A stretch of 64,000 bases of DNA from contig NZ_CP060139.1 of the NCBI RefSeq assembly GCF_014524565.1, positions 1,247,501 through 1,311,500 of the forward strand, read 5' to 3'. The stretch comes from Croceimicrobium hydrocarbonivorans. GTDB lineage: Bacteria; Bacteroidota; Bacteroidia; Flavobacteriales; Schleiferiaceae. The position numbers were made by a program, and so were the translations under genes. The notes beneath the pieces were generated by a model. The model searched no databases, was not told the origin of the DNA, and saw only the letters and a list, made by a program, of their open reading frames with translations. How positions within the stretch are numbered: the stretch's first letter is position 1; every line of letters starts with the position of its first letter. Positions 1 to 64,000 of the stretch are shown here, piece after piece.

Positions 1-1
1 A

Positions 2-622
2 GTTGACCTGATTTCGAAGGAAGAATTACAGAGCTATATTGATAAAGTTAAGGCACGCCATCTGGATTTGGAGGTTTTAGGTTTTTCCAATTTTGATCCG
101 GAATCCATCGCCGAGATCGCACAAAAAATGCAGGCTCATAAAAGCTATTGCATATTAGGCTCTTCCGGCGTGGGTAAATCCACCCTTATCAATGCCTTAA
201 GAGCGAATGACCAGCTTAAAACGCAAAGCATAAGCAATAGCAATCAAAAAGGCAGGCATACCACTACCCATCGCGAATTATTCATTCTCGCTAATGGCGC
301 TATCGTAATTGATACTCCGGGAATGCGTGAAATTGGCATTACCGATGATGCTTCGGCCTTGGAGGCTACTTTTGAAAGCATCCAGGAAATTGCTCGAAAT
401 TGCAAGTTTAGCGACTGTCAGCATGAAGGTGAAAAAGGCTGTGCCATTCAAGCAGCGATAGATTCCGGAGAACTATCCGAAGAGCTCTATGCCAGCTACC
501 ATAAATTGAAGCTGGAGCAAAAGCATTACAGCACCAGCCTCAAAGAAAAAAGGGCTAAAGAAAGAGCCCAAGGCAAGCTCTTTAAAGCTGGAAAGGCCCA
601 TCGAAAAAATCATAAATACTAG
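2..622 (+). CDS. rsgA: Ribosome small-subunit GTPase RsgA, 3' part
   Basis: The reading frame is open from the left edge of the window, so the 5' end (the OB-fold domain) is outside. The visible part has the P-loop GSSGVGKST, the RsgA-type segment GRHTTTHREL followed by DTPGMRE, and a C-terminal zinc-binding region with Cys and His in CKFSDCQHEGEKGC, ending in a basic Lys/Arg/His-rich tail. This order is the circularly permuted GTPase arrangement of RsgA (YjeQ), which checks late 30S ribosome assembly and hydrolyses GTP in the cytoplasm. A TTG at 68 would be an internal start and is not believed because coding continues upstream of it. Identity is very likely; the true start is not visible. 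Confidence 0.93.
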   Translation, partial: VDLISKEELQSYIDKVKARHLDLEVLGFSNFDPESIAEIAQKMQAHKSYCILGSSGVGKSTLINALRANDQLKTQSISNSNQKGRHTTTHRELFILANGAIVIDTPGMREIGITDDASALEATFESIQEIARNCKFSDCQHEGEKGCAIQAAIDSGELSEELYASYHKLKLEQKHYSTSLKEKRAKERAQGKLFKAGKAHRKNHKY

Positions 623-625
623 TCC

Positions 626-1003
626 ATGAATTTGGAGCAAAACAAGGAAAATGCCATCGCCTTTTACCGCATGGCTTATGAAGGAAATCCCGCCGAAGCG
701 GTGGCTCAATATCTAGGCACCGAATACATTCAACATAATCCGGACGTAGCGGACGGAACGGCAGGCTTTATCGCCTATTTCGAGCGCATGCAAGCAGAAT
801 ACCCTGAAAAGTCGATTGAATTTGTGCGCTGCATAGCAGAGGGCGATCTGGTAGCCTTGCATACCCACCAAACCTGGCCTGGCAATGAAGAGTATATTAC
901 CATGGATTTCTTTCGCTTTAATGCCGATGGGAAAATCTGTGAGCACTGGGATGCCATCCAAAAGATTCCCGAAAAATCGGCCAACCCAAATACCATGTAT
1001 TGA
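626..1003 (+). CDS. SnoaL-like (NTF2-fold) protein
   Basis: A 125-residue cytoplasmic protein without signal peptide. The sequence has the pattern of SnoaL-like polyketide-cyclase/NTF2-fold proteins: an N-terminal helix (AIAFYRMAYEGNPAEAV), then YIQHNPDVADG, and later strands with VALHTHQTWPG, MDFFRF and GKICEHWDAIQ. The last motif (hydrophobic-FR...DGKI.EHWD) is characteristic of the family. These small proteins often act on small hydrophobic substrates, but the specific reaction cannot be told. It starts 3 bases after rsgA and its stop overlaps the start of the next gene, so the three genes are probably co-transcribed. Confidence 0.8.
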   Translation: MNLEQNKENAIAFYRMAYEGNPAEAVAQYLGTEYIQHNPDVADGTAGFIAYFERMQAEYPEKSIEFVRCIAEGDLVALHTHQTWPGNEEYITMDFFRFNADGKICEHWDAIQKIPEKSANPNTMY

Positions 1004-1797
1004 AAAGTTCTGAGATCAAATACGACCGCATCGGCCAAAGCTATAATAGCACCCGCAAGGCCGACCCTTATTTATTGGAAAGACTAATTGCCCTGCTCGA
1101 CCCGCAAGCCAAAGAAGCTTTCTTGGATTTGGGCTGTGGCACCGGAAATTACAGCATCGCCCTGCAAAAGCAGGGCCTCAAACTTTTGGGTATGGACCCT
1201 TCGGAAACCATGCTGAAGGTGGCTCGAGAAAGAAATCCAAAGGGAGATTGGCAAATTGGACAGGCTGAAAACACCGGGCTTGAGGATCAATCGATGGATG
1301 GCATTATAGCCACCCTCACCTTACATCATTGGACGGATTTGGAAAAAGCCTTTTTGGAAATTAGTCGCGTGCTCAAGGCTCAAGGCCGGATGGTGATTTT
1401 CACCTCCACTCCGGAGCAAATGCAAGGCTATTGGCTCAATCATTATTTCCCGCAAATGTTAGCTGATTCCACCGCCCAAATGCCCAGTCTTGAAAGAATT
1501 AAAGAAGCAGCCCAAGCCGCGAGCATGTATATCGAGAGGGAGGAAATCTATCAGGTGAGAAAGGATTTGCAAGATCAGTTTCTACAATGTGGCAAGGAGC
1601 AACCTGAATTGTATTTCCGGGATGAGATTCGAAAAGGCATTTCTTCCTTTGCGGATCTTAGCCGACAGGAGGAAGTAGACCGGGGATTATGGCTATTAAA
1701 ACAGGATGTGGAAAGCGGAAAGTTCTGGGAGATTAAAAAGCAATACGATTCAGATTTGGGCGATTATCTCTTCTTAGCGCTTAAAAAAACAGAATAA
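1000..1797 (+). CDS. Class I SAM-dependent methyltransferase
   Basis: A 265-residue cytoplasmic protein with a Rossmann-type methyltransferase core. Motif I is FLDLGCGTGNYS near residue 45, the acidic end of strand 2 is GMDPSE, and the later strand ends in a Leu-His-His-Trp segment (TLTLHHWTD), as in the UbiE/Methyltransf_11 group. The start is a TTG overlapping the previous stop codon as TTGA, which fits translational coupling. The substrate is not identifiable. The 38-base gap after it suggests that the next gene begins a new unit. Confidence 0.85.
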   Translation: MKSSEIKYDRIGQSYNSTRKADPYLLERLIALLDPQAKEAFLDLGCGTGNYSIALQKQGLKLLGMDPSETMLKVARERNPKGDWQIGQAENTGLEDQSMDGIIATLTLHHWTDLEKAFLEISRVLKAQGRMVIFTSTPEQMQGYWLNHYFPQMLADSTAQMPSLERIKEAAQAASMYIEREEIYQVRKDLQDQFLQCGKEQPELYFRDEIRKGISSFADLSRQEEVDRGLWLLKQDVESGKFWEIKKQYDSDLGDYLFLALKKTE

Positions 1798-1835
1798 AGC
1801 TAGACCAATAAGATTAACCTTGACGTTTCCTTTTA

Positions 1836-2510
1836 ATGCTAAGCCCTTTAAAATTTGAAGCCCGAAAACTTATTCCCATATACAGCTTGGTGATCTGTGG
1901 TCTTAGCAGCCTATTGCTTTTTGCTCTTCAAGCTAAAAAAGCACCGCTTCTAATTCCAAACGAAAAGGTCTTTCCCGAAAAAGCTCAAAGTTTGCAAAGC
2001 TCATATTGGGGCCTAAACTTCCTCTACATTGGCCCTGATAAAGACAGCATTTATATCCATAAAGAAAGCTATTTCCCAGAGCTTAGAAAGCGCAGCAGTT
2101 CCTTAATGAACAAGCGGCTAAAAGAAGCAGCGCAAAATGAAATCGAATTTCAAGTTTTAAATCATCAAATCATTAAAATAGCAATCTCCCAAGAGGCTTT
2201 GTACTTTCCTGAAAAGCAAGAACAGCAAAGTCCTGCCTACCCTATCTTAATCCGGAACTTATCTCCAGATAGCATTCGCATTGGTCTAAATCACTATTTA
2301 CGAGTGCAGCTCGAAATGATCGAAAATGAGAATTGGATACCGCTAAATCGATTCAACACCTTTGGATGTGGAGTAGGCATAGGTCAAATCGCTCTGGGTC
2401 CAGGAGAAATAGCTATCAGTGCACTGCCTCTCTATGAGAACCTTAAACCCGGTAAATACAGACTCCACTTGGAGCCAAATCTTCACAGCAATAGTTTCGA
2501 AATTCAATGA
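1836..2510 (+). CDS. Membrane-anchored protein of unknown function
   Basis: I do not recognise this 224-residue protein. It has one hydrophobic segment at about residues 14-31, preceded by basic residues, so it is probably a signal anchor with the rest outside the cytoplasm. The C-terminal half (pattern N..LRVQLEMIENENWIPLN, then GPGEIAISALPLYENLKPGKYRLHLE) resembles a beta-sandwich carrying a PGKYRL turn of the sort seen in Ig-like envelope domains; this is inference from pattern only. The stop overlaps the next start (ATGA), so it heads a tightly packed set of five genes ending at 4559. Confidence 0.6.
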   Translation: MLSPLKFEARKLIPIYSLVICGLSSLLLFALQAKKAPLLIPNEKVFPEKAQSLQSSYWGLNFLYIGPDKDSIYIHKESYFPELRKRSSSLMNKRLKEAAQNEIEFQVLNHQIIKIAISQEALYFPEKQEQQSPAYPILIRNLSPDSIRIGLNHYLRVQLEMIENENWIPLNRFNTFGCGVGIGQIALGPGEIAISALPLYENLKPGKYRLHLEPNLHSNSFEIQ

Positions 2511-3019
2511 AAAATTTAATTATGATTTTCTTGGCAATCCTATGCCAGACCGCCTGGAGTCAATGTGAAATTGAGGAGATAGACTTCATCATTTTTAAAT
2601 ACAGTCACTCCATGAGAGGACCGAACAATTACAGCAGTATTAAAATATCACCCAATAAACCTGGAGATATTGGGATTCGCTATTCGAGACTTTATTACTT
2701 AAATAGCCCTGATTCTGATCCCTATGAGGAAGGCCTTAAGCCTGCGATAATCGACAGTGCCTTCTATGTTGACAGTGCCGGTTTTGGGGAAATCCTTAAG
2801 CAAGTGGCGCTTCTTGAAAACATCAACTTGGATTCAGCCGCTACTTTCGGATTTGATGGTGATACTTGGTCAATCGAATTTGGCAATAGTACCCAATCCT
2901 TTAAATACTCCTTCTGGAGTCCAAAATACCACAGCGACGAAAGGGGTTTAGAAAACTTTATAGCCCTTTGTGAAAACATCATTGCTCTATCGGAATTAAA
3001 ACCGAAGAAGATCTTTTAA
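2507..3019 (+). CDS. Secreted protein of unknown function
   Basis: A 170-residue protein with a clear N-terminal signal sequence (MKNLIMIFLAILCQTAWSQ, cleavage likely after WSQ or WS). The mature part has Asp/Ser/Tyr-rich stretches and no motif I can assign. It overlaps its upstream neighbour by 4 bases, and its stop overlaps the start of the next gene as TAATG, so it is part of the same transcript. Probably periplasmic or surface located. Confidence 0.6.
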   Translation: MKNLIMIFLAILCQTAWSQCEIEEIDFIIFKYSHSMRGPNNYSSIKISPNKPGDIGIRYSRLYYLNSPDSDPYEEGLKPAIIDSAFYVDSAGFGEILKQVALLENINLDSAATFGFDGDTWSIEFGNSTQSFKYSFWSPKYHSDERGLENFIALCENIIALSELKPKKIF

Positions 3020-3600
3020 TGCTAAAAGCTTCAAACAGATATTTAATTAGCCTCTGCATATGTAGTCTTCCTTTTTGCGCGCTGCAAGCTCAAACTAGAG
3101 AGGAAATACTCCATTATGATTTCTGGGGTCGATACGACACAGCTTACGTAGACACCCTAAGAAGTTTTTCTAAGACATGCATCAATGCAACTGAACTCCC
3201 TCCCAAGTTCTACAAGCTAATTCAATTGGTTGAAATTGGAATCGACTCCCCTTCAATTGACACCATCTCTCCAGAGATCAAGAACTTCACGAAACTAGAA
3301 AGCCTAAGTCTTACAAAAAGTAAAATTCACATTCTTCCTCCTGAAATAAGGCACCTTCAGAGATTAAAAAACCTGAATCTTGGATGCAATCAATTAGATT
3401 CTCTTCCCAGTGAGATTGGTGAACTTCAAAATTTGGAATACCTCGATTTGTTTCGAAATAATATCACGAGTTTACCCAGCAGCATCCGTAACTTAAAAAA
3501 GCTCAAGAGATTAAACTTGATTGAAAACCCTATTAATCAGGAAGAAAGAAAGCGCATCCGCAGATTGCTTCCAAAATGCGACATTCGATTTGAATACTAA
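3019..3600 (+). CDS. Secreted leucine-rich-repeat protein
   Basis: A 193-residue protein with an N-terminal hydrophobic signal (LISLCICSLPFCALQAQ). Residues about 90-180 contain four leucine-rich repeats of the 23-residue bacterial type: LESLSLTKSKIHILPPEI, LKNLNLGCNQLDSLPSEI, LEYLDLFRNNITSLPSSI and LKRLNLIENPI. Such repeats form a curved solenoid used for protein binding. With a signal peptide and no enzyme domain, an envelope binding role is the most that can be inferred. It sits between an unknown secreted protein and an M23 peptidase with no spacing on either side. Confidence 0.75.
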   Translation: MLKASNRYLISLCICSLPFCALQAQTREEILHYDFWGRYDTAYVDTLRSFSKTCINATELPPKFYKLIQLVEIGIDSPSIDTISPEIKNFTKLESLSLTKSKIHILPPEIRHLQRLKNLNLGCNQLDSLPSEIGELQNLEYLDLFRNNITSLPSSIRNLKKLKRLNLIENPINQEERKRIRRLLPKCDIRFEY

Positions 3601-4119
3601 ATGAAGAAACGCTACAAATTCCTTTTAGGCCTCTTTACAATTTGGTTACTAGGCATGCTTATTCCTCAGAACCTAAAAATGCCCGTGAAGGGAGCTAGCC
3701 AAGCGGATTATAATTCTGAATCTTTCTGGTATTACCCTTGGGGCAAATCAGTAACGCATAAAGGAGTCGACATCTTTGCCAAGGAAGGCACCGAATTGCA
3801 AGCCGCCACTAGTGGTCTGGTATTGTATTCGGGTGAAATCCGCATGGGAGGGAAAGTCATTTTAATTTTAGGACCCAAATGGCGCCTGCACTATTACGCC
3901 CATTTAGCCGATATTGACGAGAAGCTTGGTGCTTTTATCTCAGGCGGAAAGAAGATAGGCACGGTTGGAAGCACTGGCAATGCCGCCGGCAAAGCTCCGC
4001 ATTTGCATTACAGCATCTTCACTTTAACACCATATCCCTGGCGCATTGACAATGCTCCTCAAGGCTGGCGAAAAATGTTCTACCTTAATCCTATCGATTA
4101 TTTAAGCAGCACGCCTTAA
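3601..4119 (+). CDS. M23 family metallopeptidase (LytM-like)
   Basis: A 172-residue protein with an N-terminal signal anchor (KFLLGLFTIWLLGMLI). The M23 zinc site is visible: H53 and D57 in THKGVDIFA, and the HxH pair in KAPHLHYSIF near residue 135; YYAHLADI carries a further conserved His. The core order G-x-V-x-YSGE, GGKVILI, YYAHL, GSTGNAAG matches LytM/NlpD-type domains, which cut peptide cross-links in peptidoglycan. The protein is short, with no LysM or coiled-coil region. Its ATG directly follows the previous stop, and its stop overlaps the next start. Confidence 0.85.
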   Translation: MKKRYKFLLGLFTIWLLGMLIPQNLKMPVKGASQADYNSESFWYYPWGKSVTHKGVDIFAKEGTELQAATSGLVLYSGEIRMGGKVILILGPKWRLHYYAHLADIDEKLGAFISGGKKIGTVGSTGNAAGKAPHLHYSIFTLTPYPWRIDNAPQGWRKMFYLNPIDYLSSTP

Positions 4120-4559
4120 TGTCTAAGTCCATTTCAATTCGAGATCTAAAAGCGGAGGAGTCCGAATGGAAAGATCTCATTCAATTGCGGGAAGCGATAT
4201 TACGTCAGCCTCCCGCCTTGCCATTTAGTCCAGAAGAACTGGAAGAAGAAAAAAAGCATTTCCATTTTGGCTTATACGAATCGGATCTCTTATCTGGTAC
4301 CGCCGCCTTAGTTCAGGAAGGAAAACAATACAAGATGCAAAGGGTGGCCATTCGCGCCGATCGTCAAAGTCAGGGCCTAGGCACTGCCTTAATGCAGTAT
4401 TGCGAAAGCTGGATTCTCAATCGCGGAGGCAACAGAGTTTACTGTCATGCTCGGGATACTGCCGTTAATTTCTACCTTCAACAAGGCTTTCAAGCGCAAG
4501 GCGACTATTTTGATGAAGATCATATTCCGCATTTGAAGATGTTTAAAAAGCTCCCCTAA
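4119..4559 (+). CDS. GNAT family N-acetyltransferase
   Basis: A 146-residue cytoplasmic protein with a GNAT fold. The acetyl-CoA binding motif A is MQRVAIRADRQSQGLGTAL (pattern Q/R-x-x-G-x-G) near residues 70-90, followed by a helix and the motif-B-like segment AVNFYLQQGFQAQGD. The C-terminal part, with DEDHIPHLKMFK, is seen in ElaA/YjcF-like GNAT proteins. The acceptor substrate is unknown. It closes the five-gene run starting at 1836. Confidence 0.85.
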   Translation: MSKSISIRDLKAEESEWKDLIQLREAILRQPPALPFSPEELEEEKKHFHFGLYESDLLSGTAALVQEGKQYKMQRVAIRADRQSQGLGTALMQYCESWILNRGGNRVYCHARDTAVNFYLQQGFQAQGDYFDEDHIPHLKMFKKLP

Positions 4560-4597
4560 AATTTGGCTTAATTTCGCCTCTAAATCATCATTTCCCC

Positions 4598-5575
4598 ATG
4601 ACCTTATTTCTTCGCTATTTCATTTGTTTTCTTGCTCTGAATTCAATCTCCCTCCAAGGGCAAAATATTTTACTGGAATCTCGACTTATCGAAGACCTTT
4701 CCAAAACTCCTATCTATTCACGTCTCAGCGAAACGATCGATGGCCAAACCCAATGGAAAAAGGAATACCAGTATTTGGATTCCATTGAAATCTACAGCAT
4801 TAGCTACCTCAGCGATGGTTTGAAGATCAACGGCTTGATGGTTAAACCTAAGGCTGAAGGAAAATATCCTTGTATCATCTACAATCGCGGTGGAAATCGC
4901 AATACCGGCAGCTTAAAAATTGCCCATGGTGCTACCTTATTAGGACAAATGGCCAGCAAGGGATATGTAGTCATTGCCAGTCAATACCGCGGCAGTGGCG
5001 GCAGCGAAGGCCAGGAAGAATTTGGCGGGGCTGATGTAAATGATGTATTGATCCTCCCTCGGGTACTGCAAGAAATTCCAGCGGCGGATACTTCTGCTAT
5101 TGGTCTTTTTGGCTGGAGCCGAGGCGGCATGATGACCTATCGCGCCTTGAGCGAAGGTATGAAGGTTAAAGCGGCGGTTGTAGGCGGGGCTCTGGCCGAT
5201 ATGCCCGCAAATATTGAAGATCGCCCCGAAATGGAAAAGGGCGTTCTCGCGGAATTAGTTCCAAATTACGAAGCCAACAAAGAGGCTGAATTGCAAAAAA
5301 GATCAGCAGTATCCTGGCCAGAGAAATTCCCGAAAGATGTACCCATTCTTTTACTCCACGGCAATGCCGATTGGCGAGTGAAGGCCGATCAAAGTTTAAA
5401 GCTGGCCCTTTTACTCGACCAAGAAAGAGTCCCTTACCGCTTAATGATCTTCGAAGGTGGAGATCATGGAATTTCGGAATTCCGGGAGGAGGTAAGTGAC
5501 GAGGTCATCGCCTGGTTCGATCGCTTCCTTAAGGACGGCGAAGCCTTACCCAATATGAAATATCACGGTCGCTAG
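4598..5575 (+). CDS. Secreted alpha/beta hydrolase, prolyl-oligopeptidase-like
   Basis: A 325-residue protein with a signal peptide (RYFICFLALNSISLQGQ). The catalytic domain has the nucleophile elbow GWSRGG (Ser), an Asp in LLHGNADWRV and a His in GGDHGISE, spaced as in S9 prolyl-oligopeptidase-like hydrolases; the oxyanion segment is IYNRGGNR and the YRGSGGSEG motif is typical of the family. It may be a periplasmic peptidase or esterase; the substrate cannot be told. It is convergent with the next gene, their ends 3 bases apart. Confidence 0.85.
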   Translation: MTLFLRYFICFLALNSISLQGQNILLESRLIEDLSKTPIYSRLSETIDGQTQWKKEYQYLDSIEIYSISYLSDGLKINGLMVKPKAEGKYPCIIYNRGGNRNTGSLKIAHGATLLGQMASKGYVVIASQYRGSGGSEGQEEFGGADVNDVLILPRVLQEIPAADTSAIGLFGWSRGGMMTYRALSEGMKVKAAVVGGALADMPANIEDRPEMEKGVLAELVPNYEANKEAELQKRSAVSWPEKFPKDVPILLLHGNADWRVKADQSLKLALLLDQERVPYRLMIFEGGDHGISEFREEVSDEVIAWFDRFLKDGEALPNMKYHGR

Positions 5576-5578
5576 GAA

Positions 5579-6949
5579 TTATTCCCAGTCCCAGCAAGCC
5601 AACCACATTACGGGACGATTCGACTCGATGCTTTGAGTTCGGAAGACCACATCAGGTCCACCTAAATCATGGCCCAAGAGGTAAAGTTTCCCCTTGCGCC
5701 AAAATAATGCGGTGGCATAGTCAGTGCCTTCCGCCCCACCCACTAAAACTCGTTTGAGCTCTCCGCGCTTGCTTTCTTCGATCACGAAAAAGTCGGTGCT
5801 TCCTTTAACCTGATAACTTATTTCGGGGGCTCCTTTGCGACTATTAAAAGTACCGCCATAGCCATGTCCGTAGAGCAATAGGTTTTTAGGGTCTTTCCAT
5901 TCCATTCCAAATGGATAGCTGGAGCGACCTTCACTGCGATGACGCCAGGCTAAGTCTCCATCCCTTTGAAGTTTACCTACTGTAAGTCGTGAAAATATAC
6001 TCCCTGCAAAATAAATGCGATGCCACCAATCGACTCGCAATTCATTGATCACCGTTTGGGCATGTTGATCTGCCGTATCGGTAATAGCCCCGTTTAACCA
6101 CTTGAGCTCACCCTCTTCATTCCATTTTGCCACAAAAGCTTTTTGGGTTTCATGGCGAAGATTATACTCCTTTTCTTCAATCTTCAAATGTTCGGCATAA
6201 GACCCTCCGGCATAGATATTTCCCCAACCATCCAAATCGATAGTCAATAAATTGGAGCGGCCCGCAGAATCTCCAGCTCGTAACCATTCCTGCTGAAAAT
6301 TTGCATCGTACTTCATCAGCAACCAATTACGAATAATTTCATTCTGATCGCGGTACATATAATTCCCGGCTAACACCACTTCCCCTTCTTCGGTTAAAGT
6401 CATGGCCGAAGCATTGCTATGTGGCAGCTCTCCATAAAAAGTGGCCTGTTGAAAAATGCCATTCGAATCAAACTTTGCCAAGTATAAACCCCGATATAAT
6501 TGAGGGTCGATCTTTATGCTATCCAATTGCCCATTGGTCGACATAAATACCAATTCAGAACTCCAAACCTCACCGCAGAAATAAACCGAAGATTCAGCAT
6601 CCACCTTTAAATCATGAAGTCGAGCCTGACCCGATACGCGCACGGTCCACAATAAATCACCCTGCTCACTAAACTTCTGAACAAAGGGGAAATTGGCGAA
6701 GGTTTCTCGGAATGGACGACGCGGCATTTCGTACACCGTATCAATACAATCTAAAATTGTTTGAAAGGTTCCACCGGTATAGATATTACCCTTTTCATCT
6801 ACGTCTAAACTGGTACTTAAAAAACCATAGGAACGATTGTACTTAAACCACAAAGGATCCTGACGAAGGTTTGGACTTTCAGACGCTAGGTCCTGGGCAG
6901 AGAGACCAAAAGCAAAAAGCCCGATGAGGAATAAGAAAGGTATTTTCAT
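5579..6949 (-). CDS. Secreted beta-propeller-like repeat protein
   Basis: A 456-residue protein counted from the ATG at 6949, which directly precedes a signal peptide (MKIPFLFLIGLFAFGLSAQ); a longer in-frame start at 6982 would put 11 unlikely residues before it. The mature part has repeated strands of the form D-x-x-G-N-I-Y-x-G-G (GNIYTGGTF, SSVYFCGEVW, GEVVLAGNYM, GNIYAGGSY, RIYFAGSIF), as in SBBP/delta-60-type repeats that build propellers. No enzyme motif or C-terminal sorting domain is seen. It runs divergently from the S41-like gene that follows. Function unknown, likely envelope or surface. Confidence 0.75.
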   Translation of the reverse strand: MKIPFLFLIGLFAFGLSAQDLASESPNLRQDPLWFKYNRSYGFLSTSLDVDEKGNIYTGGTFQTILDCIDTVYEMPRRPFRETFANFPFVQKFSEQGDLLWTVRVSGQARLHDLKVDAESSVYFCGEVWSSELVFMSTNGQLDSIKIDPQLYRGLYLAKFDSNGIFQQATFYGELPHSNASAMTLTEEGEVVLAGNYMYRDQNEIIRNWLLMKYDANFQQEWLRAGDSAGRSNLLTIDLDGWGNIYAGGSYAEHLKIEEKEYNLRHETQKAFVAKWNEEGELKWLNGAITDTADQHAQTVINELRVDWWHRIYFAGSIFSRLTVGKLQRDGDLAWRHRSEGRSSYPFGMEWKDPKNLLLYGHGYGGTFNSRKGAPEISYQVKGSTDFFVIEESKRGELKRVLVGGAEGTDYATALFWRKGKLYLLGHDLGGPDVVFRTQSIESNRPVMWLACWDWE

Positions 6950-7022
6950 GTGATTAAATGTAGCAAATCGACTCAGGCTCAATGAGCTTTAGGACTAATT
7001 TAATGCAAGCCCCTATTGAATT

Positions 7023-8573
7023 ATGTATTTTCCACGGGTGAAAAAACTCAGCCTCCTTTTTTTAAGCCTAAGCCTCTGGTCCTGCCAAAACGGACCAGCT
7101 CCAGATGAAATGGCTTGCGCCGATCATAGCTTTTCTCCTGACAGCAGTATAGAGCGATACCAAGCAAATAAGGGACCCATCCTTAATCTGGACTACCACA
7201 ACAAAATTGCTCCAGATTACCTCCAGAGTGACTATCAGATTTTAAAGCTAATGCTGGAGGAGGCTAATCCAAATTTGTATCGCTATCGCAGTCAGAAAGA
7301 GATGGATAGTTTTTTCGACACTCAAATCTGTGCCTTGTCCGATTCCGCTTATTATTTGGATTTTATTCGCAGCCTGGCCATGACTTTCAATTTTATGGCT
7401 TGTGGTCATAGTGGTTGGTCGCATCGAAACAGTTACTTCCCTTATCGGGATACTAGTATTAAACTGCTGCCACTAGATCTGAAAATCGAAGGGGATCAAT
7501 ACTTCATAAAGGAGAATTATTCCCGAAACTCAGCTTTAAAAAGGGGCATGGAGATTAGCAAAATCAATGGTCGAAATCCTAATGAAATTAGCCATTTGCT
7601 TAGCCAGCATATGTATAAGGATGGGCGCTCTGCTCCAAAAGCGCGACAAGAAATCGAAAAGTACTTTCGGAATGCCTATTCCAATTTCATTGAAAACCCG
7701 GAGCACTTTGAGATCCAAGTTCGCAAGCATGATCGTTTAGAAAAGCTGACTCTCAAAGCCCTGTCAAAAGGGAAGATTGACTCTATCCAAAAGACCCTAG
7801 CGCCCATAGCTGCCAAGCCTTCCAAATTTTTGGAATTCCAAAGCTGGCCCAATAAAGACATGGCCTATTACCGCATTGGCTGGTTTAGAAATGAAGGCAT
7901 TGAGGCGATGGGGCAAAACTTTAATCACTATACCGACTCGGTATTTGCAGCTATAGCCGAAGAAGGTCTGGATACTTTAATCATTGATCTCCGGGGTAAT
8001 ACCGGAGGCTGGACTGCCAATGGCAAAAAGCTCCTGTCCTATCTGCTAAATGAACCTCAGCGCTATATTGAAGAAGTGCGATTCAAAAAACTGGGGAATT
8101 TCAGTTTTCAGGATTTAATCCTCTCAGATCAGGGTCTGAATGATACCATGCAATTTGCGCAAGACTCAGACAGCCTTTGGACCTGGACTAATTACCCTTC
8201 CCTCGAGGTGCAGCCAGCGGACAGCAATCGCTTTGAAGGCCAGGTTATCATCTTGATCGATGAATGGACCCGCTCAGCTGCGGGCATCTTTTCCTCTTTA
8301 GCGAGAGAATATAGCAATGCGCTATTTATCGGTCCGGAAAATGCTTGTGCCCGAGGAGGTCAGGGAGGAATGGTAATGGTCGCCCAATTGCCCTGGACCG
8401 GAGTGACAGTCCACTTCAGCACAGCCAAATACAGCCTGAATATTGATCCCGAAAAAGTCGCAAGAGGCCTAAAAACCGACTTTGAAAGTTTAGAAGAATG
8501 GATGGCGCTTCACCCTCAATCTGCACTAGCCATAATGTGGAAATCGGAGGTGGGCGATTCGATGATCTATTAG
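7023..8573 (+). CDS. S41-like peptidase, lipoprotein
   Basis: A 516-residue protein with a lipoprotein signal: hydrophobic stretch LLFLSLSLWSC with a Cys near residue 21. The C-terminal half carries S41 (tail-specific protease) features: DTLIIDLRGNTGGW, then VIILIDEWTRSAAGIFSSLA, where the Ser of TRSAAG is in the nucleophile position; a short PDZ-like segment (KRGMEISKINGRNPNEI) lies near residue 180. The likely site is the outer-membrane lipid face. A GTG at 7038 is a possible alternative start giving a shorter leader. The substrate is not known. Confidence 0.8.
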   Translation: MYFPRVKKLSLLFLSLSLWSCQNGPAPDEMACADHSFSPDSSIERYQANKGPILNLDYHNKIAPDYLQSDYQILKLMLEEANPNLYRYRSQKEMDSFFDTQICALSDSAYYLDFIRSLAMTFNFMACGHSGWSHRNSYFPYRDTSIKLLPLDLKIEGDQYFIKENYSRNSALKRGMEISKINGRNPNEISHLLSQHMYKDGRSAPKARQEIEKYFRNAYSNFIENPEHFEIQVRKHDRLEKLTLKALSKGKIDSIQKTLAPIAAKPSKFLEFQSWPNKDMAYYRIGWFRNEGIEAMGQNFNHYTDSVFAAIAEEGLDTLIIDLRGNTGGWTANGKKLLSYLLNEPQRYIEEVRFKKLGNFSFQDLILSDQGLNDTMQFAQDSDSLWTWTNYPSLEVQPADSNRFEGQVIILIDEWTRSAAGIFSSLAREYSNALFIGPENACARGGQGGMVMVAQLPWTGVTVHFSTAKYSLNIDPEKVARGLKTDFESLEEWMALHPQSALAIMWKSEVGDSMIY

Positions 8574-8665
8574 GTATAAATTCAAGACTCGACTAAGTTC
8601 CAAAGCCGCGAACAAAGTCCTTATCAAGCGACTCAAAAGCCTACATTTAAGGAAATAAGAGGCCC

Positions 8666-9058
8666 ATGTTTAGAAACAAAATTTTGCCTGTTCTACTGGC
8701 AGGTATCTGGATTAATCTCAGTGAGTTCTTTCGCAATGAATTCCTATTAAAATCGGAATGGCAAGCCCATTATCAAAGCTTGGGCCTGGAATTCCCTGCC
8801 GAGCCTATCAATGGAGCAATTTGGGGCATTTGGGGCTTTCTCTTCGCTCTTGCAATATCGGCGCTAAGCCGAAAATTCAGCTTCAAGGAAAGCCTGCTTT
8901 GGGCCTGGCTCATGGGCTTTGTATTGATGTGGCTGGTTACCGGAAATATGCTGGTCTTACCAAAGGGTATTTTGATTTACGCCATTCCCTTAAGTTTAGT
9001 GGAAGTAGCGGTGGCAGTTTGGATTTTGAAGAGGTTTCATGGGCAAAATGAAAAATAA
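8666..9058 (+). CDS. Small integral membrane protein
   Basis: A 130-residue hydrophobic protein with about four predicted membrane segments (around residues 5-20, 50-68, 77-98 and 100-122). No family motif recognised. It follows a 92-base gap after the S41-like gene, in which I see no clear promoter or terminator, and is convergent with the gene after it. Function unknown. Confidence 0.6.
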   Translation: MFRNKILPVLLAGIWINLSEFFRNEFLLKSEWQAHYQSLGLEFPAEPINGAIWGIWGFLFALAISALSRKFSFKESLLWAWLMGFVLMWLVTGNMLVLPKGILIYAIPLSLVEVAVAVWILKRFHGQNEK

Positions 9059-9060
9059 GC

Positions 9061-9390
9061 TCAAACATCATCATTACTTGCAATAGCATTCAGTTGTTGA
9101 ACAAACAAAGTCAGGTTCCACTGAAACTCACCAGAAAATTTCCCGAAATAGACGGAGATACTTTCTGAGCCTTTCAAGCGGCATGAGATAGCATTATCAA
9201 ATGATTCATCTCCCTTCCAAGCACCAAATTTCCGATTCCCATAAATGGTAAAGACCAAATCAAAACTATTCTTGGTCCGTGTATTTTCAATGTGCCAAAG
9301 TCCCTCCAATCCTGCCAAGGGCACAATACTCACCCTCCACTTAGATCTTAACAATTGAGCATAAAGCTCCTTAATATGTGCTACGCTCAT
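9061..9390 (-). CDS. Hypothetical protein downstream of rtcB
   Basis: A 109-residue protein from the ATG at 9390 (MSVAHIKEL); an in-frame start at 9414 would add 8 residues. It is soluble and rich in aromatic residues and strands (FDLVFTIYGNRKFGAW, SISVYFGKFSGEF), with no signal peptide. I do not recognise the family. It lies about 40 bases downstream of rtcB in the same direction and is probably on the same message, which makes a link with RNA repair conceivable but unproven. Confidence 0.55.
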   Translation of the reverse strand: MSVAHIKELYAQLLRSKWRVSIVPLAGLEGLWHIENTRTKNSFDLVFTIYGNRKFGAWKGDESFDNAISCRLKGSESISVYFGKFSGEFQWNLTLFVQQLNAIASNDDV

Positions 9391-9431
9391 TTTTAAAATT
9401 TTTAAACCTCCCACCCACCACTAATCAGGCA

Positions 9432-10811
<1,380 letters not shown>

Positions 10812-10878
10812 TCAGCAAGATTAAAAGACAAGTGCGCAATCATTTTGCGTAGTTAAAATTTGGCTTTAATTTGCCCGC

Positions 10879-11916
10879 ATGGCATGGACTAAAAAAGCAT
10901 TAATCCGATACCGGACCATCGACCGTTGTTTACAGAATCAACACAGACGCTGGACCCTAGAAGACCTCCGTGAAGCTTGTACCGAGGCATTGTACGATTT
11001 GGAAGGTCGAAAAATAGAGCTGAGCCGTCGTACTATTCAGTTAGACTTGCAATTAATGCGCAGCGAAAAACTAGGCTACGAAGCTCCAATTGAGGTTTAC
11101 GATCGCAAATACTACCGCTATGCCGATCCCGACTTTAAGATTAGCGATATCCCCTTGAATGATTTGGACCTGGAGGTCATAAACGAATCCGTCGAAATTT
11201 TACGTCAGTTCAAGGATTTCTCACTTTTTCGAGATTTAAATGGCGTGATCCAAAAGCTAGAAGATAAGATCCATCGAAACTCGAATAGCCGAGCAATTAT
11301 TCATCTCGATAAAAACGAACAGCTGAAAGGTCTGGAGTTCTTGGATGAAATTTACCAAGCCATTCAAAAAGAAATAGTACTCAACATCAATTACCAATCC
11401 TTCAGCAATAAAAGAGCTGTAAACTTTAAACTGCAGCCTTACCTACTGAAAGAGTTTAATAATCGATGGTTCGTGATTGGTCGAAAAGAAGGCATTGGTC
11501 GAATTTTCAACTTAGCCTTGGACCGCATTCAATCGATCGACCTTGACTTGAAATCCAGATATGAACCTTCTGATTTTGACCCAGACGAATATTATAAAAA
11601 CACCTTTGGAGTTACTGTTCTTAGTGACCGCGATTTAATCGACATTGAGATTTGGATCAACCCTTCCAATGCCCCGTATGTAGTAACCAAACCGATTCAC
11701 TCTAGTCAAAAAACTTTGGAAACCTACAGCGACGGCTCCGTAATTGTAGGCTTTAAAGTGCATCACAATTTTGAGATTGAGCGGCACCTTTTAGGCTATG
11801 CTGATAATATCAGGGTTTTAAAACCAGAACGATTAGTAAAACGAATGCACTATAAACTAAGTAAGGCTGCAGAACAATATGACCGAGATTTTCATTTGCA
11901 CCGCATTCAAGAATAG
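10879..11916 (+). CDS. WYL-domain transcriptional regulator
   Basis: A 345-residue cytoplasmic protein. The N-terminal part is a winged helix-turn-helix (RYRTIDRCLQNQHRRWTLED, then ELSRRTIQLDLQLMRSE). The central and C-terminal part is a WYL domain: IQKEIVLNINYQSF, LQPYLLKEFNNRWFVIGRK, NLALDRIQSI, then a WCX-like C-terminal extension. WYL proteins sense ligands, often nucleic acids or nucleotides. Its divergent position next to rtcB, with a shared 82-base region, suggests that it controls the ligase and possibly itself; this is inference. Confidence 0.85.
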   Translation: MAWTKKALIRYRTIDRCLQNQHRRWTLEDLREACTEALYDLEGRKIELSRRTIQLDLQLMRSEKLGYEAPIEVYDRKYYRYADPDFKISDIPLNDLDLEVINESVEILRQFKDFSLFRDLNGVIQKLEDKIHRNSNSRAIIHLDKNEQLKGLEFLDEIYQAIQKEIVLNINYQSFSNKRAVNFKLQPYLLKEFNNRWFVIGRKEGIGRIFNLALDRIQSIDLDLKSRYEPSDFDPDEYYKNTFGVTVLSDRDLIDIEIWINPSNAPYVVTKPIHSSQKTLETYSDGSVIVGFKVHHNFEIERHLLGYADNIRVLKPERLVKRMHYKLSKAAEQYDRDFHLHRIQE

Positions 11917-11954
11917 AAATTCATCTACATTAAAGACTTGACCTCCAGGCATGA

Positions 11955-12590
11955 TCACTTTCTATAAGCATCAGTCCCTAATCTGTTTTCCAATTCCACT
12001 ACCTGCTTCTGGATATCCCCCAATAAGCCTCTTTCGATAGAAACAATATCATACTTACAAAGCCTACCTAAGAGCTCGAGCACATCTCCGGTTTTGGATT
12101 CCGAATCCAAGGCCAAAAGCTGATCTACAGTAGATTTGGTGAACTCCGCATACACATCATGAAATTCGTAAATGCTGGATATCAACTGAATGGTTGAAAT
12201 ATTCAAATCTTGAAAGACTCCGCTAATCTTGGCACTTTCATATATGGTTTCGGATAAGCGCACTGTACCCACTCCCTTCCAAGATGGCAGTTTATTATGA
12301 TTGATTTTGGGGTTACCATAATAGGGTAATCTAAAATCTTCCCCCTCCAGACCCTGCAAGGCACTATCTAGCTCCAGGGCTAATTGTTCGTGATAGGCAA
12401 CTGCTGATTCCAAGATCCGGGCATTGGCCTTCATCTCGGCAATTATCTGCTCCAAAGCATTGCGAGTATTGGCATCCACTTTCTCCTGATTACTCTTTTC
12501 ACTGAGGTAAAAACCCAAGAAAACCCCGAAGGCTACAATCAGTAATTCCAGGATGTATTTGAGAATAGATTTCAGATAGCGCTTGAACAT
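11955..12590 (-). CDS. Membrane-anchored helical protein (DUF6090-like)
   Basis: A 211-residue protein with a single membrane segment at about residues 10-30 (ILKYILELLIVAFGVFLGFYL) followed by SEKSNQEKV and a long, mostly helical extracytoplasmic part. This layout (short basic N-terminus, helix ending in an acidic/Asn/Gln segment, then coiled helices) is common in small Bacteroidota proteins of the DUF6090 type; the assignment is by pattern and not certain. Its 5' end faces the regulatory region of the division operon. Confidence 0.6.
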   Translation of the reverse strand: MFKRYLKSILKYILELLIVAFGVFLGFYLSEKSNQEKVDANTRNALEQIIAEMKANARILESAVAYHEQLALELDSALQGLEGEDFRLPYYGNPKINHNKLPSWKGVGTVRLSETIYESAKISGVFQDLNISTIQLISSIYEFHDVYAEFTKSTVDQLLALDSESKTGDVLELLGRLCKYDIVSIERGLLGDIQKQVVELENRLGTDAYRK

Positions 12591-12771
12591 GGCTTAGGAG
12601 TATTGCTTAGTGGTCATCAATTTAAGACTATCTCCCACATCTAAAACAGAACACCCCCGTAATACCCTGATTTTTAAAGCCCTTTAACCCATCGCCCGCC
12701 ACAATAGCAAAAGACCATTCGCAAATTCCCGCTCTTTGCTTTACTAACAAAAATTAGACATCCAAAACCCA

Positions 12772-12787
12772 CCCCACTTTCCCCCAC
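12772..12787 (-). promoter_or_regulatory. Possible MraZ boxes on the complementary strand
   Basis: Read on the minus strand, two GTGGGG units lie 10 bases apart (plus-strand CCCCCAC at 12781-12787 and CCCCAC at 12772-12777), with a further CCCAC at 12768-12772. MraZ of Escherichia coli binds TGGGN direct repeats with 5-base spacers, that is, a 10-base period, in its own promoter. The match in period and core is suggestive, but this cluster is 160 bases from the start codon and inverted. Confidence 0.35.
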
Positions 12788-12871
12788 CACCAAAAAATAG
12801 AGTATTAACCCTTATTTTACAGGTATTTAACACAATTCATCTAAAGTGTTTTTCGTTTCAAGTGAGGAAAC

Positions 12872-12880
12872 TTATCCACA
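12872..12880 (+). promoter_or_regulatory. DnaA-box match upstream of mraZ
   Basis: TTATCCACA is a perfect match to the DnaA-box consensus TTATNCACA. It lies 71 bases upstream of the mraZ start codon and just upstream of the MraZ-type boxes. A single nonamer is expected a couple of times by chance in 64 kb, so only its position makes it notable. Confidence 0.35.
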
Positions 12881-12892
12881 TAATGGCACTTA

Positions 12893-12908
12893 GTGGGAAA
12901 TTGTGGGG
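12893..12908 (+). promoter_or_regulatory. Candidate MraZ operator (two TGGGN boxes)
   Basis: Two units, GTGGGA at 12893-12898 and GTGGGG at 12903-12908, give TGGGN boxes with a 5-base spacer. This is the arrangement reported for MraZ self-regulation in other bacteria. The boxes lie 10-25 bases upstream of the TAnnTTTG box of the mraZ promoter, where bound MraZ would block transcription. Weaker units GTGAGG (12862) and GTGGAG (12935) lie about three helical turns away on either side. Confidence 0.55.
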
Positions 12909-12917
12909 CAAAGTTTC

Positions 12918-12925
12918 TATTTTTG
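12918..12925 (+). promoter_or_regulatory. Promoter -7 box for the division operon
   Basis: TATTTTTG fits the Bacteroidota housekeeping -7 consensus TAnnTTTG and lies 25 bases upstream of the mraZ ATG, with a purine-rich AAGTGGAGAAAAG stretch between. A convincing -33 TTTG at normal spacing is not seen, which may mean the promoter depends on other contacts. It would drive the whole mraZ-to-ftsZ unit. Confidence 0.5.
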
Positions 12926-12950
12926 AATCAAGAAGTGGAGAAAAGCTAAA

Positions 12951-13424
12951 ATGCTGAATCTGATAGGAGTACATGAGTGTAAAATGGATGCGAAAGGTCG
13001 CGTGGGAATCCCCAGTGGCCTTAAGAAGCAGCTTTTACCTCTACTCGATCAGGGCTTTGTTTTAAAGCGCAGTGTTTTTCAGCCTTGCCTCGAGCTCTAT
13101 CCCATGCAAGAGTGGGAAGGCACCATGGCCAAGGTGAATCGCCTGAACCGCTTCGTGAAAAAGAATAATGATTTCATCCGCCGCTTTACCGCCGGTGTTA
13201 AACTGGTTGAAGTGGATGGCAGCGGCCGAATTAATGTCCCCAATGACCTCATCGCCTTCAGTAATCTGAAAAGCGAAATCGTGCTTTCCGCCTCGGTGGG
13301 TACCATCGAAATTTGGGATAAGGCCGCCTACGAAGCCACTATCAATGATCCTGAGATCGACTTTGGTCAATTGGCCGAAGACGTAATGGGCGGCCTTAAT
13401 GAGGAGGCAGATGGATTATCATAA
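12951..13424 (+). CDS. mraZ: Transcriptional regulator MraZ
   Basis: A 157-residue cytoplasmic DNA-binding protein with two SpoVT-AbrB-like swapped-hairpin domains: KMDAKGRVGIPSGLKKQL near residue 10 and EVDGSGRINVPNDLI near residue 85. MraZ forms a ring and represses its own division/cell-wall operon by binding TGGGN repeats; such repeats are present in the upstream region. It is the first gene of the operon and its last 14 bases overlap rsmH. Confidence 0.95.
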   Translation: MLNLIGVHECKMDAKGRVGIPSGLKKQLLPLLDQGFVLKRSVFQPCLELYPMQEWEGTMAKVNRLNRFVKKNNDFIRRFTAGVKLVEVDGSGRINVPNDLIAFSNLKSEIVLSASVGTIEIWDKAAYEATINDPEIDFGQLAEDVMGGLNEEADGLS

Positions 13425-14313
13425 ACCCGTTCTTTTACATGAGAGTGTTGATCTGATGTCGATCCGCGAGGATGGCATCTATGCCGACCTCACTTTTGGC
13501 GGTGGCGGACACAGCCAGGAAATTTTGAATCGTCTTGGACCTAATGGCAAATTATTCGCCTTCGACCAGGATCCCGATGCCAAGAACAATGTTCCTAATG
13601 ACCCCCGCTTCACCTTAATCGAATCCAATTTCCGTCATCTCAAGAAAATGCTGCGCATGCATGGCGCCCGCAAGGTAGATGGCATCTTAGGTGACTTCGG
13701 CATTTCCTCCCACCAAATTGATGAAGGCAGCCGCGGCTTTAGCCTACGCTACGAGGCCCCTTTGGATATGCGTATGAATCCCGACCGGGCATTTAGCGCC
13801 AAGGAGGTACTTAATCAATACGGAGAAAAGCAATTACGAGATCTCTTTTTCCGCTATGGCGAGATTCGCTCAGCCGGAGCTTTAAGTAGAGCTATTCTGC
13901 AAGCCCGCCCCCTCGAAACCACTTTCGACTTAGTGCGTGTTGCCGAAGGCTTTGCACCTCGCAATAAAAGAGGACAGTTTTTAGCCCAGGTATTTCAAGC
14001 CATCCGCATTGAGGTAAACGAAGAGCTTTTGGTGATTGAAGAAATGCTCCAACAAGCCCCGGAAGTATTGAGTCCCGGAGGTCGATTGGTATGCATCAGC
14101 TACCACAGCCTTGAAGATCGTTTGGTGAAGAATTTCTTCCGCACCGGAAATTTTGAAGGTCAGCCAGAAAAAGATTTTTACGGAAATCTGATCCGCCCTC
14201 TCGAACCTGTAACCCGCAAACCCATCGCCCCCGAGGCGAACGAAATAAACGAGAACCCCAGAGCCCGCAGTGCTAAGCTGCGTGCCGCCGAACTACTCAT
14301 TAAGAATGACTGA
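13411..14313 (+). CDS. rsmH: 16S rRNA (cytosine-1402-N4)-methyltransferase RsmH
   Basis: A 300-residue SAM-dependent enzyme that methylates C1402 in the 30S P site. Motif I is YADLTFGGGGHSQEIL, followed by DGILGDFGISSHQID and, toward the end, CISYHSLEDRLVK, all typical of RsmH. I use the ATG at 13411 because GAGGAGG, a strong Shine-Dalgarno sequence, ends 4 bases before it; an in-frame ATG at 13399 lies upstream of that sequence and would make the gene start MRRQ. It overlaps the end of mraZ by 14 bases. Confidence 0.95.
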   Translation: MDYHKPVLLHESVDLMSIREDGIYADLTFGGGGHSQEILNRLGPNGKLFAFDQDPDAKNNVPNDPRFTLIESNFRHLKKMLRMHGARKVDGILGDFGISSHQIDEGSRGFSLRYEAPLDMRMNPDRAFSAKEVLNQYGEKQLRDLFFRYGEIRSAGALSRAILQARPLETTFDLVRVAEGFAPRNKRGQFLAQVFQAIRIEVNEELLVIEEMLQQAPEVLSPGGRLVCISYHSLEDRLVKNFFRTGNFEGQPEKDFYGNLIRPLEPVTRKPIAPEANEINENPRARSAKLRAAELLIKND

Positions 14314-14650
14314 GCCCAAGCAAAATACTGGCAATCGCCTGAGCACTTTGCTAACTGGCCGCTTCTTGGTAAACCCCAAGGTGCTGCAGCAGTGGCCCTT
14401 CATTCTATTCCTCTGTGTGCTGGCCCTGATCATGACCGCCAGTAGCCATAGTGCCGAGCGCAAGGTGCATCGCATTGCCCGACTGCGCTCCGACATGAAA
14501 GAACTACACTCCCAGTTTATCGATACCCGCTCCCGCCTGATGAGTGAGAGCATGGAAACCAAAGTACTGGCGCGCGTAGAAGAGGCCGGGCTCCCGCTGC
14601 GTAAAAGCGAGTTGCCGCCCCTAATTATCAAAAAGCAGGAGGACGAATAG
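14306..14650 (+). CDS. ftsL: FtsL-like cell division protein
   Basis: A 114-residue protein from the ATG at 14306, which overlaps the rsmH stop by a few bases. It has one membrane segment (WPFILFLCVLALIMTASSH, about residues 30-48) followed by an amphipathic helical region (AERKVHRIARLRSDMKELHSQ). Size, topology and position between rsmH and ftsI are those of FtsL, the divisome bitopic protein that works with FtsB/FtsQ and FtsWI. Sequence conservation in this family is low, so identification rests on context and topology. Confidence 0.8.
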   Translation: MTEPKQNTGNRLSTLLTGRFLVNPKVLQQWPFILFLCVLALIMTASSHSAERKVHRIARLRSDMKELHSQFIDTRSRLMSESMETKVLARVEEAGLPLRKSELPPLIIKKQEDE

Positions 14651-16633
14651 TTGCAAGAGCAAAAATCCATATTAAGCAGGGCATTTGTGGTATTCATTCC
14701 ACTGGGGCTCCTGACCCTCGCTATTTTCGGTAAGCTGATTAGCATTCAGTTTATTGAAGGCCCTGCTCTGCGTCAAAAAGCCGAAAATGAGGTGATCCGC
14801 GAGATGGACATCCAAGCAGAACGCGGCAATATTTACAGTGCCGACGGCAAGCTTCTTGCTACCTCCATGCCGGTATACGATTTACACTTCGATCCGGTAA
14901 CCGTTAAAGAAGAGCTCTTCTTTGACAATATCGACTCTCTCAGTTTTTACTTAGCAAAGTTTCCAGGAAAACGTAATTCTGCAGGCTGGCGATCCTATTT
15001 GGTAAGCGCCCGCCAAAAAGGCAATCGCTACCTGGCTCTAGCCGATAAACTCAGCTACACCGAACTCAAGGTCATTAGCACATATCCCATTCTCAAAGAA
15101 GGCACCTACCGCGGTGGCCTGATTATAGAACAGGAAAACCATCGCAAAATGCCGCTTGGTAAAATCGCGGAACGCACCATTGGTCGGGAGCGCAAGAATG
15201 TAGCCACCGGCCTAGAGGGTGCCTATGCCACCTACTTGCGTGGCAAAGACGGCAAACGCCTAAAGCAAAAAATTGGCAATGGCAACTGGAAACCACTCAA
15301 CGACCTCAATGAAATTGAGCCCATCAATGGTTATGATCTGGTAAGCACCATCGACACCCGCATGCAAGATATCGCACACCACGCCTTGCTGCATATGCTC
15401 GAAAAACAAGAGGCCGACCACGGTTGCGCGGTGGTGATGGAAGTGAAAACCGGTGCTATTAAAGCGATTGCCAATCTGGGTCGCACCGATATGGGCACCT
15501 ATTTCGAGAAACGAAATTATGCCGTTTGGGAAAGCACCGAACCTGGCTCCACCTTTAAACTAGCTTCTGTTTTGGCGCTTTTTGAAGATGGCTATGCCGA
15601 CACCAGCTCTCCGGTGGATACCGAAAACGGGGTTTACGAATACCTCGACAGTAAAATCAAAGACAGTAATGGCAAGGGCTATGGCAAAACCACTCTTAAA
15701 GTGGCCTTTGAGAAATCCAGCAATGTAGGCATCGCCAAAACCGTAATCGACCATTACGAAAATCAGCCTCAGCGCTTTATCGATCGCTTATACAGCATTG
15801 GCTTAGATCGTGAATTAGGCATCCCCATTAAGGGAGAAGGCAAACCCCGTATCCCTAAACCCAGCGATTCGGACTGGAGTGGCATTTCCCTACCCTGGAT
15901 TTCCTTCGGCTATCAGGTAAGCTTTACCCCATTACAAATCCTTAGCCTCTACAATGCGGTGGCGAATGACGGTATTATGGTACGTCCTCGTTTTTTAGCC
16001 AGCGTTCAAGAACATGGTCGCGAAGTAGAACAAATGGAAACCGAGGTTTTAAACCCTGCCATTTGCTCACCCGAAACCCTGCAAAAACTTCAAGCCTTAT
16101 TGCAAGGGGTAGTGGAAGATGGTACCGCTCGCGCCGGAGCTTATTCGGTTTGTACTATGGCTGGAAAAACCGGCACCTGCCAATTGAATTATTGGAAAGA
16201 GGGCACCAAAGAATATCAAGCTTCTTTCGCAGGATACTTCCCCGCTGAAGACCCACAGTACTCCTGTATTGTGGTGGTAAATAAACCGAAATACGACTAT
16301 TACGGCTCTAATGTGGCTTTTCCGGTTTTCCGCGAAATCGCCGAAAGAATATTCCAAAACACCCCACTGGAAGTAGAGGCCAATGAAAGACCCTTACTAG
16401 CCCTTCTCGACCAGAAACCTGCAGAAAGACAAGCCGAAGCTATGGCCTTTGAACCTAAAGAAGGAAAGGAAATTCCTGACTTAAGCGGCCTCAATGGAAT
16501 GGAGCTTTTAAGTCGACTCGAAAATGCCGGTTTCAAGGTAAATGTACGTGGCCTGGGTAAGGTGTATTGGCAATATCCTCCTGCAGGAAGCCTCCTCACC
16601 AAAGATCAACTGATAGAATTACGACTGCAATGA
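14651..16633 (+). CDS. ftsI: Peptidoglycan transpeptidase FtsI (PBP3) with PASTA domain
   Basis: A 660-residue bitopic protein that makes septal peptidoglycan cross-links. An N-terminal membrane segment (residues about 8-28) is followed by the dimerisation domain (AERGNIYSADGKLLATS) and the transpeptidase: active Ser in STFK near residue 300, SSN near 355 and KTGT near 505. A C-terminal PASTA-like domain (IPDLSGLNGMELLSRLENAG to the end) is present, as in other Bacteroidota FtsI and unlike E. coli. The start is a TTG directly after the ftsL stop, consistent with translational coupling. The stop overlaps murE. Confidence 0.95.
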   Translation: MQEQKSILSRAFVVFIPLGLLTLAIFGKLISIQFIEGPALRQKAENEVIREMDIQAERGNIYSADGKLLATSMPVYDLHFDPVTVKEELFFDNIDSLSFYLAKFPGKRNSAGWRSYLVSARQKGNRYLALADKLSYTELKVISTYPILKEGTYRGGLIIEQENHRKMPLGKIAERTIGRERKNVATGLEGAYATYLRGKDGKRLKQKIGNGNWKPLNDLNEIEPINGYDLVSTIDTRMQDIAHHALLHMLEKQEADHGCAVVMEVKTGAIKAIANLGRTDMGTYFEKRNYAVWESTEPGSTFKLASVLALFEDGYADTSSPVDTENGVYEYLDSKIKDSNGKGYGKTTLKVAFEKSSNVGIAKTVIDHYENQPQRFIDRLYSIGLDRELGIPIKGEGKPRIPKPSDSDWSGISLPWISFGYQVSFTPLQILSLYNAVANDGIMVRPRFLASVQEHGREVEQMETEVLNPAICSPETLQKLQALLQGVVEDGTARAGAYSVCTMAGKTGTCQLNYWKEGTKEYQASFAGYFPAEDPQYSCIVVVNKPKYDYYGSNVAFPVFREIAERIFQNTPLEVEANERPLLALLDQKPAERQAEAMAFEPKEGKEIPDLSGLNGMELLSRLENAGFKVNVRGLGKVYWQYPPAGSLLTKDQLIELRLQ

Positions 16634-18093
16634 AACTACTAAAAGACCTGCTTTATGGAGTTCCACTTACCGAGCGCTCGGGCAGCACCCAGGTAGCGGT
16701 AAGCAAAGTTTGCTTCGATTCTCGCGAAGTTAGCAAAGGCGCCCTTTTTGTTGCCGTAAGAGGAACTCAAGTAGATGGCCATCAGTTTATCGAAAAAGCT
16801 CTGGAACTGGGAGCCGCCGCCATTGTAGCTGAAGAAATTCCCGAAGAACCCAAAGAGAATGTTTGCTTCATCGGTGTAAAAGACAGCAGCTTAGCCCTGG
16901 CTCTGATTGCCGCCAACTTCTACGATCAACCCTCCGAAAAATTACAATTAGTAGGCGTTACCGGCACCAATGGCAAAACCACCACCGCCACCCTACTCTA
17001 TAATTTATTCAGCCTCTTAGGCTCCAAATCCGGATTACTATCCACTGTAAAGGTATGTGTAGGCAAGGAAGAATTTCCCGCTACGCACACCACTCCAGAT
17101 CCGGTACAGATTAACCGCTACCTCGACCAAATGGTAAAGGCCGGTTGTAAGTACTGCTTTATGGAAGCCAGCAGTCATGGCATCGTACAAAATCGTACCG
17201 CCGGACTCCATTTTGCTGGAGCGGTGTTTACCAACATCAGCCACGATCACCTCGATTACCACGGTAATTTCGAGAACTATATCAAGGCTAAGAAGAAGCT
17301 TTTTGATGACCTGCCCAAGCAGGCCTTTATGCTCACCAATGCTGATGACCGCCATGGCGAAACCATGACCTTGCATACCAAAGCCAAGGTATATCGCTAC
17401 GCGCTTAAAAACGATGCCGATTACAAAGGCCGCATCTTAGAACATCAACTCAATGGTATGCTCCTGCGCTTGGGTCAGCAAGAAGTATGGACCAAGCTTA
17501 TTGGCGATTTCAATGCCTACAACCTATTAGCTATTTACAGTGTAGCCCTTTGCCTGGAGAAAGACCCCTTACAGGTGGCCACCGCTATTAGTAGTCTGAA
17601 ATCGGTTGCCGGTCGTTTCCAATATCTGCAAAAGCAAGAGCTCACCACCATTGTGGATTATGCCCACACGCCTGACGCCTTGGAAAATGTTTTAAAAACC
17701 ATTGCCAGCATCCGCAGTAATAATGAGAAGGTAATTACCGTAGTAGGCTGCGGCGGAAATCGCGATGCTGCCAAGCGCCCCTTAATGGCACGTATCGCCA
17801 GCGAAATGTCGGATCAGGTAATTCTTACTTCCGACAACCCTCGTTTTGAAGACCCCGAAGCCATTATCAAAGAAATGGAAAAGGGCATCGAAATGCACCT
17901 CAGTCATAAGGTTTTAAAAATCACCGATCGCAAGCAAGCGATTCGGACCGCCATACAATTAGGTCAAAGTAAAGACCTCATCCTCATTGCCGGAAAAGGC
18001 CATGAAACCTATCAAGAAATTAAAGGCGAGCGCTTTCCCTTCGACGACTTAGCCATTGCCCGTGAAACCCTCGATCAAAAATATCCGGACTAA
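16630..18093 (+). CDS. murE: UDP-MurNAc-tripeptide synthetase MurE (meso-DAP adding)
   Basis: A 487-residue cytoplasmic Mur ligase that adds the third residue of the stem peptide. ATP-binding GTNGKTTT is near residue 113. The substrate motif DNPRFEDP near residue 403 is the DNPR signature of meso-diaminopimelate-adding MurE, as opposed to Lys-adding enzymes, so the wall is predicted to be DAP type. The ATG at 16630 overlaps the ftsI stop as ATGA; an upstream in-frame start inside ftsI is not needed. The stop overlaps mraY as TAATG. Confidence 0.95.
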
Positions 18094-19331
18094 TGTTGTA
18101 CTACCTCTTCGAATACCTCAACCAAGCTTATGACCTGCCCGGAGCCGGTGTATTCCAATACATCACCTTCCGCGCGGCAGCAGCATTAATCAGTTCCCTA
18201 ATCATTTGTTTGCTTTTCGGCAAGAGCCTGATCGGACTCTTACAACGCAAGCAGGTAGGCGAAAGCATTCGCGATTTAGGCTTGGAAGGACAGAGCGAAA
18301 AAGCCGGTACCCCAACCATGGGTGGCTTGATCATTTTATTGGGAATCCTCGTTCCGACTTTGCTTTTTGCCAAGCTCGAAAACATTTACATCCTCATGCT
18401 ACTCATCACCACAGTTTGGATGGGCGCCGTGGGATTCTTGGACGACTACATCAAAGTATTCCGTAAAAACAAAAAAGGTTTACCCGGAAAATTCAAAGTG
18501 GTAGGTCAGGTTGGTCTGGGCATTATCGTAGGCAGCATGCTCTATTTTAATGATGGCGTAACCATTAAAAATCGTGAAGCCACTGCCCATGTGTATGAAA
18601 CAGAAGAGGGCCAGCGAGCACAAACTTTACCTGTTTATGGAGATGCGGAGAAATCACTAAAAACCACCATCCCCTTTGTAAAGAACAATGAATTCGATTA
18701 CAGCAGCTTAATTTCCTGGATGGGCGACTGGACCAAGGATTATGGCTGGTTACTCTTTATTCCCATTGTAATCTTCATCATTACCGCCGTTTCCAATGGC
18801 GCTAACCTTACCGATGGAATTGATGGCCTGGCCACAGGTACTTCCGCCATTATTGGCATTGCCTTGGGCATCTTCGCCTATGTATCGGGCAGTATCATTT
18901 TCGCGGACTACCTCAATATTATGTACATCCCCAATACGGGTGAGCTGGTAATCTTTATCGCCGCCTTTGTGGGAGCCTGCATTGGATTCCTTTGGTATAA
19001 TACCCACCCCGCTCAAGTATTTATGGGCGACACCGGAAGCTTAACCCTAGGAGGAATTATTGCAGTATTCGCCATCGCCATTCGCAAAGAACTTTTAATT
19101 CCCATTATCTGCGGAATCTTCCTGGTAGAGAACCTCTCGGTAATCATTCAGGTAAGCTATTTCAAGCGCACCAAAAAGAAATACGGTGAAGGTCGTCGCA
19201 TCTTCCTGATGTCACCCTTGCACCATCATTACCAAAAGAAAGGATTCCACGAAAGTAAGATCGTAACCCGCTTTTGGATTGTGGGCATTTTCCTGGCTGT
19301 ACTATCCTTTGTAACCCTCAAACTTCGCTAG
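18093..19331 (+). CDS. mraY: Phospho-MurNAc-pentapeptide transferase MraY
   Basis: A 412-residue polytopic inner-membrane enzyme that makes lipid I from UDP-MurNAc-pentapeptide and undecaprenyl phosphate. Conserved segments are [35 protein letters not shown] and the cytoplasmic HHHYQKKG. It is about 50 residues longer than the E. coli enzyme because of an insertion around residues 150-210, before the NLTDGIDGL helix, a region predicted to face the periplasm. Similar longer versions are known in the phylum. It starts inside the murE stop. Confidence 0.95.
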
Positions 19332-20674
19332 TGAACCGCAACTTAAACATAGTAGTTTTAGGCGGCGGCGAAAGCGGCTTGGGAGCAGCCAAACTGGCGC
19401 AAAAGCTCGGGCATAGTGTGTTCCTAAGTGATCGCTCTAGCCTTTCGGCTGAAAATCGCCAGGCCCTAATCGAGTCTAATATCGACTTTGAGGAAGGTCA
19501 GCATTCTGAGGATCGCATCTTGGGAGCCGACCTCATTATTAAGTCACCCGGTATCCCCGAAAAGACCCCCTTAATTCAGAAGATCCGCACTGCCCAAATC
19601 GAGCTGATCTCCGAAATTGAATTTGCCGCGCGCCATTGCCAGGGAACCATCATTGCCATTACCGGCACCAATGGTAAAACTACGGTAACCAGCATGGTTC
19701 ATCACCTTCTGGAAACCGCTGGCAAAAACGTTGCTCTGGTAGGGAATATCGGCACCAGCTTCGCCGGATCCATAGCCGAAGGCGACCACGATTACTATGC
19801 TTTAGAGGTAAGCAGCTTTCAGTTGGATGACATCATCCACTTTAAGCCGCATATCGCCATCCTCACCAATATTACCCCGGATCACTTAGATCGCTACAAT
19901 AATTCGCTAGATGAATATGCTGCGGCCAAGCTGCGCATTAGTAAAAATCAAGATGAAAAGGATCATTTCATCTACTGCGTAGACGATGCCCTGACCAATA
20001 AATACCTTCAGGATTATCCTCTCCGCGCTCAGCAATGGCAATTGTCTTTGGAGCAATCAGTAGACAATGGCGCTCAAATCAATTCAGACGGAATTCTACA
20101 AATCATAATAAACCAGCAATTAGATATGGACATTAATGAACTGGCCTTACAAGGCAAGCACAACACCTACAACAGCATGGCTTCGGGTGTAGCCGGACGC
20201 TTATTAAACATTCGCAAAGAAGCAATTCGCGAGAGCCTGGCTTCCTTCGAAAGCATTGAGCACCGCCTCGAATCAGTACTGCAGATCTACGGTATTGAAT
20301 TCATCAACGACTCTAAAGCTACCAATGTAAACTCCACCTGGTATGCATTAGAAAGCATGCAAAAACCTACCATCTGGATTGCCGGTGGAGTTGATAAAGG
20401 AAACGACTACAGCCAATTGGCCAAATTAGTGGGCGAGAAGGTTAAAGCTTTAATCTGCTTGGGGACCGACAACAGCAAATTACACGCTGCCTTCGAAGGT
20501 TTAGCTCCTATGGTAATTGATGCGGCCGACATGGACGAAGCGGTACGCATGGCCTACAAAATGGGTGATAAGGGCGACGCTGTATTACTGAGCCCAGCTT
20601 GTGCCAGCTTCGACCTTTTTGAGAACTACGAAGACCGTGGTCGTCAATTTAAAAATGCCGTTCGCCAATTGTAA
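19331..20674 (+). CDS. murD: UDP-MurNAc-L-alanine:D-glutamate ligase MurD
   Basis: A 447-residue cytoplasmic Mur ligase adding D-Glu to UDP-MurNAc-L-Ala. N-terminal nucleotide-binding segment VVLGGGESGLGAAKLA, ATP motif [11 protein letters not shown] near residue 111, and late motifs FINDSKATN, GGVDKGNDY and LLSPACASFD are those of MurD. I choose the GTG at 19331, which overlaps the mraY stop as TAGTG, because the Rossmann strand begins 7 residues later; an upstream in-frame ATG would lie inside mraY. Confidence 0.95.
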   Translation: MNRNLNIVVLGGGESGLGAAKLAQKLGHSVFLSDRSSLSAENRQALIESNIDFEEGQHSEDRILGADLIIKSPGIPEKTPLIQKIRTAQIELISEIEFAARHCQGTIIAITGTNGKTTVTSMVHHLLETAGKNVALVGNIGTSFAGSIAEGDHDYYALEVSSFQLDDIIHFKPHIAILTNITPDHLDRYNNSLDEYAAAKLRISKNQDEKDHFIYCVDDALTNKYLQDYPLRAQQWQLSLEQSVDNGAQINSDGILQIIINQQLDMDINELALQGKHNTYNSMASGVAGRLLNIRKEAIRESLASFESIEHRLESVLQIYGIEFINDSKATNVNSTWYALESMQKPTIWIAGGVDKGNDYSQLAKLVGEKVKALICLGTDNSKLHAAFEGLAPMVIDAADMDEAVRMAYKMGDKGDAVLLSPACASFDLFENYEDRGRQFKNAVRQL

Positions 20675-20677
20675 TCC

Positions 20678-21895
20678 ATGACTCTATTCGGCAAGGAAAT
20701 ACGAGTAGAAGGAGACCGAACCCTCTGGATCCTAAGTGGCATTTTAGCCGCCGTGGGCACGCTTACTGTTTATAGCGCTAGTAGCAATCTGGCCTTTAAT
20801 AATGGTGGCAGCACCATGGTGGACTTATTAAAACACAGTGCCTTTTTATTCAGTGGATTTGTAATCGCCACCCTGGTGCATCGGGTTAATTACAAGCTCT
20901 TTGGCAATTTGGCCAAGCTGCTCATCATTCCGGTGATTCTACTCCTTATTTACACCCTGGTAAACGGGGTGAATATTTCCAATGCCGCTCGTTGGATTCG
21001 ATTGCCTTTCGGACAAACCTTTCAGCCTTCTGCCTTAGCGGCTATTGTGCTGGTAGCCTATGTGGCGCGCTATTTAGCTGTACATACCAAGGAAGAGCTC
21101 AGAGGCTTTCGCAAGCATTTTATTGGCTTGATATTACCCATCCTGCTGGTGGTGGGTTTTATCCTTCCGGCCAACTTTAGTACGGCAGCCCTCATTTTTG
21201 GCGTAACCTACCTTTTGCTGTTTATCGGTGGTTACCCCATCCGAAACCTCATTATCCTAGCAGGTTCCGGTATTGCTGCTTTGGCGCTCTTTATCCTACT
21301 GGTTTTCCAATTCCCCAATTTGACGAACCGTTTCGACACTTGGAAAACCCGGATCGAAAGCTTCAGCAGTGGTGAAAGCACCGAAAACTATCAAGTAACC
21401 AAAGCCAAAATGGCCATCGCCGAAGGCAAAATTGTAGGCAAAGGCTTTGGCAAATCAGTAATGAAGAACTTCTTACCTCAATCCAATTCCGATTTCATTT
21501 TCGCTGTAATTACAGAGGAGATGGGCACCTTGGGAGGAGGTCTAACTATAATAGTCTATATCTGGCTCATCTTTAGGATACTCACCATCGCCACCAAGGC
21601 CCCAACCAGCTTTGGTAGTTTACTTAGCTTGGGCTTAGGCTTGACCATATTAGCACAGGCCCTGGTGAATTTAAGTGTAGCCGTAAATCTTATCCCGGTA
21701 ACCGGGCAAACCCTGCCACTGGTCAGCAAAGGTGGAACCTCGGTTTGGATGACCGCACTGGCCCTGGGAATGATCCTTAGCGTAAGTCGTGGCAAAGCCG
21801 AAAACGAAAGTGAAGAAAATGAAGCCTTTTCCGATGCGGAAGATGCAATCGACAGTGAACAGCCTCTAAAACCGATTCTCGATGGACAAGCTTAG
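20678..21895 (+). CDS. ftsW: Septal peptidoglycan polymerase FtsW
   Basis: A 405-residue SEDS-family polytopic membrane protein with about ten membrane helices. It is the glycosyltransferase partner of FtsI. Recognisable features are the early GDRTLWILSGILAAVGTLTVYSAS, the NGVNISNAARWIRLPFG loop, the QSNSDFIFAVITEEMG segment with the essential Asp region, and the late LPLVSKGGTS motif. A short acidic cytoplasmic tail (residues about 375-405) follows the last helix. It starts 3 bases after murD and overlaps murG by 14 bases. Confidence 0.94.
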   Translation: MTLFGKEIRVEGDRTLWILSGILAAVGTLTVYSASSNLAFNNGGSTMVDLLKHSAFLFSGFVIATLVHRVNYKLFGNLAKLLIIPVILLLIYTLVNGVNISNAARWIRLPFGQTFQPSALAAIVLVAYVARYLAVHTKEELRGFRKHFIGLILPILLVVGFILPANFSTAALIFGVTYLLLFIGGYPIRNLIILAGSGIAALALFILLVFQFPNLTNRFDTWKTRIESFSSGESTENYQVTKAKMAIAEGKIVGKGFGKSVMKNFLPQSNSDFIFAVITEEMGTLGGGLTIIVYIWLIFRILTIATKAPTSFGSLLSLGLGLTILAQALVNLSVAVNLIPVTGQTLPLVSKGGTSVWMTALALGMILSVSRGKAENESEENEAFSDAEDAIDSEQPLKPILDGQA

Positions 21896-22988
21896 AGTAA
21901 TGATTAGTGGAGGCGGCACCGGAGGTCATATTTTCCCGGCCCTGGCCATTGCCGATGAAATTAAAGCAAGGTATCCCCAGGCTGAATTTCAGTTTGTTGG
22001 GGCCCAAAATAAAATGGAGATGGAAAAGGTACCGCAGGCCGGTTACCCCATCGAAGGACTTTGGATTAGTGGCTTGCAGCGAAAATTGACAATCGACAAT
22101 TTGAGCTTCCCTTTCAAAGTATTGAGCAGCTTAGCTAAGAGCCGCAAGCTGATTCGAAAATTTAAGCCCGATATCGCCATCGGAACCGGAGGTTTTGCCA
22201 GTGGGCCGCTTTTATGGGCCGCCGCATCCAAAGGTGTCCCCTGCTTGATTCAGGAGCAGAACTCCTTTCCGGGTATTACCAATAAGCTGCTCAGTAAAAA
22301 AGTAGCTCGCATTTGCGTGGCCTACGATAAAATGGAAAGATTCTTCCCTAAGGATAAGCTGGTACTTACCGGCAATCCCCTGCGCAAGGATCTTCAAACA
22401 GCGCTTCCCGCGGATGCGCAAGTAAAAGAGAAATTAGGCTTAAAGCCTGAATGGCCCACCCTATTAGTATTAGGTGGTAGCCTGGGTGCCCGCCGCATTA
22501 ATGAATTGATCAGCTCCGAATTGGAAAATCTCCAAAAAATGGAGCTCAATATCATCTGGCAATGCGGTAAACTCTATTATGATTCTTTGGCCGCCAAGCA
22601 TCAAAACCTGCCGGATCACATCAAGCTTCAAGCTTTTATTAGTGATATGCGCGAGGCCTATGCGGCTAGCGATATTGTGATTAGTCGCTCCGGTGCCAAT
22701 ACTTTGAGCGAACTGGCAGTGGTAGGCAAAGCCGCCATCCTTATTCCCTCGCCCAATGTGGCCGAGGATCATCAAACTAAGAATGCCGAAGCTTTGAGCT
22801 CGAAGTCAGCGGCCTTGCTATTTAAAGAAACTCGAGACTCCCAAGAATTAGTAGCCCTGGTGCAGGAATTACTGGAAGCTCCTCAAAAGCAGAAAGACCT
22901 GCAAAACAATATTCAGAAACTGGCTCTGCCCGATGCAGCAGCCAGCATTGTAAACGAAATTGAAAGCCTTCTTGGCCATGCTGGATAG
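21882..22988 (+). CDS. murG: UDP-GlcNAc transferase MurG (lipid II synthase)
   Basis: A 368-residue peripheral membrane GT28 enzyme converting lipid I to lipid II. N-terminal glycine-rich ISGGGTGGHIFPALA, then GTGGFASGP, IQEQNSFPGITNK, the second-domain LVLGGSLGARRIN and ISRSGANTLSEL, which holds the UDP-GlcNAc site, match MurG. It overlaps ftsW at its 5' end and murC at its 3' end. Confidence 0.96.
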   Translation: MDKLRVMISGGGTGGHIFPALAIADEIKARYPQAEFQFVGAQNKMEMEKVPQAGYPIEGLWISGLQRKLTIDNLSFPFKVLSSLAKSRKLIRKFKPDIAIGTGGFASGPLLWAAASKGVPCLIQEQNSFPGITNKLLSKKVARICVAYDKMERFFPKDKLVLTGNPLRKDLQTALPADAQVKEKLGLKPEWPTLLVLGGSLGARRINELISSELENLQKMELNIIWQCGKLYYDSLAAKHQNLPDHIKLQAFISDMREAYAASDIVISRSGANTLSELAVVGKAAILIPSPNVAEDHQTKNAEALSSKSAALLFKETRDSQELVALVQELLEAPQKQKDLQNNIQKLALPDAAASIVNEIESLLGHAG

Positions 22989-24315
22989 ACCAAATATATA
23001 CCTCATTGGCATTGGCGGCATTGGCATGAGCGCCTTGGCCCGCTATTTCCAGCAATCTGGCCGTAAGGTCGCTGGTTACGATCGCTATCGCTCGCCCCTC
23101 TGTGAAGACCTAGAAGCCGAAGGCATGAAGATCCACTATGAGGATGATGTGAAGCAAATTCCATCACGCTTTAAAGCGGAAGACAGTTTAGTGATTTATA
23201 CCCCGGCGATTCCGGAGGATCACAGTGAACTGAACTTCTTCCAAAAAGAAGGCTTTGAAATTGTAAAGCGCGCCCGAGTACTAGGTCTCATCGCCCAAAA
23301 GCATCGTTGCTTAGCTGTTGCCGGTACGCATGGCAAGACTACTACCTCCAGCATTTTAGCCCATTTATATCGTCATGCTGAAGTAGAGATCAGTGCCTTT
23401 TTAGGTGGAATCAGTACTAACTACCAATCCAATTTTTGGGGTCATGATGATACCGATCTGTTGGTAGCGGAAGCGGATGAATACGATCGTAGCTTCTTGA
23501 ATTTAAAGCCTACTGCAGCGGTTATTACCAGTACTGACGCCGATCACTTGGACATCTATGGCGAGGCGCAAAGCTTGGAAGACACCTTCCGCGAATTTGC
23601 TGAAAGTGTAAGCGATTTTGTTTTGGTGAATGAAAGTACCAATCTGAATCTGGGCCTTAAATATGGCTTTGGCAATCAGAACTCCTATTATGCCGATCAA
23701 GTTCAGGTAAGAGAACATCAATATCATTTTGATTTCGTGCATCCGCAGGGTCGTATTAGCGATATCAGCATGCTCCTGCCCGGTCGGCATAATGTAGAAA
23801 ATGCGGTTGCCGCCGCTGCCCTAGCATTGAAATACGGCTTAAGCGAAGCACAAATCAAGGCAGGACTCGAAAGCTTTAAAGGGGTAAAACGCCGATTCGA
23901 ATACCATATCCAAAAGGAGGACCTGGTGTATATCGACGATTATGCCCATCACCCCAGGGAGATTGCCGCCTTGCAAAATTCGGTGCGTGAGCTTTATCCC
24001 AAGCGCAAGATCACCGCGATATTCCAACCGCATTTATATTCTCGTACCCGCGACTTTTTAAATGACTTTGCCGAAAGCCTTTCTGCCTTCGATGAAGTGA
24101 TTTTATTGGAATTATACCCTGCCCGCGAACGTCCGATTGCCGGAATTAACTCCAAAGCTTTATTGGATTTGATACAATCGGAAACAAAATCATTGATGGC
24201 TCGGCAAGAAATCCTCAGTCGATTTAGCGAGGAAAAACCCGAATTAATCCTCACCATCGGAGCCGGAGATATTGATCAACTGATCCGCCCCTTAAAACTG
24301 GCCTTATTAAAATGA
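22978..24315 (+). CDS. murC: UDP-MurNAc:L-alanine ligase MurC
   Basis: A 445-residue cytoplasmic Mur ligase adding the first residue of the stem peptide. The segment YLIGIGGIGMSALARYF follows the start, then the ATP motif VAGTHGKTTTSS (GTHGKTT is typical for MurC), EADEYDRSFL, and the late YIDDYAHHPREI motif. The ATG at 22978 is chosen over an in-frame TTG at 22960; it lies within the last codons of murG. The stop overlaps ftsQ as ATGA. Confidence 0.95.
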   Translation: MLDRPNIYLIGIGGIGMSALARYFQQSGRKVAGYDRYRSPLCEDLEAEGMKIHYEDDVKQIPSRFKAEDSLVIYTPAIPEDHSELNFFQKEGFEIVKRARVLGLIAQKHRCLAVAGTHGKTTTSSILAHLYRHAEVEISAFLGGISTNYQSNFWGHDDTDLLVAEADEYDRSFLNLKPTAAVITSTDADHLDIYGEAQSLEDTFREFAESVSDFVLVNESTNLNLGLKYGFGNQNSYYADQVQVREHQYHFDFVHPQGRISDISMLLPGRHNVENAVAAAALALKYGLSEAQIKAGLESFKGVKRRFEYHIQKEDLVYIDDYAHHPREIAALQNSVRELYPKRKITAIFQPHLYSRTRDFLNDFAESLSAFDEVILLELYPARERPIAGINSKALLDLIQSETKSLMARQEILSRFSEEKPELILTIGAGDIDQLIRPLKLALLK

Positions 24316-25034
24316 AGCTCTGGCATCAAATAGCGATATGGACCGGAGGGCTAAGCACCTGGATACTATTAGTTTCCAGCGCTAGTAATGCCTATGATCG
24401 GCAAGAGCTCAAGGACTTCAAATTGCAATTTGAAAATCGACAAGACCGTTCATTTTTATCGCTGCTGGAGATGGAAAAACAAGTTCAAAAAGAACTGGGA
24501 GACAGCAGCCTACAGCTGGCAGAAATTAACAAGGCCTTGTTAGAAGAAAGCATTGATAATCACCCTGCTATCAGGAAAGCCGAGGTATATTCGAAGATAG
24601 ATGGTAGCTTAAGGATAATGCTATGGCAGCATGATCCATTAGCGAGAGTTATCGACAGAAGAGGTTCTTTTTATCTATTGGATGCTGGAGAAAAAATGCC
24701 TTTGAGCCCCTATTTCTCCGAAGAAGTTCCTCTGGTGAGTGGTGACTTGAATGATGAGGATTTGGTGCTGATTGCCAGCTTTTGGCAGTCGCTCAAACAA
24801 GATGAGTTCTACCAGCAATTCTTTACTGGATTGCATTGTAATGAACAGAAAGAATGGACGCTTTTTCCTGCAAAAGGAAACTTTAAAATACGGGTAGGAA
24901 AACCTGAAGAGCTGGAGGAAAAATTGACCAAACTAAAGGTCTTTTATACCCAAGCCCCCGCTCCGAAATATTTAAATAAGCTTAAAGAGATTGACCTTCG
25001 ATTTGAAGGACAACTCATTTGCCGCAAAAACTAA
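24312..25034 (+). CDS. ftsQ: Cell division protein FtsQ
   Basis: A 240-residue bitopic protein: short cytoplasmic N-terminus, one membrane segment at about residues 6-24, then a periplasmic POTRA-like region (IDNHPAIRKAEVYSKIDGSLRIMLWQHDPLARV) and a beta domain (RRGSFYLLDAGEKMPLS). This is the FtsQ/DivIB plan, linking FtsL/FtsB and the early divisome. Sequence conservation is weak, but topology and the place between murC and ftsA make the call firm. Confidence 0.88.
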   Translation: MKLWHQIAIWTGGLSTWILLVSSASNAYDRQELKDFKLQFENRQDRSFLSLLEMEKQVQKELGDSSLQLAEINKALLEESIDNHPAIRKAEVYSKIDGSLRIMLWQHDPLARVIDRRGSFYLLDAGEKMPLSPYFSEEVPLVSGDLNDEDLVLIASFWQSLKQDEFYQQFFTGLHCNEQKEWTLFPAKGNFKIRVGKPEELEEKLTKLKVFYTQAPAPKYLNKLKEIDLRFEGQLICRKN

Positions 25035-25037
25035 AAC

Positions 25038-26429
25038 ATGAATCCGGAAGAGATTTCAGTAGGTTTAGACATCGGGACCACCAAGATCGTGGCCATGATC
25101 GGCCGGAAGAACGAGTTCGGCAAGGTCGAAATTCTTGGGATTGGCAAGGCCCGCTCCCTGGGTGTGCAGCGCGGTGTGGTGACCAATATTGTTAAAACCA
25201 TCGAATCCATTAAAGAAGCCGTGGAAGAAGCAGAAGCCCAAAGTGGCCTCAATGTTTCGGAAGTGGTGGTGGGAATTGCCGGTCAACATATCCGCAGTAC
25301 CCAGCATAGCGATTATATCAATCGCCAAAATCCAGATGCCGTTATCGAAGATCGCGACTTGCAAGAGCTTATCGATAATGTGCACAATTTGGTAATGCTC
25401 CCCGGTGAGGAAATCATACACGTGCTTCCTCAGGAATATAAGATCGACGGACAACCTGATATCCGCGAACCCAAAGGTATGTATGGCTCTCGCTTAGAGG
25501 CCAATTTCCATATTGTAGTAGGTCAGATATCTTCCATTAAAAATATTGGGCGCTGCGTGCGCTCCAGCGAATTAGAGATAGCTGACATCACCCTCGAACC
25601 CCTCGCTTCTGCTGAAGCGGTGCTTTCGCAGGAAGAAAAAGAGGCCGGTGTAGTGTTGGTCGACATCGGCGGTGGTACCACAGATGTAGCCATTTTTAAG
25701 GATGGCATTATTCGCCATACCGCGGTGATCCCCTTTGGTGGCAACGTAATTACGGAAGATATTAAGGAGGGCTGCACCATTATTGAAAAGCAAGCCGAGC
25801 TCCTGAAAATCAAGTTTGGATCGGCTTGGCCCGGCGAAAACAAGGAGAATGAAATCGTAAGCATCCCTGGCCTTCGCGGAAGAGAGCCCAAGGAGATTTC
25901 CATGAAAATGCTCTCCAAAATTATCAATGCCCGGGTGGTGGAGATTATTGAGCAGGTTTACCTGGAAATCAAGAATTACGGCTACAACGAAAACAAGAAG
26001 AAACTAATTGCTGGTATTGTATTAACTGGGGGTGGCTCGCAGCTTAAACATATTAAGCAATTGGTAGAATTCGTTACGGGTATGGATACGCGTATTGGCT
26101 ACCCCAATGAGCATTTAGCCAGCCCTAGTAGCGACGATCTTTCTTCTCCCATTTATGCTACTGCCGTAGGACTCATCCTTAAAGGACTGGAAGGTAAACC
26201 CAAAGATCATCCCAGCGATGTAGAACGGGCCGCGAATGAAGAAGCTAAGGCTACCGAAAAACCGATTGCCGAAGTAGCTCCTGAAGAAGTAGAGAGTCCA
26301 GAAGCCGAAGCCCCTGAAGAAGAACAGGAAGAAGCACCCGAAAACAACGAAAAGAAAAAGCCCTACCGTTCCAATGTGTTCGAGAACTGGGCTAATAAGT
26401 TCCGAAACTTTTTAAACGAAGATCTATAA
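25038..26429 (+). CDS. ftsA: Cell division protein FtsA
   Basis: A 463-residue actin-fold ATPase that tethers FtsZ to the membrane. Phosphate-1 motif VGLDIGTTKIVAMIG, the phosphate-2 DIGGGTTDVAIF and the adenosine segment GIVLTGGGSQLKHI are present. After residue 390 comes an acidic, Ala/Pro/Glu-rich linker, and the protein ends in an amphipathic helix (NVFENWANKFRNFLNED) fit for membrane binding. The linker is longer than in E. coli FtsA. Ten bases separate it from ftsZ. Confidence 0.96.
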   Translation: MNPEEISVGLDIGTTKIVAMIGRKNEFGKVEILGIGKARSLGVQRGVVTNIVKTIESIKEAVEEAEAQSGLNVSEVVVGIAGQHIRSTQHSDYINRQNPDAVIEDRDLQELIDNVHNLVMLPGEEIIHVLPQEYKIDGQPDIREPKGMYGSRLEANFHIVVGQISSIKNIGRCVRSSELEIADITLEPLASAEAVLSQEEKEAGVVLVDIGGGTTDVAIFKDGIIRHTAVIPFGGNVITEDIKEGCTIIEKQAELLKIKFGSAWPGENKENEIVSIPGLRGREPKEISMKMLSKIINARVVEIIEQVYLEIKNYGYNENKKKLIAGIVLTGGGSQLKHIKQLVEFVTGMDTRIGYPNEHLASPSSDDLSSPIYATAVGLILKGLEGKPKDHPSDVERAANEEAKATEKPIAEVAPEEVESPEAEAPEEEQEEAPENNEKKKPYRSNVFENWANKFRNFLNEDL

Positions 26430-26439
26430 GCCTCTCATA

Positions 26440-28524
26440 ATGGAGAATACAAACCAAGACATGATGCCCTTTGACCTCCCTAAAAACCGTTCGTCCGTGA
26501 TTAAAGTTGTGGGCGTTGGCGGAGGTGGTAGCAATGCGGTAAATCACATGTTTAGCTCCGGGATAAACGGAGTAGATTTTGTGATTTGCAATACCGATGC
26601 TCAGGCCTTAGAAAACAGTCCGGTTCCCAATAAAATCCAGTTAGGGGTAACCTTAACCGAGGGCTTAGGTGCCGGTGCCAACCCCACTGTGGGAGAGCAG
26701 GCAGCCCAAGAGAGCCTCGATGAAATTGCCAAGATTCTGGAGACCAATACCAAAATGGTGTTTATCACTGCCGGAATGGGTGGTGGTACCGGAACGGGTG
26801 CCGCTCCGGTTATTGCAAAGACTGCACGAGACCAAGGCATCCTAACCGTAGGTATCGTTACCAGCCCCTTTGTATTTGAAGGTCGCATGCGTCAGGAGCA
26901 AGCCGAAAAAGGTATTGAGTCCTTGCGTTCGGTAGTGGATTCGCTGGTTGTGATCAACAATAACAAATTGCGTGAGGTATACGGCAACCTGGGCTTCAAA
27001 GCAGGTTTCGCCAAGGCCGATGAAGTATTGGCCACCGCCGCCAGAGGTATTGCCGAGGTAATTACCCACCACTACACTACCAATATTGACCTTCGGGATG
27101 CTAAAACTGTTTTAGCCAATTCCGGCACCGCCATAATGGGTGCAGCCACCGCTATGGGCGAGAATCGCGCCAAGGAAGCTATTTCCGCGGCCCTGGATTC
27201 TCCATTACTGAACGACAACCATATTCGTGGTGCTAAAAACGTACTCTTATTGATCGTTTCCGGTACCAATGAAATTACCATCGATGAAATCGGTGAGGTA
27301 AACGACTTCATCCAAAATGAGGCTGGAGGTGCCGCCAACATCATTATGGGTATTGGTGAGGACGAAAGCCTGGGCGACGAAATCAGCATTACCATTATTG
27401 CAACGGGATTTAATGCCGATCAGCAAAAGCAGGTAATTGGCAAAGCTCCTGCTAAGATTGTTCACCCTTTGGAGGACGATCAAGCGATTAGCACTTCCTT
27501 GTATGATGCGCCGGTTAAAATGGACGAAGAGGATTTAGACCTCAACCTCGACCAGGAATTAGACCGTGCTTTAAATGAGGAAAAAGAATTAGAACGTCAG
27601 CGTCAAACTTCGCTTTTCGCGGATGATGACTATGATAAACCATTACATCCTGCTGCTCAACCGATCGAAGATCAGGAGGAAAGTCCGGACATTGATGAGG
27701 ATGATGAAAGCTTGCCTCGCTTCGAATTAAAGGAAGAGGAAGAATTGGTAATTGAGGATCATCCGATGTTTGAATTGGATGCCAATCCTGAACCAGAAGC
27801 GGAAATTGAAGAGCCTGTTTTAAGACACAGCCTCGATATGGAGGAAGATGAAATCAATGAAGTAGAAGAGCCTGCTGCCAGCCCCCAAGCTGAAGTTCGG
27901 GAGGAAGATATCGACTTCAATTTCTTCCAAATTGATATTGATGAAGAGGAAGAGATTGAGGCTCCTAAGATGGAAATTCGTGAAGAAACTCCCGAGCAAG
28001 AAATTCCTCAAGCTAAGGCTCCTGAAATGCCCAAAGCTGAATTCCAAAAGCCAGCCCCTGCTGAGCGCAAAGTATTTAGCCTGGAAGACTACCAGGAATT
28101 AGAAGCCAAACTTAATCAAGGTATTAGCCCCAAGGCTGCCAGCCCAAAACCGGCTCCTCAAGCCAAGGCTGAAGCCGATAAGGATGAAGATTTACACTTC
28201 GAAGTTAAAACCCGTAAGGAGGAAAGCCCTGCTGCCAATCGTCAGGGACCCATTGACCCTATGGAGAGTAGCATCGAAGAAAGTATGCGCTTACGTGCGG
28301 AAGAACGCAGAGCAAAGTTGAAGGCCTTTAACTACCGCTTTAAGAACAACCCACACAGCCTTACAGAAACAGACAATGAGCCTGCCTATAAACGTCATGG
28401 TATCAATATTGAGCAACGCTCTTTATCTAGCCAGGAATCACGCGGACGCATGACTCTAAACGACGGTGAAGAAGGCCCAAACTTTAAAAGCAATAACAGC
28501 TTTTTACACGACAACGTTGATTAA
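26440..28524 (+). CDS. ftsZ: Cell division protein FtsZ with long acidic linker
   Basis: A 694-residue tubulin-like GTPase forming the division ring. The GTPase core (about residues 15-330) has VVGVGGGGSNAVNHM, the tubulin signature GGGTGTGAAP, and NNNKLREVYG. Then follow about 300 residues of Glu/Asp/Pro/Ala-rich, low-complexity linker, much longer than the roughly 50-60 residues of E. coli FtsZ but in line with other Flavobacteriales. Near the end, EPAYKRHGINIEQ looks like the conserved C-terminal peptide that binds FtsA; about 45 further residues follow it. Last gene of the operon, followed by a strong terminator. Confidence 0.96.
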   Translation: MENTNQDMMPFDLPKNRSSVIKVVGVGGGGSNAVNHMFSSGINGVDFVICNTDAQALENSPVPNKIQLGVTLTEGLGAGANPTVGEQAAQESLDEIAKILETNTKMVFITAGMGGGTGTGAAPVIAKTARDQGILTVGIVTSPFVFEGRMRQEQAEKGIESLRSVVDSLVVINNNKLREVYGNLGFKAGFAKADEVLATAARGIAEVITHHYTTNIDLRDAKTVLANSGTAIMGAATAMGENRAKEAISAALDSPLLNDNHIRGAKNVLLLIVSGTNEITIDEIGEVNDFIQNEAGGAANIIMGIGEDESLGDEISITIIATGFNADQQKQVIGKAPAKIVHPLEDDQAISTSLYDAPVKMDEEDLDLNLDQELDRALNEEKELERQRQTSLFADDDYDKPLHPAAQPIEDQEESPDIDEDDESLPRFELKEEEELVIEDHPMFELDANPEPEAEIEEPVLRHSLDMEEDEINEVEEPAASPQAEVREEDIDFNFFQIDIDEEEEIEAPKMEIREETPEQEIPQAKAPEMPKAEFQKPAPAERKVFSLEDYQELEAKLNQGISPKAASPKPAPQAKAEADKDEDLHFEVKTRKEESPAANRQGPIDPMESSIEESMRLRAEERRAKLKAFNYRFKNNPHSLTETDNEPAYKRHGINIEQRSLSSQESRGRMTLNDGEEGPNFKSNNSFLHDNVD

Positions 28525-28550
28525 CAGACTAGTTCCCTGTTCTCATAAAA

Positions 28551-28578
28551 AGCCCGGTACCCTCTACCGGGCTTTTTT
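28551..28578 (+). terminator. Rho-independent terminator of the division operon
   Basis: A perfect 9-bp stem AGCCCGGTA / TACCGGGCT (28551-28559 and 28565-28573) with a 5-base loop, preceded by an A-run and followed by six T. It lies 26 bases after the ftsZ stop. Confidence 0.9.
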
Positions 28579-28611
28579 ATTGGACTGCACCCAAAAGAGC
28601 CGGGCAAGTTT

Positions 28612-28619
28612 TACCTTTG
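28612..28619 (+). promoter_or_regulatory. Promoter -7 box of the yqeY-like gene
   Basis: TACCTTTG fits TAnnTTTG and lies 19 bases upstream of the start codon at 28639, just after the ftsZ terminator. No clear -33 element at normal distance. Confidence 0.5.
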
Positions 28620-28638
28620 TTTGAAAGGAAAAAAGATC

Positions 28639-29091
28639 ATGAGTTTAATTAAAAATATCGCTGAAGAAATTAAAACGGCCATGAAGGCCAAAGACAAGGT
28701 AAGACTGGAAAGCTTACGCAGTATTAAATCAGCTATTATGCTTGCCCAAACAGAAAAAGGGGCCGGAGCAGAATTAAATGAAGAGGAAGAGTTAAAGATC
28801 CTTACTCGTTTGCAAAAGCAACGCAAGGACTCACTGGCCATTTACGAAGAACAAAACCGTGAGGATTTAGCTTCGGAAGAACGCGCTCAATTGGAAGTGA
28901 TTGAAGAATTCCTCCCTAAAGCACTAAGCCCAGAAGAATTAGAAGACTACCTCAAGAAGCTTATTGCAGAAGTAGGAGCCGCCGGTCCACAAGATATGGG
29001 TAAGGTAATGGGTCGCGCCAGTAAAGATCTGGCAGGTCGTGCCGATGGCAAAAGCATTAGCGCCAAGGTTAAAGAGCTTTTAGCCAATTAA
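28639..29091 (+). CDS. GatB/YqeY domain-containing protein
   Basis: A 150-residue cytoplasmic helical protein of the YqeY family, which is related to the C-terminal tRNA-binding tail of the GatB amidotransferase subunit. Typical features are MKAKDKVRLESLRSIKSAI near the start, LQKQRKDSLAIYEEQNREDL in the middle and MGKVMGRASKDLAGRADGK near the end. The ATG at 28639 gives the usual family length; an in-frame TTG at 28621 overlaps the promoter region. The exact role of stand-alone YqeY is not known. Confidence 0.9.
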   Translation: MSLIKNIAEEIKTAMKAKDKVRLESLRSIKSAIMLAQTEKGAGAELNEEEELKILTRLQKQRKDSLAIYEEQNREDLASEERAQLEVIEEFLPKALSPEELEDYLKKLIAEVGAAGPQDMGKVMGRASKDLAGRADGKSISAKVKELLAN

Positions 29092-29115
29092 GCTTAGTCC
29101 ATATAATTATTGAGA

Positions 29116-29139
29116 ATCTCGGTTAGCGCCGGGATTTTT
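29116..29139 (+). terminator. Terminator after the yqeY-like gene
   Basis: Stem ATCTCGG / CCGGGAT (one G-T pair) with a 6-base loop and a run of five T. It overlaps the last bases of the convergent methyltransferase gene. Confidence 0.7.
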
Positions 29140-29908
29140 ATTTGGGTAAACCTACTAAATACAAAACCTTGGCTGGTCCCGATTTCACCTTGGCTACTTC
29201 CCATTCGAAATGGTCCGCATCTTTAAGGCTGGCAATAAGCTCCTTCATCTCAGCCAAGGAATAGGTACGTAAGGATGAAACCACGCCATCCCAAAGCACA
29301 AAAAGTGGTACTACCGGGATTAGATAGGTAAACAGTAATCGACCCCAGCGAAAAGGACGTATGAAGGGAGTGCTTAAAAGCAGGCTGATGGGCGAAAAAA
29401 TCATCGCTAAAACACTGGGCACACTGCGTTCCTGACCTTCAAAAATGGCTATCCCTTGATGGCTGTCCACTGCATTTTGAAGAATGGCCCGAGCATCTTT
29501 CGGCTTGAAATGATGCAGCGATAAAAACTGCGTTCGCAAGCCCTTTAAGTCTTTGGGCACAGCACGAGCATCTACCGACTCCGCTTTAAAGGCAATATTG
29601 GCATGTTCATTACTGATTCGCTTGAAGGCCGACAGATTTGGATAGTAATCGCTTAAAGTGATCTGCAAGCCCGGCACCTCCTTTTGAAGCTCCTTATTTA
29701 AGCCAGGTAAAGCTCCACCTCCTCCGGAGGCCAAATCAATAATCTGATTAGTCTCTAATCGCTTTAAAGCCTTGATTAGGATTGGAACCGCCGGTTGGAA
29801 AAGCCCCGTTTTTTGAGCTAAAAATTCTAAGAAGTCCGTTCCGTAATCGCGAAGATTTTTCGGGAACCAACTAAAATCTTCCCATTCAAAAAGGTGAACG
29901 CGGCCCAT
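29138..29908 (-). CDS. SAM methyltransferase-like protein with membrane hairpin
   Basis: A 256-residue protein from the ATG at 29908 (MGRVHLFEWEDF); an in-frame TTG at 29926 is less likely. Residues about 55-140 look like a class I methyltransferase core: IIDLASGGGGALPGL as motif I, ITLSDYYPN at the end of strand 2, FLSLHHFKPKDA as a later strand. Residues about 160-215 are strongly hydrophobic (LAMIFSPISLLLSTPF and LLFTYLIPVVPLFVLW), suggesting two membrane passages or attachment. Substrate unknown; a lipid or hydrophobic acceptor would fit the membrane part. It lies 25 bases downstream of a response regulator on the same strand. Confidence 0.7.
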   Translation of the reverse strand: MGRVHLFEWEDFSWFPKNLRDYGTDFLEFLAQKTGLFQPAVPILIKALKRLETNQIIDLASGGGGALPGLNKELQKEVPGLQITLSDYYPNLSAFKRISNEHANIAFKAESVDARAVPKDLKGLRTQFLSLHHFKPKDARAILQNAVDSHQGIAIFEGQERSVPSVLAMIFSPISLLLSTPFIRPFRWGRLLFTYLIPVVPLFVLWDGVVSSLRTYSLAEMKELIASLKDADHFEWEVAKVKSGPAKVLYLVGLPK

Positions 29909-29933
29909 GCTTGATTTTAAGGCCAAGATACGT

Positions 29934-30578
29934 CTAAACCAGCCTATTCCGCAAAGCGAGCTGTACTGCTTCCACCTTATTATGCACCTGCAATTTTTGG
30001 TAGATTTTCTCTATATGCTTCCGAACAGTGGAGGGACTAATGAAAAGGTTTTCGGCTATTTCCTGGTAATTGCGCCCCGCTGCAAGATGCTCCAATATTT
30101 CCGTCTCCCTCTTAGTGAGATTATAATCCACCTTTTCTTCGGGCATATCCGCTCCCAAGCGAATCAAGCGCAAAGCTTTATGGGCTACGGCCGCCGACAT
30201 AGGTGCACCGCCCTCCATTACTTCCTCTATGGCCAGATGTAATTTCAAGGGGCGCTCATCCTTTAGAAGATAACCATTGGCACCCGCCATAATCGCCTTA
30301 AGGATATAATCCTCTTCATCAAAAACGGTACTCATGATTACCTTAATTTGGGGGAAGCGCTTTCGCACTATCTCCGTGGCTTGGATACCGTCCATTTCAG
30401 GCATATTGATATCCATTAAGATGACATCCAGATTATGATCTTCCTCCAAATGATCCAGGAGGGCCTTACCATTGGGCTCATGCCATTTCACTTGGAGGTT
30501 TTCCGCCAATTCCAGTTTCTCGATTAAAGTACGGGCCAGGCGGTAATTGTCTTCGGCGATAGCAATGTTTAAGGTCAT
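29934..30578 (-). CDS. NarL/FixJ-type response regulator
   Basis: A 214-residue two-domain regulator. The receiver domain has the acidic pair in IAIAEDNYR, the phospho-acceptor Asp in VILMDINMPEMDG, and a Thr/Lys end (STVF, LLKDERPL). The C-terminal LuxR-type helix-turn-helix is NLTKRETEILEHLAAGRNYQEIAENLFISPSTVRKHI, shown here only in part as TKRETEILEHLAAGRN and SPSTVRKHIEKIY. It follows the histidine kinase gene by 42 bases on the same strand, so the two form a phosphorelay pair. Confidence 0.92.
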   Translation of the reverse strand: MTLNIAIAEDNYRLARTLIEKLELAENLQVKWHEPNGKALLDHLEEDHNLDVILMDINMPEMDGIQATEIVRKRFPQIKVIMSTVFDEEDYILKAIMAGANGYLLKDERPLKLHLAIEEVMEGGAPMSAAVAHKALRLIRLGADMPEEKVDYNLTKRETEILEHLAAGRNYQEIAENLFISPSTVRKHIEKIYQKLQVHNKVEAVQLALRNRLV

Positions 30579-30620
30579 GGTTGGACTTTTTACAAATATG
30601 ACAGGCTAAGTTTTAATTTC

Positions 30621-32576
30621 CTATACGGCAATTGGCGTATTAATAGGCAAGCTCAAATAGATGCGGGTACCCTTGCCAATTTCAGACTCAATTTTAAAGC
30701 TACCCTTCATTTGCTGCATTCTGGCCTGCATATTTTGCAAACCATAGCCCTTTACACTGCCATCCATTTCCATTCCCACTCCGTCATCTTCAATCCTAAC
30801 CTGGAGGCTTTGCGCATCCGAACTAAATGCGATTCTAAGTTCATGGAATTCGGCATACTTTACTGCATTCTGGACTGCCTCCTGGCAGATGCGGAAGAGG
30901 TTAATAGTTTGCTCCGGACTTAAAACCAGCTGAGGCTCGCAATTATTTTGAACCATTAAACTTCGCCCTTCATGTGCGGAGCGATTCATGAAATCCTGCA
31001 ATTTGGCACTGAGCATTTCTAGGTTAATCTCATCATTATTCATGGCCCAAATGGTTTCTCGCAATTGTGCCATGGTATCACGAGTATGGTCGCTAATTTT
31101 CTCGAAGGAAGTACGGCGTTCTTCAGACGCTTCCTTAAATGCCAGATTATCGATTTGTGAGCTGATGATAGTAAGCTGGGATCCGATATGATCATGCAAA
31201 TCACGAGAAATTCGATTGCGTTCCTCTTCCAATTTACGTCGACCTTCGGCGCGGGCCCTCTCCTCTTGTAAGGCGGCCTCCGTTTCTAATTGGCGCCTTT
31301 TTATGGCCTGCTGGCGGATCATGGAAACACTAAACATGATGACTAAAACCACTCCGGCAATCAATAAAATCATCCACTGGGTTTGGCGCTGCACCGTGAG
31401 TTGCTCTTGGGCTAAAGCAGCTTTTGCTTCGGCGGCTTCCTTTTCCTTTTTCTCCGTTTCGTATAGCGTATTGGTCTCCGCTATGGCCTTTGCCTTCGCC
31501 TCATTGTAAACCGAATCTTTATACTGATCGTAGAGCCCTTGGTAGTGATAAGCCCTTTCGAAGTTCTGCCTCTCCGAATAATAATGGGCCATTTTCTCAT
31601 AGAGGCTATAGGCCAGGTTCTTAAACTGTCCTTCCTCAGTAATTTGAGCCGCCTTTAAAAAATGGGCTTCGGATTCTTGGCCTTGGCCGGATTTAGCATA
31701 AAGATCACCTAAATTAATATTTACCAAAGCCAGAGAATAGTAGTCTTCCGCCTTTTGATTCACTTCCAGGGCCTGCAAATAATAGTCTTCCGAGGCCTTC
31801 CAGTTTTCCATATTGCTGTAAACACTGGCGATATTATTGAGGGCATTGGCTAATTCCGAACGATCGTCCATATCGCGTGCGATACGCAAGGCTCTTTGGT
31901 AATAGATCAAAGCTTGCTCATGGCGGCCCAATGCCTCATTTATTGCTCCAATATTATTGTAACCCTGCTTGGCACTGAGCAGGTTTTGCATGGATTCATG
32001 CACCTTAACGGATTCTAGAAAATACTCAAGGGCCTTGTCATAATCGCCTTGATAATAGAAAACCACCCCAATATTGTTGAGTCCTTGAGCCTTCCCCTCG
32101 GGGTTATCAATTACCTCCTCGCAACGCGTTGCTTTGGTAAATCCTTCTAGGGCCTCTGGAAATTCACCACGCTCAATATGGATTAGGGCCACATTATTAT
32201 AGAGCTTGGCCAGGCCCTTTTGATAGTCTAAGGCTTCGGCTTTTTCAATCGCCTTATGGTAAAGTGCCATGGCTTCATCGGGCTTAGATTGGCGCTGCAA
32301 TACATTGCCCATTAAGTTCTCCGCCTCAATTTGCAGCTCCTCCAGCTCATGCTCTTTACTCAGCCGCAAAGCATCCTGCACATAGGGCAAAGCAGAGTCT
32401 TGATGCTTGATAATCCATTCCTTGGCAAGGATCAGACTAAGTTCGGTGCGGGTTTGAGGGTCTTGACTTTGTTTTAGAACAGTCTCCAAACTATCTATAG
32501 AATTCTGACCAAAACAAAAAAGGCCCGACCAAAAGGTCAGGCCCACCCATAAGAGTGCTTTCAGGGGGGACCTCAT
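30621..32576 (-). CDS. TPR-containing sensor histidine kinase (HisKA_3)
   Basis: A 651-residue membrane kinase. An N-terminal signal (LKALLWVGLTFWSGLFCFG) leads into about eight tetratricopeptide repeats (residues about 60-370; e.g. ALEYFLESVKVHESMQ, ALIYYQRALRIARDM), which would be periplasmic. A coiled coil, one membrane helix (WMILLIAGVVLVIMFSVS, near residue 400), then the HisKA_3 dimerisation box ISRDLHDHIGSQL with the His near residue 460, and an HATPase_c domain (FRICQEAVQNAVKYA, IEDDGVGM, GYGLQNMQARM) follow. It partners the NarL-type regulator next to it. The signal sensed is unknown; Bacteroidota have many such TPR kinases. Confidence 0.92.
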   Translation of the reverse strand: MRSPLKALLWVGLTFWSGLFCFGQNSIDSLETVLKQSQDPQTRTELSLILAKEWIIKHQDSALPYVQDALRLSKEHELEELQIEAENLMGNVLQRQSKPDEAMALYHKAIEKAEALDYQKGLAKLYNNVALIHIERGEFPEALEGFTKATRCEEVIDNPEGKAQGLNNIGVVFYYQGDYDKALEYFLESVKVHESMQNLLSAKQGYNNIGAINEALGRHEQALIYYQRALRIARDMDDRSELANALNNIASVYSNMENWKASEDYYLQALEVNQKAEDYYSLALVNINLGDLYAKSGQGQESEAHFLKAAQITEEGQFKNLAYSLYEKMAHYYSERQNFERAYHYQGLYDQYKDSVYNEAKAKAIAETNTLYETEKKEKEAAEAKAALAQEQLTVQRQTQWMILLIAGVVLVIMFSVSMIRQQAIKRRQLETEAALQEERARAEGRRKLEEERNRISRDLHDHIGSQLTIISSQIDNLAFKEASEERRTSFEKISDHTRDTMAQLRETIWAMNNDEINLEMLSAKLQDFMNRSAHEGRSLMVQNNCEPQLVLSPEQTINLFRICQEAVQNAVKYAEFHELRIAFSSDAQSLQVRIEDDGVGMEMDGSVKGYGLQNMQARMQQMKGSFKIESEIGKGTRIYLSLPINTPIAV

Positions 32577-32625
32577 AAATTCAAAAGCATGATTAAGGCC
32601 CTGAATTTAAGGAATCCCCTATTAA

Positions 32626-33564
32626 TTATTCTTCTAAATAATCGAGGATCATTTCCTTGCGAACGGCGAAAAACTCTTCGCGCATCTCAGATTGAAACTC
32701 TTTAAAATCTCTTAAAGTAGCTTGCGCTTCTTCTAAATCATCCTGATCCTTGTACTTAAACTTGAATTGTTCTGCCATGGGGCGTAAATCTGAATCAATG
32801 GCATTATTCAATTCATCGAAATAGTAATTCGCCTGCTCATGTAATCCTTCGTAATCTTCCATCGGCTCAGAAGCCTCCAAATTGGTCATGGCCGCTTTTG
32901 CCGCTTTACGGAGATCGGTGATTATCACATCCAAATCATCCGTTTTATTGGAATCAATGGCACTAAACAACTTGCTTAATTGGGCGTCAACCCGGAAATA
33001 TTCCAGAGTAACTTCACGAGCTGAAACGGTAATTTCATCCAGCTTTAAAAGCTTAGTAGCCATAACCGTATCGCGGCGCAGGTCCACCATATAGGTCTTC
33101 CCAAAATAATCCTCGGCTTTCTCAATCTTATAGGCCGCATCTAAAACCTTAATCTCAGCTTTATTGGCAGCGGCATAATAGGCTTCCAAGTTTTCCAGAG
33201 AATTGTAGCGGGTACTAGTCAATTCCTCAGCAGCCCCAAAATCTTTTTCATAAGCCTCCAGGTACATATCTATACCGGCGATATATTCTCTTTGCAGAAC
33301 ATCATCGTCTTTATAAGCTCCTACTCGATCCAAGATTCTGCGACTTTCTTTCAATTGATCCACCACCATCTGGCGAAACTTATTGATAATGCGGGCATCA
33401 TCACCGCGAGCTACCGCTTCTACATAGCGAAGGTTCTTGGTTTGAATACGACGGGTTTGGCTGTAAAATTCGCGGTAATAACTGCGTGGATCCTTATAGC
33501 GCTGCGCATCCGCTTCCGGCGCCATGATAAAGATTAATAGAATAAGGGCTAGTACTCGTTTCAT
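32626..33564 (-). CDS. Secreted helical protein of unknown function
   Basis: A 312-residue protein from the ATG at 33564, immediately before a signal peptide (MKRVLALILLIFIMAPEADA, cleavage before QRYKD); an upstream in-frame start would add 26 residues. The mature part is almost entirely helical and charged (DARIINKFRQMVVDQLKES, LEEAQATLRDFKEFQSEMRE), suggesting a helical bundle. No motif identified. It lies between the groEL terminator and the kinase gene, 49 bases upstream of the latter. Confidence 0.65.
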   Translation of the reverse strand: MKRVLALILLIFIMAPEADAQRYKDPRSYYREFYSQTRRIQTKNLRYVEAVARGDDARIINKFRQMVVDQLKESRRILDRVGAYKDDDVLQREYIAGIDMYLEAYEKDFGAAEELTSTRYNSLENLEAYYAAANKAEIKVLDAAYKIEKAEDYFGKTYMVDLRRDTVMATKLLKLDEITVSAREVTLEYFRVDAQLSKLFSAIDSNKTDDLDVIITDLRKAAKAAMTNLEASEPMEDYEGLHEQANYYFDELNNAIDSDLRPMAEQFKFKYKDQDDLEEAQATLRDFKEFQSEMREEFFAVRKEMILDYLEE

Positions 33565-33617
33565 AGTGTGTATTACTATCACAAATATAGGATTGTAAAA
33601 GGTCCTCCCAAAGAAGC

Positions 33618-33659
33618 AAAAAAAAATCCCGACTCTCAGCAAAAAGCCGGGAGTCGGGA
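33618..33659 (-). terminator. Terminator of groESL
   Basis: On the minus strand TCCCGACTC (33659-33651) pairs with GAGTCGGGA (33635-33627) across a 15-base loop, and nine or more T follow. It lies 29 bases after the groEL stop. Confidence 0.85.
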
Positions 33660-33687
33660 GCTATTATATAGAGAATATATGTGCTTC

Positions 33688-35642
<1,955 letters not shown>

Positions 35643-35740
35643 TCTAGACTTTGTTTAGGTTAAACTTATTTTTAATCTGATTGACCTCCCTTAAGGCAGA
35701 AAATATGCCAGTAGAAAAAGGCTCTAAAAAAGGTGGCAAA

Positions 35741-35790
35741 CTGACATTCACCCTATCCAATCTGTCAGTTTCTGCAAGCTCGACTGACAG
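35741..35790. promoter_or_regulatory. TGTCAG/CTGACA repeats between groES and bcp
   Basis: CTGACA (35741-35746) and TGTCAG (35763-35768) form an inverted repeat with a 16-base spacer, and a third copy CTGACAG (35784-35790) follows after 15 bases. The near-equal spacing and position in the divergent region between a chaperone operon and a peroxiredoxin gene suggest operator sites. The CIRCE element of HrcA is not present. Confidence 0.4.
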
Positions 35791-35821
35791 AACCTAAATT
35801 CGTATTCCCGAATCAACATTC

Positions 35822-35829
35822 TACCTTTG
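35822..35829 (+). promoter_or_regulatory. Promoter -7 box of bcp
   Basis: TACCTTTG matches TAnnTTTG; TTCG at 35799-35802, 19 bases upstream, is one base off the -33 TTTG. The start codon is 26 bases downstream. Confidence 0.55.
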
Positions 35830-35855
35830 CTAGGGTTTTATAGAAAAATTGAAAT

Positions 35856-36317
35856 ATGACACATCTTAAAGAGGGCGACAAGGCCCCGGATATTAATGCA
35901 GAGGACCAGAATGGCAATCCGATCAAACTTTCGGATTTTAAAGGCAAGAAGGTAGTTCTCTACTTCTACCCCAAAGACGATACGCCAGGCTGTACGGCCG
36001 AGGCTTGTAATTTCCGAGATAATTATCAGGACCTAAAAGACAAAGGCTTTGAACTAATTGGAGTAAGTGCAGATACCGCCGCAAAGCATCAGAAATTCGC
36101 CACCAAATATGATTTACCCTTCGCTTTGATTCCCGATACGGAGAAAGAAGTTATTGAAGCTTATGGAGTATGGGGCTTAAAGAAATTTATGGGCCGCGAA
36201 TACGATGGCATTCACCGCGAAACCTTTGTAATTGACGAAGAAGGAAAGATTGCTAAAATCTACCTGAAGGTAAAAACCAAAGAAGCTACCGAACAGATTT
36301 TAGCCGATTTCAGCTAA
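35856..36317 (+). CDS. bcp: Thioredoxin-dependent peroxiredoxin Bcp
   Basis: A 153-residue cytoplasmic peroxiredoxin of the BCP/PrxQ group. The peroxidatic Cys46 is in DDTPGCTAEACNFRD, and the resolving Cys51 lies five residues later as in E. coli BCP, so a two-Cys intramolecular mechanism is expected. It reduces peroxides with thioredoxin. It is divergent from groESL and followed by a strong terminator. Confidence 0.95.
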   Translation: MTHLKEGDKAPDINAEDQNGNPIKLSDFKGKKVVLYFYPKDDTPGCTAEACNFRDNYQDLKDKGFELIGVSADTAAKHQKFATKYDLPFALIPDTEKEVIEAYGVWGLKKFMGREYDGIHRETFVIDEEGKIAKIYLKVKTKEATEQILADFS

Positions 36318-36339
36318 AAGCAATGTCCTTAAAACACAA

Positions 36340-36371
36340 AACCTGGCCTCCATAAGAAGCCAGGTTTTTTT
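36340..36371 (+). terminator. Bidirectional terminator after bcp
   Basis: Stem ACCTGGC / GCCAGGT (36341-36347 and 36359-36365) with seven T after it on the plus strand and an A-rich flank before it, so it can also end the convergent lipoprotein transcript. Confidence 0.8.
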
Positions 36372-36390
36372 ATGCTAATGATTCCTATAC

Positions 36391-36939
36391 CTAGAAAATG
36401 GTAATAGCAGCTTGGTAGCTGAACTCGAAATCTTTATTGTTTGCATCCTTACCAGAACCGGTAATGGTGTACACATTATTGCTGCGAGACACCTCAACAC
36501 TGCCGGCTTTCAATTGCTCGGGATCACCATTGATCGCACCATTGCTTACTGGAGCAATAAAGGCACCTTGGAAAGTGTTTACGGTTAAGGTGGTATCCAT
36601 GCTGTAAGTTCCGGCACTTAAGTAAGTACTGTCGGCACTAAACAATTCGAAATACATCATATAACCGTTTCCGCTAACAGAATCTGGATAGTTGTCGGCA
36701 TCATAATGAGGCGTTAAACCATCACTAAAAAAGATTAAGTCCAAATTATGAGAGTTCACACCATAGTCAGGATAAAACTCCATAAAAGCAGTACCTAAAC
36801 CATAACGGGTACCATCTAAAACCAATTCTTGTGGGAAGTCCCCTGGATTGTTAGTACCATCATTGTCGTCGTCTTTCTTACAGGCAGTAACCAGTAGTAA
36901 AGTACCCAAAAGCCCTACAAAAAGCTTTGATTTAAACAT
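36391..36939 (-). CDS. Lipoprotein of unknown function, paralogue 1
   Basis: A 182-residue lipoprotein: signal LFVGLLGTLLLVTAC with the lipid-bearing Cys near residue 20, followed by the acidic KKDDDNDGTNN linker. The mature part is strand-rich. It is paralogous to the next gene: both have GNGY-hydrophobic-YFE, SADSxYLSxGTYxxDT and a closing GSGKD segment followed by an FxFxY strand. The family is not identified. The long Lys/Asp segment after the Cys is typical for surface-directed Bacteroidota lipoproteins. Confidence 0.75.
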   Translation of the reverse strand: MFKSKLFVGLLGTLLLVTACKKDDDNDGTNNPGDFPQELVLDGTRYGLGTAFMEFYPDYGVNSHNLDLIFFSDGLTPHYDADNYPDSVSGNGYMMYFELFSADSTYLSAGTYSMDTTLTVNTFQGAFIAPVSNGAINGDPEQLKAGSVEVSRSNNVYTITGSGKDANNKDFEFSYQAAITIF

Positions 36940-37054
36940 AGATATTAAATTAATGTTAAGCGCGTGAAGATAGCTATTTCGGGCAATTCACAAAACCTGA
37001 AAAAGCCTATAAATACTGGGGTTTTCGCCTACTAGGCTTAGATAAGGTTAAATT

Positions 37055-37597
37055 TTAACTTTCCTGATACCAATCCAGCTCACCTTTGTACTTGAAGTCA
37101 AAATTTAGGTTTGCCTCATCTTTACCGCTTCCTATAATTTGAAATTCCCCATCCTTATAAATCACTTCAAACTGGGTGCTAGGCACTTCAAACCAGAGGT
37201 CTGTATTTCCATTTACTACCGGGTTGATGGCCGCGGTGGCAATACTTAAAGCTCTAATATTGGTATCAAGAGTATAGGTGCCATCACTCAAATAGGCACT
37301 ATCCGCACTATAACATTCGAAATACAAGATATAGCCATTACCACTGGCGTCATTAGGCAGGCCTTCACTGCCAATTATCAAATCTACACCCTTGGTATAA
37401 AGGAGTAAATCCACATTTTCTGCGCCGCTATGACTAAATGATGGATAGTGAATTAAGGCACCACTCTTTAAGTCGTGCTCGACTCCGTCATAGGTAAACA
37501 CCCAGGGATTGGGACTTTCTGTTGGATCTTCTTCCTTCCGGCAGGAGATCAGCATCAGCAGTATGCCGAGGCTTGCTAGTATATGTTTCGTTTTCAT
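37055..37597 (-). CDS. Lipoprotein of unknown function, paralogue 2
   Basis: A 180-residue lipoprotein: signal ILASLGILLMLISC with Cys near residue 19, then RKEEDPTES. Shares GNGYILYFECYSADSAYL, SDGTYTLDT and GSGKDEANLNFDF with its neighbour, so the pair arose by tandem duplication. Unlike paralogue 1 it has an extra Cys in the YFEC segment. Function unknown; 115 bases separate the two genes. Confidence 0.75.
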   Translation of the reverse strand: MKTKHILASLGILLMLISCRKEEDPTESPNPWVFTYDGVEHDLKSGALIHYPSFSHSGAENVDLLLYTKGVDLIIGSEGLPNDASGNGYILYFECYSADSAYLSDGTYTLDTNIRALSIATAAINPVVNGNTDLWFEVPSTQFEVIYKDGEFQIIGSGKDEANLNFDFKYKGELDWYQES

Positions 37598-37612
37598 GAA
37601 ACGAATAAAACT

Positions 37613-37638
37613 AAAAAAGCCTTCCGGAAGGAAGGCTT
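37613..37638 (-). terminator. Terminator after secG
   Basis: A perfect 9-bp stem AAGCCTTCC / GGAAGGCTT with a 4-base loop; on the minus strand it is followed by six T. It lies 32 bases past the secG stop and ends the miaB-to-secG unit. Confidence 0.85.
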
Positions 37639-37670
37639 AATAGTTAAAGAAGTCTTATTGTCTTCTGATC

Positions 37671-38039
37671 TTATTCTTCAGTATCATCAACACTTTCTGG
37701 CATATCAGCAGGAGCATCACCAGCAGGCATACTAAATTGAGCAGGAGCTGGAGCTTGTTCAACTTGAACATCGTCTAATGCAGACTCACGTTGCTCCACT
37801 CTTACATTATCAGGACTTAAAGCAATATTGGAAATCATTACTAAAACCACTAATACAATGGCCAAGGCCCAGGTACCGCGATCTAAAAAGTCGGTTGTTT
37901 TCTTAACGCCACCGAATAATTGAGTACCGCCACCACCAAAGGATGAACTTAAACCACCACCTTTTGGATTTTGCACCAAAACAATGATAATTAGTAAAAT
38001 ACAAGTTACGATGATTAGGGTTGTAAGTAAAAGGGTCAT
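37671..38039 (-). CDS. secG: Preprotein translocase subunit SecG
   Basis: A 122-residue inner-membrane protein with two membrane helices (residues about 3-20 and 54-72) separated by the SecG loop VLVQNPKGGGLSSSFGGGG. SecG assists SecYEG-mediated export. A C-terminal acidic, Pro/Ala-rich tail (residues 85-122) is longer than in E. coli. It follows the acidic TPR gene by 6 bases. Confidence 0.93.
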   Translation of the reverse strand: MTLLLTTLIIVTCILLIIIVLVQNPKGGGLSSSFGGGGTQLFGGVKKTTDFLDRGTWALAIVLVVLVMISNIALSPDNVRVEQRESALDDVQVEQAPAPAQFSMPAGDAPADMPESVDDTEE

Positions 38040-38045
38040 CTTTTA

Positions 38046-40550
38046 TTATTTACTGTTAGCCAGTTTCTTGATCTCTGAAATTTGGCTGGCAAAGAAAGAA
38101 CTTTTTTCGGGATATTTCAACATCAGAATTTCATAGGCTTGAATTGCCTTTTTATAGTGCTTTTGTCTGATGTAAACCTTAGCCAGGGTCTCGGTTACCA
38201 AACCGCCTCCTTGATCTTCTTCCTTAGCTTCCGGCACTTCCATTTTAGTCGCTTTAGGACTGGCTGGTACGGCTTCGCGACTTTGCTTTTTCAACTCTGG
38301 TAATTTCTCAACAAAGGAGTCCAGCAAATCAATCTTTTTAGAGATCTCTTCTTTCGGTTCTTGATCCTCAAGCTCCTTCTTCTCTTCTACCTTAGGTTTA
38401 GCCGGCTCCATTTGCGCTTCACCTTTGGCAATGCGCTTTAACCACTGAGAAAAACTCGGCTCCTTGGCTGGGCTGGGACTTATTAGTTCCGGTTCTGAAA
38501 CTTCTTCAATAGGCTCCGTTTCTGCTATTGCTGTTTCTGTTTCTGTTTCTGTTTCTGTTTCTGTTTCTGAATCAATTTCATTCTCGGCTAAGTTCTCCTC
38601 CGCCTCCGAGCGGGATTCCAATTCATTTGCTTCAGTCGGCTCACCCCCTCCTGAATCTTCTTCAGTGGCTGGCTGTTCCGCTGTAGAAATAGTTTCTTCG
38701 TTTTCGGCCGGAAGATTTTCGCCCTCCTCCCCTTCAATAGACTTAGCTTCTTCAGGTTCTTCAGCCTCTTCTTCTTGCTCTTGCTCCTTCTGCGCTAGCG
38801 CCGCTTCCAGACTTCTCTTGCGCTCTTCGATCAGCTCATTCATACGCTGCTCACGCAAATCCGATAAGGAATCTGAATCCCCTTCGTCTTTAGCTCCGCT
38901 GCGCATTTTCTCGGCTAATTGTTCTATGCGACGAATCTCTGAATCCAAATCCTCTTCCGGTTCTTCTTCAGCTTCCACCTGCTCTTCCGCCACGGGCGCT
39001 TTTATTTCTTCTGAACTTGCGGTGGTATCTGGTTCGGAATCTTCGGCTTTAAGCTCTCCCTCAACTTCTTCAAGTTCCGGATCAGTCTTCAAGTCCGCTT
39101 CTTCTTCAACTTGACTATCCTCTTCTGGTTCCAATACCACTGTTTCCGCCTGAACCTCGTCTTCTGCCTTCGGTAGTTTAATCTCTACCTCAAAAAGCTG
39201 CTCTTCATTCAGAGGTAAATCCGCCATCAGTGCTTCTAACTGACGATGTTCCTCCATCAGCACTTCCAGCTCCTCCCGACTGAGAGCATCGCTATTGCGC
39301 AGTGTCTCCAAACGATCGCGAATCATGCGAATACGAGAGGCTAAGGCTAAATCACTTTTCGCCTCCTCGGGACTTAAATCTGTAGGAATAGTGGCTTCCG
39401 AATTTTCTTCTTTGGTATCTTCTGTATAAGAAGAGTTTTGATCTTCTATTCCTTCCTCTTCTTCAATGGATTCTTCCGGACCTGCAACAGTGCTTGAGTC
39501 CAGGTCTTCTTCCTCATCCCAATCTACTTCTTCCTCTTCAGGTTCTTCAATACTTTCAAAACGACGAGCAAAACGACGACGAATTAAGGCTTCTATATCG
39601 ATGGGCGAATCAGCCCAAGGCTCACGCTCTTCCTCAAAGGAAAGGCTCGAATCTTGTTCTGGCTCCTTAGCTTGTTCAACAGAATCTTCTTCAGTGGAAA
39701 TTGGTTCCTCATCCTCTTCTTCCGGCTCGGATACAGGCTCGGGTAGTTCTTCTTGTATTTCGCCTGGACTTTCCTCTGCATGGACACCTAGAACTTCATT
39801 CTCAGTTGCAGCCACAGCCTCTTCTGCTTTAGTATCTGCAACTTCAATTTCATCTGTCGATTCAGCCTGAACTGAATCCTCTATAAGTTCTTCTTTGGGT
39901 TCTGACTCGGGGGCCGATGGTTTATCCTGCTCAAAAAGCTTGGCTTCGCCTCCGGATTTTTGCGACTCAAATTGTTCGCGTACCTGACGATTTCGCTCTA
40001 ATATGGCTTTAACTCTCTCCTGAGGACTTAGCTCTGAAAGGTTTTCAGGTAAGGCAGAAGGCAAGTCTTTTTTAGGAGGCGGTTGCACTTCAGCTGGCTT
40101 CTCCGCCTGTGGCTCTATTTTTTCTTCCGACTTACTTTCAAGGCTTGCTAATGCTTCTACCTCTTTGTTTTCGGGAACAGGAATCTCTTCTACTGGCGGC
40201 TTAGATTCTTCAAGCACTTCCTGTTCTGCAATAGGAGCTTCGGTCATCTGCGCTAATACAGGTGGACTGCTCACCGACTCTACCTCAACTGTCTCAATAC
40301 CGCTATTTAAGGTAGGTTTTCGATTTTCGAAGAGTTCAAAAAGTACGGCTCGGTCATTGGTAAGGACCGCGGTTTTCCCCAATTGCTGATTAAAGAGATG
40401 TTCGGAAGAAGTGCGTAAACGCAGGCCATACATCAGTTGTATCAACTGACTGTAAGGATATTTCCGAGCCAAATCACGCAAATCATCCACCAGATAATCT
40501 GCTACATGTTTGGGGTCTTCAAGTAGTTTATGAAAATCTTCGGTTCTCAA
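38046..40550 (-). CDS. Large acidic Glu-rich protein with C-terminal TPR
   Basis: An 834-residue soluble protein. The N-terminal 75 residues are folded-looking (FHKLLEDPKHVADYLVDDL, YPYSQLIQLMYGLRL), and the last 60 form a TPR-like pair (TLAKVYIRQKHYKKAIQAYE, LMLKYPEKSSFFASQISEI). Between them lie about 600 residues extremely rich in Glu, with Ser, Ala and Pro, probably disordered, including six Glu-Thr dipeptides. The start is a TTG immediately after the lptE stop. The same N-terminus/TPR-end layout is common in this gene neighbourhood in Bacteroidota. Function unknown; an assembly or scaffold role is a guess. Confidence 0.75.
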   Translation of the reverse strand: MRTEDFHKLLEDPKHVADYLVDDLRDLARKYPYSQLIQLMYGLRLRTSSEHLFNQQLGKTAVLTNDRAVLFELFENRKPTLNSGIETVEVESVSSPPVLAQMTEAPIAEQEVLEESKPPVEEIPVPENKEVEALASLESKSEEKIEPQAEKPAEVQPPPKKDLPSALPENLSELSPQERVKAILERNRQVREQFESQKSGGEAKLFEQDKPSAPESEPKEELIEDSVQAESTDEIEVADTKAEEAVAATENEVLGVHAEESPGEIQEELPEPVSEPEEEDEEPISTEEDSVEQAKEPEQDSSLSFEEEREPWADSPIDIEALIRRRFARRFESIEEPEEEEVDWDEEEDLDSSTVAGPEESIEEEEGIEDQNSSYTEDTKEENSEATIPTDLSPEEAKSDLALASRIRMIRDRLETLRNSDALSREELEVLMEEHRQLEALMADLPLNEEQLFEVEIKLPKAEDEVQAETVVLEPEEDSQVEEEADLKTDPELEEVEGELKAEDSEPDTTASSEEIKAPVAEEQVEAEEEPEEDLDSEIRRIEQLAEKMRSGAKDEGDSDSLSDLREQRMNELIEERKRSLEAALAQKEQEQEEEAEEPEEAKSIEGEEGENLPAENEETISTAEQPATEEDSGGGEPTEANELESRSEAEENLAENEIDSETETETETETETAIAETEPIEEVSEPELISPSPAKEPSFSQWLKRIAKGEAQMEPAKPKVEEKKELEDQEPKEEISKKIDLLDSFVEKLPELKKQSREAVPASPKATKMEVPEAKEEDQGGGLVTETLAKVYIRQKHYKKAIQAYEILMLKYPEKSSFFASQISEIKKLANSK
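38531..38569. repeat. Hexanucleotide repeat CTGTTT, six copies
   Basis: Six tandem CTGTTT units (38531-38566) plus a partial seventh, coding on the minus strand for a (Glu-Thr)6 tract in the acidic protein. Hexamer changes keep the frame, so length could vary between strains without inactivating the gene. Confidence 0.85.
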
Positions 40551-41048
40551 TTACCAATCTCCAATTGCGCGGTTAAGGATATTTTCTGACAATTCTTGAC
40601 AAACCTGCTCATGCAATTCCGCTTCTATGGCATTGATATCCTGATTGGCATCAAAGTCTACAAAGCGGCTAAAACGCTCCTCAAATCCTTTGTCGGGCTC
40701 TAAGGTATTGATAAAGATTACATTCACCTCTACCGTTAAGCGGTTTTGCGCGACCGAACCTATATCAGAGGCCTGAGCGTTAATAGGTTGTATAGTATAT
40801 TTTTCAATATTTCCCGAAAACTGCATATGCCCATTGCGACGCACTAGTTCCAGTGGGGTTTGCTGAACAAAGATGTCCCGCAATTTTTCGGTAAAAACCT
40901 GTGCTAATTGAGGTTTCACCAAATCTGCGGTATTGGGAAAAAAATCGATGCTCACCGTTTTTGCATCACCAACGTCACCACCGGTAAAGCTATATCCGCC
41001 ACAAGCCTGTAAAATCAGGATCAATGCCAGTGCAAGGGTTTTTCGCAT
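40551..41048 (-). CDS. lptE: LptE-family LPS assembly lipoprotein
   Basis: A 165-residue lipoprotein with lipobox LILQAC (Cys near residue 16) followed by GGYSFTGG, a start typical of Bacteroidota LptE. The mature part has the family pattern TVSIDFFPNTADLVKPQLAQ, LTEKLRDIF-like helix, then strands such as LTVEVNVIF. LptE plugs the LptD pore that inserts lipopolysaccharide in the outer membrane. It follows the sigma-54 activator by 1 base. Confidence 0.85.
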   Translation of the reverse strand: MRKTLALALILILQACGGYSFTGGDVGDAKTVSIDFFPNTADLVKPQLAQVFTEKLRDIFVQQTPLELVRRNGHMQFSGNIEKYTIQPINAQASDIGSVAQNRLTVEVNVIFINTLEPDKGFEERFSRFVDFDANQDINAIEAELHEQVCQELSENILNRAIGDW

Positions 41049-41049
41049 C

Positions 41050-42321
41050 TTATAAATTGTATTGCTTGATTTTGCGGTAAAGAGTTCTTTCAGAAATCCC
41101 TAATTCCTCCGCAGCATCTTTTCGTTTATTATGATTGCGCTCCAAGGCGCGTTTAATCATCTCCAATTCTTTCTCCTGCAGCGTTACCGGCTCATCCTCT
41201 ACAATATCATGACTGGCATCGTAGGTATCCGTTTGCAACTCAGGTTCATCATTATCGCTGTAAACGGGCAAATAGGTGCTTGAATTTTCCTCCACCGCAT
41301 TTCTTCCTTCCGGAAGCTCTCTTTCTTCGCGATAAATTCGACGAATCAAATTGCTATTGTCGCTCTTCCATTCTTCGCTGATCTCATTATTCTGCATCAG
41401 CTCACCGGTTAACTTTTTCAGATCGGCAATATCCTTGCGCATATCAAAAAGCACCTGATAGAGAATTTCTCGTTCATTGCTAAAATCGCTGCTCGACTGT
41501 TTTTGCTCTTCGCGATACAGCGCAGGCAAGCCACCCTTTCCGGCATCGGGTAAATAGTTCATCAGGATATTAGCCGAAATAGCTCGATCGGTTTCAATCA
41601 CCGATATCTGCTCCGCCAGGTTGCGCAATTGACGAATGTTTCCAGGCCAATGGTAATTGCGCAGTACTTCCACCGCTTCCTCATCTAAACGCAAGGTTGG
41701 GGTATGGTATTTATCCGCGAAATCTGCCGCGAACTTTCTAAATATCAAATGAATATCATCCTTACGCTCTCGTAATGCTGGCAGGTGAATTTCTACCGTA
41801 TTTAAACGGTAATAAAGATCCTCGCGGAATTTTCCTTTCTGCACAGCCCCCATCATATCAACATTGGTGGCGGCAACAATACGCACGTCGGTCTTCTGAA
41901 TTTGAGAAGAACCTACCTTAATAAATTCTCCAGTCTCCAATACCCTGAGGAGACGCACCTGAGTAGACAGGGGTAATTCCCCTACTTCATCCAAAAAAAT
42001 GGTCCCGCCGTCTGCTTCTTCGAAATATCCCTTTCGGGTTCCAGTAGCTCCGGTAAAGGCACCTTTCTCGTGACCAAAAAGCTCACTATCGATGGTTCCT
42101 TCCGGAATAGCACCACAGTTTACGGCGATGTATTTATTATGCTTGCGATGACTTTGCGAATGGATTATCCGTGGAATGGCTTCTTTCCCCACCCCACTTT
42201 CACCGGATACCAAAACCGAAATATCAGTACTGGCTACTTGCAAAGCTTTATTGAGGGCCCTTTCTAAACCTGGGCTATTGCCGATAATACCAAATCGCTG
42301 TTTAACTTCTTGTAAGCTCAT
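41050..42321 (-). CDS. Sigma-54-interacting transcriptional activator
   Basis: A 423-residue regulator. The AAA+ domain begins almost at the N-terminus: Walker A GESGVGKEAI, the sigma-54-contact loop GAFTGATG, Walker B GGTIFLDEVGEL, and the arginine-finger region LYYRLN. An acidic linker (residues about 300-375) follows, and the protein ends in a Fis-type helix-turn-helix (KRDAAEELGISERTLYRKI region). No receiver, GAF or PAS domain is present, so activity is likely set by its own level or by a partner. Its start overlaps the stop of the small secreted gene before it. Confidence 0.92.
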   Translation of the reverse strand: MSLQEVKQRFGIIGNSPGLERALNKALQVASTDISVLVSGESGVGKEAIPRIIHSQSHRKHNKYIAVNCGAIPEGTIDSELFGHEKGAFTGATGTRKGYFEEADGGTIFLDEVGELPLSTQVRLLRVLETGEFIKVGSSQIQKTDVRIVAATNVDMMGAVQKGKFREDLYYRLNTVEIHLPALRERKDDIHLIFRKFAADFADKYHTPTLRLDEEAVEVLRNYHWPGNIRQLRNLAEQISVIETDRAISANILMNYLPDAGKGGLPALYREEQKQSSSDFSNEREILYQVLFDMRKDIADLKKLTGELMQNNEISEEWKSDNSNLIRRIYREERELPEGRNAVEENSSTYLPVYSDNDEPELQTDTYDASHDIVEDEPVTLQEKELEMIKRALERNHNKRKDAAEELGISERTLYRKIKQYNL

Positions 42322-42725
42322 TACTTCACTCGGTATTTTACACGGATTGCCTTTTCCTGATGGATCTTGCTGGCTGTACTCTGATTGATAACCCAGGGTT
42401 TAAAGGCAATGATTTCTACTTCATAAGCCTGAGGATAAGCCTTGGGGAGCTTTACTCCTCGTCGGCGACCACTGGCAATACCTTCGTAAATCAATTTTCC
42501 CTGCGCATCATATAGCTTTAATTCAAAACCGGTTGAAAGGTTCTGGATACACACCTCTCGAGAGGTATCTGCCACACAATAATAAAGTACGCCCTCGCTG
42601 CGGATTTTATCCTCTTCGATCCAAATGGTAAGATTATTATCTACCCAACGACCATTCACCTTTTCTTGAGCCTTAAGACCCAAGCCGCTTAACAAAAGGC
42701 CAAGGATTAGCAGTTGTATTCTCAT
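42321..42725 (-). CDS. Small secreted protein of unknown function
   Basis: A 134-residue protein from the ATG at 42725, which precedes a signal peptide (MRIQLLILGLLLSGLGLKAQ). The mature part begins EKVNGRWVDNNLTIWIEEDK, reminiscent of small beta-barrel or lipocalin-like proteins that open with a GxW motif; the assignment is uncertain. It lies 8 bases after miaB, and its stop overlaps the start of the sigma-54 activator, so it is within the operon. Confidence 0.65.
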   Translation of the reverse strand: MRIQLLILGLLLSGLGLKAQEKVNGRWVDNNLTIWIEEDKIRSEGVLYYCVADTSREVCIQNLSTGFELKLYDAQGKLIYEGIASGRRRGVKLPKAYPQAYEVEIIAFKPWVINQSTASKIHQEKAIRVKYRVK

Positions 42726-42733
42726 GCCTGGTT

Positions 42734-44191
42734 TTAGTCTTGCACCATCTCCCCAAAGAGGGTAGCCGTGGTACAATCGGTAATTTTTACTTTCACGAAA
42801 TCCCCTGGTTTATGCTCTCCTTTTTTAGGGAAAACTACCATGGTATTCTGAGTATTCCGTCCCTTCCAATCCTGATCGCTTCGCTTGGAATCACCTTCAA
42901 TCAGAATCTCTTCTATCCTGCCAATATGCTCTTGATTACGTTGCAAGGAATGCTCCTGTTGCAAGGCGATAATCTCATTCAAACGACGTTTCTTGGTTTC
43001 CATATCCACATCGTCTTCCATCTTGCGCGCGGCAAAAGTATTAGGACGTTCACTGTAGTAGAACATATAACCAAAGTCGTACCGAACGTATTCCATCAGA
43101 CTTAAAGTCTCCTTATGATCCTCTTCCGTTTCAGTTGGGAAGCCTGCAATCATATCGTGGGAAATACCACAATCGGGGATTATTTTCCGTAAACGATCAA
43201 TCAGCGCAAAGTATTCTTCACGATTATGACCACGATTCATTTCCTTTAAAATTCGGCTACTACCGGATTGCACCGGAAGGTGGATGTAATTGCAGATATT
43301 TTCATGACGGGCAATGGCATATAGCACTTCATCCGTCATATCCTGTGGATTACTGGTACTAAAACGAATGCGCATTTCGGGCACCGCCAGGGCCACCATA
43401 TCCAGCAAAGCTGCAAAATTCACGGATGAAGCTTTCGCTGTTTCCGAAGCCTTATCAAAGTCCTTTTTCAAACCACCGCCATACCAGAGGTAGCTATCTA
43501 CATTTTGACCCAAGAGTGTAATCTCCTTAAAGCCACGTGCTTGTAATTCGCGCACTTCGGCCAAAATGGTTTGAGGATTGCGACTGCGTTCCCGACCACG
43601 GGTAAATGGAACCACACAGAAGGTGCACATATTATCGCAGCCGCGGGTAATTGATACAAATGCTGATACACCGTTGGAGTCGATTCGCACCGGACTTACA
43701 TCGGCATAGGTTTCTTCTTTAGACAGGAGGACATTCACGGCTTTACGTCCGCCGTCAACCTTCTCAATTAAATTGGGTAAATCCCGATAGGCATCTGGAC
43801 CCACCACCAAGTCGACTAATTTTTCCTCGTCTAAAAACTTATCCTTCAAGCGCTCAGCCATACAACCTAAAACGCCAATTTTCATATCTGGACGCTCTTG
43901 CTTCAACTTATTGAAACTACTTAAGCGCTTACGTACGGTTTGCTCTGCCTTATCGCGTATTGAGCAGGTATTGAGCAGCACTAAATCCGCCTCTTCAACA
44001 TTTCGGGTAGTTCCAAATCCTTCTTTAGCGAGGATGGAAGCCACAATTTCGGAGTCGGAAAAGTTCATCTGGCAGCCGTAACTTTCAATGTACAGCTTGC
44101 GATCGCCACGTTCTCCGCTTCCTTCCAGGGCGGTACCCTGAATTTTTTCGTCCATCAATTTCGCCTCGGTGGCAGTCTCTTTCATCGTCAT
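42734..44191 (-). CDS. miaB: tRNA-2-methylthio-N6-dimethylallyladenosine synthase MiaB
   Basis: A 485-residue radical-SAM methylthiotransferase that modifies A37 of tRNAs reading codons that begin with U. UPF0004 domain with Cys in [22 protein letters not shown] and [10 protein letters not shown]; radical-SAM cluster motif [17 protein letters not shown]; a C-terminal TRAM domain ([30 protein letters not shown]). I use the ATG at 44191; 44185 is also possible, and an upstream in-frame start would add 14 unlikely residues. Confidence 0.96.
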
Positions 44192-44337
44192 TTTATAAGG
44201 TCTGCAAAGGTACAAATGTAAGTCGATTGCCAATTTGACAGACCAAAAGATCAGGGCCTCTTAACAGGGGTAAAACCTAAAAACGAAAAACATTGATTTA
44301 TTTTGCGCCTTATTCGCATGCTAATTCAAAGGAGTAC

Positions 44338-46671
44338 ATGGCAAAAAATTTAGTGATCGTCGAGTCGCCTGCCAAGGCAAAAACTATTGAGAAATTTCTC
44401 GGAAAAGAGTATCAAGTAGAAAGTAGCTACGGGCATATACGCGACCTGGTACAGAAGGATATGGGTGTTGATGTGGAGAATAACTTTGAACCAAAGTACG
44501 CCATCAGCAGCGACAAAAAAGAAGTCGTAAAAAAGCTTAAAAAATTAAGCAAGGACGCCGAAATGGTGTGGCTTGCATCGGATGAGGACCGTGAAGGAGA
44601 AGCCATCGCCTGGCACCTTTACGAAGCTTTAGGCCTTACTCCAACCCACACAAATCGCATTACTTTTTCGGAAATCACTAAAAAAGCGATTGACAAGGCG
44701 ATTCAAAATCCACGTCGCATTAATACCGATTTAGTAAATGCCCAACAAGCTCGTCGGGTTTTAGATCGCTTGGTAGGTTTTGAGCTTTCTCCGGTTTTAT
44801 GGAAGAAAGTGAAGGCCGGTTTATCTGCCGGAAGGGTGCAATCGGTAGCGGTTCGCCTGATTGTTGAACGAGAAATGGAGATTCGCAATTTTGAAGCAAA
44901 ATCTTACTTCCGCGTAGTAGCCGAATTCCAAAATGCTTCAGGCAAGACCTTTAAAGCGGAGCTCAACAAACGTTTCGACACCGAAAATGAGGCTCGCGAA
45001 TTTTTAGATAATTGTGCTAAGCACTCCTTTAAGATCGATTCGGTAGAGACCAAGCCTGCGAAAAAATCGCCTGCTCCTCCCTTTACCACTTCTACCCTGC
45101 AACAGGAAGCCGCAAGGAAATTGTATTTCTCGGTAAGTCAAACTATGTCGGTAGCCCAAAAGCTATACGAAGCAGGTTTGATAACCTATATGCGTACCGA
45201 CTCCACCAATTTATCAGACGATGCACTAGGCGCCGCACAATTAGAAATTGAAGATCAGTACGGAAAAGACTATTCGAATACCCGTCGTTTTGCGACTAAG
45301 AGTAAAGGAGCACAGGAAGCGCACGAGGCCATTCGTCCTACCTATTTTAATAAGCATAGTGCGGGAACCGGCGATCAGCAAAAGCGCCTTTACGATTTGA
45401 TTTGGAAAAGAGCCATCGCCTCACAGATGAGCGATGCCCAATTGGAAAGAACGGTTTTCCATATTGATGCCCCTGGCGAAAAACTGGAATTCGTGGCTCG
45501 CGGTGAAGTAATCACCTTCGAAGGTTTCTTAAAGGTATACTTGGAAGGCACTGACGATGAGGATTCGGAAGAGCAATCAGGTATGTTACCGGCTACAAAG
45601 CAAGGTGAAAACCTAAGCTATGAAGATATTGTTGCTACCCAACGCTTCACCAAGCACCCACCACGCTATACCGAAGCCAGCTTGGTAAAGAAACTGGAAG
45701 AATTAGGCATTGGTCGTCCTTCTACTTATGCACCAACTATCAGCACCATTATAAAAAGGCAATACGTTGAGAAATCGGAATTAAGCGGTACCCAGCGTGA
45801 TTACCTGCAGATGACTTTAGCTGATGGAACCTTAAAGGATCAAAAGCTCAGCGAAACTACCGGAGCAGATAAAAATAAATTGATCCCCACTGATATTGGC
45901 ACCGTAGTAAACGGATTCCTTACTGAGCATTTCGACCAAATCCTGGACTACAACTTTACCGCTTCCGTAGAAGCTAAGTTCGACCAAATTGCGCATGGCC
46001 AGGAAGAATGGACCGCCATGTTGGATGAGTTCTATCAGGATTTCCACCCGCATTTAAAGGAGGTAGAAGAGAACTCGGATCGCGCCACTGGCGAAAGAGT
46101 TTTAGGCGAAGACCCAAAGAGTGGAAAACCCATTATCGCTCGAATAGGTCGTTATGGCCCCATGATTCAAATTGGAGAAGCCGAAGACGAAGAAAAGCCT
46201 CGTTTTGCGAGCTTGCAAAAAGGACAGAGTATTGACACCATAAGCCTGGAGGAAGCTTTGGATCTTTTTAAACTCCCACGTGAATTAGGCGAATACCAAG
46301 GTGAAAAGGTAAGTGCCAATATTGGTCGCTTTGGACCTTATGTAAAGTACAAGAGTCTTTTTGCTTCCATTAAAGCAGCGGAAGGTGATGATCCGATGAC
46401 CATTGAATTGGATCGCGCTATCGAATTGATTGAGGCAAAAATCGAAGCGGATAAAAACAAATACATCAAGGTATTTGACGAGGCCAAGCCGGTGATTGAA
46501 GTTCTAAACGGACGTTATGGCCCCTATTTAAAATCCGGTCGTAAAAATTTCAAGCTTCCAAAAGATATTGAAGATCCTGCGAAATTAACTCGAGAAGAAG
46601 CAGAGGCTATTATCGCTGATTCCGCCAAAAAACCCGCAAAAGGACGCGCTAAAAAAAGCACTAAGAAATGA
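44338..46671 (+). CDS. topA: DNA topoisomerase I
   Basis: A 777-residue type IA topoisomerase relaxing negative supercoils. Toprim domain from LVIVESPAKAKTIEKFLG with DEDREGEAIAW, the catalytic Tyr284 in ITYMRTDSTNLS, and YTEASLVKKLEELGIGRPST. After residue 600 there are three glycine-rich C-terminal repeats (GRYGPMIQIG, GRFGPYVKYK, GRYGPYLKSG) instead of Cys zinc fingers, then a Lys/Ala tail (KGRAKKSTKK). The ATG at 44338 has AAAGGAG 6 bases upstream, which fixes the start. Confidence 0.96.
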   Translation: MAKNLVIVESPAKAKTIEKFLGKEYQVESSYGHIRDLVQKDMGVDVENNFEPKYAISSDKKEVVKKLKKLSKDAEMVWLASDEDREGEAIAWHLYEALGLTPTHTNRITFSEITKKAIDKAIQNPRRINTDLVNAQQARRVLDRLVGFELSPVLWKKVKAGLSAGRVQSVAVRLIVEREMEIRNFEAKSYFRVVAEFQNASGKTFKAELNKRFDTENEAREFLDNCAKHSFKIDSVETKPAKKSPAPPFTTSTLQQEAARKLYFSVSQTMSVAQKLYEAGLITYMRTDSTNLSDDALGAAQLEIEDQYGKDYSNTRRFATKSKGAQEAHEAIRPTYFNKHSAGTGDQQKRLYDLIWKRAIASQMSDAQLERTVFHIDAPGEKLEFVARGEVITFEGFLKVYLEGTDDEDSEEQSGMLPATKQGENLSYEDIVATQRFTKHPPRYTEASLVKKLEELGIGRPSTYAPTISTIIKRQYVEKSELSGTQRDYLQMTLADGTLKDQKLSETTGADKNKLIPTDIGTVVNGFLTEHFDQILDYNFTASVEAKFDQIAHGQEEWTAMLDEFYQDFHPHLKEVEENSDRATGERVLGEDPKSGKPIIARIGRYGPMIQIGEAEDEEKPRFASLQKGQSIDTISLEEALDLFKLPRELGEYQGEKVSANIGRFGPYVKYKSLFASIKAAEGDDPMTIELDRAIELIEAKIEADKNKYIKVFDEAKPVIEVLNGRYGPYLKSGRKNFKLPKDIEDPAKLTREEAEAIIADSAKKPAKGRAKKSTKK

Positions 46672-47840
46672 TTCTGGAAGATTTCCTTAGCCCGGTGGGC
46701 GGGAGCATAATTGAGTCTTGTGCTCAGGCCAATGAGCAAATATTTGGTAAGCGAATTGGTATCCATCAGGAAATCGAAGGCCTTCCGGAAATCGAAAATT
46801 ACAAATTAGCCCTGATCGGGGTGATGGAAGATCGCGGCAGTGATAATGCCGGATCGGCTCAAAGCCCGGATCAAGTGCGCAAATACCTTTACAATTTATA
46901 TTGGGGTAATTGGGATGCCCCGGTATGTGATCTGGGCAATATTTATTCCGGAGAAAAACTGGCCGACACCATGTTCGCCTTGCGGGAAGTTTGCTTTGAG
47001 CTGATAAAACGCGGTATTGTCCCGATCATTATTGGCGGTAGTCAGGATTTGACTTACGGTAATTATCGAGCCTACGATCGTTTGGAACAGACGGTTAATT
47101 TAGTATCCATCGACTCCCAATTTGATTTAGGCAAGCAAGATGATAAGCTAACGCATCGTTCATTTTTGAGTCATATCATTCTTCAAAAACCCTATATCCT
47201 CTATAATTTCAGCAATATCGGCTACCAGAGCTATTTTGTTAATCAAGAGGAAGTGGACTTGATGGAGCGCATGTATTTCGATATCCATCGACTGGGCAAT
47301 ATGCGACAGGACATCAGCGAAAGCGAACCCATATTACGAGATGCAGATATTGTGAGTTTCGACCTTTCTGCTCTACGACAAAGTGATGCACCTGGTAATA
47401 CTTTTCATAGCCCTAATGGCTTTAGTGGAGAGGAAGCATGTGCTTTGGCCCGCTACAGCGGAATCAGCGACAAATTGAGTTCATTCGGTATTTATGAATG
47501 CAATGCCTTAGCCGACAAAGAAGGTCGAACGGCCCACTTGGTAGCCCAAATGATCTGGTATTTTTTGGAGGGATTTAACCTCCGAAAAGGGGACTATCCC
47601 TTCGCGAGAAAGGAGGATTATCAACGATTTACCGTACTTATCAACGATGGAGAGTACGAATTGGTCTTTTATAAAAGCCCTCTAAGTGGCCGTTGGTGGA
47701 TAGAGGTTCCGGTGCGGGAAAGTGCCGGCCTAAGCTCGGCTAGACACAAGCTAATCCCCTGTTCTTATGTGGATTACCAAGAAGCTATGCAGAACGAAAT
47801 ACCGGACCGATGGTGGCGAGCAATGCAGAAAGCATTGTAA
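46668..47840 (+). CDS. Arginase/formimidoylglutamase-fold protein, metal site degraded
   Basis: A 390-residue cytoplasmic protein of the ureohydrolase fold. The three metal-binding stations of arginases are recognisable but altered: GGSQDLTYG where GGDHS is usual (His lost), SIDSQFDLG where DAHxD is usual (His to Gln), and SFDLSALRQSDAPG where SxDxDxxDP is usual (second Asp lost). It therefore probably does not hydrolyse formimidoylglutamate or arginine with a normal two-Mn site. Its ATG overlaps the topA stop; 121 bases follow before the type IX genes. Confidence 0.85.
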   Translation: MILEDFLSPVGGSIIESCAQANEQIFGKRIGIHQEIEGLPEIENYKLALIGVMEDRGSDNAGSAQSPDQVRKYLYNLYWGNWDAPVCDLGNIYSGEKLADTMFALREVCFELIKRGIVPIIIGGSQDLTYGNYRAYDRLEQTVNLVSIDSQFDLGKQDDKLTHRSFLSHIILQKPYILYNFSNIGYQSYFVNQEEVDLMERMYFDIHRLGNMRQDISESEPILRDADIVSFDLSALRQSDAPGNTFHSPNGFSGEEACALARYSGISDKLSSFGIYECNALADKEGRTAHLVAQMIWYFLEGFNLRKGDYPFARKEDYQRFTVLINDGEYELVFYKSPLSGRWWIEVPVRESAGLSSARHKLIPCSYVDYQEAMQNEIPDRWWRAMQKAL

Positions 47841-47911
47841 TAAATCGAGCATTCATCAACAAAAAGCCGTGAAAAATTAACTGCGGCTTAAGGCATATTT
47901 GTTCAAAGCTT

Positions 47912-47919
47912 TATATTTG
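47912..47919 (+). promoter_or_regulatory. Promoter -7 box of the porP-gld operon
   Basis: TATATTTG matches TAnnTTTG, 42 bases upstream of the porP-like start. A TTTG at 47898 is too close to serve as a -33 element. Confidence 0.45.
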
Positions 47920-47961
47920 GGATTTCAACAAAGTGTTGTCAACAATTAATACTAACCCGAT

Positions 47962-48912
47962 TTGATGAAGAAATTCTACCTCATCATGGTGCTTGCATTC
48001 CCGCTTTTTGCCTTAGCGCAGCAGGATGTGCAATTCAGCCAATACATGTTCAATCGCGTTTATTACAATCCCGGAGTTGCTGGTTCTGGAGGCGCCATTT
48101 GCATAAACGGCTTGCACCGCAGTCAGTGGGTAGGTTTTGAAGGAGCCCCCATTACTCAGAACATTAACATCAATGCCCCTTTTAAGAAGCTTCACGGTGG
48201 AATTGGTTTGAGCATTGTTAATGATCAAATTGGCTTCTTTAATAATATCTCCGCTCGTTTAATGTACGGCTACCAAATAGATTTAAGCACTGGTACCTTG
48301 GGCATTGGATTAGGAGCTTCGTTTCTAAACAATCAAATCGCCAGTACTGGCTGGATTCCATCTGATGGTGTTAATGGTGCATTAGATCCTGGTGTTTACG
48401 GATTAAATGAAACCGGTTTTCAGGTCGACGGAATTTTTGGAATTTACTACGAGAGTCAAAATATTTGGGGTGGTATTTCCTCTACCCGTGTTATAGAAAG
48501 TTCTACGGACGTAGGCTCTTTTAATGGTCTTTCATCCACTTTCATCCGCAATGCCCGCCATTACTATTTAATGGGTGGATACAATTGGGCAGTACCCGCA
48601 AGTAACTGGGAATTACGTCCTAGCATGTTATTAAAACTCACTTCTGGATCTACTACCTTTGATATAAATGCAATGGGAGTATATAATAATAAGTTTTGGG
48701 GTGGCGTTACATACAGGCTACAGGACGCGGTTGCAGTCATGATCGGCTGGCAAGCGACACCTGGATTTAAACTAGGGTACTCATACGATGTTGCGACATC
48801 AGCGCTTTCCACCCGCGGTGGTGGTAGCCACGAAATAATGGCGAGTTACTGCTTTAAAATAGTAATTCCACCTCCCACAACGGGAAGTCATAAGAACCCA
48901 AGATTTTTGTAA
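47962..48912 (+). CDS. PorP/SprF-family type IX secretion outer-membrane protein
   Basis: A 316-residue beta-barrel-type protein with a signal peptide (KKFYLIMVLAFPLFALAQ). The family start is clear: QDVQFSQYMFNRVYYNPGVAGS, then GLHRSQWVGFEGAPITQ, followed by alternating strands (GGIGLSIVNDQIGFFN, GYSYDVATS). PorP of Porphyromonas gingivalis and SprF of Flavobacterium johnsoniae belong to this family and connect secreted proteins to the type IX machine. It stands directly upstream of gldK, as porP does before porK. Confidence 0.92.
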   Translation: MMKKFYLIMVLAFPLFALAQQDVQFSQYMFNRVYYNPGVAGSGGAICINGLHRSQWVGFEGAPITQNININAPFKKLHGGIGLSIVNDQIGFFNNISARLMYGYQIDLSTGTLGIGLGASFLNNQIASTGWIPSDGVNGALDPGVYGLNETGFQVDGIFGIYYESQNIWGGISSTRVIESSTDVGSFNGLSSTFIRNARHYYLMGGYNWAVPASNWELRPSMLLKLTSGSTTFDINAMGVYNNKFWGGVTYRLQDAVAVMIGWQATPGFKLGYSYDVATSALSTRGGGSHEIMASYCFKIVIPPPTTGSHKNPRFL

Positions 48913-48969
48913 TATAGCAGCCCCTGTTTTCAACAGACTGTTGATCAACGGAAAACAACGTCAAGAGAC

Positions 48970-50388
48970 ATGAAGAAACTGATTTCCATAGCCTTAAGCT
49001 CCGTGCTTCTGATCAGTTGTAGCAGCAATGACTACGGCGAATTAGTGGGCGCTCAGAACCGACCTACTTGGTATCCGGCGCAACCATACGGAATGGTATA
49101 TATCCCCCAGGGCTCCTACAACATGGGAAACTCTGATCAGGATGTACCTTATAGCTTGATCTCTCCTACTAAAACCGTTTCGGTTCCTTCCTTCTGGATG
49201 GACCAAACCGAAATCACTAATAACGAGTATCGTCAATTCATTCAATGGGTACGCGACTCGATCGTGCGTTTCCGATTAGGTGAAGACGGATTAGTAGAAG
49301 GTTACGAATTAATTGAAGCCGCAAACAAGGAAGATCAAACCTTCTTTGACGAGTATGTTTCTCTTAACTATCCAGATAGTATGCAACGCCATATTAACTG
49401 GGAGCCTATGTTAGAGTGGCGCACAGAAAACTATCCATCGGCTGAGTACACCGAAATTATCGAAGGAATGTACTTACCACCAGAAGAACAATTTATGGGT
49501 GATCGTATGATTGATGCCCGTCAATTAAACTATGCCTTCTTCTGGATCAACAAACAGAAAGCTGCTCGTAAATCCAATCGTGTGATGTACGATCATTATG
49601 ATGCTGATCAAGACGGAGAGCGTTTCTCTTATCAAGACTTTATTAAGGATAACAAGGAAATTTCCGATCGTAGTTCATTCTTTGAAGGTGGCGTAATCAA
49701 CATCTATCCTGATACTTTGTGTTGGATTCATGACTTTACCTACAGCTATAATGACCCTATGCATGATAAGTACTTCTGGCACCCTGCCTTTGACGAGTAC
49801 CCTGTGGTAGGCTTAAGCTGGTATCAAGCTCGTGCCTTCTGTAACTGGAGAACAAAGTATAGAAACGAATACCTTCGTAAATCAGGCTATTTTACTGAGC
49901 AAGAGTTCCGCTTACCTACTGAAGCTGAATGGGAATATGCTGCTCGTGGTCGTAAAGAATTAACTACCTATCCATGGGGTGGACCTTATGCCTTGAACAG
50001 CTCAGGTTGTTACTTGGGTAACTTCAAACCTTTACGTGGTAACCTGGTAGCTGATGGAGCCTTTTATCCTGTAAAAGCGACTGCTTACGCGCCTAATGAA
50101 TATGACCTGTACAACATGGCAGGAAACGTAGCCGAATGGACCAATACGGCCTTTGACGCTGCAAGCTTCTACTATGTTTCAGACATTAGTCCCAATTTTG
50201 AGTACAATGCTAACCCGAGTGACGACCCCACTATTACGCGTAAAGTAATTCGCGGTGGTAGCTGGAAAGACGTTGCTTACTACATGCAGGTGAGTACCCG
50301 TGACTATGAATATGCTGATACCGCTAAATCCTACGTTGGATTCCGTACGGTACAAAGCTTTATGGGTCGCGATCTTGCCGACTTTTAA
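48970..50388 (+). CDS. gldK: Type IX secretion/gliding lipoprotein GldK
   Basis: A 472-residue outer-membrane lipoprotein: signal ISIALSSVLLISC with the Cys near residue 17. The mature part has a formylglycine-generating-enzyme (FGE/SUMF1) fold: YIPQGSYNMGNSDQDV, FWMDQTEITNNEYRQFI, VVGLSWYQARAFCNWR, FRLPTEAEWEYAARG, NMAGNVAEWTN and VIRGGSWKD. GldK (PorK) forms the periplasmic ring with GldN. First of gldKLMN. Confidence 0.96.
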   Translation: MKKLISIALSSVLLISCSSNDYGELVGAQNRPTWYPAQPYGMVYIPQGSYNMGNSDQDVPYSLISPTKTVSVPSFWMDQTEITNNEYRQFIQWVRDSIVRFRLGEDGLVEGYELIEAANKEDQTFFDEYVSLNYPDSMQRHINWEPMLEWRTENYPSAEYTEIIEGMYLPPEEQFMGDRMIDARQLNYAFFWINKQKAARKSNRVMYDHYDADQDGERFSYQDFIKDNKEISDRSSFFEGGVINIYPDTLCWIHDFTYSYNDPMHDKYFWHPAFDEYPVVGLSWYQARAFCNWRTKYRNEYLRKSGYFTEQEFRLPTEAEWEYAARGRKELTTYPWGGPYALNSSGCYLGNFKPLRGNLVADGAFYPVKATAYAPNEYDLYNMAGNVAEWTNTAFDAASFYYVSDISPNFEYNANPSDDPTITRKVIRGGSWKDVAYYMQVSTRDYEYADTAKSYVGFRTVQSFMGRDLADF

Positions 50389-50422
50389 TCCCCTAATTTC
50401 TATTTTAATTTAATTTTTTCCA

Positions 50423-51097
50423 ATGGCGTTAATTGATGTAAACAGCAAGCGTTTTAAGAATTTCATGGCTAAGCTTTATGGCTGGGGTGCCTCCGTTGTA
50501 ATCCTCGGAGCGATGTTTAAAATCCTTCACTTGCCAGGAGCCGATATCATGTTGGTAGTAGGTTTGACTACTGAGGCTGTAATTTTCTTCTTCTCTGCAT
50601 TTGAAAAACCCGGTGAAGAACTGGATTGGACCTTAGTTTATCCTGAATTAGCAGGTATGACCGACGAAGAGGAGCAGTACAGCAGCAATAACCAACGTGG
50701 TTTATCAGCTACTCAGGAATTAGACCGCATGCTTGAAGATGCTAAAATCGATGGAGAGTTGATTGAAAGCTTGGGAAGTGGACTGCGTCGCTTTGGAGAT
50801 GCCGCAAACAAATTAACTGAGACCAGCGAAGCTGCTGCTGCCACTGGTGCTTACAATGAGCAATTGAGCTTAGCCTCCAAGAACATGGAGTCATTAAATG
50901 CTCTATATGCTGTTCAACTAGAGAGTTCTGCCAATCATATGGAAGCTCAAAACACCTTAATGGAAAAACTCAGCAATTCTATCCAGGATTCTGATCGTTT
51001 GACTAATGAGGTTAGCAGCCTTGTAAACAACATGAGTCAACTCAACAACGTTTACGGAGGTATGCTTTCTGCCATGAACGTAAATCGTAGTAATTAA
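50423..51097 (+). CDS. gldL: Type IX secretion motor protein GldL
   Basis: A 224-residue inner-membrane protein with two membrane helices (residues about 20-36 and 42-60) joined by HLPGAD, then a long cytoplasmic coiled-coil-like part. Glu51 in the second helix (LTTEAVIFFFSAF) corresponds to the conserved membrane Glu reported to be needed for proton-driven rotation in F. johnsoniae GldL. GldL and GldM form the proton-driven motor of the type IX system and gliding. Confidence 0.95.
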   Translation: MALIDVNSKRFKNFMAKLYGWGASVVILGAMFKILHLPGADIMLVVGLTTEAVIFFFSAFEKPGEELDWTLVYPELAGMTDEEEQYSSNNQRGLSATQELDRMLEDAKIDGELIESLGSGLRRFGDAANKLTETSEAAAATGAYNEQLSLASKNMESLNALYAVQLESSANHMEAQNTLMEKLSNSIQDSDRLTNEVSSLVNNMSQLNNVYGGMLSAMNVNRSN

Positions 51098-51138
51098 GTC
51101 AATTCATCGAGTCACTAAACAACTCTAAAAATTAATTC

Positions 51139-52701
51139 ATGGCTGGAGGAAAACTATCAGCACGTCAGAAAATGATTAACATGATGTACCTCGTGTTAAC
51201 GGCGATGCTGGCATTAAACGTTTCCAAAGACATTTTGAAGGCTTTGACCAAACTTGATGAAAGTTTGACAGAGACTATCTCAACCGTACAAGCTAAAAAC
51301 GACGATGTGTACAACGCATTTAATGCGGCGGCCGCAGAAGATCCCGTTAAGGCTGGTAAATGGAAGGACAAAGCTTATGAGGTTAAAGATATTTCCGATA
51401 AGCTTTTTGCTTACATCGAGGAAATGAAAGACACCCTCGTAGTCCTTTCTGGAGGATACGAAGATGAGGAAAAGAGAATTCCTAAGGCTTTAGATGCTAA
51501 GTCTAAACCTCTTAATTACCTCGTTGCTGAACAAGGCCCGAAAAAAGCAGAGGAGCTAAAAGCTAAAATCGAAAAATACCGTGATGAATTAATTACAATT
51601 GCGGACAAAGACCCTAAGATTAAAGCGAACTTAGAAACTGTTTTTAACACCGATAAGCAAAAAGAAGGTGATAAAGAAATTAGCTGGGAAGAAGCCTCTT
51701 TTGGTGAATATCCACTAGGAGCTATTATTCCTTTCCTTACTGATATTCAAGCCCGTGTAAGAAACTCTGAGTCGGAAGTTATTACTCTTTTACGTAGAAA
51801 CATTACGGAAGGTGAAATGACCTTTAACACCGTTAAGGCAATGGTGAATGCTCCATCTAATTACATTACTCAAGGTGATGTATATGAAGCCGATGTTTTC
51901 TTAGCTGCTTACGACAATACTCAAAATCCTAAAATCATTATCAATGGTGAGGAATTGCCAGTAACGAATATTCAAAATGGTATCGGTAAGGTTCGTATTC
52001 CGGCTAACAGTGTAGGTGAGCAAAAATGGGGTGGTCAGATCATTATTAAGCAAATTGGAAAAGGCGAGGTTCCTTTCCCAATCCCTGAGCAGTCTTTTAC
52101 TGTTGCCCCACAAAGCGTTGTGATTTCACCTTCTAAAATGAACGTACTCTACCGTGGGGTTGATAACCCATTGGAAATCGGAGTGCCAGGTGTAGAACCT
52201 TCTAAAATCCGAGTGAGCGGCCCGGGAGTGCGACAGGTTAAGCCAGGTGAGTACATAGCAGATGTAACCGGTATGACTGGCCAAACTGAAGTAACTATAT
52301 CTGTATCTGTAGCTGAAACTGATGCTGATGGTAAGGAATCTACACGTCCTGCCGGAACCAAGAAATTCCGTATCAAAGGATTACCTCCTGCGGTAGGAAC
52401 TATCTATAAAAGAACTGAAGGTTTGTTTTCGGCCAATGCCATTGCTAATGCGACTGTGGAAGCCAGATTTGAAGACTTTGTTTTCGACTTAGATTTGGAT
52501 GTTGTTTCTTTCGAATTAGCCATTCCGGGATCTCCACCCGTACGTGTCAATGGTGATAAAGTTCCATCATCTGCCCGTGCGAAAATTTTGAATTTAAGAC
52601 CAGGCGCTACAGTTACCTTCCGTAATATTAAAGCGAAGCCAAAAGGAAATTCCAAAGTTAGAGTAGATCGAGTTGCTACAATTTCGGTTGACGTAAACTA
52701 A
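51139..52701 (+). CDS. gldM: Type IX secretion motor protein GldM
   Basis: A 520-residue protein with a short cytoplasmic N-terminus (MAGGKLSARQKM), one membrane helix (about residues 14-30, MMYLVLTAMLALNV) and a large periplasmic region of a helical domain and Ig-like domains (e.g. PVTNIQNGIGKVRIPANSVG, SKIRVSGPGVRQVKPGEYIA). Arg9 matches the conserved GldM Arg placed near the GldL Glu. It reaches through the periplasm to the GldK/GldN ring. Confidence 0.96.
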   Translation: MAGGKLSARQKMINMMYLVLTAMLALNVSKDILKALTKLDESLTETISTVQAKNDDVYNAFNAAAAEDPVKAGKWKDKAYEVKDISDKLFAYIEEMKDTLVVLSGGYEDEEKRIPKALDAKSKPLNYLVAEQGPKKAEELKAKIEKYRDELITIADKDPKIKANLETVFNTDKQKEGDKEISWEEASFGEYPLGAIIPFLTDIQARVRNSESEVITLLRRNITEGEMTFNTVKAMVNAPSNYITQGDVYEADVFLAAYDNTQNPKIIINGEELPVTNIQNGIGKVRIPANSVGEQKWGGQIIIKQIGKGEVPFPIPEQSFTVAPQSVVISPSKMNVLYRGVDNPLEIGVPGVEPSKIRVSGPGVRQVKPGEYIADVTGMTGQTEVTISVSVAETDADGKESTRPAGTKKFRIKGLPPAVGTIYKRTEGLFSANAIANATVEARFEDFVFDLDLDVVSFELAIPGSPPVRVNGDKVPSSARAKILNLRPGATVTFRNIKAKPKGNSKVRVDRVATISVDVN

Positions 52702-52714
52702 AAAAGCAATACTC

Positions 52715-53548
52715 ATGAAACGATTAGTTTTTTGTCTTGGACTTATTGGATTCTATTTGATGCCCCAAACTTCAGAGGCTCAGATTATCAGTCCTGCAGA
52801 CGATGGTATCATTCCTGATGATCCCAAACATTACCACAATAATAAAGTATTCGAATACCCTTATTTAAGAGAAGCGGATATGTTGTGGTCAACCCGTCAC
52901 TGGGAGCGAATTGATCTGAGACAAAAAATGAATCTACACCTCTATTATCCTGAGAAAGCCATTCCAGATCGTAAATCACTTTATGATGTGATCATTGACG
53001 GAATTCTTGTTGAAGGAACTATTGTAGAGGTTTTTGGAGATGATCGTTTTGAGATTCCACTCAGCGTAGAACAAGTTTTAGGCTACGTGGAAATGAATGA
53101 TACTATTCGTGATCCGGATACTGGTGAAATCTTATTGGTTGACCCTATTCGTATCCGTTCCAAGGATGTGAAGTTTTGGGAAATTAAATCAGATTGGTAT
53201 TTCGATAAACAAAGAGGTGAAATGAAAAACCGAATTATTGGTATTTCACCCGTTGTTGAGAATCCCAAGACGCTGGACCGCTATAATCTCTTCTGGGTTT
53301 GGTTCCCGGATGCTCGTTATGCCCTAGCTACTCATGTAGCCTTTAATGGCCATAATAATAGCTCACGTTTAACCTATGACCAGGTATTCCATTTGCGTTT
53401 CTTTGACTCCGTAATTTTCAAGGAAGACAATGTATTCGACCGTCAGATTGAAGAGTACAAGCGCAGCTCCACTTTGGATCAATTACTCGAAGCTGAACGC
53501 ATTAAAAATAATCTACGTAATCTCGAAGCCGAACTTTGGGAATACTAG
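52715..53548 (+). CDS. gldN: Type IX secretion ring protein GldN
   Basis: A 277-residue periplasmic protein with signal peptide (VFCLGLIGFYLMPQTSEAQ). Family features: YLREADMLWSTRHWERIDLR, FEIPLSVEQVL, TIRDPDTGEIL, VKFWEIKSDWYFDKQRGEM, GISPVVENPKTLDRYNLFWVW. GldN (PorN) partners GldK in the periplasmic ring. It follows gldM by 13 bases and is closely related to the next gene. Confidence 0.95.
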   Translation: MKRLVFCLGLIGFYLMPQTSEAQIISPADDGIIPDDPKHYHNNKVFEYPYLREADMLWSTRHWERIDLRQKMNLHLYYPEKAIPDRKSLYDVIIDGILVEGTIVEVFGDDRFEIPLSVEQVLGYVEMNDTIRDPDTGEILLVDPIRIRSKDVKFWEIKSDWYFDKQRGEMKNRIIGISPVVENPKTLDRYNLFWVWFPDARYALATHVAFNGHNNSSRLTYDQVFHLRFFDSVIFKEDNVFDRQIEEYKRSSTLDQLLEAERIKNNLRNLEAELWEY

Positions 53549-54399
53549 TAGACATAGCATTCAAATTAAAAAGCCCGGTTTATCATCGGGCTTTTTTTGT
53601 ACACTTACTACTAGGATTACACCTTATTTCAACTTCTAAATTATCAGCCCAGATCAAAGACCCATCCGATTGCAGTGGGATCTTAATCAGTGATTCGGTA
53701 ATTCCAGAACCCTATATTAGAGAGGCAGACCTAATGTGGTCTGGTCGTCATTGGGAACGAATAGACCTTCGTGAGAAAATGAACCAATACCTCTACTATC
53801 CTTTACGAGCACTTCCTTGTCGCAAGAGCCTGTATGATGCATTGATAGGCAGCATTCGAAATCTTGACTCCCCCATTGAAGTATTTGCCGATGATCATTT
53901 TGAAATACCACTTAGCCATAGACAGGCATTGAGCTATATACAGATGATTGACACCATTCGGGATCCGGATACTGGAGAAATTCTGTTAATGGATACCATT
54001 AGTATCAGCTCTAAAGATGTGAAGTTCTGGGAGCTTCGAACAGATTGGTATTTTGATAAATCAAGAGGAGAACTTCGACATCGTATCTTGGGTATTTCAC
54101 CAGTAGTAGAAAACCCTAAAACTCTAGACCGATACAACCTATTTTGGATCTGGTATCCAAGTGCCCGAGAAAGCCTAGCCTCTAGCCCTGCCTATATCCG
54201 TCAGAACCAATTACAGCATCTCAATTATGATCAGGTTTTAAATATGCGCTTCTTCGATTCTGTGATCTTCAAGGAGGATAATGATTATGATCGTAAAATT
54301 GAAGAATACAAGCGCAGTTCTACATTAGATCAATTACTCGAAGCAGATCGAATAAAGAATAAACTCCGAAATTTTGAAGCCGAACTTTGGGAATACTAA
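53536..54399 (+). CDS. GldN paralogue (GldO-like)
   Basis: A second GldN, closely similar throughout (YIREADLMWSGRHWERIDLR, TIRDPDTGEILLMD, GISPVVENPKTLDRYNLFW, STLDQLLEADRIKNKLRN), ending in the same EAELWEY. F. johnsoniae has gldN and gldO in the same order, with overlapping function. The start is a problem. The only in-frame start codon before the mature domain is a TTG at 53536 that overlaps the end of gldN, giving an n-region, a hydrophobic core (FFVHLLLGLHLIS) and cleavage at LSAQ. The stretch between contains a full terminator hairpin. Expression would need read-through and translational coupling, or a non-standard start after the hairpin. Confidence 0.85.
   Translation: MGILVDIAFKLKSPVYHRAFFVHLLLGLHLISTSKLSAQIKDPSDCSGILISDSVIPEPYIREADLMWSGRHWERIDLREKMNQYLYYPLRALPCRKSLYDALIGSIRNLDSPIEVFADDHFEIPLSHRQALSYIQMIDTIRDPDTGEILLMDTISISSKDVKFWELRTDWYFDKSRGELRHRILGISPVVENPKTLDRYNLFWIWYPSARESLASSPAYIRQNQLQHLNYDQVLNMRFFDSVIFKEDNDYDRKIEEYKRSSTLDQLLEADRIKNKLRNFEAELWEY
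53571..53598 (+). terminator. Terminator hairpin after gldN, inside the gldO-like leader
   Basis: Stem AAGCCCG / CGGGCTT (53571-53577 and 53587-53593) with a 9-base loop and seven T (53592-53598). It is 22 bases past the gldN stop and lies within the reading frame leading into the gldO-like signal peptide. Confidence 0.85.
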
Positions 54400-54441
54400 A
54401 GCACTAGAGAGGCACGATAAATTAGCATCTTTGTCCTCCCA

Positions 54442-55446
54442 ATGAAAAAGGAATTCACCATAGTAGGACAAGGTCTGGCTGGCAGTATTTTAAGCATGCG
54501 AATGTTTGAAGCGGGCATACCTTTCAAAGTGGTAGATCAAGCACAACATTCCCAGTCATCCAGAATAGCAGCTGGCCTCTGCAACCCCGTGGTTTTAAAA
54601 CGGCAGAAATGGGTCGCCGATGCGGATATCTATTTACCAGCCGCTTTAGAATTCTATCAAAAATGGGAAAGAAAACTTGATTTGAAATTTCATCATCCCA
54701 TTCCTCTAGATCATGTATTTCACAATGCCGGTGAAGTAAACGACTGGCAGATCAATGCCGAAAAACCCCATCTTCAAGATCATCTGGGAAAGATTCATGA
54801 TAGTACCATGGCTTCAGTTCCTGCTCCTCACGGACTAGGAAGACTGGAAGGGGTATTCTGGCTCGACACGGTTGCTTTTTTAGACAGATGGCGTAATTTC
54901 TTGAAGAAAGAAGGTCTTCTATTCGAAGAAGAATGGAATACCAATTCAGAGGCAAGTAATGGCCAATCCATAATTTATTGCAATGGTCACCTTCTAAGGC
55001 ACAGTCATCCGCAAATCGCTGAGGCTTTTACACCCACCAAAGGAGAAGTAATGATCATTCGGGCTGAGGAACTACCCGAAGACCGGATGCTACATGCCGG
55101 AGTATTTACACTTCCACTGGGAAATCAAACTTTTAAGGTTGGAGCCACCTATGCCCATCATAACCTAGATGAAACGACAAGCAGCAAAGGCCTAGACTTT
55201 CTAAAAAGCAAATTGGAAGCTTTCTACCAAGGTCCTTATGAAGTCTTGGAACAATATGCGGGAGTTAGACCCAATATTAAAGACCGTAGGCCTTTATTAG
55301 GCCTCATCCGCGAAAGCGAATACACCTTTAATGGAATGGGTTCTCGCGGTGTTTTAATGGCCCCCTATTTAGCCGAGCACTTTATGAATTATCTCATCCG
55401 AGCCTCACCCCTAAATCCCAAATGGGACCTTCAAAGGTTTACTTGA
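54442..55446 (+). CDS. FAD-dependent oxidoreductase (DAO family)
   Basis: A 334-residue flavoprotein. The N-terminal Rossmann motif is FTIVGQGLAGSILSMRM with VVDQ at the end of the second strand; RIAAGLCNPVVLKRQKW follows, and a C-terminal FAD-binding segment YTFNGMGSRGVLMAPYLAEH closes it. This is the D-amino-acid oxidase/MnmC-C-like fold, so it may oxidise an amine. The substrate is unknown. It is downstream of the gldO-like gene on the same strand (42-base gap) and its end overlaps the convergent DUF983 gene by 8 bases. Confidence 0.85.
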   Translation: MKKEFTIVGQGLAGSILSMRMFEAGIPFKVVDQAQHSQSSRIAAGLCNPVVLKRQKWVADADIYLPAALEFYQKWERKLDLKFHHPIPLDHVFHNAGEVNDWQINAEKPHLQDHLGKIHDSTMASVPAPHGLGRLEGVFWLDTVAFLDRWRNFLKKEGLLFEEEWNTNSEASNGQSIIYCNGHLLRHSHPQIAEAFTPTKGEVMIIRAEELPEDRMLHAGVFTLPLGNQTFKVGATYAHHNLDETTSSKGLDFLKSKLEAFYQGPYEVLEQYAGVRPNIKDRRPLLGLIRESEYTFNGMGSRGVLMAPYLAEHFMNYLIRASPLNPKWDLQRFT

Positions 55447-55837
55447 TTTTAGGCCCTCGCTTTTCGGGATTATACTTTACAAATAAATTAAGCCAGGTAA
55501 TGCGGGATAAACGTAATACAACCGGTGATAAAGCAATCACAGTTATGGCCAAGGCAATAATGATATCGGTAATACCCGGATCGTAAATAAGGTTCATCAC
55601 AATATAGGTGGCCACAAATAAAGCTACCGAATAACCATAGCTTACATACATAGCTCCATAAAAGAAAGAAGGTTCTACCTCATAACGGAGACCACAATGC
55701 GAGCAGGTCTCATGCATTTTGAATAAAGAACCCAATTTATAGGGGTTTTTCACTTCGAAAACCTCGCCTTCGTGGCAACGTGGACAGCGAGAATTAAGAA
55801 TGCTGTACAACTTAGTGCCTTTGGAAAAAATGGACAT
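55439..55837 (-). CDS. DUF983 membrane protein
   Basis: A 132-residue protein with an N-terminal zinc-ribbon-like region (two pairs of Cys in CPRCHEGEVF and CSHCGLRYEVEPSFF) followed by two membrane helices (residues about 55-80 and 88-110). This combination, including the GAMYVSYGYSVALF segment, is the DUF983 family. Function unknown. It is divergent from the ABC-F gene, whose ATG is 23 bases from its own. Confidence 0.9.
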   Translation of the reverse strand: MSIFSKGTKLYSILNSRCPRCHEGEVFEVKNPYKLGSLFKMHETCSHCGLRYEVEPSFFYGAMYVSYGYSVALFVATYIVMNLIYDPGITDIIIALAITVIALSPVVLRLSRITWLNLFVKYNPEKRGPKIK

Positions 55838-55848
55838 AATCTAAAAAC

Positions 55849-55856
55849 TATTTTTG
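55849..55856 (+). promoter_or_regulatory. Promoter -7 box very close to the ABC-F start
   Basis: TATTTTTG matches TAnnTTTG but ends only 4 bases before the ATG at 55861, so a transcript from it would have almost no leader. A TTTG at 55820 is farther than usual for -33. Confidence 0.4.
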
Positions 55857-55860
55857 CCCC

Positions 55861-57825
55861 ATGCTTGGGATCAATAAACTCATATTACAATTAAACGACC
55901 GCATGCTCTTCGATGAGATTTCCTTTTTAGTAAATCCCGGAGAGAAATTAGGTCTGGTAGGAAGTAATGGCGCTGGTAAATCGACGCTGCTCAAAACCAT
56001 TGCCGGAGAAGCTTCTGTGGATAAAGGGAATATCTCTAAACCCAAAGACTTCAATATTGGCTATCTCCCTCAGGAACTACCGCTTCATGATGGCCGAACC
56101 GTTTGGGAAGAAGCCGAAACTTCACTGGGCGAAATTAAACAACTCCAGGCTGCTATTGATGACATAAATCACCAATTAGCCTCACGTGAAGACTATGAAA
56201 GCGATAGCTACCTTAAGTTGATTGAAGACCTCAATTTTAATACGGAGCGCTTTAACCTGATTGGTGGCTATACCTACCATGCCGATCTGGAAAAAATCCT
56301 CCAGGGATTAGGCTTTAAAGCCGAGGACTTCCACCGACAAACCCAAGAATTCAGTGGTGGCTGGCGGATGCGAATCGAATTGGCCAAACTTCTTTTAGCC
56401 AAACACGATGTGCTTCTTCTGGATGAGCCCACCAACCACTTGGATATTAACTCCATTATTTGGTTGGAGAACTTTTTAAAAGATTATGAAGGTGCCATAG
56501 TAATGGTATCTCACGACCGGACCTTCCTCGATAATATCACCAAACGAACCGTGGAAATTGTGAACGGGAAGGTCTATGACTATCCTGTTCCCTATTCCCG
56601 TTTTGTGTCCTTGCGTGAAGAACGTCGCCAACTTCAAATGCAGGAACAGAAGAACCAGGAGAAAGAAATTAAGCATACCGAGGAGCTAATAGAGAAGTTC
56701 CGCTATAAAGCTTCGAAAGCGGCCTTTGCCCAAAATCTAATCAAGAAATTGGACAAGATGGAACGCATTGAAATTGACGATGACGACAGTCGGAAAATTA
56801 ATTTCCGCTTTCCCCCTGCTCCACGTTCAGGAAAAGTAGTAGTCAAAGCAGAAAAACTTGGCAAGAACTACGGCGAAAAGAAAATCTTTGGTGGGGTAAA
56901 CCTGGAAGTGATTCGTGGTGAAAGGATTGCCTTTGTAGGTCAAAACGGTCAGGGTAAATCTACCTTGGTAAAGATCATTGCCGACAATCTTAAGCACGAA
57001 GGACACTTAGATCTAGGTCATAATGTAACCTTCGGTTATTATGCTCAGGAACAGGCTAAAACCTTAGATGGCAATAAAACTCTATTGCAAACCATTGAAG
57101 ATGCCGCACCGGAAGATCTGCGTAAAAAAGCTCGCGACTATTTAGGTGCCTTCCTTTTTAGTGGTGAAGATGTAGATAAGAAGGTGAAAGTATTGAGTGG
57201 GGGTGAAAAAGGACGTTTGGCCCTATGTAAGCTCCTGCTCTTCCCTCATAATTTGCTCATTATGGATGAGCCTACCAACCACTTAGATTTGAAGAGTAAG
57301 GATATGCTCAAAAACGCCTTACTTCAATACGATGGTACCCTGGTGGTTGTATCTCACGACCGTCATTTCTTGCAAGGCCTGGCCGATAAGATATTTGAAT
57401 TTAAAGATGGCCAGGTGAAGGAGTTCCTCGGCAATATTGACGAATATCTGGAGGCACGTAAACTGGATGATTTCCGCCAACTCGAGAAAAGCAAGGAAGC
57501 AGATAAAGTTGCCAAACAAAATGAGCCTAAAGAAAAGACGGGGCTCTCATATAAGGAGCGTAAACAACTCGATAAAGACCTTCGCAAAGCGGAAAAGCAA
57601 GTTGAAGATTTAGAGGGCTCCATTGAAGCCTTAGAATCCGAATTGGAGCAAATCGACACCCAACTGCATGATCCGGAAAAGTTCAAGGAGCTATCCAAGG
57701 ATGCTGACTTCTACGCAAAATACGAAGCTCGAAAAAAGGACTTAGAGAAAATGATGAAAGACTGGGAAAAGGCCCAAGAAGAATTTCATCAATTGGAACA
57801 AAAAAAAGCGGAGCTCGATAATTGA
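55861..57825 (+). CDS. ABC-F family ATP-binding protein
   Basis: A 654-residue cytoplasmic protein with two ABC ATPase domains and no membrane part. Domain 1: Walker A GSNGAGKSTLL, signature FSGGWRMRIELA, Walker B LLLDEPTNHLD. Domain 2: GQNGQGKSTLV, LSGGEKGRLALC, LIMDEPTNHLD. Between them is the ABC-F linker helix region (about residues 240-310), and a C-terminal coiled coil (residues about 575-654, rich in Lys and Glu) follows. The layout is that of Uup/EttA-type ribosome-associated ATPases; the Uup-like coiled coil favours that group. No evidence for antibiotic resistance. Confidence 0.93.
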   Translation: MLGINKLILQLNDRMLFDEISFLVNPGEKLGLVGSNGAGKSTLLKTIAGEASVDKGNISKPKDFNIGYLPQELPLHDGRTVWEEAETSLGEIKQLQAAIDDINHQLASREDYESDSYLKLIEDLNFNTERFNLIGGYTYHADLEKILQGLGFKAEDFHRQTQEFSGGWRMRIELAKLLLAKHDVLLLDEPTNHLDINSIIWLENFLKDYEGAIVMVSHDRTFLDNITKRTVEIVNGKVYDYPVPYSRFVSLREERRQLQMQEQKNQEKEIKHTEELIEKFRYKASKAAFAQNLIKKLDKMERIEIDDDDSRKINFRFPPAPRSGKVVVKAEKLGKNYGEKKIFGGVNLEVIRGERIAFVGQNGQGKSTLVKIIADNLKHEGHLDLGHNVTFGYYAQEQAKTLDGNKTLLQTIEDAAPEDLRKKARDYLGAFLFSGEDVDKKVKVLSGGEKGRLALCKLLLFPHNLLIMDEPTNHLDLKSKDMLKNALLQYDGTLVVVSHDRHFLQGLADKIFEFKDGQVKEFLGNIDEYLEARKLDDFRQLEKSKEADKVAKQNEPKEKTGLSYKERKQLDKDLRKAEKQVEDLEGSIEALESELEQIDTQLHDPEKFKELSKDADFYAKYEARKKDLEKMMKDWEKAQEEFHQLEQKKAELDN

Positions 57826-57832
57826 GCTCCGC
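57801..57832. terminator. Hairpin shared by the ABC-F gene and the convergent hydrolase gene
   Basis: Perfect 9-bp stem GCGGAGCTC / GAGCTCCGC (57808-57816 and 57824-57832). On the minus strand it is followed by seven T, supplied by the AAA codons near the end of the ABC-F gene, so it is a good terminator for the minus-strand gene; on the plus strand the T-run is weak. Confidence 0.75.
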
Positions 57833-57841
57833 CATTTTCAT

Positions 57842-59260
57842 TTAGTTTTTCATAATTCGCTGACGCGTTCTCCTCTGTCCTTCTTGAATTTCTAAGAGGT
57901 ATATCCCCTTATTCAATTCTGACAGACCTAGTCGAGTTTGGAAGCTGGCTTTCTGCTCCAATACCAAACGACCATTTAGGTCATAGATTAGGATATTGGC
58001 TTGCTCGCCTATTCCTTTGATTTTTAATTCGGTATGAACAGGATTCGGATAAATCTCGTAAGAGGCTATATCCTGATCCAATAAACCGACAAAGCTGCTG
58101 CAAGAAGTACTGAGGCTATCGAAAAAGTATACTGCCGACTCAATAGATGGTGCTACACAACCACCATGGTTAAAAGCTCCTCTGCCAATGGCATGTACAT
58201 CTGTAGCTCCCTTCGCAGTCATAGCAGCATAGGCATCCAAAGCATTCTGATAGTTTACCTGCTCATCATTGGTACAGTAATACATGCGCAATTTGGTATT
58301 GGGACGCCAATCGTGATTGGAATTATCGTTTAAGATCGTCCACAACCAGTGCTGTTGATTCACCGTATCATCCACAAAAGCCTGCACCACAGAATCCTCT
58401 AAATAGTCACGCACACGAGACGGTAATTTACTATTTACCGAATCCATAGGATAGGTACCATCAAAGTAAGGAGGGATAATTACATCATAGGGTGCTTTTA
58501 GGATTTCTGATGGATTAGAAAAGAAAATACCTCCATAGGCATGGTTCATTCCTAAAAGAAGGTACACCACATAACCCGGATTGCTATAAGGTTGATTGTT
58601 GATGAATACCGAAGCTTGAGATCCAGCTAAATTATAAGGTCCGCTAGCGGGAGCTGCACCTACCACATTAAATTCGGTTTCCAGATTATTATCCTGAATG
58701 TATTTTGCTGTTGCCATCGCGGCATGACCACCTTGGGAATAACCGGTAATAAACAGTTCGGAATTCAGATTATAACTGGCAATGCTATCTGCCAGAGCTT
58801 CGCGTACAGCACGCATCATATCGATACTAGCCGTAGCTTCAGTTTCTGCGTGAACATAGGGATGCAAACCCGGACTATCGCCCAAACCTAAATAGTCAGG
58901 CATTACACAAACGTAGCCGCGACTGGCGAATACCTTTCCGATAATAGATTCGAAATTATTCCGGCTAGGCACATCATCACGTTCCAAAACAGTTCCATGA
59001 TCATAGAGTACAATTCCGATGCTATCGCAAGCTACCAATGGCACAGACATCAAACCTGATGCGGTACTGGGATTACCATCCACATCCGGAGTTTGGTACA
59101 GAATTTTATAATTGGCCACATCATACTTGGCACGGCCGTTAGCCACAAAGTTGATAGTAAACTTTGAGGTAGTATCTAAGGGAATTATGGAGATTAAACT
59201 TTGGGCTTCCGCTCCTAAAGTCAATCCAAATAATAAGGCAAGGGATAGTAGTTTTCGCAT
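57842..59260 (-). CDS. Secreted lipase-like hydrolase with type IX sorting domain
   Basis: A 472-residue protein with a signal peptide (RKLLSLALLFGLTLGAEAQ). The alpha/beta-hydrolase domain has the nucleophile elbow ITGYSQGGHAA, an Asp in YYCTNDEQVNY and a His in AFNHGGCVAP, an arrangement like secretory lipases of the LIP family (PF03583 pattern). The last 75 residues are a type A C-terminal sorting domain: YEIYPNPVHTELKIKG, ILIYDLNGRLVLEQ, LNKGIYLLEIQ and the final basic RIMKN. It should be exported by Sec and then by the type IX system encoded nearby. Confidence 0.88.
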   Translation of the reverse strand: MRKLLSLALLFGLTLGAEAQSLISIIPLDTTSKFTINFVANGRAKYDVANYKILYQTPDVDGNPSTASGLMSVPLVACDSIGIVLYDHGTVLERDDVPSRNNFESIIGKVFASRGYVCVMPDYLGLGDSPGLHPYVHAETEATASIDMMRAVREALADSIASYNLNSELFITGYSQGGHAAMATAKYIQDNNLETEFNVVGAAPASGPYNLAGSQASVFINNQPYSNPGYVVYLLLGMNHAYGGIFFSNPSEILKAPYDVIIPPYFDGTYPMDSVNSKLPSRVRDYLEDSVVQAFVDDTVNQQHWLWTILNDNSNHDWRPNTKLRMYYCTNDEQVNYQNALDAYAAMTAKGATDVHAIGRGAFNHGGCVAPSIESAVYFFDSLSTSCSSFVGLLDQDIASYEIYPNPVHTELKIKGIGEQANILIYDLNGRLVLEQKASFQTRLGLSELNKGIYLLEIQEGQRRTRQRIMKN

Positions 59261-59335
59261 AGCAATAATTTGTGGGGAAGTTACGGATTTCGACTATCAA
59301 GCTTAATTAAAGAATAGAGACCTATTGTATTCGAT

Positions 59336-59369
59336 AAAAAAAGCCCTGAACTAAATTCAGAGCTTTTTA
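59336..59369 (-). terminator. Terminator after the beta/gamma-crystallin-like gene
   Basis: Stem AAGCCCTGAA / TTCAGAGCTT (one mismatch) with a 5-base loop; on the minus strand it is followed by seven T. It lies just past the stop at 59373. Confidence 0.75.
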
Positions 59370-59372
59370 AGC

Positions 59373-60071
59373 TTAAATGGACCTTCGAGTTCTGAAGTTT
59401 CTGGCTGGCATAATCATTATGGAGCTTATTCGAGCGAACCAAAAGTCTTGTTGGCCTACCCTCCAATCTCCGTAAATATCTTGATAGCGTCCGCTGTAAT
59501 TGGCATCTTCAAAAATCCGTACTACATAGCCACGTGGTACGTAAATAGCATTAATGCAATCATTGAAGTCAAAGCCATTATGTTGACTAACAGTCCAGTT
59601 TCCATTTAATACCATTTGCCGACCTTGAAAAAATTGATCGTAAACAATAACCTGACTTCCGGTAGCAGAGCGTGGAAAGCGTGGCACGGCTTGTCTTCTT
59701 TGGACGATACGAATGCTTCGGATGCGGTTTCTCAACATATAAGATCCGGCCCCACTTCCATCCCAAGAGCTATTTAAAACCACCGGATCACCGTTGAATT
59801 TACGATGGCGATACAACCAAAGTTCATAGCCTCTTGGAATAATAATGCTTTCGATAGTAAAGCAAAAGTCCCGATCTAGTTCACATGACCAATCTCCATT
59901 AATGATCAAAGCATCACCACGAAAACCAGGTTCCTTAAAAAGAGTTACCTGCGCTTCAGCATGGGGATTGGAATGATGAGGCTTGCGGTGATCATAATCC
60001 ATAAAGTTAGAAGCACTTAAGGGCTGTAAGCCCAGGCAAGCAAAAACGAAAAGGAAAATTGACTTTTTCAT
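59373..60071 (-). CDS. Secreted beta/gamma-crystallin-like protein
   Basis: A 232-residue protein from the ATG at 60071, which precedes a signal peptide (KSIFLFVFACLGLQPLSAS). The mature part has four Greek-key-like motifs in two pairs: VTLFKEPGFRGDALIINGDW, LWLYRHRKFNGDPVVLNSSW, VIVYDQFFQGRQMVLNGNW and VRIFEDANYSGRYQDIYGDW. The repeated aromatic-x-x-x-x-FxG...GxW pattern with following Ser/Asp-Ile (ESIIIPRG, INAIYVPRG) is the beta/gamma-crystallin family, many of which bind calcium. An envelope structural role is likely. An upstream in-frame start would add 21 residues. Confidence 0.85.
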   Translation of the reverse strand: MKKSIFLFVFACLGLQPLSASNFMDYDHRKPHHSNPHAEAQVTLFKEPGFRGDALIINGDWSCELDRDFCFTIESIIIPRGYELWLYRHRKFNGDPVVLNSSWDGSGAGSYMLRNRIRSIRIVQRRQAVPRFPRSATGSQVIVYDQFFQGRQMVLNGNWTVSQHNGFDFNDCINAIYVPRGYVVRIFEDANYSGRYQDIYGDWRVGQQDFWFARISSIMIMPARNFRTRRSI

Positions 60072-60196
60072 AAGGCATGAATTTGATTTAATAAAGACCA
60101 AATCTGTGCCACTGCTTTCGCTGATGGATTTCACTTAGGGAAAGAGCTGATAAACTTCTGAAATGTTGTCCTCAGCTTGAGTAAAAGAAAAAGGAG

Positions 60197-60268
60197 TAGC
60201 CCCGGCGAGAATCGAACTCGCATCTAAAGTTTAGGAAACTTCTATTCTATCCATTGAACTACGGGGCC
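60197..60268 (-). tRNA. tRNA-Arg (anticodon CCU)
   Basis: On the minus strand the 72 bases fold as a tRNA: acceptor GGCCCCG with CGGGGCT (first pair G-U), D-arm GTTC...GAAT, anticodon stem GAAGT/ACTTT with loop TTCCTAA, T-arm GCGAG TTCGATT CTCGC, discriminator A. Anticodon CCU reads AGG (Arg). No CCA is encoded. A near-consensus promoter box (GACCTTTG) lies 6 bases upstream of the 5' end. Copies of its 5' half occur in the adjacent repeat array. Confidence 0.92.
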
Positions 60269-60274
60269 AAGCAA

Positions 60275-60282
60275 CAAAGGTC
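60275..60282 (-). promoter_or_regulatory. Probable -7 box of tRNA-Arg(CCU)
   Basis: GACCTTTG on the minus strand differs from TAnnTTTG at one base. The same position is altered in the pseudo-tRNA repeat copies, which therefore seem promoterless. Confidence 0.35.
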
Positions 60283-60283
60283 C

Positions 60284-60447
60284 GAAGCCTTTTCTTTATC
60301 TGCAATGGCTTCAGTAATATTATTAGTTATAGCCTTAGTAAAGGCCTAAACGAAATTCTCTCCTTGTCAAGAATAATTTGGAAACTCTATTCCCTGCCTG
60401 CCGGTAGGCGGGTATCCATTGAAAACGAGGTCATGTCACTATGCACT
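60284..60447. repeat. tRNA-derived tandem repeat, unit 1 (164 bp)
   Basis: The unit begins with an inverted repeat GAAGCC...GGCTTC (60284-60312) and ends with a sequence homologous to the 5' half of tRNA-Arg(CCU) and its upstream flank (minus strand). That half-tRNA has a 20-bp palindrome-like insertion at 60393-60412. No gene is visible inside. It is followed directly by unit 2. Confidence 0.85.
60393..60412. repeat. Palindromic insert in pseudo-tRNA, copy 1
   Basis: CCTGCCTGCCGGTAGGCGGG: an imperfect palindrome that pairs along its whole length on the plus strand if two G-T pairs are allowed. It sits exactly between the bases that correspond to GGATA and GAATAG of the tRNA D-loop/D-stem. 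Confidence 0.85.
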
Positions 60448-60611
60448 GAAGCCTATTCTTTATCTGCAATGGCTTCTGTAATAATATTAGCTATAGCCTT
60501 AGTATAGTCCTAAACGAAATTCTCTCCTTGTAAAGAATAATTTGGAAACTCTATTCCCTGCCTGACGGTAGGCGGGTATCCATTGAAAACGGGGCCATGA
60601 CACTATGCACT
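60448..60611. repeat. tRNA-derived tandem repeat, unit 2 (164 bp)
   Basis: Same length and order as unit 1, with few differences. Here the acceptor 5' strand GGCCCCGT of tRNA-Arg(CCU) is kept intact on the minus strand, followed by TTTCAATGGATA and the palindromic insert (60557-60576, one base different from copy 1). Confidence 0.85.
60557..60576. repeat. Palindromic insert in pseudo-tRNA, copy 2
   Basis: CCTGCCTGACGGTAGGCGGG, one base different from copy 1, in the same place in the half-tRNA. Confidence 0.85.
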
Positions 60612-60648
60612 GAAGCCTATTCTTTATCTGCAATGGCATTATAATACA

Positions 60649-60924
60649 CTAATCATTTCGGCCATTGACTCCGAACTTGTGCTTGGCCAATTCCCTAAAT
60701 CTTTCGCGAAAACTTCCTCCTTTCCATTTTAACTCTAATTGGCGAGCGGAATTCAAATCGGTAGTTTCTTCGACTTTTAAAACCTTCCATGGTCGATAAT
60801 ATCTATTGGAGCGAGTCTTCCCAGAATTATGTTGCTCTAGACGGATCTTCAGGTTTGAAGTGAGGCCAATATAAAGCCTAGAATGACTGGGACTCCACAA
60901 AGCGTAAACGAAATACCTTTTCAC
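60649..60924 (-). CDS. GIY-YIG domain nuclease (single domain)
   Basis: A 91-residue protein beginning with GTG at 60924. The GIY-YIG core is visible: FVYALWSPSHSRLYIGLT (Tyr pair as V-Y-A and Y-I-G), then the Arg in NLKIRLEQHNSG, and LELKWKGG in the place of the metal-binding Glu. Proteins of this stand-alone type (UPF0213/YhbQ-like) are common in Bacteroidota; the natural substrate is not known. It is embedded in the tRNA-derived repeat array, in the same orientation as the tRNA genes on both sides. Confidence 0.88.
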   Translation of the reverse strand: MKRYFVYALWSPSHSRLYIGLTSNLKIRLEQHNSGKTRSNRYYRPWKVLKVEETTDLNSARQLELKWKGGSFRERFRELAKHKFGVNGRND

Positions 60925-60994
60925 TTATCAAACTAAATGAAATAGTTCTAATTGAATTGTCTGATAAACGTTTGAGAAATAGGAAACTCTATTC

Positions 60995-61014
60995 CCTGCC
61001 TGACGGTAGGCGGG
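60995..61014. repeat. Palindromic insert in pseudo-tRNA, copy 3
   Basis: CCTGCCTGACGGTAGGCGGG, identical to copy 2, at the right end of the unit that carries the GIY-YIG gene. Confidence 0.85.
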
Positions 61015-61049
61015 TATCCATTGAAAACGGGGTCATGTCACTATGCACT

Positions 61050-61100
61050 GAAGCCTTTTCTTTATCTGCAATGGCTTCGGTTATGGTATTAGCTCAAACC
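61050..61100. repeat. Partial repeat unit at the right end of the array
   Basis: Starts with the same GAAGCC...GGCTTC inverted repeat (61050-61078) and remains alignable with units 1 and 2 to about 61100, where unique sequence begins. No half-tRNA follows, so the array ends here. Confidence 0.75.
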
Positions 61101-61112
61101 CATTAAGCTGGA

Positions 61113-61868
61113 TTACCTCATCCAACCTTCGATCCGGTAATTTTTAGATAAAAGCATCCTTTCCTCTTGGGACTTTGCACTTTGGTACCACAATTCAAAT
61201 CGAGCTGCATAAGGTTTATCCCAATCCCCTTCATAAATCGTGAGATGATCCGATAAGCGAAAAAGCTTAAAGGAGTCAGTAGCATTAAAAACCTTCATTT
61301 TTGACCTTAAGGCTAAGCTGTTACCAGATAATGGATCATTATGACTAAGCTCAAAGGCCTTCAAGTAAATTTCCCCGCTATCCAAATTAGATAGCCAAGC
61401 TTGATAGCTATAAATGCCCGCTAGGAACTGGGAAACTATTTCAAAGTCAATTTGATCCTTTGTAATCTGGTTAATACTATCAGGCTGATCCTTTTTAAAT
61501 ACGAGTTGACCTGACTTTTCACCTACCGGTTCGTATACCTGCAGGCCCGTTGGAATTTCTAAATCATCTGCATAATAATCATAGGGTGAATTATAGAATA
61601 ATAAGCCTCCGATGATCATCCCAAGACAAGTGAGCAGGCCCGTTAAAGCAAGTTGGGCCAAGCCTCTGTTATAATCTTTACGCAAAAATCTTCGCAAGGA
61701 TATTATTCCAGACACAATAATGGCGGCCCAAGGCAAAGCCAGAGCAAATAAGTGGATCGAAAAACTACTAGAAACACTAAATATGAAAACACCAATTAAG
61801 CCAAAGAGGATAATGCCATAAATAGGGAGATACCATTTTTCAAGATAAAACTGTAAAAGGCTTTTCAT
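61113..61868 (-). CDS. Membrane protein of unknown function
   Basis: A 251-residue protein with three to four membrane helices in the first 100 residues (LPIYGIILFGLIGVFIFSVS, SIHLFALALPWAAIIVSGII, LALTGLLTCLGMIIGGLLF), followed by a soluble, probably extracytoplasmic, domain with no known motif. It lies between the repeat array and the second tRNA. Function unknown. Confidence 0.65.
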   Translation of the reverse strand: MKSLLQFYLEKWYLPIYGIILFGLIGVFIFSVSSSFSIHLFALALPWAAIIVSGIISLRRFLRKDYNRGLAQLALTGLLTCLGMIIGGLLFYNSPYDYYADDLEIPTGLQVYEPVGEKSGQLVFKKDQPDSINQITKDQIDFEIVSQFLAGIYSYQAWLSNLDSGEIYLKAFELSHNDPLSGNSLALRSKMKVFNATDSFKLFRLSDHLTIYEGDWDKPYAARFELWYQSAKSQEERMLLSKNYRIEGWMR

Positions 61869-62031
61869 TCTAATCGTATCCCTTTAAATCCGAGCTAAGC
61901 AAGATTTCAGATTATTCATCTAGGCTTTAAAACAAGCTAAATTCTCCAAGACTAATGCAATCTTGAAGCAAAGAAGCTAAAGCACAAGGATATATCAAAA
62001 TGAAAGTGTGAAATGCTATTGAAACAAAAAG

Positions 62032-62103
62032 TAGCCCCGGCAGGAATCGAACCTGCATCTCAAGCTCCGGAAACTTGCATACTATCCATTGTACTACGGA
62101 GCC
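62032..62103 (-). tRNA. tRNA-Arg (anticodon CCG)
   Basis: On the minus strand 72 bases fold as a tRNA: acceptor GGCTCCG with CGGGGCT, D-arm GTAC...GTAT, anticodon stem CAAGT/GCTTG with loop TTCCGGA, T-arm GCAGG TTCGATT CCTGC. Anticodon CCG reads CGG (Arg). It is a relative of the CCU tRNA at 60.2 kb. The flanks (61869-62031 and 62104-62217) hold no other feature that I can see, and no repeat copies. Confidence 0.92.
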
Positions 62104-62217
62104 AATTCTTCTTTCAATATCCAAAGAACTCAAAACTGCTAATTGGAGTCAATTTAGCATAGGTAATTGAGGGCTGCAAAAATAGTACTTGTCGTGAGAA
62201 TGACCGGCTACATGCAC

Positions 62218-62225
62218 TAACTTTG
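62218..62225 (+). promoter_or_regulatory. Promoter -7 box of ppa
   Basis: TAACTTTG matches TAnnTTTG and ends 14 bases before the ppa start codon. A TTG at 62189 is farther than the usual -33 distance. Confidence 0.45.
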
Positions 62226-62239
62226 TCCAAAACACTAAC

Positions 62240-62785
62240 ATGAACACCCCTTTCAACCCCTGGCACTCTGTTTCTCCTGGCGATAAATTCCCATCTTACG
62301 TAAATGGTATCATTGAAATTCCCGCGAATACCCGTGCGAAATACGAATTAGATAAAGACTCTGGCCTATTAAAAATGGATAGGGTTTTGTACTCATCTAT
62401 GTACTACCCTGCCAATTACGGTTTTATCCCTCAAACTTATTGCGACGATAAAGACCCCCTCGATATTTTAGTGCTTTCGCAAATTACCGTTGTTCCGATG
62501 TGCATGGTTTCGGCTCGTGTTATTGGCGTTATGCGAATGCTCGATGGCGGTGAATTGGATGACAAGATCATTGCTGTAGCCGAAAATGATATGAGTGTCA
62601 ACCATATTCACGATATTTCAGAATTACCTGTGCACTTTTTAAAGGAGCTTAAAAATTTCTTTGAAGACTATAAAAAGCTGGAAAACAAAACCGTAGAAGT
62701 GGAAGATTTCCAAAATGCTGAAATTGCCAGGAAAATTGTACTTCAAAGTCTGGAGGACTATAAAAAATACAGGGCCAATAATTAA
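62240..62785 (+). CDS. ppa: Inorganic pyrophosphatase (family I)
   Basis: A 181-residue cytoplasmic enzyme hydrolysing pyrophosphate to phosphate with Mg(II). Family I features: [18 protein letters not shown], the [15 protein letters not shown] segment, the metal-binding Asp cluster [12 protein letters not shown] and, later, [11 protein letters not shown]. Normal length. It is followed closely by a small membrane protein gene (11 bases). Confidence 0.95.
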
Positions 62786-62796
62786 GCTAAAGCCTT

Positions 62797-63222
62797 ATGC
62801 GTAAAACACTTTTCTGGATCTTGGGTATTGCCCTGATCCTGCTCATCGGATGGATCACTTTCCTTTACTACGGCACCTATTCTGAAGGAGTTCGTGCGGG
62901 TACCGTGATTAAACTTTCTCGTAAAGGTGTAGTTTTTAAAACCTGGGAAGGCCAGCTTAATATTCGCTCTTTTGGTGCGGTTAACAGCAATAACAGCCTT
63001 TCCGAGACCTTTGAGTTTTCCATTGAAAGTGATCAAGAGCACATAATTAAAACCCTTGAGGAGGTTTCACTTTCCGGAGAACGTGTTAACTTACACTATA
63101 TCGAAAGATATCGAGTTTTACCCTGGAGAGGAAGCACACGCTATTTCATTACCAAAATTGAGCGTAGTCCTCAGAAAAAGCCTGCTTCAGAAGAAGACGC
63201 GGAACGAGCCCCCTTTAAATAA
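62797..63222 (+). CDS. Small membrane-anchored protein, unknown function
   Basis: A 141-residue protein with one N-terminal membrane helix (LFWILGIALILLIGWITFLYY) and a soluble strand-rich part (GTVIKLSRKGVVFKTWEGQL, then FEFSIES). The motif GVVFKTWEGQLN recurs in a Bacteroidota family sometimes labelled 6-phosphogluconate dehydrogenase in databases, a name for which I see no support: there is no nucleotide-binding fold. It stops 2 bases before the next start. Confidence 0.7.
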   Translation: MRKTLFWILGIALILLIGWITFLYYGTYSEGVRAGTVIKLSRKGVVFKTWEGQLNIRSFGAVNSNNSLSETFEFSIESDQEHIIKTLEEVSLSGERVNLHYIERYRVLPWRGSTRYFITKIERSPQKKPASEEDAERAPFK

Positions 63223-63224
63223 GA

Positions 63225-64000
63225 ATGTCTTATAAGCAGTTTAGAGAAATAGTTTACGGTCGGGAAGATGAATTTGATCTTAAAGAAATCATCTTCCATC
63301 AAATCTGTTTTATCAGTGCTATTGCTTTGAGCATAGGCCTGCTGCTTTCCATTAATATCCGTCAATGGGACCTGGTTTTGGTAATTCTGGGCACCCAATT
63401 AATCTTGATCTTAAGCTACTGGTTTTCCAGAGTGATGGGCTATTTCAAAGTGGGATGGTTCATCTTTATGATCACCTCCTATGCCCTATTTGGATTTAAT
63501 TATTTTCTAAATAGCGGTATTAATGGAACCACCACAGTTCTAAGCTTCATGACTCTGGCCATGCTTTTTGCCACCACTCAAAGCAAGCAACATTGGTTTT
63601 GGACCGTCATTCACGGAATTGTTTTTTCCGGTCTACTGCTCTATGAATACAACTTCGGTCGCCAATACATCGTAGGCTACGAAACGGAGGAACTGCGCTA
63701 TATCGATACGGTATTTAGCTACCTTCTTACCCTGGGGCTTTTCTTTTTAATCTTCCGATTGATCCGACAAGCTTATGAGATGCAACGTCAGAAAGTGGAG
63801 GACCAAAAAATTGAACTGCAACAAAACCAAAAGGAACTAAAAGAGAGCTATAAAGAATTAACCAAAGTTCTTTCTATAATTGCTCATGATGTTCGGAATC
63901 CCTTGGCCTCCATAGAAAGCTATCTTGAATTAGCCCGAGATGGTGCCATTCCGGAGGAAGACCGAATGCAGCTCAAAGCCGAGCTTCTGAAAATGGTGCA
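63225..64000 (+). CDS. Membrane sensor histidine kinase, 5' part
   Basis: The frame begins with the ATG at 63225 (MSYKQFREIV) and is open to the end of the window, so the gene is cut off on the right. It encodes about six membrane helices in residues 30-185, a coiled-coil linker (EMQRQKVEDQKIELQQNQKE), and then a HisKA box with the phospho-acceptor His in IIAHDVRNPLASIESYLELA near residue 220. The ATPase domain must lie beyond the window. The signal is unknown. Confidence 0.88.
   Translation, partial: MSYKQFREIVYGREDEFDLKEIIFHQICFISAIALSIGLLLSINIRQWDLVLVILGTQLILILSYWFSRVMGYFKVGWFIFMITSYALFGFNYFLNSGINGTTTVLSFMTLAMLFATTQSKQHWFWTVIHGIVFSGLLLYEYNFGRQYIVGYETEELRYIDTVFSYLLTLGLFFLIFRLIRQAYEMQRQKVEDQKIELQQNQKELKESYKELTKVLSIIAHDVRNPLASIESYLELARDGAIPEEDRMQLKAELLKMV

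Follow-up and report, generated by a model that had tools for sequence, protein, structure and literature searches.

Why would the gene for tRNA-Arg(CCU) in Croceimicrobium hydrocarbonivorans, a bacterium of the order Flavobacteriales, be flanked by an array of repeats that contain pieces of the same gene? The initial annotation of the window, i.e., the entire stretch of 64,000 nucleotides analyzed here, described tandem 164-bp units, each ending in a copy of the 5' half of this tRNA, and knew of no described element of such a form. The array is real, but that description overlooked both a 20-mer that splits each of the tRNA copies and an open reading frame (ORF) for a GIY-YIG endonuclease that lies inside the array.

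The array in the window

Two complete 164-bp units are present, as the annotation had it, along with the beginning of a third unit and a later part-unit (Table 1). Read on the minus strand, the array starts with a flank, an interrupted tRNA 5' half and the nuclease gene, continues with two successive sets of a flank, an interrupted 5' half and a link, and ends with a flank and the complete tRNA gene. The first two units are 93% identical to each other, and the nuclease gene, located between the start of unit 3 and the last part-unit, is the longest ORF of the array in the ORF list.

Table 1. Coordinates of the tRNA-Arg array and its parts in the window
Feature	Position	Strand	Evidence
Complete tRNA-Arg(CCT), putative target tRNA	60196..60268	-	ARAGORN; Rfam RF00005, 67.2 bits
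Native region upstream of the tRNA (promoter), from which the flank of each unit derives	60269..60334	-	matched beside the complete tRNA-Arg(CCT) of same-genus G001
Unit 1, 164 bp: flank copy, link of ~45 bp, tRNA 5' half with 20-mer	60284..60447	-	
Interrupted tRNA-Arg 5'-half copy 1	60380..60432	-	
20-bp near-palindrome, D-loop of copy 1	60393..60412	.	
Unit 2, 164 bp	60448..60611	-	
Interrupted tRNA-Arg 5'-half copy 2	60544..60596	-	
20-bp near-palindrome in copy 2	60557..60576	.	
Start of unit 3, first 35 bp, breaks off at the GIY-YIG gene	60612..60646	-	
GIY-YIG endonuclease ORF, 91 aa, GTG start	60649..60924	-	PF01541, E = 3.1e-14
Later part-unit of the array	60977..61094		
Interrupted tRNA-Arg 5'-half copy, upstream of the GIY-YIG gene	60982..61034	-	
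20-bp near-palindrome in the copy upstream of the GIY-YIG gene	60995..61014	.	
Outermost flank copy, end of the array	61035..61094	-	

On the minus strand, each copy consists of the tRNA upstream region, the tRNA 5' end, TTCAATGGATA, the 20-mer, read on this strand as CCCGCCTACCG(G/T)CAGGCAGG, and GAATAGAGTTTCC, in this order. The 20-mer CCTGCCTG(C/A)CGGTAGGCGGG, which is found in all three tRNA copies, is a near-palindrome inserted in the D-loop of the duplicated 5' half of tRNA-Arg(CCU). Inspection by eye bears out what had been said of the copies themselves, namely, that TTCAATGGATA and GAATAGAGTTTCC are kept, that one base is lost, that the 3' half is missing and that the promoter box is changed. 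The reported resemblance to the 5' half of the tRNA is also beyond chance: with the 20-mer removed, the local scores of the three copies against the tRNA 5' half are 44, 53 and 51, compared with maxima of 27, 30 and 24 for shuffled sequences, and for each copy none of 1000 shuffles was as good. When the 20-mer is retained, the observed score is equaled by 38, 1 and 0 shuffles per 1000, respectively, so that in this form unit 1 alone is weak. A search of the same genome with the 164-bp unit, which the annotation had suggested, gave matches at the array alone, and elsewhere only 24-bp matches at the 20-mer. An assembly artefact, considered there as a potential source of the array, appears unlikely because other genomes share the architecture, including one (locus L160) in which three tandem 78-bp palindrome-bearing 5' halves precede a complete tRNA-Arg(CCT).

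The links in these units may derive from nuclease genes that have collapsed, a reading that is suggestive for unit 1 only: matches to the start of the GIY-YIG gene as good as the observed one were obtained in 10 of 1000 shuffles for unit 1 and in 79 of 1000 for unit 2. Derivation of the link from the 3' half of the tRNA found no support, with 950 of 1000 shuffles equally good. In the same-genus genomes G002-G005, the tRNA-Arg(CCU) and tRNA-Arg(CCG) genes are 33-119 bp apart and no element was found in the interval between them; in the window, the two genes are separated by 1,762 bp, an interval that holds one further gene besides the array.

The protein encoded in the array contains a GIY-YIG catalytic domain with the conserved residues. 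In an alignment of 31 nucleases, Y7, S11, Y18, H32, A60, E64 and K68 are invariant, and all of these are present in the window protein, whereas G20, R28 and T40 are at least 90% conserved. The nearest solved structures by sequence profile are 1zg2 (E = 1.4e-15) and SLX1 (E = 1.5e-9). The window protein is in this respect similar to the small GIY-YIG proteins of the UPF0213/SLX1 type, for which we know of no association with tRNA genes. Searches of NCBIfam and PHROGs gave no name for the window protein; a PHROG annotated 'homing endonuclease' matched its relative in the genome G022 (2.7e-6) and no PHROG matched the window protein itself. With regard to a link to defence systems, PADLOC gave a single marginal match (9.5e-4). 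With the G022 protein as the only query, a search of phages and plasmids yielded 11 phage records (10 of Rhizobium phages and one uncultured, some phages appearing twice) and 3 plasmid records, all below 60% identity. The window ORF probably encodes a selfish, DNA-cutting nuclease. The Rhizobium phages of 154-208 kb (H1-H10) encode GIY-YIG proteins that are 38-40% identical to the G022 relative.

Nuclease genes and neighboring tRNA genes

The region upstream of the tRNA and the front of the gene have indeed been duplicated repeatedly, as proposed in the initial annotation, but the array is not the isolated oddity that it seemed to be: loci in which a GIY-YIG gene is associated with a tRNA recur, and the array is one of this class. 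In the same genome, a second GIY-YIG locus (at 535 kb) has a complete tRNA-Asp gene on one side and a palindrome-bearing copy of tRNA-Asp on the other side, and at a third (2485 kb) there are only T-arm fragments similar to tRNA-Met, accompanied by a palindrome. In G022, the 5' half of tRNA-Arg(TCT) is split by CCTGCCTGCCGGCAGGCAGG and followed by a GIY-YIG ORF that runs into the complete tRNA-Arg(TCT) gene. The first protein search of genome contigs detected three loci, in Ignavibacteriales, Cyclobacteriaceae and Omnitrophota, each of which, on inspection by eye, also brings a GIY-YIG gene together with a tRNA and an incomplete tRNA copy. A search with an alignment of seven proteins identified 52 places in 24 of the 88 genomes of the same family. 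With the alignment of 31 proteins, the nuclease was found in 270 of 396 genomes of the class (E <= 1e-10) and, at the 1e-15 threshold, in 44 of 80 genomes of the phylum (31 of the 61 outside the class), these class and phylum counts being nuclease matches, not all of which are tRNA-associated. Some of the nuclease copies in the match tables for the family, class and phylum have in-frame stops or are partial, which is consistent with the decay of a selfish gene.

A complete tRNA gene is located within 500 bp of the nuclease gene at 120 of the 160 loci examined, i.e., 26 of the 37 stronger family loci (with the two tandem pairs, in G003 and G007, kept as separate rows), 55 of the 68 class loci (drawn from the best-scoring among the places listed) and 39 of the 55 further loci (40 picked from the mid and low ranks among the places listed in the phylum search, plus the 15 best). 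In the class and later sets, tandem copies were counted once per locus; L145 and L147 were removed as duplicates of L156 and L157, and L205, L206 and L208 were omitted from the count of further loci as places already counted. The expected adjacency is about 1%, by arithmetic from 33 tRNA genes in 4.04 Mb, a background density taken from the genome of C. hydrocarbonivorans only. The nearest tRNA is co-oriented with the nuclease gene in all 120 cases and commonly lies 15-70 bp upstream of it. A position beside the target is typical of free-standing GIY-YIG homing endonucleases, and, with the tRNA as the putative target, this is the position of the nuclease gene at these 120 loci. The association weakens toward the lower-scoring matches: among the weak GIY-YIG matches of the family search, 1 of 15 has a tRNA within 1000 bp, and among the further loci the fraction drops with the score band, from 12 of 14 through 16 of 20 to 11 of 21. 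There is no complete tRNA within 500 bp at 40 of the 160 loci, some of which are at contig ends.

Tandem arrays also recur. Ten equal-scoring GIY-YIG genes with a period of 457 bp are arranged in tandem beside tRNA-Met in G207 (L156, G207:C9:905000-911600), and there are five tandem nuclease copies in G492 and eight in G258. At L183, three tandem 83-bp copies of tRNA-Ala with a replaced anticodon arm are found ahead of the complete gene. The window array looks like the same phenomenon.

When mapped onto a tree of 107 nucleases, the adjacent tRNA's isotype changes 38 times, compared to 71.2 +/- 2.3 changes with shuffled labels, although five of the rows have no isotype label and the labels of rows without a complete tRNA, which come from remnants, may be noisy (L152, of 50 aa, was left out of the tree). 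The host family changes 60 times compared to 65.4 +/- 1.3, a weak signal, which is gone in the 66 rows from families other than that of the window (52 changes compared to 53.4 +/- 1.7), where the isotype gives 29 changes compared to 45.7. Because the C-termini of the nucleases can overlap tRNA sequence, they were trimmed, and in the resulting tree, with one row per genome and isotype, there are 40 isotype changes compared to 70.4 with shuffled labels and 62 changes of host family compared to 64.2. The nearest nuclease from another host family has the same isotype in 27 of 66 cases in the trimmed tree, where a fraction of 0.117 is expected, and in 32 of 66 cases in the untrimmed tree. The window nuclease itself has a long branch; its nearest row is labelled Pro and the next four are labelled Arg. 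With the isotype changes far below those in the shuffles and the host signal weak or absent, the nuclease lineages appear to track the tRNA, as homing endonucleases should, and to be tied to its isotype far more than to the host.

Palindromes in tRNA remnants

Partial tRNA copies are present at 93 of the 105 loci of two surveyed sets. A GC-rich palindrome with a stem of at least 6 abuts 125 of 222 remnant pieces, compared to 239 of 11,100 control positions in the same loci, when hairpins that merely follow a 3' end are excluded; a looser count, 129 of 222 compared to 4.1%, includes hairpins after the 3' ends of remnants, which are possibly terminators. In or at the inner end of a tRNA remnant, 94 palindromes were found at 61 of the 105 loci, with tRNA identified on one side only in 60 cases and on both sides in 34. 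Nearly all of the both-sided palindromes (31 of 34) replace at least 3 nt of the tRNA; in 27 of the 34, some of the anticodon arm is lost, and in 13 the anticodon is gone entirely, the typical gap in the tRNA extending from position 24-31 to 41-46 or from 36-38 to 47-55. The three pure insertions are all in tRNA-Arg. By eye, several tRNA-Arg copies and one tRNA-Ala copy, in the host families f1, f3, f49 and f66, have a palindrome at the same D-loop site as the window, and the palindromes at this shared site differ in sequence but keep their palindromic character.

The automatic remnant detector placed the window's own tRNA copies below its threshold and missed palindromes with longer loops, such as those of L160, so that the counts are conservative in that respect; a few of the remnant isotypes are look-alike labels, e.g., Ala copies labelled Phe. 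Many of the remnants, by eye, are without half of the acceptor stem. On folding, the cloverleaf was the best structure for none of nine remnants, whereas the complete tRNA-Ala did give one.

The 20-mer of the window has 15 exact copies elsewhere in the same genome, in stretches without a detected GIY-YIG gene, and the palindrome is therefore not exclusive to the element. An island at 3651-3705 kb (G000:C1, L035-L038) contains 14 exact copies of the 20-mer, on one strand throughout and, as judged by eye, cleanly inserted in AACCGCAAAG... repeats, including four pairs 77-122 bp apart; a GIY-YIG gene was looked for in this island and none was found.

A candidate homing element and its alternatives

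We consider it likely that the array consists of a chromosomal GIY-YIG homing-endonuclease element that targets a tRNA gene, and of the remnants of this element. Under this scenario, a nuclease specific for one tRNA isotype would cut the gene for that tRNA, and repair or recombination would yield a complete tRNA gene and a broken copy; the nuclease gene, in the same orientation and placed between the two or next to them, could thereby share the transcription of the tRNA. The broken copy would carry a palindrome within one arm or in place of part of it, mostly the anticodon arm, or in the D-loop, as in several tRNA-Arg cases and in the window. The palindrome could make the copy uncuttable and/or non-functional as a tRNA and limit recombination with the intact gene; protection from re-cutting is our first choice for its role, with disabling of the RNA product or reduction of recombination as the alternatives. 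Repeated insertion cycles, unequal recombination or segmental amplification similar to that of the phage nuclease SegB would produce tandem units, and subsequent decay of the nuclease genes might leave units on their own, such as the 164-bp repeats. A fuller version, which we offer tentatively as somewhat short of probable, would have minimal selfish elements, common in the phylum of the window and each devoted to one tRNA isotype, in which the homing nuclease rides the transcription unit of the tRNA and the displaced tRNA copy is disarmed by a palindromic hairpin swapped for part of an arm, usually the anticodon arm; the palindrome would serve both as target-site immunity and as the mark of the element, and repeated cycles would generate tandem arrays of tRNA pseudogenes.

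The palindromes, however, could be an independent miniature mobile repeat, similar to REPs or small dispersed repeats, that collects in neutral tRNA pseudogenes. This is a serious rival because of the 15 further exact 20-mers in stretches without a detected GIY-YIG gene, and it is compatible with the apparently clean insertions (by eye) in the repeats of the 3.65-3.70 Mb island, which has no detected GIY-YIG gene, and with the three tRNA-Arg cases of pure insertion. Nevertheless, with 31 of the 34 both-sided palindromes being replacements that are concentrated at a small number of tRNA positions across different host families, and with one D-loop site harboring differing but still palindromic sequences, we find independent repeats unlikely. 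Another possibility is a conflict at the RNA level: the GIY-YIG protein would cleave a single tRNA species, and the co-transcribed tRNA copies with a swapped arm would serve as decoys or antidotes. The co-orientation and isotype linkage of the nuclease, tRNA and remnants would fit such a conflict, and so would the (partial) loss of the anticodon arm at 27 of the 34 both-sided palindromes, that of the whole anticodon at 13, and the L183 locus, with its three arm-replaced tRNA-Ala copies. Against this, GIY-YIG enzymes are described as nicking or cleaving DNA in the account that we consulted (PMC2988022). Given also the many remnants without half of the acceptor stem (by eye) and the lack of a cloverleaf in all nine folded remnants, we regard an RNA-level conflict as improbable.

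Two more conventional explanations fare worse. Displaced tRNA fragments are a hallmark of mobile elements of the integrase type, and the fragments in the array would fit a leftover of such an element that reconstituted the tRNA on integration; yet the longest ORF listed in the array is the 91-aa nuclease, which leaves none of integrase size there, and the small unit of a nuclease plus a remnant recurs with diverse tRNAs, which makes this origin very unlikely. Direct repeats can also expand unaided, and the element could be dead in the window, but a mere tandem duplication of the tRNA flank, with the nuclease as an unrelated neighbor, is barely credible in view of the adjacency at 120 of 160 loci, compared to the expected 1% or so, and the strand agreement in 120 of 120.

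For the favored homing element, the closest worked-out parallel is, by analogy, SegB of T-even phages, a free-standing GIY-YIG homing endonuclease whose gene is located among tRNA genes (PMC13096335; PMC2988022). According to its description, SegB cuts inside tRNA genes, and its nuclease activity is required for the tandem amplification of a tRNA-Tyr/segB segment (PMC13096335). The loci analyzed here resemble SegB, as far as that description goes, in having a GIY-YIG gene beside tRNA genes of many isotypes and in the linked tandem amplification of a tRNA-plus-nuclease segment. Unlike SegB, they reside in bacterial genomes, the proteins, of ~80-100 aa, are predicted cutters, the nuclease clades are tied to the tRNA isotype, and the flanking tRNA copies carry palindromes. 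Phages and genomic islands that integrate into tRNA genes keep a complete tRNA and leave a partial copy, and both are also seen at the GIY-YIG loci; the differences are that the window array has no ORF of integrase size, that the unit spans only a few hundred bases, and that, in the remnants at the GIY-YIG loci, part of an arm is replaced by a palindrome. Small dispersed repeats of cyanobacteria are short palindromes as well. With REPs and REPINs, as far as these are described (PMC3733652, PMC3116915), the palindromes share their short length, multiple copies in this genome and, by eye, clean insertions in the island. In contrast to both REPs/REPINs and small dispersed repeats, the palindromes of the tRNA remnants mostly replace tRNA segments, at recurring positions and with varied sequence.

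Free-standing GIY-YIG homing endonucleases near tRNA genes, then, are already known from phages, judging from the account of SegB (PMC13096335). Among the open-licence papers listed in the literature searches, none was seen to describe GIY-YIG genes of bacterial chromosomes that are accompanied by tRNA remnants with palindromes, and it is for these remnants that we found no described precedent. Because tRNA genes are essential and conserved, they offer a selfish gene an ideal place to reside, although a risky one; the elements seem to have dealt with the risk by retaining one complete tRNA next to a duplicate that is disabled. If this interpretation is correct, it would explain many of the tRNA fragments and tandem repeats in the phylum, extend SegB-like tRNA amplification beyond phages to bacterial chromosomes, provide a large collection of small DNA-cutting enzymes of natural origin and with isotype specificity, and allow direct tests of where short bacterial palindromes come from and what they do.

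Between the array and tRNA-Arg(CCG), the window encodes a 251-aa protein (61113-61868) that appears membrane-like by eye and gave no Pfam match; DNA resembling this region was found, again by eye, in G001. In the latter genome (L041, ~1171-1580), a tRNA-Arg(CCT)-like 3' half as in the window is followed by a run of N and, after this run, by a complete tRNA-Arg(CCT) with a different 3' half and a similar upstream region. Elsewhere in the window, at 38531-38569, there is a perfect 6-bp microsatellite, CTGTTT x6.5.
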